Below the pieces are notes generated by a model that worked only from the letters and a program-made list of their open reading frames with translations, ran no database searches and was not told the origin of the DNA. From Gimesia aquarii (lineage in GTDB: Bacteria; Planctomycetota; Planctomycetia; Planctomycetales; Planctomycetaceae), in contig NZ_CP037422.1 of NCBI RefSeq assembly GCF_007748175.1, positions 5,782,334 to 5,846,333 of the forward strand: DNA of 64,000 nt, read 5' to 3'. Shown in pieces: positions 1-64,000 of the stretch. The translations under genes were made by a program, and so were the position numbers. Numbering within the stretch: the stretch's first letter is position 1; each line of letters starts with the position of its first letter.

Positions 1-270
1 GAGCTTCAACTCGTCTGAATGCGATTCATCAATGTAAGTACGAGAGGAGCCTAATATTGTACCTCCACAACGTGGATCAAGCTCTGGAATTGTGGAGTAC
101 AAGGGATTAAGTCGCAGGTGAGGTACGTTGGGATCTAGCAGCCCACCAAATCCTTTGATAATTCCTACTACTTCAATGCGTAGCTCATTTGCTCGTTCGA
201 CGGCTCCAAAAATTGTCGCATTCAAAGCCGGTGTATCTCCACCTGCCGTTAAGAGTGCAATCCGACGCAT
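1..270 (-). CDS. 6-phosphofructokinase family protein, N-terminal part (cut by window edge)
   Basis: The minus-strand reading frame opens with ATG at 268-270 and stays open to base 1, giving the first 90 residues. It starts MRRIALLTAGGDTPALNATI, the nucleotide-binding glycine loop of the PfkA family, followed near residue 75 by the family motif GGTILGSSR. The family phosphorylates fructose 6-phosphate with ATP or pyrophosphate in glycolysis. The residue that separates the ATP- from the PPi-dependent type (in the GGDGS/GGDDS motif near residue 103) lies outside the window, so the phosphate donor cannot be told. The frame is too short and partial to give a start-to-stop ORF, but the family match is clear. 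Confidence 0.85.
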   Translation of the reverse strand, partial: MRRIALLTAGGDTPALNATIFGAVERANELRIEVVGIIKGFGGLLDPNVPHLRLNPLYSTIPELDPRCGGTILGSSRTYIDESHSDELKL

Positions 271-618
271 ACTGATCAATTCCCTCTGAAGTTCGAGTTA
301 GATTTTGAAATTACCTTTGGTTTCAGTATCCGATAACCTGAAGGGTAGACTTTAGTTAAGATTTGAAAAATGTGATTCGCTATTTACCCTTTTTGAAGAT
401 TTGCGATAATACGATATGTATCTCCTGATATTTCAGCACTATAGCATAGACTCAACAGTATCAGGTATTCTCGCATCGGATAATGATCTTGTTCAAATCG
501 GATTTCAGGTATTTTTGAGAACTTTTGATGCACATTATCTAATGAATGTCATCAGTTAGATTCCTTAACTCTTTGTTTTACCTATATACTTAGAGTTTCG
601 CTTCATAAGAGGTTTGAC
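271..618. other. Intergenic region between divergent pfk and htrA
   Basis: This 348-bp AT-rich spacer separates a leftward phosphofructokinase gene from the rightward protease gene, so it must hold both promoters. I see no strong sigma-70 box pair, repeat or small ORF with a convincing ribosome site. The only clear signal is the AAGAGG ribosome site at 607-612 that serves the protease. Confidence 0.4.
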
Positions 619-1842
619 ATGAAATATATATTTGGTTGTTTTCTCTCTGCAATCCTGGGTGGTCTGATTGTTACATCAATGAATTCCCCATCTCGTAGTT
701 GGATTTCACTTTCACAAGCACAAGGTCCACCACCTAAGTTGACGGGACCGAGGATTTTACCTCCTACGCCATTAGGCCCGTCAGGTTCGAATCCACCAGT
801 GGTGAAAGATTCAAAATTACCTGACCAGCAGAAAGTCTTTAATGCACGTGGGTTGACGCCCGAAGAAGAAGTCAATGTGAGTGTGTACGAAAAATTAAAT
901 AAAAGTGTGGCACACATCACAACGAAAAGTACAAAAACAGATGGTTTTTTCTTGCTTGAATATGATACGGAAGGTGCTGGTTCTGGAGCGATCATTGATA
1001 ATGCAGGGCATATTCTAACGAATTATCATGTCATCGAAGACGCTCAAGAAGTTAATGTAACGTTGTTTAATGGAAAGTCTTACCCGGCAACTTTTGTTGG
1101 TGCTGACGCGATTAATGATATTGCTGTGATTAAAATTGAGGAAGATCCGAGTGTCTTGAGTCCAGTAGTTATGACAGATTCCAGTCAATTAAAAGTCGGT
1201 CAAAGAGTTTTTGCGATTGGCAATCCTTTTGGTCTCGAACGAACGATGACGTGTGGCATCATTTCAAGTTTGAACAGATCATTAAAACTACGTGGTAATC
1301 GTACAATTAAATCGATCATTCAGATTGACGCTGCTGTAAATCCCGGTAATTCAGGAGGCCCCTTACTCAATTCACATGGCCAGTTAATTGGTATCAATAC
1401 TGCTATTGCCAGCAAGACCGGCCAAAGTTCAGGTGTCGGTTTTGCAATTCCTTCGAATTTGGTGGCGCGTGTGGTTCCACAGTTACTGACACACGGCCAC
1501 ATGATCCATCCAGAAATCGGAATCCAGCGTGTCTACGAAACAGAACAGGGATTACTCGTAGCTAAGTTAACTCCCGGAGGCCCAGCTGAGAAAGCAGGGA
1601 TACGTGGCCCCAAAATATTGCGACAGAGAAGAGGTTTGATTGTGATTGAGCGTGTTGATCGCGGAGCCGCAGATTTAATTGTTGCCGTTGATCAAAAACA
1701 GGTCAAATCCGCGTCTGATTTTCTTGACTATATCGAAAGTAAAAAGCCAGGAGACACGGTGACTGTGACTGTTCTAAGAGGCAAAGAGCAAACTCCTACC
1801 AAAGTCTCAGTGACTTTGACGGCCAGTCACCCGAGTCGGTAA
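619..1842 (+). CDS. HtrA/DegP-type periplasmic serine protease with one PDZ domain
   Basis: The 407-residue protein has an N-terminal hydrophobic signal or anchor (residues 4-20) and a proline-rich linker to about residue 65. A chymotrypsin-fold S1C protease domain follows. The catalytic triad is visible: His137 in NYHVIED, Asp167 in NDIAVIKI and Ser245 in GNSGGPLL. A single PDZ domain follows (about 295-400, containing GLLVAKLTPGGPAEKAGI). The family degrades or refolds damaged envelope proteins. One PDZ domain rather than two makes it resemble DegS/HtrA rather than DegP. The ATG at 619 has AAGAGG seven bases upstream. It stands alone, and a shared hairpin separates it from rpmA on the other strand. 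Confidence 0.93.
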   Translation: MKYIFGCFLSAILGGLIVTSMNSPSRSWISLSQAQGPPPKLTGPRILPPTPLGPSGSNPPVVKDSKLPDQQKVFNARGLTPEEEVNVSVYEKLNKSVAHITTKSTKTDGFFLLEYDTEGAGSGAIIDNAGHILTNYHVIEDAQEVNVTLFNGKSYPATFVGADAINDIAVIKIEEDPSVLSPVVMTDSSQLKVGQRVFAIGNPFGLERTMTCGIISSLNRSLKLRGNRTIKSIIQIDAAVNPGNSGGPLLNSHGQLIGINTAIASKTGQSSGVGFAIPSNLVARVVPQLLTHGHMIHPEIGIQRVYETEQGLLVAKLTPGGPAEKAGIRGPKILRQRRGLIVIERVDRGAADLIVAVDQKQVKSASDFLDYIESKKPGDTVTVTVLRGKEQTPTKVSVTLTASHPSR

Positions 1843-1878
1843 CAAAAAAAAGCTCCCTGAATGCATGATTCAGGGAGC
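1843..1878 (-). terminator. Rho-independent terminator of rpmA (possibly bidirectional)
   Basis: A perfect 11-bp stem, GCTCCCTGAAT at 1852-1862 with its complement at 1868-1878, encloses a 5-nt loop. On the minus strand it is followed by a run of T (complement of the A-run 1844-1851), the classic intrinsic terminator for the leftward rpmA. It lies between the convergent protease and rpmA stop codons, so it may also help stop the protease transcript, although that side lacks a U-tract. Confidence 0.88.
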
Positions 1879-1901
1879 CTTGATGTAAATTGTGAATAAG
1901 C

Positions 1902-2153
1902 TTAGTTCAGTGCAGGTTCAACGTTAATTCGTCGACCTTCCTTGTCGAAGTAGACTTTTCCCTCAACCAGCGAAAAAATGGTATAGTCTCTCCCCATACC
2001 GACATTTTTACCAGGATGCCATTTTGTTCCACATTGACGGGCAATAATATTTCCTGCCAGGACGCTCTCACCGCCAAACTTCTTGATTCCACGGCGTTGT
2101 GCCTCTGAATCACGCCCGTTACGGCTGGAACCTTGTCCTTTCTTATGAGCCAT
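1902..2153 (-). CDS. rpmA: 50S ribosomal protein L27
   Basis: The 83-residue basic protein starts [16 protein letters not shown] and contains [14 protein letters not shown] and [19 protein letters not shown], which are diagnostic of bacterial L27. L27 sits at the 50S peptidyl-transferase centre, its N-terminal tail reaching toward the tRNA acceptor ends. There is no cleavable N-terminal extension of the Firmicutes type. The minus-strand ribosome site GAGGA lies about ten bases before the ATG. In most bacteria rplU (L21) lies directly upstream, but here the next gene on that strand is an unrelated secreted protein, so rpmA seems to be transcribed alone. Confidence 0.97.
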
Positions 2154-2310
2154 TTCTTTAATCCTCAGATCGCAAAACTCACCCGCATTTAGGGGGTATC
2201 AGTAAAAAACGTGTTATTTAAGGCCGTATATTGGCGAATTAGGCCAGAACTTGCAAGTGATAATCGTATTTGACGCTCAGATCTCGCTTTTTTACATGGA
2301 TTGGTAAAAA

Positions 2311-3150
2311 TTAAGGCTTGGGGGCATCAGGATCTTCCAGATTCAGCACTTTTTTCATCGTAGCTGCCGTTTTAGGGTCATCGGGCAGATAAACCCAGTA
2401 AGGATTCCCTTTCGGACGAAATTCCTGTTCCTGTTGCCCAAATTCATCGCCAGGTCGCCAATATTGCTGTACCAGGACTTTTCGTAGGGCAATCGTTTTT
2501 CCGTCAGGTCCTTCTACATTTTTATAGCCATTTGAGAGTCCCGAAAAGAGCAAAGTAAAGTAATCTGTATTTGGGTCGATTCCGGTCCACACACAAACAC
2601 CATAAATCGCATTTTCATCTTTTGCATTTTTGGGAGTTTCAGCTGGTAGTTCGCCAATAATATCGACAGCATTCTTAAACTGGCGTCGTTCTCGTTGATT
2701 AATGATTTTCTCTGCCTCAGGAAGAATCTGATTGGGGTAGATTTTCTGTTGGCCATTATCGTTGGTAATCAGTGTCACTTCAGGAACAAATAAAGCTGGC
2801 CCTGGAGGCGGAACTTTTTCATTTTCAGGAGTGAATTCGTCTATATCGTCACGTCGTTCGATAGGACGAAGGACGCATTTGTATACAATGTACCAAACTA
2901 AGGTTTTCTCTTTCTTGCCGGTTTTGGGGTTCGTCAAGTCCATGCGAACCATCCGCATCGGCTTGAAAGTCGCATCAAGTACCCATAACGATTTCTGAGC
3001 TGCCCGTTCCTCACCTGTGGCTGCTATGTCAGCTTTAATCGTAAAGCCACGAGTCAAATTTTGAGCAACGGCTTGATTATCAGTCCATGAAAGATGCAAA
3101 CATCCACAAATCAAAAAGATCAAAGCAGATTGGTTACGAGAATAACGCAT
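2311..3150 (-). CDS. Secreted hypothetical protein
   Basis: I do not recognise a named family. The frame is open to 3300, but the ATG at 3148-3150 is preferred. It is preceded by GAGG on the coding strand and begins a good signal peptide (MRYSRNQSALIFLICGCL, probable cleavage after AVAQ near residue 30), whereas the longer form would bury that signal. The mature part, about 250 residues, has no cysteine motif or membrane segment. It contains charged and proline stretches around residues 105-125 (TPENEKVPPPGP) and a C-terminal aromatic segment with YWRPGDEFGQ. It is probably a periplasmic or exported protein of a planctomycete-restricted family, which is inference from style rather than a match. 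Confidence 0.7.
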   Translation of the reverse strand: MRYSRNQSALIFLICGCLHLSWTDNQAVAQNLTRGFTIKADIAATGEERAAQKSLWVLDATFKPMRMVRMDLTNPKTGKKEKTLVWYIVYKCVLRPIERRDDIDEFTPENEKVPPPGPALFVPEVTLITNDNGQQKIYPNQILPEAEKIINQRERRQFKNAVDIIGELPAETPKNAKDENAIYGVCVWTGIDPNTDYFTLLFSGLSNGYKNVEGPDGKTIALRKVLVQQYWRPGDEFGQQEQEFRPKGNPYWVYLPDDPKTAATMKKVLNLEDPDAPKP

Positions 3151-3530
3151 AAAGAACCTCAGAGCTTCTGGCGAATCAACATTGAGAGCTGTTTTTGAGA
3201 GTACCAGTTTATCGACGTATTCACTGAAACTCCAACAGAGACTTTGTCGAAAATTATGAACGGTACAAATGAATATTTCCGAAATTGCAAGATAGTGCAA
3301 CAGCTTTTAGCGACATCCACATAATCTGACTATACCCGTGCTGAGAATGGATGGTCAAGCTCTTGATTTGAGATCTCAGTGATTTCGCTGGCAAATTCAG
3401 GGCATATCCATATTGGCTCACGAATTTAAGTGATGATCTGAGCCTTACCTGAACCACACAGTCGATTAATCAGCATAAACGCTACAAACGACAACTATTG
3501 TAGAGTATGTTTTGATTCAGGGACTATGCT
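3151..3530. other. Intergenic region
   Basis: About 380 bp lie between the start of the secreted hypothetical gene and the stop of the kinase gene, both on the minus strand. Open frames across it (to 3300 on the hypothetical's frame, and 3254-3457) lack ribosome sites and family features and are judged spurious. I see no hairpin terminator for the kinase transcript and no clear promoter boxes. Confidence 0.35.
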
Positions 3531-5069
3531 TTAATGCAAGTCATGTCCAGTCAGTTGTTGTTCGATTTCATCGGCATGTTGTGCGACAGCCATGACACTT
3601 TTGCGAATGTCCTCGGCATCAACAGTCGAACGCGGGAATGTATCGATCATCACAAATTTTGTCTTGCCATCTACTTCGCGGATGGAGATTCCGCCATGTG
3701 AAATCTCTGAATTCAGTCGAAGTGCTTCTTCATAATATTCAGGCTGTGCATCGCAGCAAGTGCTGTAAATCAATAATAATCGTTCATGCATCTGATGATC
3801 GCTACGTTCGATAAACACAGTTTGTTTCCGCTTACCAGATTGTTTGACTTCCAGAATATATTGCAGTCCTTTGCGTTTCCAGGAGACATTCTTATTTCTG
3901 CCAAACGCTTCGAAAAGCATCGCTTCAATATTCTTCACTTGCCCCAAAACGGCATTCAGAAACTGTGCTGCCATGAACCCATTTTGGAATCGGTTGGCAG
4001 GACTCTTATCCAGCATCAAAGAGACACATTCCGCAATCTCCAGTGAAATGTGAGGACACAACTCGCGCACACTTGGTGTGGGTTTGGACGTCACTTCCTG
4101 AATGAGAGAATTGAAATCCTGCCCACGATGAGGAAGTTGTCCTGTTAACAATACAAAGAAACAAACTCCCAACGAATAAATATCTGATGTGGCCGTGGCA
4201 GGAGATCCCTGAAATAACTCGGGGGCCATGAAGTTCGGTGTACCTGCTAAGGATTCGTGTGAATATAATTGATCGTCAGCATTAATTCGTTTTGCCAGGC
4301 CGAAGTCCGCAATTTTAGGTACTCCCGAACTGGTTAAGAGAATATTCTCTAACTTCAGATCCTGATGAATAATCCCTTTCATATGCGCAGTTCCCAGGCC
4401 AGAGGCAATCTGCGCGATTAACGAAGTTGCATGTAAGGGATTAAGTGGGCCATCTTCTCGGATGATATGACTGAGTGCTCTACCAGCGACCAATTCCATT
4501 TCGAGAAACCGGTAACCGCGCGCTTCACCAATCGCATGTGCCGTTACAATGTTCGGGTGGTTTAATGTGGCAACAGCGCGGCCTTCATGAAAGAAACGCT
4601 CCACATAATCTGGATCACGTTCAGCCAAGCGTGGCAACAAAATTTTCAATGCACATTGTCTTCCCAGATCACGGTGAGTTGCCAGGTAAACCATCCCCAT
4701 TCCACCGCGCCCAATCAACGATTGACATTGATAGACATGTAAATCCGTGCCAATAATAGGATCTGCTTCCTCAGAAGAAAAGGGGGGGACGACAGGAACT
4801 CGTGCATCCAAATTATCAAAAACGATTGTTTCTTCTAAGGCAGATGCAGAGATATCATCTACCTGTGCGCCACAAACAGGACAAGATTTTTCCCCTCCCT
4901 CCTGGAAGAAACTCGAGTTACAGTTGGCGCAGTATTGAAGTTGGCAATGGTTTTCTTTTGTATCCTCTTCAAGGTCTTGTTCTGATGACATTTCTATAAT
5001 TTGCTCTTCGGAACAGTTAACATCTGTGATTAATGAGTCGTTCATTGATGTGGCCCTGCTAAATATCAT
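3531..5069 (-). CDS. Zinc-ribbon serine/threonine protein kinase
   Basis: This 512-residue protein has three parts. Residues 47-66 form a zinc ribbon with Cys47, Cys50, Cys63 and Cys66. Residues about 113-375 are a Hanks-type kinase with the glycine loop GRGGMGMVYLA, ATP-anchoring Lys142, catalytic loop His235-Gln236-Asp237 with Lys239 and Asn242, Asp255 of DFG, and GTPNFMAPE. The catalytic Arg of HRD is replaced by Gln, making it a non-RD kinase. The C-terminal 120 residues (EEALRLNSEISHGGISI) recall YbjN/type III chaperone-like domains, which is tentative. There is no membrane helix, so it is probably cytoplasmic, unlike PASTA kinases. The start could also be the ATG at 5043-5045 (eight residues shorter). 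Neither start has a strong ribosome site. Confidence 0.9.
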   Translation of the reverse strand: MIFSRATSMNDSLITDVNCSEEQIIEMSSEQDLEEDTKENHCQLQYCANCNSSFFQEGGEKSCPVCGAQVDDISASALEETIVFDNLDARVPVVPPFSSEEADPIIGTDLHVYQCQSLIGRGGMGMVYLATHRDLGRQCALKILLPRLAERDPDYVERFFHEGRAVATLNHPNIVTAHAIGEARGYRFLEMELVAGRALSHIIREDGPLNPLHATSLIAQIASGLGTAHMKGIIHQDLKLENILLTSSGVPKIADFGLAKRINADDQLYSHESLAGTPNFMAPELFQGSPATATSDIYSLGVCFFVLLTGQLPHRGQDFNSLIQEVTSKPTPSVRELCPHISLEIAECVSLMLDKSPANRFQNGFMAAQFLNAVLGQVKNIEAMLFEAFGRNKNVSWKRKGLQYILEVKQSGKRKQTVFIERSDHQMHERLLLIYSTCCDAQPEYYEEALRLNSEISHGGISIREVDGKTKFVMIDTFPRSTVDAEDIRKSVMAVAQHADEIEQQLTGHDLH

Positions 5070-5362
5070 ACCTGAATTTGAGGTAAAAGCGATAACTGGT
5101 TTCCTTGAGATGGGGGTGTTGTTCTTTATGATTCGCTTGGAAGTTCAGATTATTTGGAATGAATCCCGAATTTCCTGAAAAAAACATGAGTTCGCACTTC
5201 TTAACCGAGACTATATAAACATAGACTGCAGCAAAGCCATTGAAGTTCCATCCGAAATGGTTTTCGTGACATAAAATATTTGAAAAAAATAAGTTACATC
5301 AAAACGTCTTGTTGTTCTTTCACGTCAGTAAGGACATTATTAGCCAGAAACAGAATATCGTT

Positions 5363-6631
5363 ATGACTGATTCTGAAAATACACCTGCCGATGAGTCCGA
5401 ATCGAAAAAAACCAATTTGGCTCAGAACAATGTACCTGAGAGCAATAATCAAAGTCCAGAGTCTCAAGACTTTTCTGAAGTCGTTGAACAGGTTGTCAAT
5501 GATGAGGAAGAGCAAATCGTCTGGCTGGCCGATGACCAAGCTGCACCTGACCTGGAAACGCCAGTGAAAGTACACCCGCCGGGTCCCGGGTTATTGGAAT
5601 CAATTGGCTGGATGTTCGGTGTCATTGGCGCGCATTTCGCAGGTGGTCTGGTATTTATCGTTGGTGTGTTTGTTTATCTGATTACTACATCAAAAGTAGG
5701 ACCGAAGCCCCAGGAAATAAGTAATCAATTTAAGCAGTTTCTTGAAGATCATGTTCTCGAGTTAGCGGGAGTCGAACAAGGTGTCTTTGTTTTGATTGTC
5801 ATGGCGGCAGTCGGATTACGTTTGGGGAGAGGTACTTTTGCAAAATTAAACTTGCAACCATTTGCCTTTTCTACTGGCTTATTGTTTTTCATTACAGTTC
5901 TTCCACTCTCTTTGATTTCAGGAGAACTTTATCGGGTCACTTTTGATGTTTGGAGTCTCTTTGCTGATCAGTGGCCAGTGTTAAAACAGTTCGATGAAAT
6001 GAATACGATGGAAGCGGTAAAGCAGATGGCCGAAAACAGTCCACTGTGGGCACTAGTCATTGTAATTGCTGTTTTTCCTGCGATTGGCGAGGAGTTGGTT
6101 TTTCGGGGTGCGATTGGCCATGGACTTCTGGCACGTTGGGGATTAATCCCTGGAATTCTGATTACTTCCATAATGTTTGGAATGGTTCATGCGCATCCGG
6201 CACATATTGTCGCTGTCATACCGTTGGGTATGTTTATGCATTATGTTTACTACGTCACGCGCAGCTTTTGGGCTCCCATTCTGGTGCATTTTTTGAATAA
6301 TGCGTTTGCGGTATCCATGGCGAAGCTTGCGACCTCTCTACCAGAAGAAGCGGCAAAATTAGGTGACGAAACACAGGCCGTCCATCCCATGATAACTTTA
6401 TCTGCCAGCCTGTTTATCGCCGTTGTTTGCTTTTATTTATGGAAAACACGTTCGCAATATCGTAAAGAAAATGGTGAGGTGTGGACCCCGGGATACGTTT
6501 CAAACGAAAGCCCACCGCCAGATACAAGCATCACGCTGCAACGAGATAAAATCACTTACGGAATCTATTATTATATGGCTGCGCTCTTTCTGGTGTTTCT
6601 TGGCATGGTACAAATCTTTGGAATCGAATAA
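5363..6631 (+). CDS. CPBP-family intramembrane metalloprotease
   Basis: The 422-residue membrane protein has an acidic, Asn/Ser-rich cytoplasmic N-terminus (residues 1-75) and about eight hydrophobic segments. It carries the CAAX-protease/bacteriocin-processing signature: Glu243-Glu244-x3-Arg248 (GEELVFRGA), a histidine segment HAHPAHIV and HFLNNAF. These residues bind the catalytic metal or water in Rce1-like enzymes. The physiological substrate in planctomycetes is unknown. The reading frame extends back to a TTG at 5309, but the ATG at 5363 begins a more natural acidic N-terminus. The ribosome site is weak for both. It runs convergently with the cytochrome gene, 30 bp apart. Confidence 0.88.
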   Translation: MTDSENTPADESESKKTNLAQNNVPESNNQSPESQDFSEVVEQVVNDEEEQIVWLADDQAAPDLETPVKVHPPGPGLLESIGWMFGVIGAHFAGGLVFIVGVFVYLITTSKVGPKPQEISNQFKQFLEDHVLELAGVEQGVFVLIVMAAVGLRLGRGTFAKLNLQPFAFSTGLLFFITVLPLSLISGELYRVTFDVWSLFADQWPVLKQFDEMNTMEAVKQMAENSPLWALVIVIAVFPAIGEELVFRGAIGHGLLARWGLIPGILITSIMFGMVHAHPAHIVAVIPLGMFMHYVYYVTRSFWAPILVHFLNNAFAVSMAKLATSLPEEAAKLGDETQAVHPMITLSASLFIAVVCFYLWKTRSQYRKENGEVWTPGYVSNESPPPDTSITLQRDKITYGIYYYMAALFLVFLGMVQIFGIE

Positions 6632-6661
6632 TCTCTAATCCAGATAAGCAGTTTAAAGATT

Positions 6662-8011
6662 TTAGAGCGTTTTTAAATATTCCAAAACTGCTTGTTTTTC
6701 AGCCTGATCTAAATCGTTCGGATAATAATGTCCACTCGCCGATTTCCCAAATTGTGTTGTATCAAAATAGGTCCGTTTTTCCATTTTGGATAACTTTTCT
6801 GGAAGCATTGGAAACGATTTGATTTCTAAACCAACTTTGTTGATGTCATATCCATTTTCCGTACGTTTCCAAACTTGAGGACGTTCTTCAGGATGCAATA
6901 CATGCCACAAAGTTGGCACCGAACCATTGTGAAAATAAGGGGCAGAAGCCCAAACACCATTCAGTGGAGGCGCAACATATCCTCCTGGTGCTTCAACAAC
7001 TGGATCTTTTCCGAAGCGGGAAAGCCAGCTCTGATTTAAAGCGGCACGATACGCAACCGGTAATGAATTCAATCGCGCCGAATCAGTTTGCAAATCAGCA
7101 ATTGGTATCGTTTTCTCTGGATAGGTAGAGTTGTCGCCATAAGTTCCATGGCAGCGCGCACAGTGATGATTAAAGATTTTCTTTCCTTGTTGGGCAAGTT
7201 GCTTGTCGATGTCCCAGCGATAGTGGGGGGCCTCTAATGACTCAATGTAAGCTAGAATGTCAGCAAAATCGGATTCCCAGTTTTTAATTTCACTTGCATT
7301 ATTTTGTGGCACCAGAATGAACTGCATCAATACCCTATGATTTTTTGTGACGAAGGCATCGGTGTAAATTTTCTGTTTTCGTTTCACATTCCACCAGGCA
7401 GGGGGATCCATATCATGGTGTAATAATTGAGGAATCGAACGGCTTTTGTCAAAATTCATCTCAGGGTCACGGAGTGAATCAAGAATGACTCCAAAGATCA
7501 CCGAGTTAGTGGTTCCATGTGTCGTTCCCAATGGCATGCCCAGCGCAGCCATGTCCAGATGGCTCAATTTCTTGAGTTGCTGAAGTTTCACTTTGCTGAC
7601 ATCTTCCGTGAGTGTGTGTAATGCGACGTGGCTATTGGGCGCACCGGGAATTACAGAGCCAGCAACTTTTCCTCCATGACAAGTAAAACAGTTCATCACC
7701 CATTTTTGTTGAGGAGTCACGACATAGCCTAATGGAGCGGACTTCGAATCAGGGCGTTCCATGATTCCATAATAGGAATAGATCATCTTGCGGCGTGCTG
7801 CGGGTGATGCCTTTTCTGCTTTCTCTTTTAATTCCTCTGGCCAGACTTTCCAGAGATCGTCAAAGACTGCTTGATCAAAATCAGGTGGTAAGTACGCTTT
7901 TGACGTTAAGAACCGGTATCCCCGATCGACTGAAGATTCTTCCGCAGATATTGGAAGTGAGCAACTCAATAATGTCTGAAAAATGCAAATGAAAATGCAT
8001 AGAAGTCGCAT
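6662..8011 (-). CDS. Di-haem c-type cytochrome, periplasmic
   Basis: The 449-residue protein begins with a signal peptide (residues 1-23, cleavage near SAEE) and has two covalent haem motifs, CFTCH (Cys108, Cys111, His112) and CARCH (Cys284, Cys287, His288). The second sits in a typical cytochrome c domain with GYVAPPLNGVWASAPYFHNG and PTLWHVL, a pattern shared with planctomycete cytochromes and the MauG/di-haem peroxidase superfamily. The roughly 170 residues between the haems are unlike short class I cytochromes. The role is presumably electron transfer or oxidation in the periplasm. The substrate cannot be told and no partner oxidase gene is adjacent. Confidence 0.82.
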   Translation of the reverse strand: MRLLCIFICIFQTLLSCSLPISAEESSVDRGYRFLTSKAYLPPDFDQAVFDDLWKVWPEELKEKAEKASPAARRKMIYSYYGIMERPDSKSAPLGYVVTPQQKWVMNCFTCHGGKVAGSVIPGAPNSHVALHTLTEDVSKVKLQQLKKLSHLDMAALGMPLGTTHGTTNSVIFGVILDSLRDPEMNFDKSRSIPQLLHHDMDPPAWWNVKRKQKIYTDAFVTKNHRVLMQFILVPQNNASEIKNWESDFADILAYIESLEAPHYRWDIDKQLAQQGKKIFNHHCARCHGTYGDNSTYPEKTIPIADLQTDSARLNSLPVAYRAALNQSWLSRFGKDPVVEAPGGYVAPPLNGVWASAPYFHNGSVPTLWHVLHPEERPQVWKRTENGYDINKVGLEIKSFPMLPEKLSKMEKRTYFDTTQFGKSASGHYYPNDLDQAEKQAVLEYLKTL

Positions 8012-8433
8012 TGGTTTTCTCTTTAGAAATTCAAATTAGCTAAATTGAAATGACACATTCAATCATACGGTAGTTGCCACTTTTAAACAAAGCTAAGCGA
8101 GTTCCGGAGAGAGTAAAGCGATCCTCGTTTAGCATTTCGGTCGGTTTCTTATTTTAGTACCAGTGAGCAAAAAGGCGAGCAGAACCTTAAATATTCAGTC
8201 TCATTATTGAGTAGCTGGTTTATGGATGAATTTCACCAAAAGTTAATAATTATTCCAGATTTTGAGGGGATTTCTTCATCTCAAAGGAGAATCTAAGCGG
8301 GAGTATATTCTCAAATAGTGGAATTTCCTTCGATTTAATCCCTGTTTTTATCTAGGTGATATTTCTCTTTTTTTGAGGGGTCTATTGGTTTTTACCTAGG
8401 AATTATATTTACTTTTCCCTGGGAGATATATTG
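8012..8433. other. Intergenic region upstream of the first DUF1559 gene
   Basis: This 422-bp spacer separates the leftward cytochrome and rightward DUF1559 genes and so carries divergent promoters. It contains one imperfect 10-bp stem (8092-8101 with 8124-8133, one G-U pair, 22-nt loop) with no U-tract. It ends with GGGAGA at 8421-8426, the ribosome site of the DUF1559 gene. The last 150 bases are T-rich, like the leaders of the other two DUF1559 genes here. No further small gene is supported. Confidence 0.4.
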
Positions 8434-9372
8434 ATGAGAAAGCACTTACGTGGTTTCACGCTGATTGAATTACTCGTGGTCATTGCCATCATAGCCATTT
8501 TAATCGCACTGCTATTGCCAGCTGTCCAACAGGCACGCGAAGCAGCTCGAAGATCTCAATGTAAAAACAATTTAAAACAACTGGGGATTGCGCTTCACAA
8601 TTATCACGAGACACACAGTGTTCTCCCGGCTGCTGCGTATTGCAGTGGATCTTCTGGAATTGCCCATTGTCATACCTGGCTCGAATCGTTGTTACCGTTT
8701 ATCGAACATTCGACACTTTATAATCAGATTGACTTTTCAGTGCCGAATCACCAAGGGCCAAATCCGGCAGCACTTAACGACTGGAAAACAGGGGTTTTGA
8801 TGTGCCCCTCCGATCCTGAGAGTGGACTTTACCCAAACTCACGCGAGGCAGGTTATACACCAGGTGCGGGCAACTCACTTGGGGCCAATTATAAACTCTG
8901 TGCAGGGCCGTTACATATGAATATTTGCCCCATTCCAGCACTAACGCCTAATATCAACTGCAAGAGTACCGGAGGAGCACGTGCAAGTGTTGAAGCTCCC
9001 GGAATGTTTAACGGTGGTCGTATTTCTTACAAATTCAAAGATTGTACTGATGGCACGACGAATACATTTTTGATCGGAGAAGTGTTACCAATCTATAGCT
9101 CATTCAATATGTATTTTGCATCGCATATGCATATCGGCACGACGAATCCTCCTCCTAACTATTTCAAAACCTATACAGCCTGTCCCAAGTCCAGAGATGC
9201 ACGAGTCGATACCTGCTATGCCCATATGGGGGGCTATATGAGCAACCATGTCGGTGGAGTTCATATGTGTCTGGCAGATGGTAGTGTGCGGTTTGTTAGT
9301 GAGAACATTGATTACGCAACGTGGAACTACCTGGGAGATAAAAATGATAAGCAACCACTAGGTGAGTTTTGA
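8434..9372 (+). CDS. DUF1559 pseudopilin-like protein (copy 1)
   Basis: The 312-residue protein has a type IV pilin/type II pseudopilin N-terminus. A short basic leader (MRKHLRG) precedes FTLIELLVV, with the prepilin-peptidase cleavage expected between Gly and Phe, then a hydrophobic helix and [15 protein letters not shown]. The C-terminal region has the DUF1559 hallmark [20 protein letters not shown] and ends in LGEF. The family is massively expanded in planctomycetes and its function is not established; a surface fibre or secretion role is inferred from the N-terminus. The ATG at 8434 (not the in-frame TTG just before it) is seven bases after GGGAGA. It is followed by a small lipoprotein gene, as in the other two copies in this window. 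Confidence 0.92.
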
Positions 9373-9438
9373 CCAAAACACCTGGGTATGTGAGATGTCT
9401 GGAAATTTATTATGAATTTTGCGGAGAGATATCATTTC

Positions 9439-9903
9439 ATGAAGCATCAAGGATCTCGCTTACAAATACTGAAGTGTTCTTTTTTCATAGTGCCATTTCT
9501 TTCTGTCCTGTTGGTGGGATGCGGTGGAAACGAAAAGCCTGAAACAGTTCTGGTCTCGGGGCTCGTCACGCTTGACGGAAAACCGTTGTCAAAAGGGACG
9601 GTTACTTTTCAGTCAAAATCAAGAGGTGAAGGAACTTTGAATCGCCCTGCCATTGGTCAGATTGATGAGAATGGTCGTGTCCAGTTATCAACCTTTGAAG
9701 AGGGAGATGGTGTATTACCTGGGAACTATACGGTCGTCATCACAGCTTTTGAAAACGATCCATCTGTCGAAGAGTATGCCGCTGGTGCACAAAGGAAATC
9801 TCTGATTCCGGAAAAGTATAGTAATCCGCTGACATCGGGATTAGAAGCAGTGGTTACTGAAGGCGAAAATGAATTTACATTTGATCTTCATCAAAAAAAA
9901 TAA
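9439..9903 (+). CDS. Small lipoprotein with carboxypeptidase-regulatory-like fold
   Basis: This predicted lipoprotein has a basic n-region, a hydrophobic stretch and the lipobox LLVGC (Cys28 from the ATG at 9439). The mature part begins VLVSGLVTLDGKPLSKGTVTF and includes LPGNYTVVI, the transthyretin-like/carboxypeptidase regulatory pattern often found in planctomycete lipoproteins. It probably folds as a beta-sandwich anchored at a membrane. An in-frame ATG at 9412 would add nine residues ahead of the signal. I prefer 9439 because it gives a normal-length signal peptide after GGAG (12 bases, longish). It lies 66 bp after the DUF1559 gene and is probably co-transcribed. Confidence 0.8.
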   Translation: MKHQGSRLQILKCSFFIVPFLSVLLVGCGGNEKPETVLVSGLVTLDGKPLSKGTVTFQSKSRGEGTLNRPAIGQIDENGRVQLSTFEEGDGVLPGNYTVVITAFENDPSVEEYAAGAQRKSLIPEKYSNPLTSGLEAVVTEGENEFTFDLHQKK

Positions 9904-9959
9904 TGAGAATTCAGTTTATTTGAATAGCTTCACATAATCACGATTCTATGAATTAATCC

Positions 9960-10784
9960 CTAAGGCAAAAATGGAAACAACGTTTTGACGTTTTTCTGTG
10001 TTAAAGGAGATCCATATTCACACGGCTCGAATGCTTCGATGAGTTGGATCTCCTGACCACGTTTTTTGCCATAAGTTTCGATGATTAAATCACGATGCTG
10101 ATCGGCCAACGGTTCGATTCGCTCTCGTATTTTGCCACTTAACCAGGCTTTTCGTTCTGATGGATCGGCGGGCACTTCATGTTCGTGAAAATGATTATAT
10201 GGCAACCAGTCATAAAACTGGGAACGATGGCAATCGAGCGCGTCAATCAACTTGTCCCACACAGGCTCTACATCGACCACAACTGTAGGAGTGAAAGGGT
10301 AGGGACGTGTAAAATGATCTGAGAGATATGCAATCACCGGGTTTTTTCGTAACGCAGGGACATCGGGAACAATCGGCGGAACTGTTACCATATAAGCAGC
10401 ATCACAAACCAACTGTGATGTATAACGGTGGTCAGGATGATAATCATTCGGGCGATGTGTCAAAATTAGATCGGGATCAAATTGGCGAATCAGACGAATG
10501 ATTTCAAAACGCGCTTCAATGGTCGGTTGTAAATAGCCATCTCGATTTCCCAGGACTTGATATTCTAGTCCGAGCGCTTGTCCGGCCGCTGTAGCCTCAG
10601 CCCGACGAATCTCGGCTAGTTCGGTCCCTGAAAGTCTTTGATGCCCAGATTCTCCGTTCGTCACACTCACAAACTTCACAGTATGACCTGCCTGTTGATA
10701 TAAAGACGCAGTTCCCCCCGCTTTGATATCGCAATCATCTGGATGAGCACCAAAAACCAGGATTCGTAACGATTGATCTGCCAT
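9960..10784 (-). CDS. PIG-L/LmbE family N-deacetylase
   Basis: The 274-residue protein carries the zinc-binding motif AHPDD (His14, Asp16, Asp17) and the second ligand motif HPDH (116-119) of the PIG-L superfamily, which removes acetyl groups from N-acetylglucosaminyl compounds. Members include BshB (bacillithiol), MshB and lincomycin LmbE. The length and the EIRRAEATAAGQALG segment match BshB1-like enzymes, but no bshA/bshC partner is in view, so a bacillithiol role is only one possibility. The ATG at 10782-10784 follows AGGT on the coding strand. It is divergent from nadA. Confidence 0.88.
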   Translation of the reverse strand: MADQSLRILVFGAHPDDCDIKAGGTASLYQQAGHTVKFVSVTNGESGHQRLSGTELAEIRRAEATAAGQALGLEYQVLGNRDGYLQPTIEARFEIIRLIRQFDPDLILTHRPNDYHPDHRYTSQLVCDAAYMVTVPPIVPDVPALRKNPVIAYLSDHFTRPYPFTPTVVVDVEPVWDKLIDALDCHRSQFYDWLPYNHFHEHEVPADPSERKAWLSGKIRERIEPLADQHRDLIIETYGKKRGQEIQLIEAFEPCEYGSPLTQKNVKTLFPFLP

Positions 10785-10897
10785 AGAGTTCTAAACCTTC
10801 ATATTGTTAGATAGAATTACAAACATGATCCAGGATCGTGGTCATGTAATCAAATCATATTAGTTGTACATAAAGTACTTTAAATTCACTAGTATGA

Positions 10898-10917
10898 GTT
10901 CAATAATGGTATTGAAC
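10898..10917. promoter_or_regulatory. Perfect inverted repeat upstream of nadA (candidate operator)
   Basis: GTTCAATA and TATTGAAC form a perfect 8-bp inverted repeat with a 4-base centre. It lies 69 bp before the nadA start codon, in the 202-bp divergent gap shared with the deacetylase gene. The size and position fit a dimeric repressor site near the nadA promoter. It does not look like a terminator, having no U-tract. The regulator is unknown. Confidence 0.45.
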
Positions 10918-10986
10918 ACACGACCTGTCGAGCGTGTCAATCAGATACAGAAAATTGAATGGTTGCTTAACTGAAGGTATGAGCAG

Positions 10987-11976
10987 ATGTCATTGCCCAT
11001 GATGGATAAGAGTGAAGAAGTCTATGAAGATCCCCTTGATCTGATGGATGAAATCGAAGAGCTCAAAAAAGAAAAAGATGCCACACTATTAGCACACTTT
11101 TACATAGACGGTGAAATACAGGAAATCGCTGACTTTACAGGCGATAGCCTGAAACTGGCTCGTGATGCTGTGACGGTCAAAACTTCGACCATTGTTTTCT
11201 CAGGTGTCCATTTCATGGCGGAATCGACCAAAATTCTGAGCCCAGAAAAGAAAGTACTTTTGCCGGATCTTAATGCGGGTTGTTCTCTGGCCGAAAGCTG
11301 TCAGTTTGGTGACTTGGATGCATTTCAAAAAAAACTGAGGGCAGAAGGCCGCGATTTCGAAACAGTTGCCTATATTAACACAAGCGCCAAAGTAAAAAGT
11401 CTCTGTGACTGGATTGTCACCAGTGGTAATGCACGTGAAATCATTGACCGTGTACCCCGAGGGAAAGAAATCTTATTCGTACCAGATCAACATCTTGGAC
11501 GTTACTTAATGGAAGTTACGGGACGGGAAATGATTCTCTGGCCAGGTTCCTGTATGGTGCATGAAATCTTCAGCGTGCAAGATCTATTGCGTGCCAAAAA
11601 GAACAATCCTGGTTCCCTTGTGCTGGCGCATCCGGAATGTCCACATAAGATTCTGGAAGTCTCTGATTTCATTGGGGGGACAGAAAAACTGCGGCAATAC
11701 GTGATGTCTATTAAAGAACCGGGCACTTTTTTAATTGCCACCGAAGCGAACATGATTCACCCACTGGAAAAATCGGCACCACATCATACTTATATTCCGG
11801 TTCCAGGAATTATTTCTTCGTCAGGTGAAACTTGCGCCTGCAATCGCTGTCCACACATGGCTCTCAATACATTACAGAAAGTCCGGGACTGCTTGAAATA
11901 CGGCAAGCCAGAGATCGAATGGCAGCCTTATTTTGATCAGGCTAAAGAAGTCTTGCAACGCAGCTTGCTTCAATAA
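10987..11976 (+). CDS. nadA: Quinolinate synthase
   Basis: This 329-residue [4Fe-4S] enzyme condenses iminoaspartate with dihydroxyacetone phosphate to quinolinate in de novo NAD synthesis. Family segments include [35 protein letters not shown], and [10 protein letters not shown] near residue 100. Cluster cysteines can be assigned to Cys99 (or Cys105), Cys189 in WPGSCMVHE, and one of the Cys283/285/288 group in [11 protein letters not shown]. The first residues (to about 20) are a variable extension. The ATG at 10987 follows GAAGG by ten bases. No nadB or nadC is adjacent. Confidence 0.96.
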
Positions 11977-12081
11977 GTCAGACTGCGGTATTTGCCTTCT
12001 AAATGTGCTACTTTTCTAGGCAACTCGCTCATTTCTTGCATAAAATTCTTCATGTCATCTGCAGGATTAATATTTTTGCCC

Positions 12082-12105
12082 AATAGAAAAAGACGTTTTT
12101 CTATT
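12082..12105. repeat. Perfect 10-bp inverted repeat between nadA and the sigma-54 promoter
   Basis: AATAGAAAAA and TTTTTCTATT are perfect complements around GACG. It could be the nadA terminator (105 bp after its stop, T-rich right arm), or an activator site about 70-90 bp upstream of the sigma-54 promoter, where enhancer-binding proteins usually bind. The all-A/T arms make a weak terminator stem, so either reading is open. Confidence 0.45.
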
Positions 12106-12171
12106 ATAATTTGACGTTATTCCATTTCAGCTTGGGTGAGACTTCTTTTATTAGGTTAGTTGACTTATTTT

Positions 12172-12188
12172 TTGGCACATTCTTTGCC
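12172..12188 (+). promoter_or_regulatory. Sigma-54 (RpoN) promoter
   Basis: The sequence TTGGCAC, then five bases, then TTGCC matches the RpoN -24/-12 consensus TGGCAC-N5-TTGC[A/T] at all invariant positions (GG at 12174-12175, GC at 12186-12187, correct spacing). Only the final W position differs. Transcription would start near 12199. RpoN with an NtrC-type activator is the standard control of nitrate and nitrite assimilation, and the operon immediately downstream fits. The activator gene is not in the window. Confidence 0.82.
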
Positions 12189-12250
12189 TTTCCTTAACAT
12201 TCATAAAATCAAATCTCATAGGGTCTAGCATCTATTGAGGTGGAAACAGG

Positions 12251-12319
12251 ATGATCTCTACCGCGCTCACAGAGAATCCGTCACAAAAATTAAATAAAAG
12301 TGAACATCTACAAAAGTAA
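12251..12319 (+). CDS. Possible 22-codon leader peptide of the nitrate operon
   Basis: An ATG preceded by GAGGTGG at a seven-base spacing opens a 22-codon frame (MISTALTENPSQKLNKSEHL, then two more residues) ending with TAA at 12317-12319. It lies inside the leader, about 50 bases after the expected sigma-54 start and upstream of the 7-bp stem. The good ribosome site is the main evidence. No homology is claimed. It could couple translation to attenuation, or be chance. Confidence 0.4.
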   Translation: MISTALTENPSQKLNKSEHLQK

Positions 12320-12526
12320 CTCAGACTGAATCAACTATCATCGCAAGTTCTTCGTGTGGCGCTCTCCTTAAACTTGCCAAACAATAGCAGGCCTTTTCAT
12401 TCTTTTATTGCTTTGAATTGAGATACCCTTGCGCGCCGTTCATCTCTGATCGATTCGTTCAATATTTCTCAATGGTTAAACGATTGAAAATTCCAAAAGT
12501 AGCTGCAAAAGGAAAGCACAACGGAA

Positions 12527-13906
12527 ATGGAAATTCAAAATAAAGCAACCAGGATTAATCTGTTCAATTTTTCGACTCCGCAAATGCGCGCATTTCATAT
12601 GTCCTGGTTTGCATTCTTTCTTTGCTTCTTCGCCTGGTTTGGTATTGCTCCCTTGATGAAGGTGGTTCGGGAAGAGATGCTGCTTACAAAAGAGCAAGTT
12701 GGTTGGTGTATTATCGGATCTGTTGCAATCACTGTCATCGCTCGGCTTTTTATCGGCTGGCTCTGTGATCAAATTGGACCGCGTTTGTCTTATACATGGC
12801 TTTTGATTTTGGGTTCTCTGCCTGTGATGGGAATTGGATTTGCCCACGACTATACCACTTTTCTGATGTTCCGAATTGCCATTGGTGCGATTGGGGCTTC
12901 GTTTGTGATTACTCAGTACCACACCTCAATTATGTTTGCCCCGAATTGTGTCGGAACTGCCAATGCAACTTCTGCTGGCTGGGGAAACCTGGGAGGGGGA
13001 GTCACACAGCTTGTGATGCCACTCATATTCACTCTGTTTATCGGAGTATTGGGATTCAGTGATTCCTTAGGTTGGCGTGCTTCCATGTTTGTAGCTGGTC
13101 TGATTTGTGCTTTAACGGGTATTGCTTATTACTTCTTGACACAAGACGCACCAGATGGAAATTTTAAAGAATTGCGTGCTGCTGGGAAGTTGCCTCAAAA
13201 AGCGAATAACAAAGGAAAGTTTTGGACTGCCTGTAAAGATCATCGAGTTTGGGCTCTGTTTGTCATCTACGGTGCCTGCTTTGGAATTGAACTTACGATT
13301 AACAATATCGCTGCACTCTATTTTCTGGACCACTTTGATTACTTCCAGGATATGGAAACAGCACATGCAATCAAAATGGCCGGTCTTTTTGCTGGTATGT
13401 TTGGTTTGATGAATATATTTGCCCGCACTCTGGGGGGACTATTTGGTGACCGGTTTGGAGAAAAATGGGGGCTTAGTGGACGAGTCAAGTGGTTATTTGT
13501 TGTGATTTTCTGCGAAGGTATCGCCCTGATGCTCTTTTCACAGATGAGTATTCTTGTGATGGCGTTACCCGCTCTCATTATCTTCAGCCTATTCGTCCAA
13601 ATGTCCGAAGGTGCCACTTATTCTGTGGTTCCGTTTATTAATCCCAAAGCGTTGGGGGCCGTTTCCGGTATTGTGGGAGCTGGTGGAAATGCAGGGGCCG
13701 TTGCAGCAGGTTTTCTGTTCAAAACACATGCAATTACCTGGCCAACTGCCTTGTTTATTATTGGAGCGATTGTGACGTGCTGTTCCTTCTTAACCTTCAT
13801 TGTGCGGTTTAGTGAAGAAACCGAAGAAGAAGTACGACTTGCTCATGAATTAGCAGTGACTGCCAGAAGTGGAGAGAAAGAGCTTGCTACAGTCATAGGT
13901 AATTAA
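12527..13906 (+). CDS. Nitrate/nitrite transporter, NNP family (MFS)
   Basis: The 459-residue protein has about 12 membrane helices. It carries both nitrate-signature motifs of the nitrate/nitrite porter family: AGWGNLGGG (residues 150-158) in the N-half and GAGGNAGAVAAG in the C-half. The first helix contains FAWFGIAPLM, typical of NarK/NasA. It imports nitrate (or exchanges nitrite) across the inner membrane and is the first gene of the operon. The ATG at 12527 follows AAAGGAAA and CGGAA sequences. The NirB-type genes after it place it in assimilation rather than respiration. A narK/nasA symbol is plausible but not distinguishable. Confidence 0.92.
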   Translation: MEIQNKATRINLFNFSTPQMRAFHMSWFAFFLCFFAWFGIAPLMKVVREEMLLTKEQVGWCIIGSVAITVIARLFIGWLCDQIGPRLSYTWLLILGSLPVMGIGFAHDYTTFLMFRIAIGAIGASFVITQYHTSIMFAPNCVGTANATSAGWGNLGGGVTQLVMPLIFTLFIGVLGFSDSLGWRASMFVAGLICALTGIAYYFLTQDAPDGNFKELRAAGKLPQKANNKGKFWTACKDHRVWALFVIYGACFGIELTINNIAALYFLDHFDYFQDMETAHAIKMAGLFAGMFGLMNIFARTLGGLFGDRFGEKWGLSGRVKWLFVVIFCEGIALMLFSQMSILVMALPALIIFSLFVQMSEGATYSVVPFINPKALGAVSGIVGAGGNAGAVAAGFLFKTHAITWPTALFIIGAIVTCCSFLTFIVRFSEETEEEVRLAHELAVTARSGEKELATVIGN

Positions 13907-13965
13907 AAGCTTATGTGATTCTGCGAATAACAAATGAAGTGCTCTGAGTAAAAGGTGGATTCGCT

Positions 13966-16941
13966 GTGATTCAACGAAATTCTGAACCAAAAAAGAATGT
14001 GGTTGTCATTGGCAACGGTATGGTGGGGTTACGGCTGTGTGAACAACTGGTTGAGAAAGACCAGCAACAGCAATTTAAGATTGTAACATTCTGTGAAGAA
14101 CCGCGTGCTGCATATGACCGTGTGGGATTAACACAATTTTTCGCTCATAATGATGCAGAAAAATTGATGCTGGCTCGTCAAGAATGGTATTCGGAAAATG
14201 ACATCGATCTCCATTTAGCAGACCGGGCAGTCAGTATTGATCGACAAACTAAAATTGTCCGTTCCCAAAAGGGTGTTGAGATACCTTATGATAAAGTCAT
14301 CATCGCAACAGGGTCCTATCCATTCGTACCAGAAGTTCCTGGAATCAAAAACCGAGGAGTCTTTGTTTATCGTACAATTAACGACTTGGAAGCGATCATA
14401 GACTACGCGAAACATTCGAAGCGAGCAGCAGTGATTGGAGGTGGACTCCTGGGCTTGGAAGCAGCAAAAGCAGCATTGGATTTGGGCCTGGAAACACATG
14501 TATTGGAGTTTGCTCCACGTTTAATGCCGCGACAAATTGATGACGCCGGTTCAAAAATTCTAGTCCAAAAAATTGAAGAGTTGGGCGTTCAGGTCCATCT
14601 GAATAAAGCCACTGATGAAGTGTTGGGAAATTCCAAAGTGACGGGGATTCGATTTCAGGATGGCGAAGTGTTGGATGTTGACATGATTATCGTCTCAGCC
14701 GGCATTCGTCCGCGCGATGAATTAGCGCGCGACTGTGGGCTCGAAGTGGGAGAACGAGGGGGAATCCTGGTCAATGATTTTCTTCAGACCTCAGATCCTG
14801 ACATATATGCTGTAGGAGAAGTCGCTTTACATTCAGGAATGGTGTATGGTCTCGTTTCACCTGGATACCAAATGGCAGAGGTGGCGGCAGCTCACTTATC
14901 TAGTATCGATCTAAAATTCGAGGGAAGCGACCTTTCCACTAAGTTAAAGTTGATGGGCGTGGATGTTGCCAGCTTTGGTGATTATGAAGCCGATCCCAAA
15001 TATACGAAAAGCCTCACATTTGAAGATCCTTTTGCAGGCGTCTATAAAAAATTAGTTTTTAATCCTGATGGGACGAAACTTTTGGGGGGCATCTTAATCG
15101 GTGATGCTTCCGATTATGGCAATTTGTCGATGCTGACCAAGACCGATGGTGTATTACCTTGCAACCCACATGAACTCGTCGTTGGCTCCAATAGTGGCAT
15201 TCCGGGAGGTAGCATTGCAGAGATGCCAGACGAAGGGCAGGTCTGTTCTTGTAATAATGTCACAAAGGGGCAAATCTGCGCGGCAATTCAAGATGAAAAA
15301 CTGACTTCAGTAGATCAGGTAAAAACATGTACCAAAGCTGGGAGTGGATGTGGGGGATGTTTGCCCCTGGTGACAGATCTATTTCAAGCAGAGATGGAAG
15401 CGTCTGGTCTTACGGTCAACAATGACCTGTGTGAGCATTTTGAATTTTCACGAACAGAACTACTCAATATTATTAAAATTAAAAAACTCAAAACATTTCA
15501 GGCAGTTCTCGATGACTGTGGTTCAGGTGCGGGATGCGAAGTCTGTAAGCCGACGGTGGCCTCGATTCTTGCCAGTTTATGGAACGAGCACGTTGTTGAC
15601 CATGCATTTTTACAGGATACGAACGACCGCTTTTTGGCGAATGTGCAACGCGGTGGACTCTATTCAGTAGTGCCTCGCGTCCCCGGGGGCGAAATTACTC
15701 CAGACAAATTGATCGTTCTGGGAAATGTCGCTCAGGAATATGGCCTTTATACGAAAATCACCGGCGGACAACGCGTTGACTTATTCGGGGCGGAAGTTCA
15801 TGATCTGCCTGCGATCTGGGAAAAATTGATCGACGCTGGATTTGAAAGCGGCCACGCATATGGTAAGGCGCTGCGTACTGTCAAAAGCTGTGTTGGCACA
15901 ACTTGGTGTCGTTATGGAGTGGGCGACTCTGTTGGATTCGCAATACGACTGGAAGAACGCTACCGCGGAGTCCGTGCTCCACACAAAATCAAAGGAGGTG
16001 TTTCGGGGTGTGTTCGCGAATGTGCGGAAGCACAGAGTAAAGATTTTGGGCTCATCGCGACAGAAAATGGTTATAATCTCTATATCTGTGGGAACGGCGG
16101 TGCCAAACCACGACATGCCGATCTTTTTGCATCAGATCTTGATGAAGAAACTTGTATTAAGTATCTGGATCGATTTTTGATGTTTTATATTCAGACTGCG
16201 GATAAGCTAACTCGTACTGCTGCCTGGCTGGAGAAACTGGAAGGGGGAATTGACTATTTAAAAGAAGTTGTCATCGAAGATAAATTGGGGATTTGTGAAG
16301 AGCTCGAAGCCATGATGCAATCATTGGTTGATAGTTATCGTTGTGAATGGAAAGAAGTCGTTAATAACCCTGAGAAAAGAAGACTATTTAACCAGTTTGT
16401 GAATACCGAAGATCACCAACCCTCAATCGAATTGATTCCACAACGTGGGCAGCAACGCCCCGTCGACTGGGCTCCCGATTTTATTCCGATGGATGATCTC
16501 AAACCGTTGAAAAAAACTGTCGAAGATAATAATTCCCAACTAGATGAACAACCACGCGAGTGGGTCCATGTAGGAACTGTAAGCGATTTCCCAGAGAATA
16601 GTGGTGCTACTGTAAGATATGGGAATTCACAAATCGCAGTGTTTAATTTTACCAGTCGTGGTGAATGGTATGCTTGCCAGCAAATGTGTCCACATAAGCA
16701 GGCAATGGTATTATCACGCGGAATTATTGGTGATACTCAGGGCATTCCCAAAGTGGCATGTCCCTTACACAAAAAAACATTTTCTCTGAAAAATGGGACT
16801 TGTTTGAGTGGTGAGCAGAATTATTCAGTCAATGTGTTTAAAGTAAGAGTTGATGAGTTGCAGAATGTGTACTTGGAACTCCCTGAGAAAAAAGTACTAG
16901 ATGAATTACTAAATCAAATAGAATGTGCTGGCACTCACTAA
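13966..16941 (+). CDS. nirB: Assimilatory nitrite reductase, NirB-NirD fusion
   Basis: The 991-residue protein reduces nitrite to ammonium with six electrons. Domains in order: FAD/NAD(P)H-binding oxidoreductase (1 to about 410, VVVIGNGMVG), two BFD-like [2Fe-2S] segments (CSCNNVTKGQIC with CTKAGSGCGGC, then DDCGSGAGCEVCK), and the sirohaem-[4Fe-4S] domain with Cys642, Cys648, Cys682 and Cys686. The extra C-terminal Rieske-like NirD domain has Cys908-x-His910 and Cys932-x2-His935. In enteric bacteria NirD is a separate small subunit, often without the iron ligands. Here it is fused and all four ligands are present. The start is GTG at 13966, seven bases after AAAGGTGG. No in-frame ATG fits better. 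Confidence 0.95.
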   Translation: MIQRNSEPKKNVVVIGNGMVGLRLCEQLVEKDQQQQFKIVTFCEEPRAAYDRVGLTQFFAHNDAEKLMLARQEWYSENDIDLHLADRAVSIDRQTKIVRSQKGVEIPYDKVIIATGSYPFVPEVPGIKNRGVFVYRTINDLEAIIDYAKHSKRAAVIGGGLLGLEAAKAALDLGLETHVLEFAPRLMPRQIDDAGSKILVQKIEELGVQVHLNKATDEVLGNSKVTGIRFQDGEVLDVDMIIVSAGIRPRDELARDCGLEVGERGGILVNDFLQTSDPDIYAVGEVALHSGMVYGLVSPGYQMAEVAAAHLSSIDLKFEGSDLSTKLKLMGVDVASFGDYEADPKYTKSLTFEDPFAGVYKKLVFNPDGTKLLGGILIGDASDYGNLSMLTKTDGVLPCNPHELVVGSNSGIPGGSIAEMPDEGQVCSCNNVTKGQICAAIQDEKLTSVDQVKTCTKAGSGCGGCLPLVTDLFQAEMEASGLTVNNDLCEHFEFSRTELLNIIKIKKLKTFQAVLDDCGSGAGCEVCKPTVASILASLWNEHVVDHAFLQDTNDRFLANVQRGGLYSVVPRVPGGEITPDKLIVLGNVAQEYGLYTKITGGQRVDLFGAEVHDLPAIWEKLIDAGFESGHAYGKALRTVKSCVGTTWCRYGVGDSVGFAIRLEERYRGVRAPHKIKGGVSGCVRECAEAQSKDFGLIATENGYNLYICGNGGAKPRHADLFASDLDEETCIKYLDRFLMFYIQTADKLTRTAAWLEKLEGGIDYLKEVVIEDKLGICEELEAMMQSLVDSYRCEWKEVVNNPEKRRLFNQFVNTEDHQPSIELIPQRGQQRPVDWAPDFIPMDDLKPLKKTVEDNNSQLDEQPREWVHVGTVSDFPENSGATVRYGNSQIAVFNFTSRGEWYACQQMCPHKQAMVLSRGIIGDTQGIPKVACPLHKKTFSLKNGTCLSGEQNYSVNVFKVRVDELQNVYLELPEKKVLDELLNQIECAGTH

Positions 16942-16955
16942 GCACAGGTTACCAA

Positions 16956-17726
16956 ATGGTATTATCTCAACAACAAAATTCAAAAAAACAAGACGAACAA
17001 CTTTTAGCACTGTCAGTAATTGAAGTTGTACAGGAAGCAGATGAAGTTCGGACCTTTCGATTGGATAATTCCAAAGGGATTTTTCCGATTCATAAGCCAG
17101 GCATGTTTGCCAAGGTCTGCCTTAACATTGATGGAAACGAAGTTTGGCGAAGCTTTTCAATAAGCTCATCACCATTGCAGCCGGAAAAAATTGACTTAAC
17201 AATTAAACGCAATTCTCATGGACAGGTTGGAAATTATTTTTTTGAACAGATTCGTCCAGGATGCCGCCTATTGTTAAAAGGTCCTTTGGGACGATTTTAT
17301 TATGACCAGGAGCAATATAGAGAACCGCTTGTGCTGTTGTGTGCCGGTATTGGAATCACTCCGATGATGAGTATTGTGCGTTACTTAAAAGATCTAAACC
17401 AAAACAGACTCTGTTACTTGTTTTATGGTGCCAGAACCCATAAGGATATTATCTTTGATGAGGAAACTCGACAGCTAATCACTCAAATGCCTGGTTTCCA
17501 TTACTGTTTGACTCTTTCCCAACCAGCTCCTCATTGGTTGGGATATTGTGGATATCTCAATTTTGAGTTTATGCAATCAAAGGTTTCTCAACTTTTGGCG
17601 TCTCGTTTCTTTTTATGTGGTCCCAACCGATTTAATCAGGATTTTGAAGAACAACTTTTGGAAGCTGGAGTACCACAGACATTAATTCACAGCGAGCAAT
17701 TTCATAAAACACGAAGGCCTCAATAA
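16956..17726 (+). CDS. Ferredoxin/flavodoxin-NAD(P)H reductase-like flavoprotein
   Basis: The 256-residue protein has an FAD-binding barrel (RSFSISSSP motif) and an NAD(P)-binding lobe (CAGIGITPMMSIV, FLCGPNRF). It lacks the plant-type ferredoxin domain of oxygenase reductases. An in-frame ATG at 16923 would overlap the end of nirB. The ATG at 16956, preceded by CAGGTT, is preferred and leaves 14 bp between the genes. It lies between the nitrite reductase gene and the iron-sulfur subunit gene. A role in passing NAD(P)H electrons to the nitrate reductase iron-sulfur subunit is therefore inferred. This is similar in idea to NasB-type electron-transfer subunits, though these differ in domain make-up. 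Confidence 0.85.
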   Translation: MVLSQQQNSKKQDEQLLALSVIEVVQEADEVRTFRLDNSKGIFPIHKPGMFAKVCLNIDGNEVWRSFSISSSPLQPEKIDLTIKRNSHGQVGNYFFEQIRPGCRLLLKGPLGRFYYDQEQYREPLVLLCAGIGITPMMSIVRYLKDLNQNRLCYLFYGARTHKDIIFDEETRQLITQMPGFHYCLTLSQPAPHWLGYCGYLNFEFMQSKVSQLLASRFFLCGPNRFNQDFEEQLLEAGVPQTLIHSEQFHKTRRPQ

Positions 17727-17731
17727 AAGAT

Positions 17732-19477
17732 ATGACATTTGACGTCGGTAGAGATAACCAGAATCCAATAATCGCTTTTGATGATCCTTCGTCGAATTTA
17801 CAAAGTAATGCCGCCTGTAGTACTGAATTAGATCTAATTACGATTCTCTTGAAAGAACAGCAATCTTTAACTGCCATCGATCAATTCTCAAAACAGTATG
17901 ACGCTCAGGCAATACCAGCTCAGTCAAGATACTATTCTGATCTGATTCCTTCAGCGTTACCACAATCCGGGGAACAATATGCTTTTGAGGTGGATTTGGA
18001 TCGCTGTTCCGGCTGTAAAGCGTGTGTGACAGCCTGCCATTCACTCAATGGACTTGATGAAAACGAAACCTGGCGTGATGTTGGTTTACTGATTGGTGGG
18101 TCGAATCAGGATCCGATTTATCAACATGTCACCACTGCTTGTCACCATTGTCTGGAGCCGGCATGTATGCATGCCTGTCCGGTAAACGCTTATGAGAAAG
18201 ATCCACTGACGGGAATTGTGAAACATCTGGACGACCAGTGTTTTGGTTGTCAGTATTGTACATTAGCGTGTCCTTACGATGTTCCTAAATACCAAAGCCA
18301 CAAAGGAATTGTTCGGAAATGCGATATGTGCAGTCAGCGGTTATCTGATGGTGAAGCACCCGCTTGCGTGCAAGCGTGTCCTCATCAGGCGATTTCAATT
18401 AATGTAGTCAATCAGGAACAAGTCATCGCTGATTCGGAAGTCAACCAATTTCTACCAGCGGCGCCTGATCCACAGATTACGATTCCCACAACAACCTACA
18501 AGTCGAAAAAACCGTTTCCCCGTAATACATTACCGGCAGATTATTATTCAATCAGCCCACAGCATGCTCATCTACCGTTGGTAATTATGCTGGTACTGAC
18601 TCAACTTTCTGTCGGCACGTTTCTTGCAGGATCTGCTCTGGAATATTTTTTCAGTGGAGAAAAGACTGATATTATGACTCGCTTGTATGCGACAAAAGCG
18701 TTGTTGTTTGGTTTATTGGCTTTGGGAGCGAGTACACTTCACCTGGGACGACCACTTTATGCTTTTAGAGGTATTTTGGGATTAAAGCACTCTTGGTTAA
18801 GCCGAGAAATCCTTGCCTTTGGCGTTTTCGCGGGTCTGGCTATGTTGTACGCGATTCTGACTTGGATTTCAGCTTCAACTTATCCAGAACTAAAGTCTTG
18901 GGAGCAGCTTACAGGGCTATCAGTTGGTGTATTTGGAATCGTCGGAATCCTTTGTTCGGTTATGATCTATGTATTTACGAAACGTGAATTCTGGAGCTTT
19001 GAATCGACCACGATCAAGTTTTCTCTCACTACGATTCTATTGGGAATTGCTTCGACATGGTTGACGATTTTCATTGTGAATTGGACTGATGACTCTCCAG
19101 AATCTAATCTATTGATCGCTCAAGCAGGGCCGCTTCTCTCCAAGGCATTGATTCTGACATCAATCATCAAGCTTGGTTTTGAAGCTTCGATATTTCGTTA
19201 TCTGATTCGTCGGCAAAACTCACCACTCAAGCGTTCGGCATTATTGATGAGTGGGCAATTGTCAAATGTGACACTCGCTCGTTTTGCATGTGGTTTATTG
19301 GGAGGGATCTTGATGCCTTGCTTTTTACTGAATCAGCAAACACAACCGCAACATAGTTTAAATCTCTACATAGCCGTCAGCATATTATTTATTGCATGTT
19401 TGTTCGGTGAATTATTGGAAAGATATCTTTTTTTCTCCGCGGTGGCAGCTCCTCGAATGCCCGGAGTATTACGATAA
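17732..19477 (+). CDS. DmsB-DmsC-like fusion: 4x[4Fe-4S] ferredoxin plus membrane anchor
   Basis: This 581-residue protein joins two parts that are separate subunits in DMSO reductases. Residues about 85-230 hold four cysteine groups (CSGCKACVTAC, CHHCLEPACMHAC, CFGCQYCTLAC, and CDMC with CVQAC) for four [4Fe-4S] clusters, as in DmsB. After a proline-rich linker, residues about 280-575 contain eight or so hydrophobic helices like the DmsC anchor. Sitting between a flavin reductase and the molybdenum subunit, it is probably the electron-transfer subunit of the nitrate reductase. A membrane anchor is unusual for an assimilatory nitrate reductase. The ATG is 6 bp after the preceding stop, so the operon is tight. 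Confidence 0.9.
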   Translation: MTFDVGRDNQNPIIAFDDPSSNLQSNAACSTELDLITILLKEQQSLTAIDQFSKQYDAQAIPAQSRYYSDLIPSALPQSGEQYAFEVDLDRCSGCKACVTACHSLNGLDENETWRDVGLLIGGSNQDPIYQHVTTACHHCLEPACMHACPVNAYEKDPLTGIVKHLDDQCFGCQYCTLACPYDVPKYQSHKGIVRKCDMCSQRLSDGEAPACVQACPHQAISINVVNQEQVIADSEVNQFLPAAPDPQITIPTTTYKSKKPFPRNTLPADYYSISPQHAHLPLVIMLVLTQLSVGTFLAGSALEYFFSGEKTDIMTRLYATKALLFGLLALGASTLHLGRPLYAFRGILGLKHSWLSREILAFGVFAGLAMLYAILTWISASTYPELKSWEQLTGLSVGVFGIVGILCSVMIYVFTKREFWSFESTTIKFSLTTILLGIASTWLTIFIVNWTDDSPESNLLIAQAGPLLSKALILTSIIKLGFEASIFRYLIRRQNSPLKRSALLMSGQLSNVTLARFACGLLGGILMPCFLLNQQTQPQHSLNLYIAVSILFIACLFGELLERYLFFSAVAAPRMPGVLR

Positions 19478-19510
19478 GCGTTCATTTACAATCCTACTGG
19501 AATTCATTTT

Positions 19511-21718
<2,208 letters not shown>

Positions 21719-22085
21719 ATCAATTCTGAGAAATCAAGTCATGCAAGCCAGCTTGGGATACGGCCCCCTTCAACATTCCTGATTATTCTCAATGCTACTC
21801 ATTTTTGTTCAGTGGTAGTTTCTTGTCTTTGCCGAAAAATGCCTAATCGCACTCGAATCCTTCCTAATGACTTTAGTCAAATCTCCGCTTTCTCGTTTGT
21901 CTTTAGGAAATGATGGGGCGTAATCCGTAAAATCGGAGTTTGTATTAAATTGCGCTAATGGATTCCGAAGAATACCGATATTCCTCATAAGCACTCTGAG
22001 CAAACATAGATCAGGAGTGCGCGCTGCATGTGAGACAAGATGATTTCAACCCTCTCATCCTTGGAATATAGCATAAATCAGGCCA
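21719..22085. other. Intergenic region after the nitrate operon
   Basis: These 367 bp contain no clear terminator for the nitrate operon. A 64-codon minus-strand frame (21809-22003) has no ribosome site and no recognisable motif, so it is not called. The right end must carry the promoter of the secreted hydrolase gene, but no box pair stands out. Confidence 0.35.
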
Positions 22086-23129
22086 ATGAATTTATTGACA
22101 ACTCGATCCATGCAGCTGAAAGCATGCTACTGTTTCTGTTTACTCCTGTGTGCCATGCCCTTATATGCACAGGAAGCTTCTTCAACTCCGGCTTGCATTA
22201 GCGATGCACAACAATGTGTTCCGTATCAGGATTGCACTTCTTGTGTGACTGAACTCAACTACTGGGTTGTCAGTAGTCGTTGTTGTGTTCAGAAAAGTAA
22301 TTGCTGTTGCCCATGCTGTGAATTTGATGTCTATCATTCCAGTGGAGGAGGAAATGTTACAGAGTCTTCATTTGAGACTTTAGTCCAATCGTTAGATCCT
22401 AATGCTCCGATTTGTATCATGGTGCATGGTAGCTTTGTGAAGTGGGAAGGAGCGCTAACAGATTCGTATAACACCTATTTTTGGCTGAGGAACGCAGCTC
22501 CAAATCGTCCGCTGAATGTGATCTTCTTCACATGGCCCAGCGGTGAGATGCCTACAAAGATACTACCAATCGATGTCAACATCCTTGGAAAGCGAGCTGA
22601 GTATAATGGGTATTATTTAGCACAATTGATTTCCCAATTGCCTGAACAGTACGACATCAGCCTGTTAGGTCATAGTCATGGTGCTCGCATCGTATCGTCA
22701 ACTCTACATTTAATTGGAGGTGGTTCGATTCAAGGCTTCTCTTTGAATGAATGTGGGATTTGTATCCCTTGTCACTCGCGACGCATTCGTGCAGTATTCG
22801 CTGCCGCGGCTATTAATCACAATTGGTTAAATCCCGGGCAACGTTACGGCTGCAGTCTGAACTGCATTGAGTGCCTCGTTAACCTTCGAAACAAAAAAGA
22901 CAGAGTTCTTCTCTTCTATCCCGTACTTGCCACGTTTTCACGCAGAGCATTAGCGCGTACCGGCTTCACTTATCTTGATCGACGCGCCCTTGGTGATTGT
23001 CTCAGTCGCGTGAATGATATCGATGTTTCGAAGTGTGTCGGCGCAGGCCACATGTTTCCAAACTACTATAGCCATCCAGAAATCGCGGAAACCATTGTGC
23101 CAGCAATTTATTTTAATGAGAGCCACTAG
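22086..23129 (+). CDS. Secreted cysteine-rich alpha/beta hydrolase
   Basis: The 347-residue protein has a signal peptide (cleavage near residue 29, LYAQEAS) and an alpha/beta-hydrolase core. The nucleophile elbow is GHSHGARIVSSTL and the oxyanion strand is CIMVHGSF. A His near the C-terminus (GAGHMF) could complete the triad. Its oddity is a cluster of 13 cysteines in the first 60 mature residues (including CCVQKSNCCCPCCEF), plus NECGICIPCHSRR later. That suggests extensive disulfides or a metal site. Lipase or esterase activity is plausible; the substrate is unknown. A second ATG at 22110 is possible and would shorten the signal. Confidence 0.75.
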   Translation: MNLLTTRSMQLKACYCFCLLLCAMPLYAQEASSTPACISDAQQCVPYQDCTSCVTELNYWVVSSRCCVQKSNCCCPCCEFDVYHSSGGGNVTESSFETLVQSLDPNAPICIMVHGSFVKWEGALTDSYNTYFWLRNAAPNRPLNVIFFTWPSGEMPTKILPIDVNILGKRAEYNGYYLAQLISQLPEQYDISLLGHSHGARIVSSTLHLIGGGSIQGFSLNECGICIPCHSRRIRAVFAAAAINHNWLNPGQRYGCSLNCIECLVNLRNKKDRVLLFYPVLATFSRRALARTGFTYLDRRALGDCLSRVNDIDVSKCVGAGHMFPNYYSHPEIAETIVPAIYFNESH

Positions 23130-23567
23130 TGATCCGTTAAAGTTTGCGAATGTTTGGTTCGCACTAAAAATTTAATGATGGCGCCTGTCAAAATGAGGTC
23201 TGCGTAAGACCGGTCTTTAAGCTTGCATTTCAAATGCATAAGGTCCGATCCAGAAAGTCCTGGCTGGTCCCACTCTCTAAACGAGAATTTTCTGATCGAA
23301 AGCAGATTCTCATAGAATCCCCAATTTCGTAGTCGAATCTGGAACTCTTTTTTTACATAATGGTGGCAACAATCCTCTATCTCATAGAAGATTGTGTATT
23401 ATTTTCTTATGTCGATCTGTTGTATCATATTGCAGTGATGTGACTTATGGCGAGAATCCCTCTCAGGGCATTTTTTTGAAAAGTCTGGAGATTCTGAAAA
23501 TAATTTCGCCAGTTCGTGCATCCTTATTACTAAAAGCCGCGGTTTTGTTATTGAACGGGAGTAGATA
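23130..23567. other. Intergenic region upstream of the sigma-factor operon
   Basis: This 438-bp spacer contains a weak hairpin just after the hydrolase stop (TGCGAA at 23145-23150 with TTCGCA at 23158-23163, followed by an A/T stretch), which may be its terminator. A GCATTT/AAATGC palindrome lies near 23225. The right end carries GGGAG before the TTG start of the sigma factor. No other gene is supported. Confidence 0.35.
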
Positions 23568-24101
23568 TTGGCCACCGGTAACGATGGCAAGCTCGCCCCC
23601 GAGATCGTCCATCAATTATTTGAACAGCATGCTGCCGAATTGCGCGCTTTTTTAACGGGGCTCTTACGCGACCACGATTTCGTTGATGAAGTAATTCAAT
23701 TAACTTTTTCCAAAGCACTGCAATCAGGCAATCAGTCAAAGGAAGAGACCAGAAAAGGTTGGTTATTTAAAGTTGCTTATCACGAATCAATGGCTTTGTT
23801 GCGTCGGAGTAAAATTGACAGGAAATCGCTGAAAAATTTGTGTCATACGACGACAGTTTATTTGACTGAAAAACCAGAGCATCGACTTTTAGAAAATGAG
23901 AATATTGAACAAGTCAGGCAAGCGCTGAGTAAATTGCCCGAAAATCAACAAGAAGTAGTGATCGCGAGGATCTACCAAAATAAAACATTCAAAGAGATTG
24001 CTCAAGAATATGAGCTTCCACTAGGTACTGTATTGACGCGTATGCGAATTGCAATCAAAACCCTGTCAAAACAACTTGATAATCCAGCAGAGAATCGTTG
24101 A
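23568..24101 (+). CDS. ECF-type RNA polymerase sigma factor
   Basis: The 177-residue protein has a region 2 (about 15-80, including FVDEVIQLTFSKAL and GWLFKVAYHES) and a region 4 helix-turn-helix (about 115-165, LPENQQEVVIARIYQNKTFKEIA, LPLGTVLTRM). The start is TTG at 23568, six bases after GGGAG. The only nearby ATG is out of frame. The gene directly downstream encodes a membrane protein with an N-terminal acidic domain, the usual anti-sigma arrangement. The likely target is its own operon, which continues into the DUF1549/DUF1501 genes. Confidence 0.9.
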   Translation: MATGNDGKLAPEIVHQLFEQHAAELRAFLTGLLRDHDFVDEVIQLTFSKALQSGNQSKEETRKGWLFKVAYHESMALLRRSKIDRKSLKNLCHTTTVYLTEKPEHRLLENENIEQVRQALSKLPENQQEVVIARIYQNKTFKEIAQEYELPLGTVLTRMRIAIKTLSKQLDNPAENR

Positions 24102-24137
24102 TTTTAGTTTTTACATTCTATTTTTAAGACGTATTTC

Positions 24138-24725
24138 ATGAGTGACTCGTCAGGCAACCTCGTTCCAAATAATTCTCCAGATGATCTGGAGTGGTTAGCA
24201 TTCCAATATGTGTCTAATGCGCTTTCTGAACAGGACTCACAACGGTTTGAAGAATCACTCGGCGAGAGACAGGATGCCCGAGAAGCTTTAGCTACTGTCA
24301 CTCAGCTCATCGCGGGTTTGAAAACGATTGAACCAACACCAGTCAGTCTCTCAGGAACAGTCACGTCAAAGCAGACGGCTTTAGATCCTCGATCTGGCTC
24401 TTCTTCACGTGTTCAATACTGGACCTTGCTGGGTTGTGCTGTTGCTCTGCTATGTTCGGTTTCATATTTGTTGAGCGTTTCACCCTACTGGACAACGACA
24501 AACTCACAAATCGTTGAAACTGAGCCTTCGCAAGATGATCTGGGACAATTACTTGATCTATGGTCTGAATCTGCTGAAGGTAGGAGCACCACTGTCTCAT
24601 CAAATTCGAACACTGTTCAAATTGATTTGATTGATCAACAAGCCAGTCTGGCTGAAGTTGATACATTAGAAGTTCCCGACTGGCTTTATACCGCGGTCTC
24701 ACTTCCGGATGAAAGTGTGAATTGA
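24138..24725 (+). CDS. Membrane anti-sigma factor (no zinc motif visible)
   Basis: The 195-residue protein has an acidic, helical cytoplasmic half (residues 10-65, DDLEWLAFQYVSNALSEQDS) and one membrane helix (about 92-112, WTLLGCAVALLCSVSYLL). A Ser/Thr-rich exported tail follows. The HxxxCxxC motif of ZAS anti-sigma factors is absent, so it would be a non-zinc type. The assignment rests on the topology and its place 36 bp after an ECF sigma gene. Its stop overlaps the next start (TGATG at 24723-24727), implying translational coupling. Confidence 0.75.
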   Translation: MSDSSGNLVPNNSPDDLEWLAFQYVSNALSEQDSQRFEESLGERQDAREALATVTQLIAGLKTIEPTPVSLSGTVTSKQTALDPRSGSSSRVQYWTLLGCAVALLCSVSYLLSVSPYWTTTNSQIVETEPSQDDLGQLLDLWSESAEGRSTTVSSNSNTVQIDLIDQQASLAEVDTLEVPDWLYTAVSLPDESVN

Positions 24726-25408
24726 TGTCTTTGGCACGTTTTAATATCCATTATTTTAATCCTTTTGTACCGGTGATCCCGATCTGCGTAATCGTTCTCT
24801 TTGCAGGTCTGACTTATGCTGATGACTCAGCAAAAACGGGAACGGTTTCTGTTACCGCGGAACGCTTGCAAAATAAGAAATCATTCACAAAACCTGTTAC
24901 TACTCCGAAAGAACGGAAGGCTGCGACTGGTATTGGTCCCAATCGGGAAAAACTCGCACTCGAATTTGCGAAGCAGCATCATCCTGAATTAGCAAAATTA
25001 ATTCAACGCCTCAAAAAACATAAACCACGTGAATATAAACGAGCACTTCGTGATTTGGACAACACACGCACCAAATTGGAACGCTTCAAAAATAGGGATA
25101 CAGAACGCTATCGTCTGACTTTGGAACGTTGGGAAGTCGATTCTCGCATTCGTCTTTTAGCTGCCCGGGTTTCAGTGATGGGAAGTGCAACAGACAAATC
25201 AAAATTAAAAAATCTGATTACAAAACGAGTCGACCTTCAGCTGGAACTCTTGCGATACGATCAAAAACAAGCTGAAAAACGAGTGGAAAAGCTTCAAAAA
25301 TCAATCTCAGAAATTGTAGAAAACCGAGATGACTATATTGATGCTGAGTTTAAAAAAATAAATCGTAGTATCAAGAAAACTGGACAAAAAAATAAAAACA
25401 AGAAGTAA
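24725..25408 (+). CDS. Exported coiled-coil protein of the sigma operon
   Basis: The 227-residue protein has an N-terminal hydrophobic signal (to about residue 33) and then a strongly basic, charged, helical body (LAKLIQRLKKHKPREYKRAL, KQAEKRVEKLQKSISEI) predicted to form long coiled coils. It ends in a lysine tail. It starts at the ATG overlapping the anti-sigma stop by one base. I recognise no named family. The layout resembles periplasmic sensor or accessory proteins such as CpxP/Spy-like helical proteins, but sequence similarity is not claimed. It may act as the periplasmic input to the anti-sigma factor. Confidence 0.7.
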   Translation: MSLARFNIHYFNPFVPVIPICVIVLFAGLTYADDSAKTGTVSVTAERLQNKKSFTKPVTTPKERKAATGIGPNREKLALEFAKQHHPELAKLIQRLKKHKPREYKRALRDLDNTRTKLERFKNRDTERYRLTLERWEVDSRIRLLAARVSVMGSATDKSKLKNLITKRVDLQLELLRYDQKQAEKRVEKLQKSISEIVENRDDYIDAEFKKINRSIKKTGQKNKNKK

Positions 25409-25458
25409 GCGGATTACTTTTTGACTGACGATATTTCGTCCTTATGACAAGGTGTGTT

Positions 25459-28215
25459 ATGAAATCAACCAAAATGACAAATTATTATTCTACATATGTA
25501 GCCGGAATCCTGGCATTAGTTGCTTTGACGACGACGGTTCAGGCGGCGAATGACACACAAATCAAAAAACCGGTCAGTCAGCGTTTTGCTGAATCGGATA
25601 ACAAGGAAGTCCCTCAATTCCAGCAGCATGTTGTTCCTCTGCTTGGAAAACTCGGGTGCAACGGACGTGCTTGCCATGGTTCCTTCCAAGGTAAAGGCGA
25701 CTTTCGGCTCTCACTGTTTGGCTATGACTTCATCATGGATCATAAACAGATTACCGCGGAAGACGTTGAGCGGATTGATCTCAAAGAACCAGTCAAAAGC
25801 TTAGTCCTGCAAAAACCTCTTGAAGAAATTGACCACGAAGGTGGCAAACGTTTTGATGCGGGTAGCTGGCAACACCAGCTCTTAACTCGTTGGATTGAAG
25901 GTGGCGCATTGGGAGTTCCGAAGGAAGCTCCGAAATTTGAGCGACTTGTGATTACTCCGAATTCCATACAATTCAATAAAGAGGGAGAGACCGTTGCGTT
26001 ACGTGCCGTAGCAGTCTGGTCAGATGGTACTCAAGAAGACGTTACTCCACTTTGTCGATTCCAAACCAATAACGAACAGATCGCGACAATTTCACCAAAA
26101 GGTTTAGTTACTGCACAAAAACCAGGCGATACCCACGTCGTTGCGTTTTACGATTCGGGCGTCATTCCCATTCCTGTAATTCGACCTGTTTCCGATCAAT
26201 ATGGTAATAAATATCCTGAAATCGCAACATCAACTCCCGTTGATAAACATGTCATTAACAAGTTGAAAAAATTAGGTATGGTGCCTGCGGAAAAATGTAC
26301 TGATGCAGAATTTTTACGTCGCATCAGTTTGGACCTTTCTGGAACTTTACCGGCTCCACACGAAGTTGAATCATTTGTTAATGACACTTCACCAGACAAG
26401 CGATCTAAAAAGATTGATGAACTACTGGAATCTCCCGGCTATGCAGCCTGGTGGACTACAAAATTATGTGACTTTACCCAGAATAATTATGATGATTTAA
26501 TCAATGTGTCTCCGGTTCGGGAACGTCCCAGTCAGGATTGGTACGACTGGATCAAAAAACGCGTTGCGGACAACGTTGGCTATGACGAAATTACCGAAGG
26601 AATCTTACTGGCAACCAGCCGTGAACCTCAAGAAAACTTTGAGCAGTTCACGACTGCGATGAATGCGATTTATCAGGACAAATCTGACAAGGAGTTTGCT
26701 GACCGTGGTCATATGCCCTATTACTGGGCAAGACGCAATTTTCGAAATCCTGATGACCGTGTTTTAGGGTTTGCTTATACATTCCTGGGGATCCGAATTC
26801 AATGTGCCCAGTGTCATAAGCATCCCTTCGACCAGTGGACGCAAACAGACTTCAAAGAGTTTCGTGGTTTCTTTACACGGGTTAATTTTGGAGTCAATCC
26901 GGAATCGCGGACAGAATATACCGCAATGGTGAAAGAACTCGGTGCAAATAAATTACGGGGCAATCAATTACTCCGTGAGCTGAACAAAAAAGTCAAAGGG
27001 AAGAAGAATGTCCCCTTCCAGGAAGTCTATGTGACAAAAGCACGGCCTGTACGCACCAATAACAAAAATAAGAATAAGAAAAGACGACGCAATAATTCAC
27101 GGAGTCCTGATACAGCTAAATTACTGGGGGCCGAAGTCGTGAAAATCAGTCAAATGCAAGATCCTCGGACTGCATTGATGGAATGGTTACGTCGGGAAGA
27201 TAATCCCTATTTTGCAAAAGCGTTTGTGAACCGTGTCTGGGCTTCTTACTTTAATCGAGGAATCATTGAGCCACCTGACGATTTAAATCTGGCAAATCCC
27301 CCCAGTAACGGACCATTGCTTGATTATTTATCGCGTGAGTTTATTCGACATGATTTTGATATGAAATGGCTGCATCGCCAAATCACGAATAGCGATACTT
27401 ATCAGCGTAGTTGGAAAACCAACAAAACAAATGAATTGGATGAAATCAACTTTAGTCACTACATCCCCCATCGTTTACCCGCTGAAGTATTATACGATGC
27501 AATTCACCAGGCGACTGCTTCGGATGATGCGATCGACTCTATGAAAAACAGTGTTGATGGGCGTGCCATTGGAATCCCTGCGTCTGGAGTACGCAATCGT
27601 ACCATTAGAGACAAGCAATATGCGTTGACGATTTTTGGTCGCTCCACACGCGAAAGTAACTGCGACTGTGATCGTTCAGTCGATCCCAGTTTACTACAGA
27701 CGATGTATATCAAGAATGATAATGATGTCTATTCAGCGATCAATCGTTCTAACGGTAGTTGGTTATTCCAGGTTGGTCAGCAATTAGGGGCGGTTCAAAA
27801 GCCGGCTGAACGAAAAGAGCGATTCAATAAGCGAATTGATCAACTCAAAGAACAATCGAAATCGACGAAACAGCAGGTTGCAAAATTACAAAAACAAAAT
27901 AATAAGAAAAAAGAACTACAACAGGCGCAAAAACGCTTGCGGGCTTTGAAAACAGAGCTAAGGAAAGTTCAACAAGCATCTAATAAGATGAAAAATACTC
28001 CGGTTCGCGTTCAGTCTTTTGAGCAACCTCTTGCCGAAGACAAAACGGAAGAAATTATTACTCGAACTTATTTAAGAAGCTTGAGTCGTTATCCAACTGA
28101 AGCAGAGAAAACTGCTGCCAAAAAGTATCTTGATGAATCCAAGGACAAAATGGCAGGCATTTATGATCTTGTTTGGGCAGTACTTAATACAAAGGAATTC
28201 ATGCTCAATCACTAG
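25459..28215 (+). CDS. DUF1549/DUF1553 (PSCyt2-PSD1) protein with Ig-like domain
   Basis: The 918-residue secreted protein has a signal peptide (cleavage near VQA-AN, residue 29-30). It then has an N-terminal haem-like segment with CNGRACH (Cys67, Cys72, His73; four residues between the cysteines instead of two) and a bacterial Ig-like domain (about 150-240, WSDGTQEDVTP). DUF1549 follows, with CAQCH (Cys449, Cys452, His453) and HPFDQW, and DUF1553 (RVWASYFNRGI to the C-terminus). A lysine-rich coiled coil is inserted near residues 795-850. These planctomycete proteins are usually adjacent to DUF1501 genes, as here. Their function is unproven, with polysaccharide degradation often suggested. 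The ATG at 25459 follows AAGGTG. An ATG at 25444 is also in frame. Confidence 0.9.
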   Translation: MKSTKMTNYYSTYVAGILALVALTTTVQAANDTQIKKPVSQRFAESDNKEVPQFQQHVVPLLGKLGCNGRACHGSFQGKGDFRLSLFGYDFIMDHKQITAEDVERIDLKEPVKSLVLQKPLEEIDHEGGKRFDAGSWQHQLLTRWIEGGALGVPKEAPKFERLVITPNSIQFNKEGETVALRAVAVWSDGTQEDVTPLCRFQTNNEQIATISPKGLVTAQKPGDTHVVAFYDSGVIPIPVIRPVSDQYGNKYPEIATSTPVDKHVINKLKKLGMVPAEKCTDAEFLRRISLDLSGTLPAPHEVESFVNDTSPDKRSKKIDELLESPGYAAWWTTKLCDFTQNNYDDLINVSPVRERPSQDWYDWIKKRVADNVGYDEITEGILLATSREPQENFEQFTTAMNAIYQDKSDKEFADRGHMPYYWARRNFRNPDDRVLGFAYTFLGIRIQCAQCHKHPFDQWTQTDFKEFRGFFTRVNFGVNPESRTEYTAMVKELGANKLRGNQLLRELNKKVKGKKNVPFQEVYVTKARPVRTNNKNKNKKRRRNNSRSPDTAKLLGAEVVKISQMQDPRTALMEWLRREDNPYFAKAFVNRVWASYFNRGIIEPPDDLNLANPPSNGPLLDYLSREFIRHDFDMKWLHRQITNSDTYQRSWKTNKTNELDEINFSHYIPHRLPAEVLYDAIHQATASDDAIDSMKNSVDGRAIGIPASGVRNRTIRDKQYALTIFGRSTRESNCDCDRSVDPSLLQTMYIKNDNDVYSAINRSNGSWLFQVGQQLGAVQKPAERKERFNKRIDQLKEQSKSTKQQVAKLQKQNNKKKELQQAQKRLRALKTELRKVQQASNKMKNTPVRVQSFEQPLAEDKTEEIITRTYLRSLSRYPTEAEKTAAKKYLDESKDKMAGIYDLVWAVLNTKEFMLNH

Positions 28216-28311
28216 TTTATTTCTGAAACTGATCCGATTCATTTCAATACAACTACAAACAATTAAAGCCTGACCAAAAATGTTGGGCAATTCAATGCGA
28301 AAGGAATTCAA

Positions 28312-29610
28312 ATGGCTATTTCAATGACATGTGATGGAGTAAAACGCCGTGATTTTCTCAAGGTCGGTGCACTCGGTTTCACAGGTTTGACACTTTCTTC
28401 TTATTTAAGACTGGTCGATGCCGGAAAAACAAAACCAAAAGGTGCCAAATCAGCTATTTTTATTGAGCTACCAGGCGGTCCCTCCCATATGGACACGTTC
28501 GACTTGAAACCGGAATCACCGAGTGAGTATCGTGGTGAATTCAATCCGATCAAAACAAACATTGACGGAATTGAAATCTGTGAGCATCTTCCAAAGCTCG
28601 CTTCTTGTATGGATAAGTTTGCACTGCTACGCGGTGTCTCGCACTCTGTTGCAGCGCATGCTTTAGGGCGTTCTTACGTCAATACTGGTAATCGTCCTTT
28701 GCCTTCTTTGGAATATCCAGGTTATGGAGCCGTATTTACAAAAGAAAACCCTGGACCTGAAAACCTTCCTCCTTATGTTTCGATTCCCAATTCGACTCAA
28801 AAACCTGGTTTTCTCGGTGTCAAGTATGCTCCACTCAATACCGGTGCGACTCCTCGTCCCGGCCAACCGTTCAACGTACGAGGAATTTCTCTCCGTTCTG
28901 GTTTGACAGTTGAGAACATCGAACGCCGTGAATCGCTGTTACGAGATATTGATCAAACCTTCAACGGGTTAGAAAAGAATTCGCAGTTAATTGAAGGGCT
29001 GGATCAGTTTGGTCAACAGGCTTATTCAATCATCACATCCAAAAGAGCACGAGATGCGTTTGATATCTCTAAAGAATCTCCCGCATTTTCGAAACCATTT
29101 GGCGAATCCAGTTTTGGGCAAAGTTGTCTGTTAGCTTCACGTCTCGTTGAGTCGGGAGTTCGTTTTGTGACTGTTTCCACCGGCGGCTGGGACACACACC
29201 GAAATAACTGGGACAGTCTGGAGAATCGATTACTGCCTTCACTTGATACAGGTCTCTCAGCGCTCTTTAACGGTCTTGCTGAAAAAGGATTGCTCGAGTC
29301 GACCGCAGTTTATGTGACGGGGGAATTTGGACGGACTCCTAAAATCAATAGAGAACGTGGTGGACGCGATCACTATCCCCGCTGCATGTTTATGTTAATG
29401 GCAGGAGGCCAGGTCAAAGGGGGACAGGTTATTGGAAAGAGCGACGACAAAGGGACTGGACCGATTGACGATGGTTATTCTCCGGACGATGTTGCCGCTT
29501 CATTCTACCACAATCTCGGTATCGATTTCACACAGGAATATCATACGAATACAGGACGCCCCATCACTATTGTTCGTGATGGATCTGTGATCGATAAGCT
29601 GTTTGCATAA
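28312..29610 (+). CDS. DUF1501 protein with twin-arginine signal (copy 1)
   Basis: The 432-residue protein starts with a Tat-type signal (Arg12-Arg13 in KRRDFLKVGALG). It shows the DUF1501 pattern: FIELPGGPSHMDTFD, the middle segment SVAAHALGRSYVNTGNRP, GWDTHRNNW, GEFGRTPKIN and GGRDHYPRCM. DUF1501 proteins belong to the alkaline phosphatase/sulfatase-like superfamily, and the Asp/His clusters would bind metals. The Tat signal implies export of a folded, probably metal-loaded enzyme. AAAGGAATTC before the ATG is a good ribosome site. It lies 96 bp after the DUF1549/DUF1553 gene and is probably its functional partner. Confidence 0.92.
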   Translation: MAISMTCDGVKRRDFLKVGALGFTGLTLSSYLRLVDAGKTKPKGAKSAIFIELPGGPSHMDTFDLKPESPSEYRGEFNPIKTNIDGIEICEHLPKLASCMDKFALLRGVSHSVAAHALGRSYVNTGNRPLPSLEYPGYGAVFTKENPGPENLPPYVSIPNSTQKPGFLGVKYAPLNTGATPRPGQPFNVRGISLRSGLTVENIERRESLLRDIDQTFNGLEKNSQLIEGLDQFGQQAYSIITSKRARDAFDISKESPAFSKPFGESSFGQSCLLASRLVESGVRFVTVSTGGWDTHRNNWDSLENRLLPSLDTGLSALFNGLAEKGLLESTAVYVTGEFGRTPKINRERGGRDHYPRCMFMLMAGGQVKGGQVIGKSDDKGTGPIDDGYSPDDVAASFYHNLGIDFTQEYHTNTGRPITIVRDGSVIDKLFA

Positions 29611-29700
29611 CATTAGAACGATTTCAAGATTTCAGCCAATATATCTATGTGTAGATCTGGCATTATCGGTAATAAAATTATTTCCTGAGGGGGAATGAAA

Positions 29701-30213
29701 ATGTTGAAACTATCAAAAGCGCTTCTGACGATGACCTTAATTTTTGCCTGTGTTGCTTCAGTTAATGCAGCAGATAAAGAAGCCAAAAAGAAAAAAGGTA
29801 AAAAACAACAAACGGTCAGAATTCAAGCTTTGAATTTACCGAAAACGATCGAATTAACTGATGAACAAAAAGAGAAGATTGCTGGTCTAAAAAAGGAATA
29901 TACACCTCAATTTGTTGCCTTACAGAAAAAGAATCGCGAAATTCTAACTCCCGATCAGCGTAAAGCCCGTGGTAAAGCGATGAAGCAGGCAAAAGAAGAA
30001 GGTAAAAAAGGGAAGGAACTTCGTTCTGCCGTTAATTCTGCTCTCAAGCTCTCTGATGACCAGAGCAAGCAAATGAAAGAAGTGGGGGCAGAAATGAAAA
30101 AACTGAATGGTGAAGTCAGAGGTAAACTTTCAAAAATCTTGACCGCCGATCAACTCGCTAAAATCAAAAAACCTGGGAAAGGTTCAAAAAAGAAAAAGAA
30201 GAAAAATACTTAA
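29701..30213 (+). CDS. Exported lysine-rich helical protein
   Basis: The 170-residue protein has a signal peptide (ALLTMTLIFACVASVNAADK) and a lysine-rich helical body. LNLPKTIELTDEQKEKIAGL and LKLSDDQSKQMKEVGAEM are repeated short helices of the kind seen in LTXXQ/Spy-like periplasmic proteins. The C-terminal tail is almost all Lys. The first ATG at 29695 is only one base after AGGGGG. The ATG at 29701 is seven bases away and is preferred. It is the last gene before a strong terminator, so it ends the sigma/DUF1549/DUF1501 operon. Function unknown. Confidence 0.75.
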   Translation: MLKLSKALLTMTLIFACVASVNAADKEAKKKKGKKQQTVRIQALNLPKTIELTDEQKEKIAGLKKEYTPQFVALQKKNREILTPDQRKARGKAMKQAKEEGKKGKELRSAVNSALKLSDDQSKQMKEVGAEMKKLNGEVRGKLSKILTADQLAKIKKPGKGSKKKKKKNT

Positions 30214-30276
30214 TTCGATGGAGTCGTTTTGACTTCGTTGTGCTGAATTAATTGTTGGCCAATCAGCATGATCGCT

Positions 30277-30313
30277 CCCCTGGTTCTACTATTTGAACCA
30301 GGGGTATTTTTTT
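30277..30313 (+). terminator. Strong rho-independent terminator ending the first DUF1549/DUF1501 operon
   Basis: A perfect 10-bp stem CCCCTGGTTC/GAACCAGGGG with an 8-base loop is followed by TATTTTTTT. It lies 64 bp after the stop of the lysine-rich protein gene and separates the two DUF1549/DUF1501 cassettes. Confidence 0.93.
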
Positions 30314-30470
30314 ATAAATCGAATTTTGGCTAGAAAATGTAGACGAGTTTGCTCTGAACAATCACAAAAAAGAGTTGTTTTTGCTCCTAAATCCTGATAT
30401 AAACATGAGTTGATGTGATTCTGTTGTACAAGAGCAGATATGTTCTGATTTCGAGCTTGGAGCGTGATTG

Positions 30471-33329
30471 ATGCTACGGCCTGTTCAATCTTTCTACACA
30501 GTGCGTCTAATGTTTCTCATCGTTATGATGTCGGTAGGCTCAGTAACAGATGTAGATGCCAAAGATGCTTCGTCAAAAAGTAAAGGGATTGAGTTTTTCG
30601 AAGCAAAAATTCGTCCTGTATTGATAAAACACTGCTATGAATGCCATGCTTCGAACTCCAAGTCGATTCGGGGTGGATTACTACTCGATACTCGTGCTGG
30701 AACTCTGAAGGGAGGAGATTCAGGGGCAATTTTCACTCCTGGAAAGCCAGAAGAAAGCCTGCTATTAGAATCACTCCGGTTTGAGAGTTTTGAAATGCCT
30801 CCTTCCGGCAAGCTGGCACCGGAAATCATTGCTGATTTTGAGACATGGATTAAAATGGGAGCCCCTGATCCAAGGGATGGGAAAAGCAAGATCGTCAGGC
30901 AAAGTATTGATATTGAAAAAGGAAAACAATTCTGGGCTTTTCAACCTGTCAAAAAACAATCCCTTCCCAAAGTTTCTGATCCTGCTTGGAGTCGATCAGA
31001 TATTGATCGATTGATTCGGTTTGCCCAGGAAAAACAAAATCTGACTACAGCGCCCGATGCAGATCGTACCACTTTAGTACGTCGACTCTATTATGATTTG
31101 ATAGGTTTGCCGCCAACGCCGAATCAAATTGATCAATTTCTAAGTGATGAGAGTCCTGATGCTGTGGCACGTCTAGTTGATCAACTACTTGCATCGCCTC
31201 ATTTTGGAGAGCGTTGGGGCCGTTACTGGTTGGACGTTGCCCGCTATTCACAATCAACGGGTGGAGGTCGCTCATTACTATACCAGTCAGCCTGGAGATA
31301 CCGCAATTATATCATTGATGCTTTTAATCAGGATAAGCCCTTCGATGAATTTATCATGGAGCAAATTGCCGGAGATTTGCTGGAATCGAACAACTATTTA
31401 CAAAAACGTGAGCAGTTATTTGCAACCGCGTTTCTGGTTCTAGGACCAACTAATTATGAGCAACAAGACAAAGAACAATTGCGCATGGACGTCATTGACG
31501 AGCAGATTCAAACTGTAGGTCGCGCCTTTCTGGCGATGACCCTCGGTTGTGCTCGTTGCCACGATCATAAATTTGACCCGATTCCTGCAACGGATTATTA
31601 CGCTTTGGCCGGGATCTTTCGCAGTACAAAAGTCTTAACTCCCGGAAATGTTTCCGGCTGGACAAAACGGCCTCTCCCGCTTTCGCCAGAGAAGCAGCGT
31701 ACAAGAGATGAGTACATTCAAGTGATGGCGCGACTCACCGCTGCTCAGAAAGCTAAGCAGAGTCATTTGAAGAAATTAGAGCAGAAATTAAATACGATCA
31801 CACTTGATGATTCTGCTGCCACACTTGTTGGAAACTGGCAGAAATCGACGTTTTTTAAAGACTACGTTGGCCAGGGTTATATTCACGACCAGCACGCTGC
31901 CAAAGGGAAAAAGCAGGTTAAATTTTCTCCAAAGCAGCTCAAGTCAGGCCGCTATGATGTGCAGTTGGCATATAACTCTGCCGAATCTCGCGCCTCACGT
32001 GTTCCTGTCACGATTAAAACATCAAAAGGAGAGCATACCGTTTATGTGAACCAGAGAATCGAACCGACTGATGGTGCATTCTCCTCTTTGGGTGAATTTG
32101 AATTTTCTGGTACAAAAAATGAGGAAGTCATTATTTCAAATGCAGGAACTGATGGCTATGTGATTGTGGATGCCATTCGTTTCATTTCGGCACCGGTCAG
32201 TCAAGATTCTGAAAAGCAGAAAGAGGTAGCGGTAAACCAATACAAACACACTTTGCTTAAAATTAAAGAGACAAAAAAACAACTTAAGTCACTCAAACTT
32301 GAGATCGCAAACAAAAAGAAAGCAGCCCCACCAAAAGTTGCAGAAATCATGTCCATTTATGAAGACGAGCAACCGGGAGACTATCATCTTCTCATTAGAG
32401 GTGATGTGCATAATCTCGGAAAAAAAGTCCCCCGTGGATTTCTTTCTGTCGCTCAGGTACAAGAATCTATCATGATCCCAAAAGTCTCAAGTGGACGGCT
32501 TGAAATGGCCCAATGGATAGCCAACCCACAAAACCCTTTAACGGCTCGTGTTTATGTGAATCGAATTTGGCGCCATTTGTTCGGAGTCGGTTTAGTGCGC
32601 ACTGTCGATAATTTCGGCACACGAGGGGAGTTACCTTCCCATCCCGAATTACTAGATCATTTAGCCTTGAAGCTGATTGAGAGTGGGTGGTCAACCAAAT
32701 CGATGATTCGTGAAATCGTGCTTTCCAAAACGTATCAACTTTCAAGTGAATCGACTGCGAAACAACGTACGGCTGATCCAGACAATCGACTGTTAACCCA
32801 TCAAAATCACAAGCGTCTTGATGCGGAAGCAATTCGAGATACGATTTTGTTTGTTAGTGGAAATCTTGACCTTTCTCGACAAAACCAGACAATCAAAGAG
32901 AACACAAAATCAGAATATGGTTATCAATTTACGAATAATTATCGAAGTGTCTATATCCCCGTCTTTCGTAATCGATTGCACGAGCTATTGGCCATATTTG
33001 ACTTTCCGGATCCCAATTTGTCTGTAGGAAACCGTAATACAAGTACCTTGTCAACTCAGGCCCTCTATCTGATGAATAACCCTTTTGTGATCAATCAATC
33101 ACAAAAGCTTGCGAAACGGTTGATTGAAGAATTTTCCGAAGATCAATCTTCTCGTATTGACGCACTGTTTCAAATGACTCTCGGGCGGTTACCCAATTCG
33201 AATGAAAAAATGGGGATGGAACGGTTTTTAAGCGAGGCAAAATTGAAAGGCGGAGCATCTGAAAGAGAAGCCTGGACTGCAGCCTGTCAAACAGTGATTG
33301 CCTGTATTGATTTTCGATATATCAAATAA
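30471..33329 (+). CDS. PSCyt1-DUF1549-DUF1553 protein with inserted beta domain
   Basis: This 952-residue exported protein has an N-terminal signal, then a PSCyt1 cytochrome-like segment with CYECH (Cys55, Cys58, His59) and the MPPSGKL methionine loop. DUF1549 follows, with CARCH (Cys360, Cys363, His364) and DHKFDPIPATDYYAL, and then DUF1553 (NPLTARVYVNRIWRHLFG). Between them, about residues 460-570, lies a beta-rich insert (GRYDVQLAYNSAESRAS, GYVIVDAIRF) that resembles golvesin or xanthan-lyase C-terminal carbohydrate-binding-like modules. The ATG at 30471 is eight bases after GGAG; the TTG before it is not needed. It differs from the upstream paralogue by having PSCyt1 instead of an Ig-like domain. 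Confidence 0.9.
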   Translation: MLRPVQSFYTVRLMFLIVMMSVGSVTDVDAKDASSKSKGIEFFEAKIRPVLIKHCYECHASNSKSIRGGLLLDTRAGTLKGGDSGAIFTPGKPEESLLLESLRFESFEMPPSGKLAPEIIADFETWIKMGAPDPRDGKSKIVRQSIDIEKGKQFWAFQPVKKQSLPKVSDPAWSRSDIDRLIRFAQEKQNLTTAPDADRTTLVRRLYYDLIGLPPTPNQIDQFLSDESPDAVARLVDQLLASPHFGERWGRYWLDVARYSQSTGGGRSLLYQSAWRYRNYIIDAFNQDKPFDEFIMEQIAGDLLESNNYLQKREQLFATAFLVLGPTNYEQQDKEQLRMDVIDEQIQTVGRAFLAMTLGCARCHDHKFDPIPATDYYALAGIFRSTKVLTPGNVSGWTKRPLPLSPEKQRTRDEYIQVMARLTAAQKAKQSHLKKLEQKLNTITLDDSAATLVGNWQKSTFFKDYVGQGYIHDQHAAKGKKQVKFSPKQLKSGRYDVQLAYNSAESRASRVPVTIKTSKGEHTVYVNQRIEPTDGAFSSLGEFEFSGTKNEEVIISNAGTDGYVIVDAIRFISAPVSQDSEKQKEVAVNQYKHTLLKIKETKKQLKSLKLEIANKKKAAPPKVAEIMSIYEDEQPGDYHLLIRGDVHNLGKKVPRGFLSVAQVQESIMIPKVSSGRLEMAQWIANPQNPLTARVYVNRIWRHLFGVGLVRTVDNFGTRGELPSHPELLDHLALKLIESGWSTKSMIREIVLSKTYQLSSESTAKQRTADPDNRLLTHQNHKRLDAEAIRDTILFVSGNLDLSRQNQTIKENTKSEYGYQFTNNYRSVYIPVFRNRLHELLAIFDFPDPNLSVGNRNTSTLSTQALYLMNNPFVINQSQKLAKRLIEEFSEDQSSRIDALFQMTLGRLPNSNEKMGMERFLSEAKLKGGASEREAWTAACQTVIACIDFRYIK

Positions 33330-33368
33330 TCACCAGCAAAATACTTAATCATAAATCTGGAGCCTTTC

Positions 33369-34808
33369 ATGTTGGATGCGAATCGTCCTGTTTCAAGAAG
33401 GAATCTATTACGATCATCAGCTTGTGGCTTTGGCTCGCTGGCATTCTCAGGTTTGCTTTCGCAAACCCGCGCTAATACCACTAGTGTTGCTCTTCAAAAT
33501 CCCTTGGCACCACAAGAGCCGATGTTTACTCCTCGCGCCAAACGGATCATTTTCATCTTTATGCAGGGGGGGCCGAGTCACGTTGATACGTTTGACTATA
33601 AACCACTGCTTGAAAAGAAAAATGGCGCCGAACTGGAATTTAAGAATTCACGCACGATTGCCAAAACTGGAACTTTTGGTAAAGAAAAGGTCATGCAGTC
33701 TCCCTGGAAGTTTCGGCAATACGGTGAGTGTGGCCATTGGGTGTCGGACCTTTTTCCGGAGATTGGTCGGCAAGTAGACGACCTGTGTTTCATTCACAGT
33801 ATGCATACTAATGGCGTCGCACATGGTCCTAGCACTTTGTTTCTGCACACTGGAACGACAAATTTGATCATGCCCTCAGTTGGTTCCTGGATCACCTATG
33901 GATTGGGAACAGAAAACGAGAATATCCCTGGCTTCATTACAATTTCTCCCTCTTCAGCGAATGGGGGGCCACGAAATTACTCGAATGCATTCCTTCCCTC
34001 ACATTTTCAGGGAACCACACTGGGAAGAGCAGGGCAACCAGCCAGGGAAGCACGCTTCAATAATATCAAAAATCAGCAATGGTCTCTCAATAAGCAGCGT
34101 CAACAACTTTCACTTCTTCAGTCATTGAATCAGAGCCAGCTGCAAACACACAAAGAAGATGATGAGTTGTCTGCTGTGATCAATTCCTATGAGCTTGCAT
34201 TTCGCATGCAGCAACACGCACCCGGACTCACGGATCTTTCTGGTGAGTCAAAAGCAACACTTGATATGTATGGAATTGATCAGAAAGAAACGGAAGACTT
34301 TGGGCGTCAGTGTCTTTTAGCACGCCGCATGGCAGAGGCGGGAACTCGTTACATTCAGGTGAACTATGCAGACAATGGCAACAATCCACGTTGGGACCAG
34401 CACAGCAAAATACAACGTCATGAAATTCACGCCAAAGCCACAGATAAACCTGTTGCTGGTCTGATTCAAGACTTAAAGCAACGAGGTCTTCTGGAAGATA
34501 CATTAGTTTGGTGGGGAGGAGAATTTGGCAGAAATCCCTTTATGCAGGGAGCCGATGGCCGCGATCATAATCCAAAAGGTTTTACCCATTTTCTATGTGG
34601 TGCAGGTGTAAAATCTGGATTCTCCTATGGAGCCACCGATGAGTTTGGTCATGAATCTATCGAAAATAAAGTCCATATGCATGATATGCATGCAACCTTG
34701 CTCCACCTGCTGGGGGTTGATCACGAACGTCTGACATATCGTCATGCTGGTCGCGATTTTCGCTTAACTGATGTTGAAGGACATGTGAAAAAAGATCTGT
34801 TTTCCTGA
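33369..34808 (+). CDS. DUF1501 protein with twin-arginine signal (copy 2)
   Basis: The 479-residue protein has a Tat signal (Arg10-Arg11, SRRNLLRSSACGFG). The DUF1501 core shows IFIFMQGGPSHVDTFDYKP, HTGTTNLIMPSVGSW, GEFGRNPFMQGADGRDHNPKGFT and the C-terminal HHAGRDF-like YRHAGRDFRLTDVEG. It is about 45 residues longer than the first copy and only distantly similar outside the metal-site motifs, so the two pairs are old paralogues rather than a recent duplication. It follows its DUF1549/DUF1553 partner by 39 bp. Its stop is only 4 bp from the stop of the convergent aldolase gene, with no room for a terminator between them. Confidence 0.92.
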   Translation: MLDANRPVSRRNLLRSSACGFGSLAFSGLLSQTRANTTSVALQNPLAPQEPMFTPRAKRIIFIFMQGGPSHVDTFDYKPLLEKKNGAELEFKNSRTIAKTGTFGKEKVMQSPWKFRQYGECGHWVSDLFPEIGRQVDDLCFIHSMHTNGVAHGPSTLFLHTGTTNLIMPSVGSWITYGLGTENENIPGFITISPSSANGGPRNYSNAFLPSHFQGTTLGRAGQPAREARFNNIKNQQWSLNKQRQQLSLLQSLNQSQLQTHKEDDELSAVINSYELAFRMQQHAPGLTDLSGESKATLDMYGIDQKETEDFGRQCLLARRMAEAGTRYIQVNYADNGNNPRWDQHSKIQRHEIHAKATDKPVAGLIQDLKQRGLLEDTLVWWGGEFGRNPFMQGADGRDHNPKGFTHFLCGAGVKSGFSYGATDEFGHESIENKVHMHDMHATLLHLLGVDHERLTYRHAGRDFRLTDVEGHVKKDLFS

Positions 34809-34812
34809 TCGC

Positions 34813-35637
34813 TCAGGACTGGCTCTTTAGTTCTTCTGCTTCCGCAATCAATCGATTGTCAAAAGTAAAACCAAGCGAAGCATATCGTTCTTGAATCCGT
34901 TCCATTCCCTGTTTGACCATAATCAGATCACAGCCATGACAGATGAATTTTGCTCCCATATCAAATAACATCTGTGTGTGCTTTGGAGTACTGCTGACTG
35001 TTCCCCACCACTTCCCAGTGTTTTTTGCGGCTTCTGAAACGCGGCGGTAGGCATCTGTGATCAAAGGGTGATCAAACTGATAAGGAATGCCGGCAATCAC
35101 ACTCAAATCACCTGGTCCAAGCATCAACACATCGATGCCTGGCACATTCGCAATTGCTTCGGCTTGTTCGAGAGCATTGGGTGATTCCAGTTGTGCAATC
35201 AGTAGCGTGTGGTCGTTGGCTGTTTTTAAATATTCTGGCATCGGCATACAGCAATAAGGATTGTCACCATTAGCACCGTCTACTCCCCTTTCTCCTTCAG
35301 GAGCGAATTTTGCCCAACGAACTAATTCTAAAGCTTCTTCTGCCGATTCACACCGTGGGTACATGATTCCTTGTGCGCCTGCTTCAAGCAATCGGCCCAT
35401 TCTCATAAATTCACCTTTAGCCGGGCGCGCGATGATGTCTGATGTGCCAACGCGTGCAGCGCGCATCAGTGATGCGGCTGTTTCCCCACTGGTAGAATGG
35501 TGTTCCACATCAAGCCAGATCCCGTCAAATCCCATCAGGCTGACAAGCTCATAAACACTCGGGTCAGTGAAGTGACAGCACGTGATTAGTACAGGTTCCC
35601 CGCGATTTAATTTCGCTTTTACTCGACTCAATCTCAT
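34813..35637 (-). CDS. HpcH/HpaI family aldolase
   Basis: The 274-residue TIM-barrel protein shows the family segments GFDGIWLDVEHHS, ARPAKGEFMRMGRLLEAGAQGIMYPRCES, AQLESPNALEQAEAIANVPGIDVLMLGPGDLS and SSTPKHTQMLFDMGAKF. These class II, divalent-metal aldolases cleave 2-keto-3-deoxy acids to pyruvate plus an aldehyde (2,4-dihydroxyhept-2-enedioate, keto-deoxy-rhamnonate, keto-deoxy-glucarate). The exact substrate cannot be told. It lies 60 bp downstream of the GntR gene on the same strand and forms a regulator-aldolase operon divergent from the secreted-protein genes. Confidence 0.9.
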   Translation of the reverse strand: MRLSRVKAKLNRGEPVLITCCHFTDPSVYELVSLMGFDGIWLDVEHHSTSGETAASLMRAARVGTSDIIARPAKGEFMRMGRLLEAGAQGIMYPRCESAEEALELVRWAKFAPEGERGVDGANGDNPYCCMPMPEYLKTANDHTLLIAQLESPNALEQAEAIANVPGIDVLMLGPGDLSVIAGIPYQFDHPLITDAYRRVSEAAKNTGKWWGTVSSTPKHTQMLFDMGAKFICHGCDLIMVKQGMERIQERYASLGFTFDNRLIAEAEELKSQS

Positions 35638-35697
35638 CTGCCACTCGCTCCTTATCAGAATATTAAATTTGTAGATTATTGATGGTCGAATAAAATT

Positions 35698-36423
35698 TCA
35701 ATTCACTTTGGCTGTTTTCTCATCAAGCTGTGATTCACTTTCTGCCTCCGGCAAGTAGTGACGTAGTTGCATACGAATTAATGCGCGAGCACGTTCAATA
35801 TCCTGATCACGAATCGCTTCTGCGAGTTCGGTATGCTCCCAGGCAATACGCTCTGTACTGCTATCATCAAGAGAGTCACTGATTGCAATATTACCAAAGA
35901 AGTCTACCAGAACACGCTGCATTCCAGCGATGATTTTTGAGCCCGTCATTTCCAATAACAGTGAATGAAAAGCAATGTCGAGTTCCTTGCCCTGATTCAC
36001 TTGCGTTTTGGAATTGATGACTGTTTTCATCTGTTCAGCAATATTCATCAATTGAGTTATCTGGCTGGGACTTGCATTCTTTACTGCTAGCTCAACGGCA
36101 CCGACTTCCAGAACATAGCGTAATCGTGAAAGTTCTGACACATCCTGCTTTGATTTTGCCAGAAATGGTAGGCTGGCCGAAAACAGCTTTACGGGATCAG
36201 GACGCCGGATAATGAGTCCTTTCCGTTGGCGACCTTCAAGTAAACCAATTGCACGCAGTTGTCCTACAGCTTCACGTGCAACAGCACGTGATACATCAAA
36301 TTGCTCGGCGACTTCAGCTTCCGTCATAAACAAGGAGCCATCTGGTAGTTCAGCTTGCTCAATATACTCTCGAATCCGTTCTGAAAGTTGATACGAAAGG
36401 TTTTTTCTTGGTTCTTCAGGCAT
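35698..36423 (-). CDS. GntR-family transcriptional regulator, FadR/FCD type
   Basis: The 241-residue protein has a winged helix (about 8-75, EAEVAEQFDVSRAVAREAVGQLRAIGLLEGRQRKG, with no long stretch unlike the family) and an FCD ligand domain (about 85-225, LRYVLEVGAVELAVKN, FHSLLLEMTGSKI, HTELAEAIRDQDIERARALIRMQLRHY). FCD regulators usually sense organic or sugar acids and repress a divergent catabolic operon. That fits the layout: it shares a 180-bp gap with the rightward operon and precedes an aldolase gene. It is a paralogue of the partial regulator at the right edge of the window. Confidence 0.92.
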   Translation of the reverse strand: MPEEPRKNLSYQLSERIREYIEQAELPDGSLFMTEAEVAEQFDVSRAVAREAVGQLRAIGLLEGRQRKGLIIRRPDPVKLFSASLPFLAKSKQDVSELSRLRYVLEVGAVELAVKNASPSQITQLMNIAEQMKTVINSKTQVNQGKELDIAFHSLLLEMTGSKIIAGMQRVLVDFFGNIAISDSLDDSSTERIAWEHTELAEAIRDQDIERARALIRMQLRHYLPEAESESQLDEKTAKVN

Positions 36424-36605
36424 AAATAAAACCTATTTATTAAGAATTTAATTAGTCCTCAACAATGAGTCCACTTAATAAATTGCTAAATATACAGTAT
36501 TTTATAAGCAGAGAGGGTTTATAGTTGAAATGCGATTTTCATTATAATAGTATTTTATTGAAATTCAACACTATTGAATTGGTTTTGACTCAAGGAGATC
36601 AAATA
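36424..36605. promoter_or_regulatory. Divergent promoter region of the GntR-controlled locus
   Basis: The 182-bp A/T-rich gap carries TATAAT at 36543-36548 and the short palindrome TTGAAATTCAA at 36558-36568. These lie upstream of AAGGAG at 36592-36597, the ribosome site of the beta-helix gene. The palindrome just past the -10 box is a candidate operator for the GntR protein, but it does not match the usual FadR-type consensus well, so this is inference. Confidence 0.4.
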
Positions 36606-38093
36606 TTGCGATTTATTATCTTCGTGATCATTTTCAATATCCATTTGTCGGCTTCAGTTCTTTCGGCACGCGATATCCGAGTTGATCCAACATCTGGCGA
36701 TGATTCATCAACCTTTGGTCCGGTAAAGTCTATAAGTCGGGCGATTCGTATTGCAAAACCTGGCGACACGATTCACCTGCTTCCCATTGTCTACCGAGAC
36801 TACGCCGGTTTTTATGGAGTGCAGGGCGAACCTGGTAAGCCGATCACCCTTGATGGACATGGTGCAATACTAGAAGGCTCTGACCCACTCGATCCAAGGC
36901 AATGGCAAGAAGTTCAGCCTGGATTGTTTCGTTGCAGCAACCTATTGCCCCATCTTAACAATGCCATTATTAGTCGGTGGTTTTTCCTCTGGAACGGCAA
37001 GATGAATCATATGGGGCGTACTTCAAAAGGGCCGAGTGCACCTCTGAAAAAGCCTGAGGAACTAGAATCTGGAGAGTGGACTTTCATAGAAGATGTTAGC
37101 AGGAAACAATCTGAATCAAACAAAATATTCGGTGACTTCTATCTAAAGCTATCACCGGGAATGGAGCTTGCCAAAGCGAATATTTTTGTGCCCACTCGAT
37201 CAGCTGGCGTACAATTCAGCAGCAACAAAGAAAATCATAATGCGCATTTAATCATTCGCAACCTGACAGCGACACATCCCTATAACGATGGATTTAACAT
37301 TCACGGCCATTGTGAAGATGTATTATTTGAAAATATTCGTGCTATTGAGTGTGGTGATGATGGTATTAGCGCACACGAAACAGCCCAATATCGTGTCGAC
37401 GGTTTCGTCTCGATTGGCAATTCAACTGGAATCTGTGATACAGGAGACAGTCAGACGAGTTACAATCGCGTTTTTATTCGTGATTGCCTTGGGTTCGATC
37501 TCTACTTCCTTGATACAGGGCAATATTCTTTGAGCAATGCCGTAGTGCTTTCATCGGCAGCAAGAACCCTACATGTCACCGGACGTGAGAAAAAACATCG
37601 ACCATGTTCGCTCAATATCGATAATGTCTATATTCGCCGTATGACCGATGTGAATGAAGTTCGTGTATCCAAGCACTCACGATTTGATGCACGCCGACTT
37701 ACGTTGCAGGGGCTCAAGTTTCAAGCAACGGGTGGAGAAGTCAAACTACATAATTCGATGATGAGAAGTGAACCTAAAGCGAAACAAAAACCCGCGCGAT
37801 ATGACTACATTGCAGCCACCGAGTCACGGGGGCCTTTAGTATCAGAAGTGATCTTGTGGCGGGACGTGCGATGGATTGCAGATCACAATATTTATGATGT
37901 CAGCCTGTTTCGCTTTGATAAAACAACTTACACGAAGAGTAATTTTAGTGAATTCCAAACGCTGACAGGTCAAGATACTCACTCACATTTCCAGAGCTCT
38001 ACCGCAAACAATGAAAAAACAGGGGCTGATTTGAGAATGCTCGAGAAACTCGTAGTACCTGAAAATGACCAACCTCTGCTCCGGACCCCTTAG
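36606..38093 (+). CDS. Secreted right-handed beta-helix (pectate-lyase-like) protein
   Basis: The 495-residue protein is predicted to be exported (MRFIIFVIIFNIHLSASVLS). Its repeats are typical of parallel beta-helix proteins: GPVKSISRAIRIAKPGDTIHLLP, then PITLDGHGAILEG, then NDGFNIHGHCEDVLFENIRAIECGDDGISAHE. That pattern occurs in polysaccharide lyases, GH28-like and DUF1565 proteins. No lyase catalytic triad is obvious. The frame is open back to 36525, but TTG at 36606, eight bases after AAGGAG, starts exactly at a signal peptide and is preferred. It is the first gene of the divergent operon. It probably binds or cleaves an extracellular polysaccharide. Confidence 0.8.
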   Translation: MRFIIFVIIFNIHLSASVLSARDIRVDPTSGDDSSTFGPVKSISRAIRIAKPGDTIHLLPIVYRDYAGFYGVQGEPGKPITLDGHGAILEGSDPLDPRQWQEVQPGLFRCSNLLPHLNNAIISRWFFLWNGKMNHMGRTSKGPSAPLKKPEELESGEWTFIEDVSRKQSESNKIFGDFYLKLSPGMELAKANIFVPTRSAGVQFSSNKENHNAHLIIRNLTATHPYNDGFNIHGHCEDVLFENIRAIECGDDGISAHETAQYRVDGFVSIGNSTGICDTGDSQTSYNRVFIRDCLGFDLYFLDTGQYSLSNAVVLSSAARTLHVTGREKKHRPCSLNIDNVYIRRMTDVNEVRVSKHSRFDARRLTLQGLKFQATGGEVKLHNSMMRSEPKAKQKPARYDYIAATESRGPLVSEVILWRDVRWIADHNIYDVSLFRFDKTTYTKSNFSEFQTLTGQDTHSHFQSSTANNEKTGADLRMLEKLVVPENDQPLLRTP

Positions 38094-38120
38094 AACTAAG
38101 ATGAATCAGAAAGTTTTCCA

Positions 38121-39794
38121 ATGAACAGACTACAATTGCAGGTTGCATCTCTAGTTCCCACATGGGGAAAACATACACTCCTGCTAGTGTTATTCGTTTT
38201 TTCATTGCAGGTCAGTCCGCAAACTGTCAGAGGAGAAACGCAAAACGCGCACAACTTGAAATCATCAGTTCGTGTCTCAGTTTCAGGTGGTCCGGAGGTG
38301 GAAGAGGCTGTTTTTTTCTCTTTCGATGATCATGCGATTCCGTGGCGAGATAATTTGCAACTTACTCCTGTAGAAGCGAAGAAACATCCTGCCAATCCTG
38401 TTCTACGCCGTGGACCTGCTGGTGCACCGGATCATGGTCATGCGATACTCTATGGAAGTGTACTCCAAATGGATGGAAAGTTTCGCATGTGGTATCTGGG
38501 GATGTTCGAAACCGAGATCAAAGCAGGGCAGGCGCCTGGTTGGTGGCGCCCCATGTGTTATGCCGAAAGTACGGATGGAGTCAATTGGATCAAACCCAAA
38601 TTAGGACTCGTTGAATTCAATGGAAACAAGCAGAACAATATCTGCCTGGTGGAGTCTACGGTTCCTTCATTGACTAAGGTGAATGATTTTCTAACCGTAA
38701 TGTACGATCCCAAAGACCCTGATCCAAATCGTCGTTATAAATGCGTTTATATCGCACATCCACCATTTGATGATGTTCGAGGTGGACGTAGTCGAATTGG
38801 GCCTGATGAGAGACGATGGGGGGCATTTATCAGTGCAACAAGTGCTGATGGGTTGAGTTGGAAAGTGATAGGAGACCGTCCCATGAATGCTGGCGGCGAA
38901 CGTTTCGAAGTCTCAGGGTTGTATCACTACAATGGATTTTATTACGCCACAGGACAGTTGATCTCTCCATGGACATGGAGAATGGATGGAAGTGATATCG
39001 GGCGGGTCATGCTCACGTACCGTTCATCTGATTTCAAAAATTGGTCACGAGCGAAAGCAACTTCTTTTGCAAGGCCAGGTCAGTTCACGGCCAAACCAAT
39101 CACTGGCCAACAAACACACATGGGAGCGGGGCTCTGGAATCGCGGTAATGCAATCATCGGGCTTTATGGCATGTGGCAGGATGCGACAAAGAAACCAAAA
39201 GAGAGCGAATATTGGAATGAAGGCGTCACCGTCGATTTGGGATTGATTGTGAGTAACGACGGGATTCATTTTCGAGAGCCAGTCGCAGATCACAAAGTAA
39301 TCTCGCGAGGCAAAAAAAATGAGTGGGACAATACTGCGCTTCTGCAGGGGCATGCTTTTGCGAATATCGGTGATCAAACAATGATGTGGTATTCACATTG
39401 GGATACTGGTGGCAAACTACGAAATATGGAAATTGGCCTCGCAACACTCCGGCGCGATGGATTCGGCTATCTTGCTCGAAAGGTCTCTGATTCTGCTGCG
39501 TATTTTGCAACAGCACCATTCAAAATTCGAGGTGATGCTAAACTTTTTGTGAATGTAGAGGGGGTCTCTTCAACTGCGCCTCTCACCGTTGAATTGCTTG
39601 ACGAACGCGCTAAGCCACTCGCTGGATTCTCTGGTAAAGATGCTGCTCAAATCAAAAAATCTGGCACACATCTCGAAGTGATCTGGCCAGGTTCACATGA
39701 CTGGTTACCTGCCAATAGGAACATCTCAGTCAAAGTGAGTTATCCAAAAGCAAATAGTGCCAAAGTATATGCTGTTTATGTTGGAAAGAATTAA
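38121..39794 (+). CDS. Secreted beta-propeller protein, GH32/GH43-like
   Basis: The 557-residue protein has a signal peptide (to about residue 38, QTVRGET). It then has repeated propeller blades recognisable by MDGKFRMWYLGM, YAESTDGVNWIKPKLGLVEF, ATSADGLSWKVIGDRP, YRSSDFKNWSRA and VSNDGIHFREP. This is the five-bladed beta-propeller pattern of GH32/43/68/DUF4185 proteins. It is followed by a small C-terminal beta domain (residues about 455-555). Acidic residues suitable for glycosidase catalysis are present, but the triad cannot be assigned by eye. It is 28 bp after the beta-helix gene and likely co-transcribed. Confidence 0.82.
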   Translation: MNRLQLQVASLVPTWGKHTLLLVLFVFSLQVSPQTVRGETQNAHNLKSSVRVSVSGGPEVEEAVFFSFDDHAIPWRDNLQLTPVEAKKHPANPVLRRGPAGAPDHGHAILYGSVLQMDGKFRMWYLGMFETEIKAGQAPGWWRPMCYAESTDGVNWIKPKLGLVEFNGNKQNNICLVESTVPSLTKVNDFLTVMYDPKDPDPNRRYKCVYIAHPPFDDVRGGRSRIGPDERRWGAFISATSADGLSWKVIGDRPMNAGGERFEVSGLYHYNGFYYATGQLISPWTWRMDGSDIGRVMLTYRSSDFKNWSRAKATSFARPGQFTAKPITGQQTHMGAGLWNRGNAIIGLYGMWQDATKKPKESEYWNEGVTVDLGLIVSNDGIHFREPVADHKVISRGKKNEWDNTALLQGHAFANIGDQTMMWYSHWDTGGKLRNMEIGLATLRRDGFGYLARKVSDSAAYFATAPFKIRGDAKLFVNVEGVSSTAPLTVELLDERAKPLAGFSGKDAAQIKKSGTHLEVIWPGSHDWLPANRNISVKVSYPKANSAKVYAVYVGKN

Positions 39795-39803
39795 GGCAAG
39801 ACT

Positions 39804-42182
39804 ATGAACGCATCCGTGAGTCAAGCTGCTAATGAAATCAATCCATATGTCTGGGCAACAATCAATGATGAAGATCTCAAACTGTTCGATCAACAGTTAA
39901 AGAGTTTTGTTCCACCAAATTCATTTGATGCACATGCACATCTTTGGCGTACTGCCGACCTAGGAACACTGACTCCACCACTGGCGGCGGCAGGGCCTTC
40001 TGAAGTTACTCGGGCAGTATATGATGAAAGACTTTCACTCTGGATGCCGGAACGGTGTCCAACAGGGGGGTTGTTTTTTCCATTTCCCACACGTACATTG
40101 AATGTTGAAGCGGCAAACCAGTTTTTGGCAGATCAGGTGAAAGAGTCACCAGATTCGCGTGGACTGATGATTGTCACACCACGTCAAAAGCCAGAAGCAG
40201 TTGAGCAACAAGTCGTTAAAGATGGTTTTGTTGGATTCAAAGTATATCACTTATTTGCCGAACGAGAAGACACACTATTTGCACCCACGGAAGAATTTCT
40301 CCCAGAATGGGCCTGGGAACTGGCGCATCGGTATGAGCTGGTGATCATGTTGCATATGGTGCTTCCACGAGCGTTGGCAGAGCCTGCAAACCAAACATAC
40401 ATTCGTCAGCATTGCGAGCGATATCCTGGTGCGAAATTGATTCTTGCCCACGCAGCACGTGGCTTTTGTGGTCGCCATACAGTCGAAGGTATCTCTTCAT
40501 TACGAGGATTGGAAAACGTTTATTTTGATACTTCTGCCGTATGTGAACCAGAGGCGTTCGAGGCGATTCTGAAAGTTTTTGGTCCCACCCGACTCCTTTT
40601 TGGTGCCGATTTTTGTGTTACGGAAATGCGCAGCCGTTGTGTCAACCTGGGAGATGGTTTTTTATGGCTCGACGAGATTCGACCAGATTTCAGCCACTCT
40701 CGATTTGCAAAACCAACGCTTCTCGGGATCGAGTCACTACTGGCACTGAAGCAGGCATGCAAAAATCAGCATCTGACTGATGGGGATGTGGAAGAAGTCT
40801 TCTGCCTGGGAGCCAGACGACTGCTCAAGTTACCGCTGACTCAAAACCCGCCGGACGTACAAGCTGTCTATCGCGAAGCAAAAGAGATCTTCCCTGGTGG
40901 TACACAATTACTAAGTAAACGACCAGAAATGTTTGCGCCAGATCAGTGGCCTGCTTACTATCGTGAAGCCAGAGGCTGTGAAATCATTGATATCGAAGGA
41001 CGCCATTTCATCGATATGAGCCTTGGTGGAATTCTTGCCTGTATTCTTGGCTACAGTGATCCAGATGTGAATTCAGCTGTGATTCGTCGTGTTACTCTTG
41101 GATCGATGGCGACTTTACAAACGGCTGACGAACTAGAACTCTCAAAATTACTGCTCAAAATTCATCCCTGGGCACAAAATGCAAGGTTTACTCGCGCGGG
41201 TGGTGAGTCAATGGTTGTTGCGGTTCGTATCGCACGCGCATTTACTGGACGCGATAAGGTCGCAATTTGCGGCTATCATGGTTGGCATGATTGGTATCTC
41301 GCCGCAAATTTAACTGTAAATGAAAATGACCAAAAACAACAAATCGATCATTTAACCGGTCACCTTCTACCGGGCCTTGAACCACGTGGCGTTCCCACCA
41401 ATTTAGCGGGTACCGCGTTGACGTTCCATTATAACAAACTTGATGAACTCGACGAAATCATTACGAAACACGGTCATGAATTAGCTGCGGTAGTAATGGA
41501 ACCAACTCGAAAAACAGATCCCGATCCAAATTTTCTTGAAGGCGTCCGTGAGCGCTGTGATCGCCTTGATACACCATTAATCTTCGATGAGATTTCAAGT
41601 GGTTGGCGACTCTGCCTAGGTGGCGCACACCGTAATTATGGCGTTGAACCGGATCTAGCGGTCTTCGCCAAAGCACTCGGTAATGGCTTTCCCATCGGGG
41701 CAATCATTGGAACACAAGCAGTCATGCAAGCCGCACAAGAATCATTTATCTCCAGTACATTCTGGACAGAAGGTGTGGGACCCGCCGCAGCAGTAGCATG
41801 CGTAAAGAAACAAATGGAATTTGATATTCCTGCTCATCTGGCGCATATTGGATCTCTCGCCATTGAAGGCTGGGAAAAACTTGGATGTAAGCACAAAGTA
41901 CCTGTTAATACGGGAGGTCATCCAGCGATGGCGGTACTGACATTCGATCATCCAGAAGCAGCAGCACTGACTACATTAATGACTGCTCGCATGCTGAATC
42001 ACGGCTTTCTTGCCGGTGGTGCTTTTAACGCAAGCCTTGCACATGAGCCACGACATGTCGAAGCCTATCTTGCCGCATTAGATGAAGTATTTGCAGAACT
42101 TGCCACTGCAATCCAAGACGGAGAGATTCGAAAACGGATTGGTGGCCCAGTAAAACACACAGGATTTGCGAGGCTGACTTAG
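39804..42182 (+). CDS. Amidohydrolase / class III aminotransferase fusion
   Basis: A single 792-residue chain joins two enzymes. Residues about 30-340 form an amidohydrolase-2-type TIM barrel with the metal motif FDAHAHLW, MLHMVLPR, ILAHAARG and LLFGADF. Residues about 350-785 form a PLP-dependent class III aminotransferase of the glutamate-1-semialdehyde aminomutase type. It has FPGGTQLLSKRPE, YHGWHDWY and FDEISSGWR, and the PLP lysine is Lys623 in FAKALGNG. It has no signal peptide, so it is cytoplasmic. The gene starts 9 bp after the propeller gene and ends the operon. The frame is clean through the junction, so this is a real fusion and not an assembly join. A role in catabolism of an amino or acylated sugar acid is inferred. 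Confidence 0.9.
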   Translation: MNASVSQAANEINPYVWATINDEDLKLFDQQLKSFVPPNSFDAHAHLWRTADLGTLTPPLAAAGPSEVTRAVYDERLSLWMPERCPTGGLFFPFPTRTLNVEAANQFLADQVKESPDSRGLMIVTPRQKPEAVEQQVVKDGFVGFKVYHLFAEREDTLFAPTEEFLPEWAWELAHRYELVIMLHMVLPRALAEPANQTYIRQHCERYPGAKLILAHAARGFCGRHTVEGISSLRGLENVYFDTSAVCEPEAFEAILKVFGPTRLLFGADFCVTEMRSRCVNLGDGFLWLDEIRPDFSHSRFAKPTLLGIESLLALKQACKNQHLTDGDVEEVFCLGARRLLKLPLTQNPPDVQAVYREAKEIFPGGTQLLSKRPEMFAPDQWPAYYREARGCEIIDIEGRHFIDMSLGGILACILGYSDPDVNSAVIRRVTLGSMATLQTADELELSKLLLKIHPWAQNARFTRAGGESMVVAVRIARAFTGRDKVAICGYHGWHDWYLAANLTVNENDQKQQIDHLTGHLLPGLEPRGVPTNLAGTALTFHYNKLDELDEIITKHGHELAAVVMEPTRKTDPDPNFLEGVRERCDRLDTPLIFDEISSGWRLCLGGAHRNYGVEPDLAVFAKALGNGFPIGAIIGTQAVMQAAQESFISSTFWTEGVGPAAAVACVKKQMEFDIPAHLAHIGSLAIEGWEKLGCKHKVPVNTGGHPAMAVLTFDHPEAAALTTLMTARMLNHGFLAGGAFNASLAHEPRHVEAYLAALDEVFAELATAIQDGEIRKRIGGPVKHTGFARLT

Positions 42183-42281
42183 CTCCATTAAATTCAAACG
42201 CGAGCCATCATATTGAGCAAACAATAGTTTTCAATCACCGATTTACCTAATTCAAGACAGTAGCTTGTGGCATCCAAACAA

Positions 42282-42314
42282 AAACACCACCGAATAAAAA
42301 ATCCAGCGGTGTTT
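42282..42314 (-). terminator. Probable intrinsic terminator of the cold-shock gene
   Basis: AAACACC (42282-42288) pairs with GGTGTTT (42308-42314) around a 19-nt loop. On the minus strand it is followed by a T-rich stretch (complement of CAAACAAAA). It lies 35 bp past the cold-shock stop and opposite the end of the fusion gene. Confidence 0.6.
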
Positions 42315-42348
42315 GTTAGTCGATAATAAAGTAATCAGGATATACTGA

Positions 42349-42549
42349 TTACTCGGCAACTCGGACAGATGTAGCGCAGGGACCTTTACGGCCTTCACCA
42401 ACTTCATATTCAACCATTTGACCTTCTTGAAGTTCTTCAAAAGTTAACCCTTGTATTTCAGAATGGTGGAAAAACAAGTCACCTTGTTCTCCTTCAATGA
42501 AGCCAAAACCGCGATCTGAAACTAACCTCTTGATTTTACCTTGTGGCAT
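42349..42549 (-). CDS. Cold-shock domain protein (CspA family)
   Basis: The 66-residue protein carries both RNA-binding motifs of the cold-shock domain, RGFGFI (RNP1, usually K/RGFGFI) and DLFFHHSEI (RNP2), within PQGKIKRLVSDRGFGFIEG. It binds single-stranded RNA/DNA as a chaperone. The frame is open further upstream to 42618, but the ATG at 42547-42549 has GGAG nine bases before it and gives the normal Csp length. A TATAAT on the minus strand at 42770-42775 would give a roughly 210-nt 5' leader. Confidence 0.95.
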   Translation of the reverse strand: MPQGKIKRLVSDRGFGFIEGEQGDLFFHHSEIQGLTFEELQEGQMVEYEVGEGRKGPCATSVRVAE

Positions 42550-42896
42550 TTCTGCGCTCCAACATAAAAACCTATGACATACGGTCACGCTGAAAGTATA
42601 GCAAACCCGTAGTCCCAAAAAACAAAAAGCAGATAGAGCAACAAAAAACTGAAGCGAAAACTTACGTAGAAGCCCTGCTACGCAGAATGAAGCGGGAAGA
42701 GAAAAACGACTCAGAGTCGGTTATACCTACACCTTGTCTCTGCTCGTCACGAACTGCCATGACATTTGCATTATACTGGGTACTGGCTAAGTGTAAAGGG
42801 CGACAGGCCCGCTTTAAAGTGATTCTTCTCTTCCGTTCGTACTGCTACTAACCACGAAAAAAAGACAAGTTAGCAAGTCACAGACTCAGATTATCG
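42550..42896 (-). promoter_or_regulatory. Leader and promoter region of the cold-shock gene
   Basis: This 347-bp gap has no other gene. On the minus strand, TATAAT lies at 42770-42775 with a poor -35 (CTTTAC at 17 bp). Transcription from it would give about a 210-nt untranslated leader, like the temperature-responsive leaders of cspA mRNAs. A small GGGC/GCCC hairpin lies near 42800. The link to cold response is inference. Confidence 0.4.
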
Positions 42897-44552
42897 TTAC
42901 CAGAACATCAAGCGATAGTGGTTGTAGATCTCTTCCGGACCTAAGATTCGTTTGTAAAGCGCGAATTCATCAATCGCACCAACAAACTGTCGCAGTGTAT
43001 TCACAATTCTGAGTTGACCAAGATATAGCTTGTAAGTTGATGGCTCATTCTCCACATTTATAAAAACGCGTCTGGTAATTGCTCCATCAATATACATCTC
43101 AAGCATATCATTTTTTTTAACGACAACAACCTGCATCCATTGACCAGGAGTACATCTTTCTTTCGAGAAGAGATTTGCCCCAGTAAATCCATCAGGGCTG
43201 GGAGGATATCGTTGGAGAAAACGGATGTTGCCGAGATCGTGTACAAGATGTGAAAGGTGTCGTTTAGTCATGATCTCAATAACGTTTAGATGTTTAATTC
43301 CCACATCGTCATCTTCTTGAACGACCGACAGACAAGTCATGTGTGATAATCGATCTGGTTTTAACCAAAACTCGATTGAAAAAGGTCCTTCATTAAGAAG
43401 TGGAAATGGATCTGCAGACATGATCATGCGAGGGTTTCGCGAGAGATTAAATCGAGCATAACCATCGACAATCTGTAAACTGTTTGGCTCATCGAAATTT
43501 CGAATGAGGTTGGCTGGCCATTGAGGACTCATTTCATTACGAACCTGCCCATGGTCTTCAGATTCAAAACGCCAGTAGACCAGAGGCTCTGATTGTTTAA
43601 TCGCGTCTACATAATCCTCTCTCACCGGTAAGGCTACCGATGGAGTTTCAACAACAGTTGTAGAATTGTCGAGTTTGTTTCTGATAGCCATTCTGTTTTG
43701 ATCAACGTGTGCGCGTTGTGACTCATTTACATTCTGACTGGCGATGGACTTTCCATCATTTCCGAGAATAGAGACTTTTGCTTTACCTTTAATCACATCG
43801 ATATCAGTTGAACCATCTTGATCGACCTGAATTCCAACCTCTGTTCCTAAATCAACAACAGCAGCCTCAGGTGCATTGATAACAAAGTCAATTGCTGATT
43901 CAGGAATCTGTGCGGTTGCCCTTCCTGACCGTAGAGTCGCAGCCGACCTTGAGATCATATCAATCTCTGCCGGTCCAATAATCGTAATTTGCGCCCCGCT
44001 GAAAAATTCAAGTTTGATTTTTCCATGAGGAATTTTAAGCGTACCAGCCTTAAAACATCGCCCCAGTTTCAATTCATTCGAATCGATTCCTTCAACATAA
44101 GTTAAAATTGCAATATCTGGAGTTTCTTTCTTCTTATTATTATTCGAAGTGTAAATGATACTAGGATTTGTTTTTTTGGGAGTTTCAGTGAGCCTCTTTC
44201 TGGGAGGGAGAGCATTATTTGAAACTGAGTTTATTAAGAAAGAGAGAACAAACAAAAAACAGACAGTACAGAGAGTAATAACGATGAATTTTCTATTGGA
44301 TTTCAGCCGTAGCGGAATTTTTAATGGTACGATACCAGATGAATGCGTACTGGAATTCGGTGCTGAGCATTCTTCATAAAGCGCAGTTTCAAGGTCGACT
44401 AACTGGACATATTGATCTCGAAAAGCAGTATCAGACTGGAGGCGGATTTGAATTGTCTCAAACTCTTCCTCGGAGATATGCCCATCAAGTAAACGTCGAA
44501 TGAGATCGACATCACTTTCGGGGATTTGCTCATCAGGAATTGATGCTGGCAT
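42897..44552 (-). CDS. FecR-domain and LamG-like membrane protein
   Basis: The 551-residue protein has a cytoplasmic N-terminal helical part (LIRRLLDGHISEEEFETI, about 15-60) and one membrane helix (about 90-110, FIVITLCTVCFLFVLSFLI). A periplasmic FecR-type beta domain follows (about 160-300, GTLKIPHGKIKLEFFSGAQITIIGPAEIDM, DLGTEVGI), then a concanavalin-like LamG domain (about 330-550, INGALTRR-like DGAITRRVFIN, FVGAIDEFALYKRIL). It follows the ECF gene by 13 bp, with AAAGGA before its ATG. The pair is the common planctomycete sigma/FecR-LamG module. The protein presumably acts as an anti-sigma factor with a ligand-binding ectodomain. Confidence 0.85.
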   Translation of the reverse strand: MPASIPDEQIPESDVDLIRRLLDGHISEEEFETIQIRLQSDTAFRDQYVQLVDLETALYEECSAPNSSTHSSGIVPLKIPLRLKSNRKFIVITLCTVCFLFVLSFLINSVSNNALPPRKRLTETPKKTNPSIIYTSNNNKKKETPDIAILTYVEGIDSNELKLGRCFKAGTLKIPHGKIKLEFFSGAQITIIGPAEIDMISRSAATLRSGRATAQIPESAIDFVINAPEAAVVDLGTEVGIQVDQDGSTDIDVIKGKAKVSILGNDGKSIASQNVNESQRAHVDQNRMAIRNKLDNSTTVVETPSVALPVREDYVDAIKQSEPLVYWRFESEDHGQVRNEMSPQWPANLIRNFDEPNSLQIVDGYARFNLSRNPRMIMSADPFPLLNEGPFSIEFWLKPDRLSHMTCLSVVQEDDDVGIKHLNVIEIMTKRHLSHLVHDLGNIRFLQRYPPSPDGFTGANLFSKERCTPGQWMQVVVVKKNDMLEMYIDGAITRRVFINVENEPSTYKLYLGQLRIVNTLRQFVGAIDEFALYKRILGPEEIYNHYRLMFW

Positions 44553-44565
44553 TTGAAAAGATCCT

Positions 44566-45087
44566 TTATATCCTGTCCAACGAAGCGACTCGGCGTTCGA
44601 TACAATCAGTAATTAATTTTCGCACTCGGTCTAGCCGTCGATAGAGTGCTTTGACAGTACGTCCTTGTTCCTCAGCCAGTGACTTAATCGTTGATGAATC
44701 TGAATATCTTCGCTCCAGCATGTTTCGATCTTCTGTGGAAAGTTCAGCCAGACATTGTTTGAGTGCAGAACGCCGCTGGCTCAAATATGATTCTTGTTCT
44801 TTTCGTGATTGAGTCAGCAGCGACATGATCTCTTCACTGAATATCAGCCTGCTACGGGCGCATTCCTTACGAAAATTAAGCGCTTCAAAATAGGCGAAAC
44901 GAGTTGCCCATGGCAGGAATTCTCTATTTTGGTCGTATTCCTCGAATTTTTCCCACAACACAAGTGCTGTTCGTTGTAACACTTCTTCTGCATCATCCCG
45001 ACGAGGGATCAGCATCATTATATACCGTAACAGTTCACGATCATAAGTGACCATTAACTTGGCAAAAACATTTCCAGAAGGCTTCAT
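44566..45087 (-). CDS. ECF sigma factor, Rhodopirellula/Verrucomicrobium-type family
   Basis: The 173-residue protein has sigma region 2 (about 15-75, DRELLRYIMMLIPRRDDAEEVLQRTALVLWEKF, cut here by family rather than copied; key FLPWATRFAYFEALNFRK) and region 4 (about 110-165, LSTEDRNMLERRY, GRTVKALYRRLDRVR). The spacing and the LPWA segment match the planctomycete/verrucomicrobial ECF family. It is co-transcribed with the FecR/LamG gene. The ATG at 45085-45087 has no clear ribosome site. Confidence 0.88.
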   Translation of the reverse strand: MKPSGNVFAKLMVTYDRELLRYIMMLIPRRDDAEEVLQRTALVLWEKFEEYDQNREFLPWATRFAYFEALNFRKECARSRLIFSEEIMSLLTQSRKEQESYLSQRRSALKQCLAELSTEDRNMLERRYSDSSTIKSLAEEQGRTVKALYRRLDRVRKLITDCIERRVASLDRI

Positions 45088-45422
45088 CGAGTCACATTGA
45101 TAAGGAGATTACTGGCGCCGTTGATCGACCTCATCGGCATGTTGTGAACTATCTGCCTTCTTCTCCAAATTGACGCACAATTCCCCCGGAAATGTTTCGT
45201 TTTTTTTTTGATTAATGAATTTACTGACTAATTCCAACAAATTCATCAAATATTCACAAAATCTGAGGGGAATACAAAACTCGAGAGGAGAATTTGAATA
45301 GGAGAAAGATCCATACATACACCCCATTTGGATTTTCTGCACTTTATTATCACGATGGATAAGCGAATACCTTTATTTATTTTCTAAGGGGTGGATTCTT
45401 TTTTGGCCTGGGATTATTAATT
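45088..45422. other. Divergent region between the ECF gene and the second DUF1559 gene
   Basis: These 335 bp are T-rich on the right and contain promoters for both directions. A minus-strand open frame (45109-45342) has no family features and is not called. The stretch CCTGGGA near 45409-45415, a few bases before the DUF1559 start, also occurs in the same place before copy 1 (8418-8424) and may be the ribosome site shared by these genes. Confidence 0.4.
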
Positions 45423-46442
45423 ATGAGAAAAAGTGTACGTGGTTTCACACTCATTGAATTGTTGGTCGTCATTGCCATTATCGCCATTCTAATTGCGTTA
45501 CTTCTACCAGCCGTTCAACAGGCACGCGAAGCGGCGCGTCGATCTCAGTGCAAAAATAACCTGAAACAACTTGGAATTGGCCTGCACAACTACTATGAAA
45601 CATTTTCACAATTTCCTCCAGGAGGTGTTCACTCCGGTGTACCGCGTAATGGCGGCAGTGGCCATAGTTTTGGTCCCAGTTTTTATGGATTAATCTTACC
45701 ATTCATGGACCTCGCCACTATGTATAATTCAATGGAATGGGAAGGGGAGTCCCCTGGCTATGTCAATGAAGGTGCTGGCAGCGCAGGCGATTTAAATCGT
45801 GTGATTGTCAATCAAGCAGGGCGTATCCCCGCATTCACATGTCCTTCATCAACTCTGGCAGTTCGAAATGGGTCGTTTTGTCCTTTTGCTCATTATGCCG
45901 GTATCACAGGAGCCGCTGATCCAACGACATTTACTGAAAGTCGTATTTTTGATGATGGTAGCCTTGGTCTGATTTCGGGTGGAGGGATGCTCGTTCCAAA
46001 TAAAGGGATACGGTTGCGCGACTGCACTGATGGCTCGAGTAACACCATCATGATTGGAGAGGCGAATGGAGAACTTGAACGTCTTATTGCCGGAACGTAC
46101 TCCAAGCTGGCAGCGACTGGCACCACACACGGCTGGCTGATGGGACTTCGGGTAACTGGTACACCACCTAATCTTCAACCAGTTGCAGCAAATTCTGATC
46201 AACGTTGTTTCAATCTGACCACTGTCAGGTACAGTCCTAACCAAGAGCCGTTTGCCAATCAACTCTTTCCTGGTATGGGTAGTAATGTAGGTGCCAATAA
46301 TCCCTTGATGTCTTTCCATGTTGGAGGAGTCCAGGTTCTGCTCGCAGATGGTTCAGTGCGGTTTCTCAGTGAAAACGTTCACCTTGAAACTCTAAAGCAG
46401 TTAGCCACACGTGATGATGGCCAACCAATTGGAGAATTCTAG
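45423..46442 (+). CDS. DUF1559 pseudopilin-like protein (copy 2)
   Basis: The 339-residue protein has the pseudopilin start [16 protein letters not shown] (cleavage Gly-Phe expected), then [15 protein letters not shown]. The middle domain has an [17 protein letters not shown] segment. The C-terminal DUF1559 block is [20 protein letters not shown], ending PIGEF. The first 50 residues are almost identical to those of copy 1, while the rest has diverged strongly, as is usual for this family. A lipoprotein gene follows 100 bp downstream. Confidence 0.93.
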
Positions 46443-46542
46443 GTCTGATTTCTTAATGAAATTGACGACTTCATTTGTTACTTGGTTATTAATACTAAGT
46501 TAATCTGCGTCTGAATTTTGTGATCATAAAGGAATTATATTC

Positions 46543-47013
46543 ATGTATTTGTCGCGTGTTGCTATGTCTTCATTATTGATTATTTTGATGGGATTCCTCT
46601 TCTCGGCATGCTCAAGCAAAACAGACTACGGTCCTATGGGGAGCGTCAATGGCAAGTTGACTCTTGATGGAAAAACCATTGATGAAGGGACACAATTACT
46701 CTTTATGAAAATGGACGCCGGATATGCTGCATTTGGTGAGACTGATGCGGATGGAAATTACTCCATTACATGGGCTCGCGATGGGGAACGGAAATCAGAA
46801 CTTCCCTTAGGCAGTTACAAAGTATTAATCCAACCTCCTACGGTTGGTAAAAACACCGAAGAAATGTCTGCAGAAGAAATGCTTGAGGGGGGGGATGTTG
46901 CACCAGCCAAACCGAGGTTTCCTGTTAAATATCAGCAACATTCAACCAGCGGACTTGAATATACCATTAAAGAGGGCGAGAATAAAATCGACATTGATTT
47001 GAAGTCAAAGTAA
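46543..47013 (+). CDS. Small lipoprotein, carboxypeptidase-regulatory-like (copy 2)
   Basis: The 156-residue protein has a signal and lipobox FSAC (Cys23). The beta-sandwich-like mature part has VNGKLTLDGKTIDEGTQLLF, DADGNYSITW and LPLGSYKVLIQPP. It is analogous to the lipoproteins after the other two DUF1559 genes and may be its functional partner. It is followed by a strong hairpin. Confidence 0.85.
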   Translation: MYLSRVAMSSLLIILMGFLFSACSSKTDYGPMGSVNGKLTLDGKTIDEGTQLLFMKMDAGYAAFGETDADGNYSITWARDGERKSELPLGSYKVLIQPPTVGKNTEEMSAEEMLEGGDVAPAKPRFPVKYQQHSTSGLEYTIKEGENKIDIDLKSK

Positions 47014-47057
47014 ATAATATGGGTCGAAACGATTCACTGTGGAAACCTATTCAGAAA

Positions 47058-47090
47058 CAAAGCCTTAGTTCACATTGAACTAAGGCTTTG
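47058..47090. terminator. Hairpin terminator between the lipoprotein and tRNA-Lys genes
   Basis: A perfect 14-bp stem (CAAAGCCTTAGTTC, 47058-47071, with 47077-47090) has a 5-base loop. It lies 45 bp after the lipoprotein stop and directly before the 3' end of the minus-strand tRNA-Lys, so it can terminate transcription from both sides. The U-tract is short (TTTG). Confidence 0.85.
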
Positions 47091-47094
47091 TCAA

Positions 47095-47167
<73 letters not shown>

Positions 47168-47362
47168 GATAAACAAGTTGATTTATTTTAATTCTCGTAA
47201 AATGATTCGACAAGCGAATCAATGTGCCTTCTCTGAGTTGATACAAAGAATTATCGTCCGACTCTGCTGATAACATCCACAAACTTATTTGAAATTCAGG
47301 AACCGACTGATTTTCGCAGTCGATTCCTGGGAGAATTTGAATACTAGGCGAAGCATGTGAGA

Positions 47363-49069
<1,707 letters not shown>

Positions 49070-50149
49070 ATGCCCCGCTTGCAATCTGTAAAAGCGTTTA
49101 TCATTCTTATGTTTCCTATGTACTTTGGTTTTTTTGCTGAAACAGCGTTAATGGGAAAAGCTCCCCAAGCAACGACTCCTGAGCAACCTGGGCTTGTGAT
49201 GCAAGAGTTTGTTTATAATGAAGCTCCATTTCCCTCTTGCCACGCTTCGACGATTGCAGAGACACCAGAAGGATTAGTCTGTGCATTTTTTGGTGGCACC
49301 GCAGAAAAAAATCGAGATGTGGAAATCTGGCTTTCCCGCAACACAGGGGCAGGGTGGTCGGCACCCGTCAGTGTTGCTGATGGCATCCAAGACGCTAATC
49401 ATCGCTGGCCCTGCTGGAACCCTGTCTTATTTCAAACGAAACCGGGGACCTTATTGCTTTTTTACAAAGTGGGACCCAATCCAAGTGAATGGTGGGGGAT
49501 GCTGAAGATTTCTCACGACCACGGAAAGACCTGGAGTAAAGCGACACGCTTACCGGATGGTTTTGTTGGTCCAGTAAAAAATAAGCCCTTTCTTCTGTCT
49601 GATGGAACTCTTTTGTGTCCCGCGAGCACGGAACATGATGGCTGGCAGTTACAGATGGAGTGGACTCCCGATTTAGGAAAGACATGGCATCGGACTGGCC
49701 CACTCAACGATGGCCATAAAGTTGGCGCGATTCAACCGTCCGTACTTCGGTATGGAGATCGCTTACAAATTCTCTGCCGAAGTCGGAGATTAGGTAAAAT
49801 TGTCGAAGCATGGTCTGATGATAATGGGCGATCCTGGAGTGAAGTCACTGCCACTTCGCTTCCCAATCCCAATAGCGGTACAGACGCGGTCACACTCAAA
49901 GATGGTCGTTCACTTTTAGTGTATAACCCAACAACGAAAGGCAGAAGCCCTTTACATGTCGCAATTTCTTCAGATGGAAAAAACTGGAAAACGGGCCTTG
50001 TTCTTGAAAACCAAAAAGGTGAGTACTCCTACCCCGCAGTCATTCAAACGGCTGACGGAAAAGTACATATTACCTATACCTGGAAGCGAGAGTTGATCAA
50101 ACATGTTGTCCTGGATCCTGCCAAGCTGAATCTCAAAGAGATAAATTGA
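49070..50149 (+). CDS. Secreted BNR-repeat sialidase-like protein
   Basis: The 359-residue protein has a signal peptide (about residues 1-28) and the six-bladed sialidase fold. Asp-box motifs are seen in several blades: SHDHGKTW, TPDLGKTW, SDDNGRSW and SSDGKNW. A conserved arginine-triad context is suggested by FPSCHASTIAETPEG and SLLVYNPT, but catalytic Tyr/Glu cannot be assigned by eye. Planctomycete sialidase-like proteins are often annotated as exo-alpha-sialidases; the sugar is unknown. AAGGTA lies six bases upstream of the ATG. It precedes plsC by 12 bp. Confidence 0.85.
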   Translation: MPRLQSVKAFIILMFPMYFGFFAETALMGKAPQATTPEQPGLVMQEFVYNEAPFPSCHASTIAETPEGLVCAFFGGTAEKNRDVEIWLSRNTGAGWSAPVSVADGIQDANHRWPCWNPVLFQTKPGTLLLFYKVGPNPSEWWGMLKISHDHGKTWSKATRLPDGFVGPVKNKPFLLSDGTLLCPASTEHDGWQLQMEWTPDLGKTWHRTGPLNDGHKVGAIQPSVLRYGDRLQILCRSRRLGKIVEAWSDDNGRSWSEVTATSLPNPNSGTDAVTLKDGRSLLVYNPTTKGRSPLHVAISSDGKNWKTGLVLENQKGEYSYPAVIQTADGKVHITYTWKRELIKHVVLDPAKLNLKEIN

Positions 50150-50161
50150 GAGGCGACGGAG

Positions 50162-50848
50162 TTGGCAGAAATTAAACAAGTTTCGACAGCTAATAGTAAT
50201 CGCAGAAATTTTCTCTGGATTCTTTTTCAATGGATCCTGCAAGTTTTTTTTGCGTTTTGGCTGCGCTACCAGTCACGGGGAAAAGAGCATTTGCCAGTAG
50301 AGGGAGGAGGCTTGATGATCAGTAATCATCAGAGTTTTCTCGATCCCTTGCTAATTGGTCTCCCACTTACCCGTCCGGTGAGCTTCATGGCACGTGATTC
50401 TCTATTTCGGATACCAATTTTGGGTTGTTTCCTGCGTCGCGAATTCGTGATTCCCATTAGTCGAAAGGCGGCAAGTTCACAAAGTTTTCGTGCTGCCATT
50501 CAGAATATAGAAAACGGGAACTTTGTCGGTATTTTTCCAGAAGGTACGCGTTCAGACGATGGAACAGTCCAACGATTCAAACCCGGTTTTTTGGCTTTAT
50601 TAAAGCGAACTGAATGTGCAATCTATCCAATTGGAGTTGCAGGGGCGTTTCGCGCGTTGCCACGCGGAGCCTATTTTCTTCGATTGAAACCTGTGCGAGT
50701 TGTATTTGGCAAACCAATTTCTGCAGAGTTGATCAAGCAATACTGCGACAGAGGTGCAGAAAAAGAATTATTGGAGCTCACGAGGCAATGTGTTATTGAA
50801 TGCCAGCAGCAAGCCGAGGAGTGGATAAATCCTGTAAGAACAAATTGA
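50162..50848 (+). CDS. 1-acylglycerol-3-phosphate acyltransferase (PlsC family)
   Basis: The 228-residue membrane-associated protein has the H-x4-D catalytic motif (His56 to Asp61, NHQSFLD), FRIPILGCFLRREFVIPISR, and the acceptor motif FPEGTR. It transfers acyl chains to lysophosphatidate in phospholipid synthesis. The start is TTG at 50162 within GACGGAGTTG, with GAGG further upstream. No suitable ATG exists before the first motif. It may be co-transcribed with the sialidase. Confidence 0.9.
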   Translation: MAEIKQVSTANSNRRNFLWILFQWILQVFFAFWLRYQSRGKEHLPVEGGGLMISNHQSFLDPLLIGLPLTRPVSFMARDSLFRIPILGCFLRREFVIPISRKAASSQSFRAAIQNIENGNFVGIFPEGTRSDDGTVQRFKPGFLALLKRTECAIYPIGVAGAFRALPRGAYFLRLKPVRVVFGKPISAELIKQYCDRGAEKELLELTRQCVIECQQQAEEWINPVRTN

Positions 50849-50958
50849 TTTCTCTCAAGACAGGGATTGTCAATTGAAGCGAGCTTAACTATGGTTTTCC
50901 AGAGTATACAACTTTTGAATGATTGAATTTTGACTCAACCTAATTTTCAGGTGTAATT

Positions 50959-52308
50959 ATGTCGGAACGGATTCTCAGTATTTCTGGATTACGGGGTGTT
51001 GTCGGAAATGGATTAACTCCTGAATATTTAACAAAATTTGCATCAGCAGTGGGAACATTAGCCAACCAAGGGACGGTAGTTCTATCGCGTGACGGTAGGG
51101 CGAGTGGTGAAATGGTACGTCATGCGGTCATTGCCGGGTTGATAGCGACAGGTTGTCGTGTAATTGATGCTGGCATCGCAACGACTCCCACCTGTGGCGT
51201 TCTTGTTACACATCTGAAGGCCGCTGGTGGAATTCAAATTACAGCCAGTCACAATCCCATTCCCTGGAATGGTTTGAAGCCTTTTTCAGCAGCCGGTTCT
51301 GTCTATGACCAAGCACAGGGTGAAGCACTACTTGATGTACTCAATCACGAAACCTTCAACGATGTTTCCTGGGACAAGTTGGGAAAACTAGAACTCTATG
51401 ATGACCCGGCAGCACCTCATATTGAACGAGTCTTAAAACTGATCGATATTGAAAAGACAAAACAAAAAAATTTCAAAGTCGTCTTGGATTGCAATCATGG
51501 TTCAGGAGCAGTTGCTACTCCTCAATTATTGGAAGCACTAGGCTGTGAAGTCATTGTTCTCGGTGGCACGGCAGATGGTCAGTTTGCACACACTCCAGAA
51601 CCTCTCAAAGAAAACCTCACCTCTCTTTGTGAAGAAGTTGTCAAACACAAAGCGGACGCTGGTTTTGCCCAAGACCCTGATGCGGACCGTCTTGCAATTG
51701 TAGATGAAACAGGTCGCTATATAGGAGAAGAGCTTACTTTAGCGCTGGCCGCAGATTATGTTCTAGCAAGAACTCCCGGACCGATTGTCGTTAATGGCTC
51801 AACGAGTCGAGTCACGGCAGATATCGCAGCAAAGTATAATTGCCCCTTTTTCCGCTCATATGTTGGAGAAGCCCATGTCTGTGCCAAAATGAAACAGGAA
51901 TCCGCAATCATTGGCGGCGAGGGAAACGGGGGAGTGATCGATCCTCAAGTAGGCTATGTACGAGACAGCTATGTCAGTATGGCTTATATTCTGGCAGGCC
52001 TGGCTGGTTCCCAAAAGCCCTTGAGTGAATGGGCTGATGCATTACCTCAATACAGCATCGTCAAAAACAAGATCACTTGTCCCAGAGAAAAAGTTGATCA
52101 CGCTTGCAACGCCCTTGAAAACCATTTTGATTCTGCAACAGCATCAAAGGGTGATGGCCTGCGGTTGGATTGGGATGACCGTTGGGTACAAGTCAGAGCC
52201 AGTAATACAGAACCTATCATTCGGGTAATTGCAGAAGCACCACTAATCGATGATGCGGAAGCGCTTTGCGCATCGGCGATGGAAATTGTAGACAAAGCTG
52301 TTGCTTGA
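50959..52308 (+). CDS. Phosphoglucosamine mutase/phosphomannomutase family protein
   Basis: The 449-residue alpha-D-phosphohexomutase has the phosphoserine loop TASHNP (Ser97), the metal loop DPDADR (Asp239, Asp241, Asp243) and the C-terminal phosphate-binding segment RASNTEPIIRVIAEA. The N-terminus ISGLRGVVGNG resembles the archaeal-type GlmM/ManB branch rather than the E. coli GlmM start. It interconverts hexose 1- and 6-phosphates, either glucosamine for peptidoglycan-like polymers or mannose/glucose. AGGTG precedes the ATG. It ends before a strong hairpin. Confidence 0.9.
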   Translation: MSERILSISGLRGVVGNGLTPEYLTKFASAVGTLANQGTVVLSRDGRASGEMVRHAVIAGLIATGCRVIDAGIATTPTCGVLVTHLKAAGGIQITASHNPIPWNGLKPFSAAGSVYDQAQGEALLDVLNHETFNDVSWDKLGKLELYDDPAAPHIERVLKLIDIEKTKQKNFKVVLDCNHGSGAVATPQLLEALGCEVIVLGGTADGQFAHTPEPLKENLTSLCEEVVKHKADAGFAQDPDADRLAIVDETGRYIGEELTLALAADYVLARTPGPIVVNGSTSRVTADIAAKYNCPFFRSYVGEAHVCAKMKQESAIIGGEGNGGVIDPQVGYVRDSYVSMAYILAGLAGSQKPLSEWADALPQYSIVKNKITCPREKVDHACNALENHFDSATASKGDGLRLDWDDRWVQVRASNTEPIIRVIAEAPLIDDAEALCASAMEIVDKAVA

Positions 52309-52309
52309 A

Positions 52310-52350
52310 TAAAAAAAGAGAGTAAACATTCAGCACGATGTTTACTCTCT
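52310..52350. terminator. Bidirectional rho-independent terminator
   Basis: A perfect 13-bp stem (AGAGAGTAAACAT at 52317-52329, complement at 52338-52350) has an 8-base loop. It lies between the stop of the phosphohexomutase gene and the stop of the convergent isomerase-like gene. On the minus strand it is followed by a run of seven T (52310-52316 complement). On the plus strand the following bases are ATTAAATC. Confidence 0.9.
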
Positions 52351-52371
52351 ATTAAATCAAAGCATCGAAAC

Positions 52372-53214
52372 TCAACTTTCCCAGCGGGTTTTCATGAATT
52401 CCAGTCCTTTGGTTGCTAAATGTTCTTCGGTTGGAAACATTTTTCGCCAGATTCGAGTTGCTGCTGCCAATTCTGGTAATGCCAACCCAAATGCTTCAAT
52501 CATTAACCAACCATCATAGTTTACTTCCTTCAGAGCAGAAAACGTTTCATCCCAGTTCACTCCACCTTCGCCAGGAGTAGAACGATCGTTTTCAGAGATA
52601 TGCACATGCACCATCTGATCGGCACATGCCTTGACTGCGGAAGTAATGGATTTCTCTTCAATATTGGCATGAAACGAATCATACATCATTTTTAGGTGCG
52701 GGTGATTGACTTCACGCGTAAACTGTGCACAGTCTTCTGCACAGTTTAAGAAATAACATTCGAAACGGTTCAGATATTCACAGACGAGCATCACATCATG
52801 CTCTTGTGCATAGTCGGCTGCTTTGGCGAGTGTCTCTTTACCATAATTCCATTCATCGGCTGTTCTTCCTGCACCAGAAAATTCACCCAGAGCAGAGTGT
52901 ATCGGGCCACACATATGAGTTGCTCCTGAAGCGGCACACATATCAATCATACGTTTCAACCGAGATAACCCCGCTTCGCGGATTTTCGCATCACTGGAGA
53001 TCGGGTTTTCTTCAGGGGTGCAAACTGTGACGGCGGTACATTCTAAACCTAATTCAGATAGTTTTTTTCCAACCTGCGAAAATTTCTGTTCGTCGGCTTC
53101 AAAAACAGGTAATTCAACGCCGTCATATCCCCAGCCTTTAATCTGTTCAAGCAGTCCGAAATGCGACTCATTCACATCGGAAGTCCAAAGCAGCATATTC
53201 AAGCCGTACTTCAT
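52372..53214 (-). CDS. Sugar phosphate isomerase/epimerase-like TIM-barrel protein
   Basis: The 280-residue protein belongs to the xylose isomerase-like/AP-endonuclease-2 superfamily. Visible segments are MLLWTSDVNESHFGLLEQIKGWGYDGVELP, CEYLNRFECYFLNC, MYDSFHANIEE and HVHISENDRSTPGEG, where Glu, Asp and His ligands for a divalent metal are spaced as expected. Members include tagatose/psicose epimerases, and the HVHISENDR context is like D-tagatose 3-epimerase relatives. The substrate is not assignable. It is 20 bp downstream of a hypothetical gene on the same strand. Confidence 0.85.
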   Translation of the reverse strand: MKYGLNMLLWTSDVNESHFGLLEQIKGWGYDGVELPVFEADEQKFSQVGKKLSELGLECTAVTVCTPEENPISSDAKIREAGLSRLKRMIDMCAASGATHMCGPIHSALGEFSGAGRTADEWNYGKETLAKAADYAQEHDVMLVCEYLNRFECYFLNCAEDCAQFTREVNHPHLKMMYDSFHANIEEKSITSAVKACADQMVHVHISENDRSTPGEGGVNWDETFSALKEVNYDGWLMIEAFGLALPELAAATRIWRKMFPTEEHLATKGLEFMKTRWES

Positions 53215-53234
53215 AGTTGTTTTCTTTCAATCAA

Positions 53235-53894
53235 TTAAGACACATAATGTTCGGGCGGCAATAAATCGTTGAGACGTTTTTCGACGATCCCGCGGCCGGT
53301 TTTCAGTATTGGAATCGTTTCTCCAGGTAATGGCTGTAGTTTGACTCGTTTCATAACTTGATTCAAGCGTACCAACATTTTTTGTGGGACAAGATAATCC
53401 TTTAAAAAACCTTCTTTATAAAAGTGGATGAGCCAGTGTTTTAACTGATCGGTTTTGTTGGTGGCCATTTTATTTGTAGCAATCTCTACTTTTAATGAAT
53501 CGATTTGATGAAACGCTTCATAATAATGATCAATCAATCCTGGATTTTGCTCCATTAAAACTGTATCCAATAACAGTTCCGTCACGATATGTCCCAGAAA
53601 TCCGACGCGTGCGTATTGATCGTCGACAAAGAGTTTACGAAACATCAGAGAGAGATCGGTACTGATTTCCAAAAAACCCTGAGTCGAGTGAAACCAATGG
53701 TCGTCATCAAGGTGTTGTTTGATACCAGAGGCGATTTCAGACTGGATCCATGATTCATCTTGTGTGAATGGGAGCACATTTTTTCGCCGCAGTCGGACAC
53801 GACGATCGACGACTGATAGCAAATCGGGCAGGGCGGTTCCTGTCAGAAAATAGGGGCGATCAACAAATCTCATTCCATGTGCAAAGTAATTCAT
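53235..53894 (-). CDS. Conserved hypothetical protein
   Basis: The 219-residue soluble protein starts MNYFAHGMRFVDRPYFLTG and has FLGHIVTELLLDTVLMEQ followed by HYYEAFHQID. The histidine/aspartate helical segments loosely recall HD-like or ACP phosphodiesterase (DUF479) proteins, and the N-terminal YFAHG fits that class. No complete metal motif can be assigned. There is no signal peptide or membrane helix. It is followed on the same strand, at a 20-bp distance, by the isomerase-like gene. Confidence 0.7.
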   Translation of the reverse strand: MNYFAHGMRFVDRPYFLTGTALPDLLSVVDRRVRLRRKNVLPFTQDESWIQSEIASGIKQHLDDDHWFHSTQGFLEISTDLSLMFRKLFVDDQYARVGFLGHIVTELLLDTVLMEQNPGLIDHYYEAFHQIDSLKVEIATNKMATNKTDQLKHWLIHFYKEGFLKDYLVPQKMLVRLNQVMKRVKLQPLPGETIPILKTGRGIVEKRLNDLLPPEHYVS

Positions 53895-54165
53895 GGAGAC
53901 ATTTCATTGGTGAAAGTCAGATAAAATAGAATAAAGCATGAATTCTAGTCGATCGGCAATCAAATTCACAGTTGAGCAGGGCTTGTTGAGATGAGATCCT
54001 CTCGAACTCGATCCCTTTTGCATTTCGTCTGTTTTTTGACTAACAATAATTTTCAGCGTTGTTTAAGAACTAAGGACGTGACATTGGATACAACCTGAAA
54101 GATGCATATAATACCGGGCATATCATAGTCTTCATCAATCTTTGATTCTGCTCTGAAAGTGGGAT

Positions 54166-55026
54166 ATGTCTGATCGCCCTTTAAATATCATGTTTCTTCA
54201 GCGTGATCAAAGTACGCATATACAAACAGCCTGGGATCAAATCCATCAGTATCTCAAAGCACAACCTTCTGTCTATGTCTCTTCAGTTTCAGTTATCGAA
54301 GACTTCGATCCAGATAACTCCGATGCGGATTTGGTGATTGTGCTCGGTGGTGACGGAGCCATCCTCAGGGCCTGCCGTCAGATGAGCCTGAACCAACTAC
54401 CGATGATCGGAATTAATCTGGGGCGGTTAGGTTTTTTAGCTGACTTGACCCCTGAAGGTTTCTGCAAGAACTTCCCGCTGATACTCGAAAGAAAGTACAA
54501 AATTGTTGAGCACTTAATGTTTGAATGCAAACATCATCTGGCTGACGGAACGACTAATTCCTATTTGGGGCTCAATGAAGTTGTAATTAGTTCAGCAGGT
54601 GCCATGTCAATGATTGATGTGGAATTGGCTATAGATAATGAATTAGTCACGACCTATAGCGGAGATGGGCTCATCATCAGTACTCCTGTTGGATCGACGG
54701 CACATAGTTTATCGGCAGGAGGTCCGATTCTGAAACAGGACCTTCAGGCGTTTGTGATCACACCAATTTGCCCGCACACCCCCTCGAATCGTCCTTTAGT
54801 TGACAATGCGAATGCCCTTTATTCTTTGACTGCTGCCAATGTTCCACCAGGCGCGATGCTGGTGATTGACGGGCAAATCAAAGTGCCTTATTCTTCCGGG
54901 GACCGTCTGGAAATTTCAAAAGCGACTGTCGCATTTAAACTCGCGCGTATCCCCGGTTTCAACTACTATTCTCGGCTCAATCGCAAGTTGGGCTGGGGGG
55001 GGCAGCCGAAATATGGTGCTGAATGA
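54166..55026 (+). CDS. nadK: NAD kinase
   Basis: The 286-residue protein phosphorylates NAD to NADP. It has the ATP-NAD kinase motif VVLGGDGA-like VLGGDGAILRAC (Gly61-Gly62-Asp63-Gly64), GINLGRLGFLADLTPE, LNEVVISSAG, and SGDGLIISTPVGSTAHSLSAGGPI with LVITPICPHT-like FVITPICPHTPSNRPLV. The order and length match the family. Its start, ATG 54166, has GTGGG upstream. The gene is single. Confidence 0.95.
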   Translation: MSDRPLNIMFLQRDQSTHIQTAWDQIHQYLKAQPSVYVSSVSVIEDFDPDNSDADLVIVLGGDGAILRACRQMSLNQLPMIGINLGRLGFLADLTPEGFCKNFPLILERKYKIVEHLMFECKHHLADGTTNSYLGLNEVVISSAGAMSMIDVELAIDNELVTTYSGDGLIISTPVGSTAHSLSAGGPILKQDLQAFVITPICPHTPSNRPLVDNANALYSLTAANVPPGAMLVIDGQIKVPYSSGDRLEISKATVAFKLARIPGFNYYSRLNRKLGWGGQPKYGAE

Positions 55027-55150
55027 TGTCTGCCGATGAATTTCTTCTGACTTCCGAAAAAATGACCTCCCCATAATTTCATCGATGTGTTAGTCTCAGC
55101 AAAGGTTAAGGAATTTAGTAACCCATTTTCACTAAGGGAAGGAGTCCCTG

Positions 55151-56029
55151 ATGCGGTCCTTTGTGTTCTGCGTACTATCTTTGAGTTTGATTTGTTCCTC
55201 TGTATCTTACAATCTTACTTTTGCAGAGGAAGATGCAGCGCAATACCTTTTACGCTATAAATTTACGCCTTCCCAGTTCGTGCATTATACGGTCGATTCA
55301 GAGAACAAAATATCAGTGGAACTGAACCAGAACAAACAAACTACAATCAACACCGCCAAAACCGAAAAACACTATCGTGTGGTATGGGTTGATGAAAAGG
55401 GAAATGGCACTCTGGAAACTATGATTGACCGTGTGCAAATGAGTGCGCAGTTTGATAAACAGGCACCGGCAACTTTTGACTCCCAAGACCCAAAACAAAA
55501 AGACCTGAAACAATATGAGAAAATACGAGAAACAATCGGTAAACCAACTCGGATAGTCTATTCCCCATTAGGAACGATCATTCCAAAAGCAGGTGACTCA
55601 AAACCAGAAAACCAGGGATTCTTGATTCCACTCCCGGAAAAGGAAGTAAAAATCGGCGATACCTGGAAAGAAGATTATGAGATCGAAGTTGCTGTTGGAA
55701 AAAAATTAAGAAAAAAAATTCCAATCAGACGAACTTTCACATTGGAAACTGTAAAAGACCAAATTGCTGAAATCAAATTCAAAACGAAGATTCTGACACG
55801 GCAAAATGATCCTAAAATTGGGCTACAATTAATTCAAAAAACACCGTCCGGGACCATTAAAATGGATATCGAGAAGGGGATCATAGTTTTACAAGACGTT
55901 TTTCTTGATAAAGCGCAGGTAGGGATATTTCAGGGGCAAGGGGCAATGCGAGCCATTTCGTCTCGGGTAGAAACATTGGTGGATCCCACAGAGATTGCCC
56001 AGGAAAACAAGAAGTCTGAAGCTCAATAA
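55151..56029 (+). CDS. Exported hypothetical protein (DUF6263-like)
   Basis: The 292-residue protein has a signal peptide (to about residue 26, LTFAEED) and a beta-rich body. YKFTPSQFVHYTVDSENKIS begins it, and the C-terminus contains TPSGTIKMDIEKGIIVLQDVF, a pattern of secreted DUF6263-like proteins. I do not know the function. It has no cysteine or lipobox. GGAAGGAG ten or so bases upstream of the ATG is a strong ribosome site. Confidence 0.72.
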   Translation: MRSFVFCVLSLSLICSSVSYNLTFAEEDAAQYLLRYKFTPSQFVHYTVDSENKISVELNQNKQTTINTAKTEKHYRVVWVDEKGNGTLETMIDRVQMSAQFDKQAPATFDSQDPKQKDLKQYEKIRETIGKPTRIVYSPLGTIIPKAGDSKPENQGFLIPLPEKEVKIGDTWKEDYEIEVAVGKKLRKKIPIRRTFTLETVKDQIAEIKFKTKILTRQNDPKIGLQLIQKTPSGTIKMDIEKGIIVLQDVFLDKAQVGIFQGQGAMRAISSRVETLVDPTEIAQENKKSEAQ

Positions 56030-56394
56030 AGAATTGAACTTTACAAACTTGGTTTGCTCTCAAGCTGAGGAACTATGGAAAAAATTCTCTATTGCATTCC
56101 AAACTTAAGACGAGACTGCTTTTTTTCAGAGCTGGCAATCACTTATGAGTTGACGCTGACGTCAATTATTTTACACTGAGAGAGCAGCGACGCGAAGGTA
56201 GGCAAGTGACTGCAAATAGCCATATTCTCACTGCCCTGGTGGATGGTTCAAATGAACACTTCTTGGGCGTCTCGAATTAACCACGAATTTTTTTGAGGAT
56301 GCTGTTGCTGGTGCAAACTAGTCAGATACCTAAAGTGCGCGAAAGTATAAAGTAAAAAGCGATAATAGGTTATCTACTCCCACTGAGACCGGAC
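56030..56394. other. Leader region upstream of the diadenylate cyclase gene
   Basis: These 365 bp contain a sigma-70-like pair, TTGACG (56150-56155) and TACACT (56172-56177) at 16 bp. After it a GTG frame of 24 codons (56206-56280) follows GAAGGTAG. If used, the cyclase transcript would have about a 210-nt leader with a short upstream ORF. The -35 overlaps a TGACGTCA palindrome at 56158-56165. No other gene is supported. Confidence 0.4.
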
Positions 56395-57324
56395 ATGCAA
56401 CGAGTTGAGCTCTCTCCACAATTATCTAGCTTGTTGAAAGCCGCCAAACGATTGGCTAGTGAGTGTGAGATCGAAGTCGTCTTCCTGTTAGCTGATATCC
56501 CCTATGATTTTCTGGAAATCAAGAAGTCTTTGGGGAAGTTACGTCTCGTCGTTTCGTCTGATAAGCCTGACGTTCAGCGCGCTGCTCAGGAAGACGGCAT
56601 CGCCTTAGTACCTTTGATTCACGAACCACAAACACGGCAAGTTCAAATCAGCCAGGCGATTTTAGAAGCGATTGCAGATGAATTTTTGGCATCAGGCGAA
56701 CGAATCATTGCCCTTTATGCAGGATTCGAGAGAGAATACGCTGATTCCCTAAGTATCGTTAGTCTTGCAGATCACTTAGCGAAACTGACTTCGCGTGATT
56801 TACAAAGATTGGAAACCAAAGTTCCTTTGCAGACGTTACGTACAGTCGTTGATTTAGCTGTCGAAATCGGTCGGGAAGGCCGTGAAGGAAAACCCGTTGG
56901 TGCCTTATTCGTAGTAGGAAATCATCGCAAAGTCTTAAGTCTTTCGCATGAGCAGGTCCATGACCCGTTTAAAGGCTACTCACAAAAAGATCGGGTTGTG
57001 AGTAATCCACGTGTCAAAGAAAGCATGAAAGAGCTGGCACAAATTGATGGAGCATTTATTATCAGCTCTGAGGGGATTGCGCAATCTGCAGGTCGTATTT
57101 TGAACGCTTCAGCAGAGGGTCTGACTCTCTCTAAAGGTTTAGGAGCGCGACATTGGGCTGCTGCAGCCATCTCTAAATCGACTGGAGCAATTGCGATTGC
57201 TGTTTCAGAGTCAACGGGGACTGTTCGTATCTTTCAAGATGGATATGTTGTACTGAGGATCGAACCGATGAGCAGTGCGATGAAGTGGTTTGATTTTGAT
57301 ACTGAACCACCTCAAACAGAGTAA
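56395..57324 (+). CDS. Diadenylate cyclase (c-di-AMP synthase), DacZ-like architecture
   Basis: The 309-residue protein carries a C-terminal DAC (DisA-N) domain. Its two active-site motifs are Asp218-Gly219-Ala220 (DGAFII) and Arg252-His253 in GARHWAAAAISKSTGAIAIAVSE, where RHR of classic enzymes is RHW. These make c-di-AMP from two ATP. The N-terminal 140 residues (ASECEIEVVFLLADIPYDFL to about residue 140) look like an alpha/beta pyruvate-kinase-C-like domain rather than the membrane segments of CdaA or the DNA-binding part of DisA. That is the layout of archaeal DacZ and would be cytoplasmic and soluble. The DacZ assignment is inference. Confidence 0.85.
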   Translation: MQRVELSPQLSSLLKAAKRLASECEIEVVFLLADIPYDFLEIKKSLGKLRLVVSSDKPDVQRAAQEDGIALVPLIHEPQTRQVQISQAILEAIADEFLASGERIIALYAGFEREYADSLSIVSLADHLAKLTSRDLQRLETKVPLQTLRTVVDLAVEIGREGREGKPVGALFVVGNHRKVLSLSHEQVHDPFKGYSQKDRVVSNPRVKESMKELAQIDGAFIISSEGIAQSAGRILNASAEGLTLSKGLGARHWAAAAISKSTGAIAIAVSESTGTVRIFQDGYVVLRIEPMSSAMKWFDFDTEPPQTE

Positions 57325-57597
57325 ATCTCAATATCTAGTCAATCGACTCATTTCCGTATCATCAATTTTTGAAAGCAGATACGTAAATTTTCTCAAATAT
57401 TCTCTTCCCATGATTTGTAATATTTGCTATGAATCCCTCGCAAGAAGCAATCCTTGAATTTCTTCGATAGTTTTAGTGTGAGCTAAAGATACCAATAATC
57501 ACTTCAGCTTAGGTTGAAAGATTTTTATCTCGGGTTTGCTATCAGCTTCAATACAATTTGTATTACTTAAGAGCTTGTTCAGCGGGAAGGGAGTCCC

Positions 57598-60345
57598 ATG
57601 TCGAATGTAGCAATCAAACTCATCGCCGTTTCTGGAGTCGTTGGTCTGGGTTTTTTGATGTTCCTTCAGGCACAGAAGGGAATGCAGACTGGTGCTGATG
57701 AAAGCCAAGTGAGTCAATTAGAATCGTTGGATGGTGTGGATAATAACTCACCTCCCGATGCCCCTTCAGCCGTGAAAAATCAAACGGAAAAAAATACAGC
57801 TCCACTTAAAATTCCTCTCAGTAAAGTACCTGCTGAGCTTTCTGAATTGACAGCCCGCACTGCAAAACTGTTACCTACTCAGAAAAAAAAGACACGCGAA
57901 ATACCATTTGAACCGAACACAAAGTCTTCCAAGATTAAACTTATGGCAGCTTCTGATGAAGTTGTAACCGATGACCAGAAAGTGGCTGAAGTTAATGAGT
58001 CCAAGAAGGGGACGACTTTTGAAGCCCCTCCCAAAGGTCTTGACTTCCGTGAATCTTCAGAAATGAAAGTGTCCGAAGCCACCGAGAATCCCTTTTCGGA
58101 TTCGGTAAAAACACCTCTTGAAAAAGTGGAGTCACTTACTCCAACTCAATCAGAGTTTAAGACAGGCCCACAGTTTGGTTTACCAGCTTCGGATTCAACT
58201 GCAAGCTCGCTTTCTAAAGAAACGAACCCAGTTGAAAAGATTCCCGGCAAAGAAAATTCAGTGAATCCGTTTAAACAAGCTGACGCAGCGTCAGATCAAC
58301 CCCGTTTGTCAGATCAGAAAATTCAGCCGGTTGAACAAACTCAAGTTGAAGAAAACCCATTTACAGAAGAAGAACTGCCTGTTAAGAAACTTGAGAATAA
58401 TAAGTCACCGTTTGAGGTAATCGAAAATAGTACTAACGACACTCCTACCATCGATTCCAATCCGTTTATGACAGTTCCTGATCAAAAATCAGAAACGAAG
58501 ACACTTTCGATCCCACCGAAACAACAATTAACTCCCGAAGTAGAACCGGAATTCAATCCATTTACTACAGAATCAAGTGCGAAATCAATAGAGCCCGTTC
58601 CTGATAAGCCAGATGAAATTGGGACTGCTCCACAAATCACAACTAAAAATCCTGAAGTAAAAGAGATTACAGATAACTCAATTCAACTCGATAAGGATAG
58701 ATCGCCATTTAATAGTGATCCTAAGCCAAAACAAGAGCCTGCCTCTGAAAAGAAGTCTTCAGATGTCGTTGTCATAAAAAAACGTAAAGAAAAGTCGAGT
58801 CCTGAAGCGCCTCCCCTGTTTACGATCGAAAGTGGGCCCAGGAAAGTCACTGAAGCAACTCTTGATCCTGTCGAACTCGCTCCGAGCCCGGAACCAAAGC
58901 CTTTGAGCCTTGTTGAAGAGAATCAACCTGTTCCACATGAACCAGCAAAACTAAAGGTTCAACAGAAAATTCATTCCCCTAAAATGACGATTCAAAAAAT
59001 GGCACCTCCCGAAGCAGTCTTGGGAGAACCATTTATTTACCATGTACTCGTTAAAAATATTGGAACCACTTCTGCACAGGAAGTGGTCGTCGAAGACCGT
59101 ATTCCTAAAGGCGCAAAGCTTACCGGAACAATTCCGCGTGCAGAACAAATCAATGATCGCATCATTTGGCGCTTAGGTTCAATGGGACCAGGAGTTGAAA
59201 AGAAAATATCCATTCGAATTATACCTGAAAAAGCAGGCCAAATTGGAAGTGTCGCAACGGTGAATTTTGTGACTGAAGTTGCTGCGGCAACAAAAATTAC
59301 ATCGCCGAAGCTGATTATCAAATCCGATTCTCCAGAGGCTGTTAAACCCGGTGAGATCACTGTTGTTAATTATACGATTACAAATTCAGGATCGGGTGAT
59401 GCAAAAAATGTGTATGTCCGTAGTCTCATTCCACCTCAATTTTCGCATCCCGGGGGGGATGATATTGAATACAGTGTCGGTGTGATTCCTGCCGGTGAAA
59501 CTAAACAGATTCAACTGAAATTAAAGGCAATCAAACCCGGTTCAGGTAAGAATGTTTCCAGTGTTATTGGAGATGGAAATCTAAAAGCGGAAACCGAAGT
59601 TCCCCTTAAGGTTGTCGGTAATGGTGAGAGAATTTTATTAACTCGAAAAGGCCCCAAAAACAGATATCTTGGACGCTCGGCCAAGTATGAAAACATTATC
59701 GCCAACAATTCAGAACAGCCAATACAAAACATCTCTGTTTTTGAATCAATTCCTCCTGGTATGAAATTTATTTCTGCATCAGCCAACGGGCAATTTGATC
59801 CAGTTCGTAAAGTCGTACAATGGGATATTCTTGAATTACCAGCCAGTGATCAACACATGTTGTCCATTGAATTAGAACCAACGACCGTGGGAAAAGCGCT
59901 CAGTACCGTTCAGGTTGTCATTGATAAAAGTAGTAAGTTTGCAGTAAATCTACAGTCAGAAACGACAATTATTGGCCAACCTTTACTGAAATTGGAAACA
60001 AGCGAGTTAAAAGGGCCACTTGAAGTAGGCGAAAAAATGGCAATGCAAGTACAGCTGCTGAATCAAGGCAGTGCCTCAGCTACGAATGTCGAATTCCGGG
60101 TCAAAATCCCACAAGAATTGATGTTTCTCTCTGCAAAGGGACCTGCAAAATACAAACAAGCAGGATCCTATGTGATTTTTGAATCGACTCAGGAGTTACC
60201 AGCAAAAAAAGCATTGAACTTTGAACTCTTTCTGGCTGCTCGAAATAAAGGCGATGCGCGAGTGTTAGTTCAAGTCCAGTCCAGGCAAATGGAAAAACCT
60301 CTCAATCAGGAAGAAGCCATCCCGGTATTAGATAAACTTCAGTAG
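57598..60345 (+). CDS. Large DUF11-repeat surface protein with [N/S]PF linker motifs
   Basis: The 915-residue protein has an N-terminal membrane anchor or signal (residues 5-24, IKLIAVSGVVGLGFLMFLQA) and then a long acidic, Ser/Pro/Thr-rich linker to about residue 455. In it the motif [N/S]PF recurs at residues 164, 223, 253, 270, 288, 320 and 369. Four DUF11-type beta-sandwich repeats of about 110 residues follow (from about 462 to 912). Each starts with a phrase like VLGEPFIYHVLVKNIGTTSA and contains VEDRIPKGAKL-type loops. DUF11 repeats occur in cell-surface and adhesion proteins. A scaffold or adhesin role in the envelope is inferred. Confidence 0.85.
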   Translation: MSNVAIKLIAVSGVVGLGFLMFLQAQKGMQTGADESQVSQLESLDGVDNNSPPDAPSAVKNQTEKNTAPLKIPLSKVPAELSELTARTAKLLPTQKKKTREIPFEPNTKSSKIKLMAASDEVVTDDQKVAEVNESKKGTTFEAPPKGLDFRESSEMKVSEATENPFSDSVKTPLEKVESLTPTQSEFKTGPQFGLPASDSTASSLSKETNPVEKIPGKENSVNPFKQADAASDQPRLSDQKIQPVEQTQVEENPFTEEELPVKKLENNKSPFEVIENSTNDTPTIDSNPFMTVPDQKSETKTLSIPPKQQLTPEVEPEFNPFTTESSAKSIEPVPDKPDEIGTAPQITTKNPEVKEITDNSIQLDKDRSPFNSDPKPKQEPASEKKSSDVVVIKKRKEKSSPEAPPLFTIESGPRKVTEATLDPVELAPSPEPKPLSLVEENQPVPHEPAKLKVQQKIHSPKMTIQKMAPPEAVLGEPFIYHVLVKNIGTTSAQEVVVEDRIPKGAKLTGTIPRAEQINDRIIWRLGSMGPGVEKKISIRIIPEKAGQIGSVATVNFVTEVAAATKITSPKLIIKSDSPEAVKPGEITVVNYTITNSGSGDAKNVYVRSLIPPQFSHPGGDDIEYSVGVIPAGETKQIQLKLKAIKPGSGKNVSSVIGDGNLKAETEVPLKVVGNGERILLTRKGPKNRYLGRSAKYENIIANNSEQPIQNISVFESIPPGMKFISASANGQFDPVRKVVQWDILELPASDQHMLSIELEPTTVGKALSTVQVVIDKSSKFAVNLQSETTIIGQPLLKLETSELKGPLEVGEKMAMQVQLLNQGSASATNVEFRVKIPQELMFLSAKGPAKYKQAGSYVIFESTQELPAKKALNFELFLAARNKGDARVLVQVQSRQMEKPLNQEEAIPVLDKLQ

Positions 60346-60355
60346 GCAACATGGA

Positions 60356-60394
60356 AGCAAGTGCTTCCCCTTTGAGTTTCGAGAAGCACTTGCT
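60356..60394. terminator. Hairpin between convergent surface-protein and HNH genes
   Basis: A perfect 12-bp stem (AGCAAGTGCTTC at 60356-60367, complement at 60383-60394) has a 15-base loop. It lies 10 bp after the surface-protein stop and just before the HNH stop. The following bases are not U-rich, so this is a probable bidirectional terminator. Confidence 0.65.
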
Positions 60395-60398
60395 CTAT

Positions 60399-60995
60399 TC
60401 ATGTTTCCAATTCAACATTCCAATAGGACTCACTGATGAAGCGGAACCAGCTGTCGATTCGTATGCTTTGCATCGCATAAAAGGGTTTCCACTTCGGACG
60501 AATTGGTTCTTTTTGCAATTTCATCCTCGCTTGCGATGGCGTTCGGGCGGCCTTCTTCGAATTGCATTCCACACAAGCCAGGACACAATTCTCCCATGAA
60601 GTTTCGCCACCTTGAGACCGCGGCAATACGTGATCGATTGTGAGTTCTTCGCTGCCTGGTTGGCAACCACAGTACTGGCACGTATAACGGTCACGCTTGA
60701 AAACATTTCGGCGGCTGAACGTCACAACATTACGGGGGACTCGATCATACTTCAAAAGCGTAATCACTTCTGGTACCCGAAATCGTGAGTGACTACTTTG
60801 AATCGACAATTCATCGTCATTTGGATGTAACTTTGCCCAATCTGACCACGAATATGTTTGATAGTCAGCAGGGTCGACGATCAACGCGCTCTCGTTCCAG
60901 ATTTTGACAACGGCACGGGCAACGGTTGTAACCCCCACAGGTTGCCAATTCCGATTCAGTATCAGCGTTGGTCGTTCCAATGTTGATGCTACCAT
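60399..60995 (-). CDS. HNH endonuclease family protein
   Basis: The 198-residue protein has a C-terminal HNH domain. It has two zinc-like CxxC pairs, CQYCG and CVECN, and the catalytic core IDHVLPRSQGGETSWENCVLAC. The N-terminal half (TLILNRNWQPVGVTTVARAVVKIWNESALIVD) is typical of the widespread bacterial HNH proteins of this length. The start is ATG at 60993-60995, following AGGA; the ATG at 61011-61013 has no ribosome site. It may be a stand-alone nuclease or a host-encoded repair/defence function. There is no intron or phage context. Confidence 0.88.
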   Translation of the reverse strand: MVASTLERPTLILNRNWQPVGVTTVARAVVKIWNESALIVDPADYQTYSWSDWAKLHPNDDELSIQSSHSRFRVPEVITLLKYDRVPRNVVTFSRRNVFKRDRYTCQYCGCQPGSEELTIDHVLPRSQGGETSWENCVLACVECNSKKAARTPSQARMKLQKEPIRPKWKPFYAMQSIRIDSWFRFISESYWNVELET

Positions 60996-61022
60996 GATTT
61001 CAGTCCTGATCATTTAAAAAAG

Positions 61023-61097
61023 GGTGTTCGGGGGGAATTGAACCCACCTCTTTAACATTCACAGTGTTACGTGCAAAACCATTACACTACGAACACC
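61023..61097 (-). tRNA. tRNA-His (anticodon GTG)
   Basis: On the minus strand the acceptor GTGTTCG/CGAACAC is extended by the G(-1) opposite C73, which is diagnostic of tRNA-His. The anticodon arm is TAACA-CTGTGAA-TGTTA with GTG (61060-61062) and the T-loop is TTCAATT. One U-C mismatch is visible in the T-stem. It reads CAC/CAT. Confidence 0.94.
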
Positions 61098-61118
61098 ATA
61101 TCGAATTTCTACAAAAAG

Positions 61119-61203
61119 CGGAAGCCGTGGGACTCGAACCCACAAACGATTTTGATCGCCACTTGTTTTCAAGACAAGCTCCTCATCCAGCCGGATGACT
61201 TCC
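61119..61203 (-). tRNA. tRNA-Ser (anticodon TGA)
   Basis: The 85-nt class II tRNA on the minus strand has acceptor GGAAGTC/GGCTTCC and discriminator G. The anticodon stem-loop is TTGT-CTTGAAA-ACAA with TGA (61169-61171). A long variable arm and the T-loop TTCGAGT complete it. It reads TCA/TCG-type serine codons. It is 21 bp from the tRNA-His. Confidence 0.96.
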
Positions 61204-61255
61204 TGAAAGACAAACCTTCAGTGTTTAATCAATCGAACGCATTTCCGTTTCTTAG

Positions 61256-61327
61256 TATCCCCTGCGAGAATTGAATACACATCTTTGATTTCAAAGGCCT
61301 GTATCCCGTCCATTAGATCAAAAGGTT
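61256..61327 (-). pseudogene. Degenerate tRNA-Gln-like sequence (anticodon TTG)
   Basis: Continuing the tRNA array on the minus strand, 72 bases retain tRNA landmarks: a partly paired acceptor AACCTTT/AGGGGAT with one A-A mismatch, D-stem ATCT/GGAT around AATGGACG, anticodon loop CTTTGAA (TTG), and T-loop TTCAATT. The anticodon stem CAGGC/ATCAA does not pair and the T-stem has two mismatches, so it should not fold into a working tRNA. It looks like a decayed tRNA-Gln, although chance resemblance is not excluded. Confidence 0.5.
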
Positions 61328-62010
61328 GAGAATTCAATGCATGTGCACTCGAATCCTCGTCGACTACCAATTCCAGAAAATAAAAAAACCTGATGTCGTG
61401 AGAACACCAGGCGATATACAGACTCGAAATTACAAATGCCAGGTGTTACAAGCAGAGCTGGAGACCGTACTCATCATCATTGAATCTGGAATAATGCACT
61501 TCTCCCATGCCATAACAAAACAGTCGCCTTTGCATTAACACTTTACTGTCTGCTCCTTTACTTACTGATCTCAACTCAGAATTCCTTTGTTTCAACTAAG
61601 ACGTAATCCCCGAATAAAAGTTCGTGATAAATTGAATTTTTTGGATACCGCAAACGAAATCAAACCTAAATTTGGGTTGGTATTTCCAGTGTTCAATTCG
61701 AAGAAGAAAAATAGATCGCAATTAACTTCGAATTCGTAAAGGGCAGACGCTTTGTTTCATTTGACCTCGGTGGAAATACATAGGCCTGTCAAAGAAGTGA
61801 GATACAATTTAGCAAGAATGTGTACGAAAGAATACAATGCTTTGTCAGCTACGCTTCCAAGATCCCTTGCAAAATTCATGAAAAGTTTAAGAGATCAGGA
61901 CAATCTCTATTGACCTTATTATACAATTTATATCATATATAATATATTATATTTAGGTTTTATCAATGTGCATCAATCTGTAGTCTTGTATTTGTCTGAG
62001 GAGATTGAAA
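61328..62010. other. Gene-free region between the tRNA array and the third DUF1559 gene
   Basis: These 683 bp carry no convincing gene. The left part (to about 61560) has several tRNA-like scraps (TCGAATCC near 61350, GACTCGAAATTAC near 61422) and the orphan hairpin. The right part is AT-rich, with an almost pure A/T block at 61922-61957 that probably curves and lies upstream of the DUF1559 promoter. The ribosome site GAGGAG at 61998-62003 serves the next gene. Confidence 0.45.
61389..61411 (-). terminator. Orphan minus-strand terminator-like hairpin
   Basis: CCTGATGT (61389-61396) and ACACCAGG (61404-61411) form an 8-bp stem with one A-C mismatch. Read on the minus strand it is followed by a run of seven T (complement of 61382-61388). 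It is located upstream of the tRNA array, where no gene on that strand would need it. Confidence 0.5.
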
Positions 62011-63105
62011 GTGATCTTATCCAAGCCCCGTAAGCAGAATGGTTTTACTCTGATTGAATTACTGGTCGTTATCGCGATTATTGCGATACTGATCGCGCTT
62101 CTCTTACCAGCTGTACAACAGGCGAGAGAAGCAGCACGTCGATCTACGTGCAAGAATAATCTCAAACAAATCGGTTTGGCATTGCACAATTATCATGATA
62201 CCTTTGGCGTTTTTGTCCATATGATGGGGGGAACTGCAAATGGTCGCTGTTTTGGAGGTAGTCCCGTCACTGATGGCTGTGGGACGGGCACGTTTGGAAG
62301 TGGAAATGAAAGTCGTGTCAGTGGATTCATTGGCTTGTTGCCTTATATTGATCAGGCACCCTTGTTTAATCAGATCGCCTCACCGCTGGGAAGCTACCCG
62401 GCATTTGGCTCTTCACGGGATGACAGTGGTTACGCCCCCTGGAAAGCAAAGCTTTCATTAATACTTTGTCCTTCGAATCCGGCACCTGCCGCCTATCGAA
62501 ATTTTGGCTGGACGGTCCCACAAAGCTACGTCTTTTGTATGGGGGACACGATTAATAATTGGGGTGTCAGAAATACAAGAGGGATTTTTGGATTTCAATC
62601 CAGTACTCGCTTTCGAGATATTATCGACGGTGCCAGTAATACAATCATGTTAGCAGAACGGGGTATCTACTCTGGAAATGATAGAGATGTCCGTGGTTTG
62701 GCTGCCAATGGTGTGAGCTCGGTTCTCACAGCACCGAATACCTGTTTTACAACCGCCAGTGGAGGATTCTACAACGCAGGTCAGAGCGTCCAGAAAGACA
62801 GACATATGGGGGGGATGTGGCAACATGGTCAACCACATTTTGCTGGATTCTGTACAGTATTACCTCCCAATAGTCCTTCATGCATGTCGAATACACACGG
62901 CGATAGTTGGGCACTTGCGAGTGCCAGTAGTTATCACGAAGGAGGCGCACATGTTCTCCTGGCTGATGGCGCCGTACGTTTTGTCAGTGAAAATATCGAC
63001 ACAGGAAACTTAGGCGCAGCACCAGCCACGAGTGGCCCAAGCCATTACGGGATTTGGGGAGCACTCGGTACGAAAAATGGAACTGAGACGGTTGGTGAGT
63101 TCTAA
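62011..63105 (+). CDS. DUF1559 pseudopilin-like protein (copy 3)
   Basis: The 364-residue protein has a short leader ([11 protein letters not shown]) before FTLIELLVV, then [15 protein letters not shown]. The DUF1559 C-terminal block is [21 protein letters not shown], ending TVGEF. Compared with the other copies it has a larger glycine- and cysteine-containing middle ([18 protein letters not shown]). GTG at 62011, seven bases after GAGGAG, is preferred over the TTG at 62005, which would overlap the ribosome site. It is followed by a lipoprotein gene. Confidence 0.92.
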
Positions 63106-63187
63106 AAAACATCCTCACCCCGGCGTTGCACGATTGCACGTGTGTCATTTCCAAATTCAGAATTACAATTTTACGAGGCTTTTAATC

Positions 63188-63715
63188 ATGTTTTGCATTA
63201 ATTGTCTTCACCGAATCAGCATCACGTTAATTTTTTTTGTAACTGGTTTCCTGACTGGCTGTTCGTCAGACACTCGTGAAATACCGGAAACAGTTCCTGT
63301 CAAAGGCGCGGTTTTATTTAAAGGTGAACCCGTGAAGGGAGCTTCAGTTGTTTTTTATAATCCAGAAATAAAATCAGCGAATGCAACAATTAATGCCACG
63401 ACTGACGAGCTGGGAGAATTTGAACTCAAATCCTACTTCGGACCTCGAGACGAAAGAAATGGTGTTGTTCCGGGAACTTACAAAGTTACCATTTTGAAAA
63501 TGGTTCCTCCCGGAAAGATGACAGAAGAAGAGTATCAAGCAAAAGTCACAGAGGCTGACAAAATTGTATCCGCTGGTGGAGTTCTGACGCAGGCACAAAC
63601 CCCGCCAGAACTAACGCAAATGATTCCGCGACAGTATTCTGATGTAACCGTTTCAAAGTTGGAAGCGAAAGTGGATCCTGAGCTGGATAACCATTTCCAA
63701 TTTGATTTGAAATAA
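63188..63715 (+). CDS. Small lipoprotein, carboxypeptidase-regulatory-like (copy 3)
   Basis: The 175-residue protein has signal MFCINCLHRISITLIFFVTGFLTGC with the lipobox LTGC (Cys25; cited by residue only, key residues Leu-Thr-Gly-Cys) and the mature motif VPVKGAVLFKGEPVKGASVVF with VVPGTYKVTI. The open frame extends to 63032 inside the DUF1559 gene, but the ATG at 63188, with GAGG ten bases upstream, begins at the signal. It is the third lipoprotein following a DUF1559 gene here. Confidence 0.85.
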   Translation: MFCINCLHRISITLIFFVTGFLTGCSSDTREIPETVPVKGAVLFKGEPVKGASVVFYNPEIKSANATINATTDELGEFELKSYFGPRDERNGVVPGTYKVTILKMVPPGKMTEEEYQAKVTEADKIVSAGGVLTQAQTPPELTQMIPRQYSDVTVSKLEAKVDPELDNHFQFDLK

Positions 63716-63761
63716 TCCGACCGATCTCAATGTCATTGTTGAAAGAAGTCACCAACTCAGC

Positions 63762-64000
63762 TTACTTGTTTTGGAGACGTTCCTGCATTAATTTTTCAAC
63801 TAAATTTGCTGTGTTACAGATATGTTTTTCCATTGTTTGTGCAGCGAGATCACAATCGTTTGACTGTAGCGCTTTGATGATTTGTTTGTGGTCCGAGAGC
63901 GCAATTTCTTGTGCCTGACTTTCATTGTCAACAACTTCGCGAATCGCTTGAACCAGGGTATTGTATCGGCGTAACTCATCTTGCAAGCGAACACTACCAC
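63762..64000 (-). CDS. FCD-type GntR regulator, C-terminal part (cut by window edge)
   Basis: The minus-strand frame is open from the stop at 63762-63764 to the window end, giving the last 78 residues. RRYNTLVQAIREVVDNESQAQEIALSDH (key LSDH), then IIKALQSNDCDLAAQTMEKHI, is the C-terminal FCD helix bundle of FadR-like regulators. The DNA-binding half and the start lie outside the window. It is a paralogue of the regulator at 35698-36423. The ligand is unknown. Confidence 0.8.
   Translation of the reverse strand, partial: GSVRLQDELRRYNTLVQAIREVVDNESQAQEIALSDHKQIIKALQSNDCDLAAQTMEKHICNTANLVEKLMQERLQNK

What the first reader, a model, noticed from the sequence alone, without database searches (positions are those of the whole stretch)
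39804..42182. Amidohydrolase fused to a class III aminotransferase in one frame
Two PLP- and metal-dependent enzymes normally found apart are one 792-residue protein, with both active-site motif sets intact. The fusion implies substrate channelling between hydrolysis (or decarboxylation) and transamination or amine shift. Its substrate is unknown and I know of no described pathway with this pairing.
Basis: partly seen in the sequence, partly recalled or inferred. Interest (0 to 1): 0.72.

Follow-up and report, generated by a model that had tools for sequence, protein, structure and literature searches.

The report
Conserved amidohydrolase–aminotransferase fusion enzyme
A single bacterial protein joins a metal-dependent hydrolase-type domain to a nitrogen-transferring enzyme; the pairing is real, recurs in many bacterial phyla, and probably works in a so far undescribed pathway that breaks down an amino-bearing (perhaps sugar-derived) acid.

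Summary
ORF 39804-42182 is one unbroken 792-residue frame with an Amidohydro_2 domain (residues 42-342) and a class III PLP domain (382-738). It is no frameshift artefact: 44 of 150 genomes of its family (own included) carry it full length without a stop, and it occurs in at least nine phyla. Site residues are invariant in 43 of 43 aligned fusions. The PLP subfamily is joined to two different amidohydrolase subfamilies and, in two genomes, to a D-2-hydroxyacid dehydrogenase. In 15 loci PLP and amidohydrolase genes are separate but close, 11 of them with an Fe/2-oxoglutarate dioxygenase (PhyH); PhyH is in 14 of 28 Planctomycetaceae loci against 0 of 40 control stretches. In about two dozen other genomes the separate genes lie far apart. 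Ten genus relatives have a pyruvate aldolase overlapping the fusion's start. Stand-alone PLP relatives lie in nonulosonic-acid loci (26 of 41), the fusion does not (0 of 52). Best reading: bifunctional enzyme of a catabolic pathway that deaminates an amino (sugar) acid and feeds a pyruvate aldolase. Substrate, reactions and channelling are unproven; eight paper searches listed no description.

The parts
39804..42182 (+). Fusion protein, amidohydrolase (N-terminal) + class III PLP enzyme (C-terminal), 792 aa
   Evidence: open in relatives
39927..40829 (+). Amidohydro_2 domain (residues 42-342)
   Evidence: Pfam PF04909; model of residues 20-343, pLDDT 95; nearest solved folds COG2159/COG3618 members
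39933..39941 (+). H44-x-H46, first metal-site motif
   Evidence: invariant in 43 of 43; role recalled from the family
40827..40856 (+). Interdomain linker (about residues 342-351)
   Evidence: 8-23 residues in 43 fusions
40947..42017 (+). Class III PLP (aminotransferase fold) domain (residues 382-738)
   Evidence: Pfam PF00202; GSAM-like by sequence and fold
41670..41672 (+). K623, presumed PLP Schiff-base lysine
   Evidence: invariant in 43 of 43; role recalled
38121..39794 (+). Protein of the 'prop1' cluster, secreted-looking by my reading, ends 9 bases before the fusion; no Pfam family; cluster profile matches propeller glycosidases/phosphorylases faintly (best E 4e-4)
   Evidence: prop1 in 8 of 52 fused loci and 0 of 56 others
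36525..38093 (+). Upstream co-directional gene, no Pfam family (secreted and beta-helix-like by my reading only); the TTG start listed is probably too early
   Evidence: homologues near the fusion in L037, L040, L131
35698..36423 (-). GntR/FCD regulator, divergent
   Evidence: PF00392+PF07729; best NCBIfam match NanR subfamily, far below cut-off, 80.5 of 260 bits
34813..35637 (-). HpcH/HpaI-type pyruvate aldolase
   Evidence: PF03328; in 10 of the 19 relatives' loci examined the homologue lies directly upstream of the fusion with overlapping ORFs

Best explanation
The protein is a bifunctional, probably cytosolic enzyme of a so far undescribed catabolic pathway. The amidohydrolase domain (metal-dependent TIM barrel) opens or trims a small amino-bearing acid, most likely by hydrolysing a lactone or amide, less likely by decarboxylation. 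The class III PLP domain removes the amino group by transamination and leaves a 2-oxo acid, which a pyruvate aldolase (HpcH/HpaI in the window; DHDPS-type or RraA-type in other loci) splits into pyruvate and an aldehyde. In many genomes a PhyH-type Fe/2-oxoglutarate dioxygenase belongs to the same set and may install the hydroxyl group that the retro-aldol step needs. Secreted-looking propeller/BNR proteins and SSF or MFS transporters nearby suggest that the starting material comes from outside the cell, perhaps from a glycan. SHOWN: one frame, intact sites, wide conservation, joining of the PLP subfamily to two amidohydrolase subfamilies and to a D-2-hydroxyacid dehydrogenase, repeated neighbourhood with the dioxygenase, aldolase in part of the loci. 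INFERRED: catabolic direction, order of steps, transamination rather than lyase or mutase chemistry, sugar-acid nature of the substrate.
For: Conservation and intact sites. Amidohydrolase tree: 53 fused rows (49 different sequences) form one clade (98/97), 5 other fused rows lie far off beside unfused genes; 0% of 200 bootstrap trees need only one change. In 15 mapped loci the two genes are separate but close, 11 of 15 with PhyH: PhyH-PLP-AH in L117, PLP-PhyH-AH in L127 and L130 and in L192-L195. PhyH lies 20 and 58 bases upstream of the fusion in L123 and L124. In L192 and L193 the PLP domain follows an N-terminal D-2-hydroxyacid dehydrogenase (best PDB match 1wwk, E 1.5e-54) in one 782-783-aa ORF, with PhyH and AH next, and homologues of that dehydrogenase lie in fused loci L061, L064, L071: this suits 2-oxo/2-hydroxy acid chemistry. 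PhyH in 14 of 28 Planctomycetaceae loci against 0 of 40 control stretches, with queries only from other phyla; SSF 8 of 28 vs 0 of 40; SDR 9 of 28 vs 2 of 40. HpcH aldolase overlapping the fusion start in 10 same-genus relatives and present in 8 of 52 fused loci. DHDPS and FAH-type enzymes near separate pairs, RraA-type aldolase beside a PLP-PhyH pair in L121. Glutamate dehydrogenase beside the PLP gene in L116 suits transamination with glutamate recycling. The prop1 protein of L064 is 63% identical to the window's although the fusions are 41% identical.
Against: No locus holds every step. Pyruvate aldolases (HpcH or DHDPS) were found in only 8 of 52 fused, 6 of 15 separate and 2 of 41 PLP-only loci. 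In the window's genus HpcH directly upstream is missing in L008, L009, L010, L013 and L014, and none was seen in the 19 kb of L125. HpcH enrichment over controls is weak (4 of 28 vs 1 of 40, p 0.09; 4 vs 0 at the stricter threshold); AKR, MFS and the Gfo16 family are 0 of 28. In about two dozen genomes the separate PLP and amidohydrolase matches are on different contigs or far apart (G034: 1.6 Mb); some may be paralogues. Several fused loci (L142, L149, L150) show no recognised pathway neighbour. PhyH is absent from the window slice searched and from 44 of 52 fused loci. Test loci include close relatives, so p-values overstate. Fold neighbours of the amidohydrolase domain are mixed decarboxylases, hydratases and lactonases at TM about 0.5-0.6, so its reaction is not predicted.
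Confidence: 0.45

Rival explanations
1. Same catabolic module, but the PLP domain is a lyase or mutase: it eliminates ammonia from a beta-hydroxy amine (as class III-fold lyases such as PbfA do, recalled) or shifts the amine to the neighbouring carbon like GSAM, giving the oxo compound without a co-substrate.
For: Nearest families are GSA aminomutases (PRK06209 206.6 bits, HemL 181.8) and PbfA is among the hits (93.4 bits); best fold GSAM 5i92, 27% identity. Beta-elimination on a 2-amino-3-hydroxy acid would give the 2-oxo-3-deoxy acid that HpcH-type aldolases use (recalled chemistry).
Against: The equivalog scores are far below cut-off. Glutamate dehydrogenase in one locus speaks for transamination.
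Confidence: 0.2
2. The substrate is a nonulosonic (sialic-like) acid or a sugar derived from it: the module is the degradative counterpart of the biosynthetic loci in which stand-alone relatives of the PLP domain occur.
For: 26 of 41 PLP-only loci carry at least one NulO marker gene; NanA-like DHDPS in L140 (194.4 bits, cut-off 281); BNR proteins and SSF symporters in part of the loci; weak NanR-like regulator. A table on Legionella serogroup 6 O-antigen genes lists a 'glutamate-1-semialdehyde 2,1-aminomutase' between PseG and a cytidylyltransferase (PMC3694923, passages only); whether it belongs to this subfamily was not tested.
Against: No complete NulO degradation set seen in any locus; NanA and NanR scores below cut-off; the PhyH link is unexplained.
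Confidence: 0.2
3. The fusion makes an amino sugar for the cell surface, like its stand-alone relatives.
For: Shared PLP subfamily, about 47-57% identity to stand-alone members.
Against: 0 of 52 fused and 0 of 15 separate AT+AH loci hold any of five NulO marker families against 26 of 41 PLP-only loci; the markers are 0 of 28 in the Planctomycetaceae test.
Confidence: 0.07
4. The two domains act on unrelated substrates; the fusion only fixes their dosage, or the amidohydrolase domain is a scaffold.
For: No direct evidence on reactions; channelling untested; separate genes lie far apart in about two dozen genomes.
Against: Amidohydrolase site residues invariant in 43 of 43; repeated linkage and fusion.
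Confidence: 0.08

Closest known systems
Glutamate-1-semialdehyde aminomutase (HemL, PRK06209) and class III aminotransferases
   Same: Fold, PLP lysine, matches over about residues 348-785
   Different: Scores 182-207 bits against cut-offs of 398-527, fused to an amidohydrolase; six other class III matches in the own genome, best 33% identical
Amidohydro_2 enzymes: gamma-resorcylate/dihydroxybenzoate decarboxylase (3s4t, 4qro), LigJ hydratase (2gwg), LigY (5vn5), COG3618 amidohydrolase 4do7 (lactonase type, recalled)
   Same: TIM-barrel fold and conserved His/Asp pattern
   Different: 12-17% identity and TM 0.5-0.6 over the query; best single-sequence PDB hit only E 0.16; no assigned reaction
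Non-phosphorylating sugar-acid pathways (recalled: L-fucose/L-rhamnose: dehydrogenase, Amidohydro_2 lactonase, pyruvate aldolase or FAH hydrolase)
   Same: The same families occur around the module in different loci: SDR, Gfo/Idh, Amidohydro_2, HpcH, DHDPS, FAH
   Different: A PLP enzyme and often a PhyH dioxygenase are added; no dehydratase of those pathways was recognised in the proteins scanned
Pseudaminic/legionaminic acid biosynthesis loci
   Same: Harbour stand-alone members of the same PLP subfamily
   Different: Their marker genes are beside none of 52 fused loci

Membership tests
Class III aminotransferase fold (PF00202) | Profile match above gathering score; PLP lysine with upstream D-E | tested here: met
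   133.6 bits vs 30.5; K623, D595, E596 43 of 43
Amidohydro_2 (PF04909) | Profile match and HxH / H / H / D metal site (pattern recalled) | tested here: met
   57.3 bits vs 26.4; H44, H46, H184, H216, D269 43 of 43
HemL / GSA 2,1-aminomutase | Equivalog score | tested here: not met
   TIGR00713 181.8 vs 527.3; PRK06209 206.6 vs 486
(R)-1-hydroxy-2-aminoethylphosphonate ammonia-lyase PbfA | Equivalog-domain score | tested here: not met
   93.4 vs 525
Amidohydro_2 lactonase (COG3618) or decarboxylase (COG2159) | Clear nearest neighbour by fold | tested here: inconclusive
   both kinds among the best hits, TM 0.5-0.6
Nonulosonic acid biosynthesis locus | NeuB/PseI, PseG, NeuA, CMP-transferase or LegC-like gene nearby | tested here: not met
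   0 of 52 fused loci
Sugar-acid catabolic locus | Pyruvate aldolase with uptake and dehydrogenase genes | tested here: inconclusive
   aldolase in 8 of 52 fused and 6 of 15 separate loci, and in 10 genus relatives outside that count
Substrate-channelling bifunctional enzyme | Intermediate passes between sites | not testable with these tools

The most novel reading that the evidence does not exclude
A widespread, undescribed catabolic route built on coupled Fe/2-oxoglutarate hydroxylation (PhyH), metal-dependent hydrolysis (Amidohydro_2) and PLP deamination, that converts an amino-bearing acid into a 4-hydroxy-2-oxo acid for interchangeable pyruvate aldolases. Its PLP enzyme has been joined, in different lineages, to two kinds of amidohydrolase and to a D-2-hydroxyacid dehydrogenase.
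Probability: 0.35. Interest if true: 0.7.

Novelty: new variant of a known kind. Interest (0 to 1): 0.55.

Why it matters
It points to a catabolic pathway spread over several phyla that my searches did not find described, names its likely parts (dioxygenase, amidohydrolase, PLP enzyme, hydroxyacid dehydrogenase, pyruvate aldolase, transporter), and gives one two-domain protein as a direct entry for substrate screening. It also warns that a PLP subfamily whose best named relatives are glutamate-1-semialdehyde aminomutases has at least two other settings: this module and nonulosonic-acid loci.

Tried and rejected
Frameshift/assembly artefact: rejected. Plain HemL paralogue: rejected by cut-offs. 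Biosynthetic NulO role for the fusion: considered because stand-alone relatives sit there; disfavoured by 0 of 52. A Gfo/Idh family with motif GNGHPYSW looked like a core partner, but was in 7 proteins of the first set and 0 of 28 Planctomycetaceae loci. Assigning the amidohydrolase reaction by fold: inconclusive. The prop1 and beta-helix-like proteins got no family. Paper searches: no listed title or abstract start was about the fusion; listings show at most 20 papers (585 held the terms). I read only passages of PMC3438082 and PMC3694923. The library lacks most subscription journals and preprints.

Counting notes. One search classed 108 of 116 mapped loci (52 fused, 15 separate, 41 PLP-only); 8 Planctomycetaceae loci with one gene only (L118, L119, L120, L121, L122, L126, L129, L147) were left out; the 15 were chosen because both genes are in one locus. 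L044/L149 and L046/L151 are the same contigs, so at most 50 fused loci are distinct. Some PLP-only loci begin at a contig edge (L060 surely) and may be cut fusions. PhyH membership of nine loci was added by hand. '44 of 150', '10 genomes with neighbouring separate genes' and 'about two dozen far apart' are my readings of the capped listing. One search used 28 of 36 Planctomycetaceae loci (those with both genes). One search examined 19 loci (L008-L026): HpcH in 10. Cluster names rest on one or a few members scanned with Pfam/NCBIfam; a pair of genes in four Bacteroidota loci that looks like SusCD was not scanned. Gene calls are simple ORF picks with possibly wrong starts, so 'overlap' is of ORFs. 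'NulO context' in the tree was set by hand and is looser than the 26 of 41. In the PLP tree fused rows are not one clade; losses or further fusions are possible. On checking, two facts were added, one against (far-apart genes) and one for (dehydrogenase fusion); I left the odds as they were.

Full report
What is there. The frame 39804-42182 (+) is a single ORF of 792 residues. It holds an Amidohydro_2 domain at residues 42-342 and a class III PLP domain at 382-738. In 43 aligned fusions D42, H44, H46, K146, H184, H216, R219, D242, D269 and D595, E596, K623 never change. The linker is 8-23 residues. A model from these 43 sequences has mean pLDDT 89.3 and pTM 0.87; the amidohydrolase domain alone, from 32 sequences, reaches pLDDT 95.2.

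Not an artefact. Of 59 genomes searched (own included), 28 had a match at E<=1e-60; 15 of the 16 other genomes of the genus have it, full length. Of 150 genomes of the family (own included), 106 had a match at E<=1e-50 and, by my count of the listing, 44 a single stop-free match over the whole protein. In the named collection the fusion occurs in Planctomycetota, Verrucomicrobiota, Bacteroidota (e.g. Chitinophaga alhagiae, Membranihabitans marinus), Spirochaetota, Armatimonadota, Hydrogenedentota, Lentisphaerota, Acidobacteriota and a Bacillota MAG. Many are MAGs, so single assignments may be wrong.

History. In the tree of the amidohydrolase domain (79 rows, 73 different), 53 fused rows (49 different sequences) form one clade (98/97), while 5 fused rows (L128, L143, L144, L145, L148) lie far away beside unfused genes; none of 200 bootstrap trees needs only one change. 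In the PLP tree those five form one clade (SH-aLRT 99) next to fusions of the window's genus (support 89). So the same PLP subfamily carries two different amidohydrolases: either two fusions or a domain replacement. A third partner turned up on checking: in L192 and L193 (two genomes of one genus) the PLP domain follows an N-terminal D-2-hydroxyacid dehydrogenase in one ORF of 782-783 residues, and PhyH and an amidohydrolase gene come next. Two further genomes of that group (L194, L195) have PLP-PhyH-amidohydrolase without the dehydrogenase part.

Separate genes. The order amidohydrolase-PLP as two ORFs is seen in L047, L089 and L116. PLP-amidohydrolase on the same strand within 5 kb is seen in 10 of the 150 genomes, with about 65-165 bases between the matches in G063, G017 and G085. 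Against this, in about two dozen of the 150 the separate matches are on different contigs or far apart, e.g. G034 (1.6 Mb).

Neighbours. In the window the fusion follows the prop1 gene by 9 bases, which follows another gene of unknown family by 27 bases; a GntR/FCD regulator and an HpcH/HpaI aldolase lie divergently upstream. The same set recurs in L131, and parts of it in L037, L141 and L143. Of 19 relatives' loci with short flanks, 10 (all of the window's genus) have the aldolase directly upstream of the fusion with overlapping ORFs; 9 do not, including 5 of the genus. Bacteroidota loci L058, L067 and L068 carry HpcH, AKR, Gfo/Idh and SDR genes in a row, with SSF or MFS transporters. L133 has SSF, a propeller-cluster gene, HpcH, Gfo/Idh, PhyH, SDR, PLP and amidohydrolase on one strand. 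Fused loci such as L142, L149 and L150 show no such genes.

Control. Families were defined from loci outside Planctomycetota and sought in 28 Planctomycetaceae loci that have both domains and in 40 arbitrary stretches of the same or related genomes. PhyH: 14 of 28 against 0 of 40 (p 3e-7). SSF: 8 of 28 against 0 of 40. SDR: 9 of 28 against 2 of 40 (3 against 1 at the stricter threshold). Gfo/Idh, prop1 and prop2: 4 of 28 each against 0. HpcH: 4 of 28 against 1 of 40 (p 0.09). AKR, MFS, Gfo16 and the nonulosonic-acid families: 0 of 28 and 0 of 40. At the stricter threshold SSF falls to 1 of 28. Some test loci are close kin, so the p-values overstate the case. The PhyH proteins keep H119, D121, H206 and R216/R218 (L068 numbering) in 14 of 14; that these form the Fe/2-oxoglutarate site is recalled.

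Stand-alone relatives. Of 41 PLP-only loci, 26 carry at least one of NeuB/PseI, PseG, two cytidylyltransferase clusters or LegC-like DegT genes; none of 52 fused and none of 15 separate-pair loci do. PseG and PseI pass their NCBIfam cut-offs in L079, and the LegC family in L091. Thus the subfamily has two settings: surface sugar synthesis without the amidohydrolase, and a different, probably degradative, module with it.

How it may work. Three unrelated aldolase families (HpcH, DHDPS, RraA), an FAH hydrolase and D-2-hydroxyacid dehydrogenases appear in different versions of the locus. By established knowledge of these families (recalled) they act on 2-oxo-4-hydroxy, 2,4-dioxo or 2-hydroxy/2-oxo acids. 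A PLP enzyme that turns an amine into the 2-oxo group, and a dioxygenase that adds a hydroxyl group, would both prepare such a substrate. This is inference. PLP lyase/mutase chemistry, a nonulosonic-acid substrate and independent functions are given as rivals with their weights. The amidohydrolase reaction cannot be read from fold neighbours.

What is known. Nearest solved relative of the PLP domain: GSAM 5i92 at 27%; none close for the amidohydrolase domain. Eight paper searches listed no paper on this fusion; only passages of two papers were read. Absence from the listings of this open-licence library is not proof of absence from print.

Noticed in passing
L192:2561-4912 (+), L193:4817-7165 (-): D-2-hydroxyacid dehydrogenase fused in front of a PLP domain of this subfamily, followed by PhyH and an amidohydrolase gene.
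   Followed up: partly
L096:8311-9987 (+): An aldo/keto reductase and a cytidylyltransferase are fused in one 558-aa protein directly upstream of a stand-alone PLP gene in a locus with PseG and NeuB-type genes of an Omnitrophota MAG.
   Followed up: partly
L079, L082, L092, L094, L096 and other PLP-only loci: A recurrent set (Gfo/Idh or AKR), cytidylyltransferase, class III PLP enzyme, PseG, PseI suggests an extra amination step in nonulosonic-acid synthesis; searches listed no paper on it apart from the Legionella gene table.
   Followed up: partly
L061:7134-8264, L132:13629-14945: PLP genes of the D-threonine/3-hydroxyaspartate aldolase kind (PF01168+PF14031) occur beside a fused and a separate form.
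   Followed up: no
G155:C29:1317-3653 and G155:C332: One genome carries a fused copy and a separate PLP/PhyH/amidohydrolase set.
   Followed up: no
window 49070-50149 (+): A strong BNR_2 (sialidase-like) protein lies about 7 kb downstream of the fusion; link unknown.
   Followed up: no
window 42897-45087 (-): Sigma-70 family factor followed by a LamG protein with a FecR match below cut-off, downstream and convergent.
   Followed up: no
window 30468-34808 (+): Planctomycete cytochrome protein (PSCyt1/PSCyt2/PSD1 with a Golvesin_C stretch) and DUF1501 pair.
   Followed up: no
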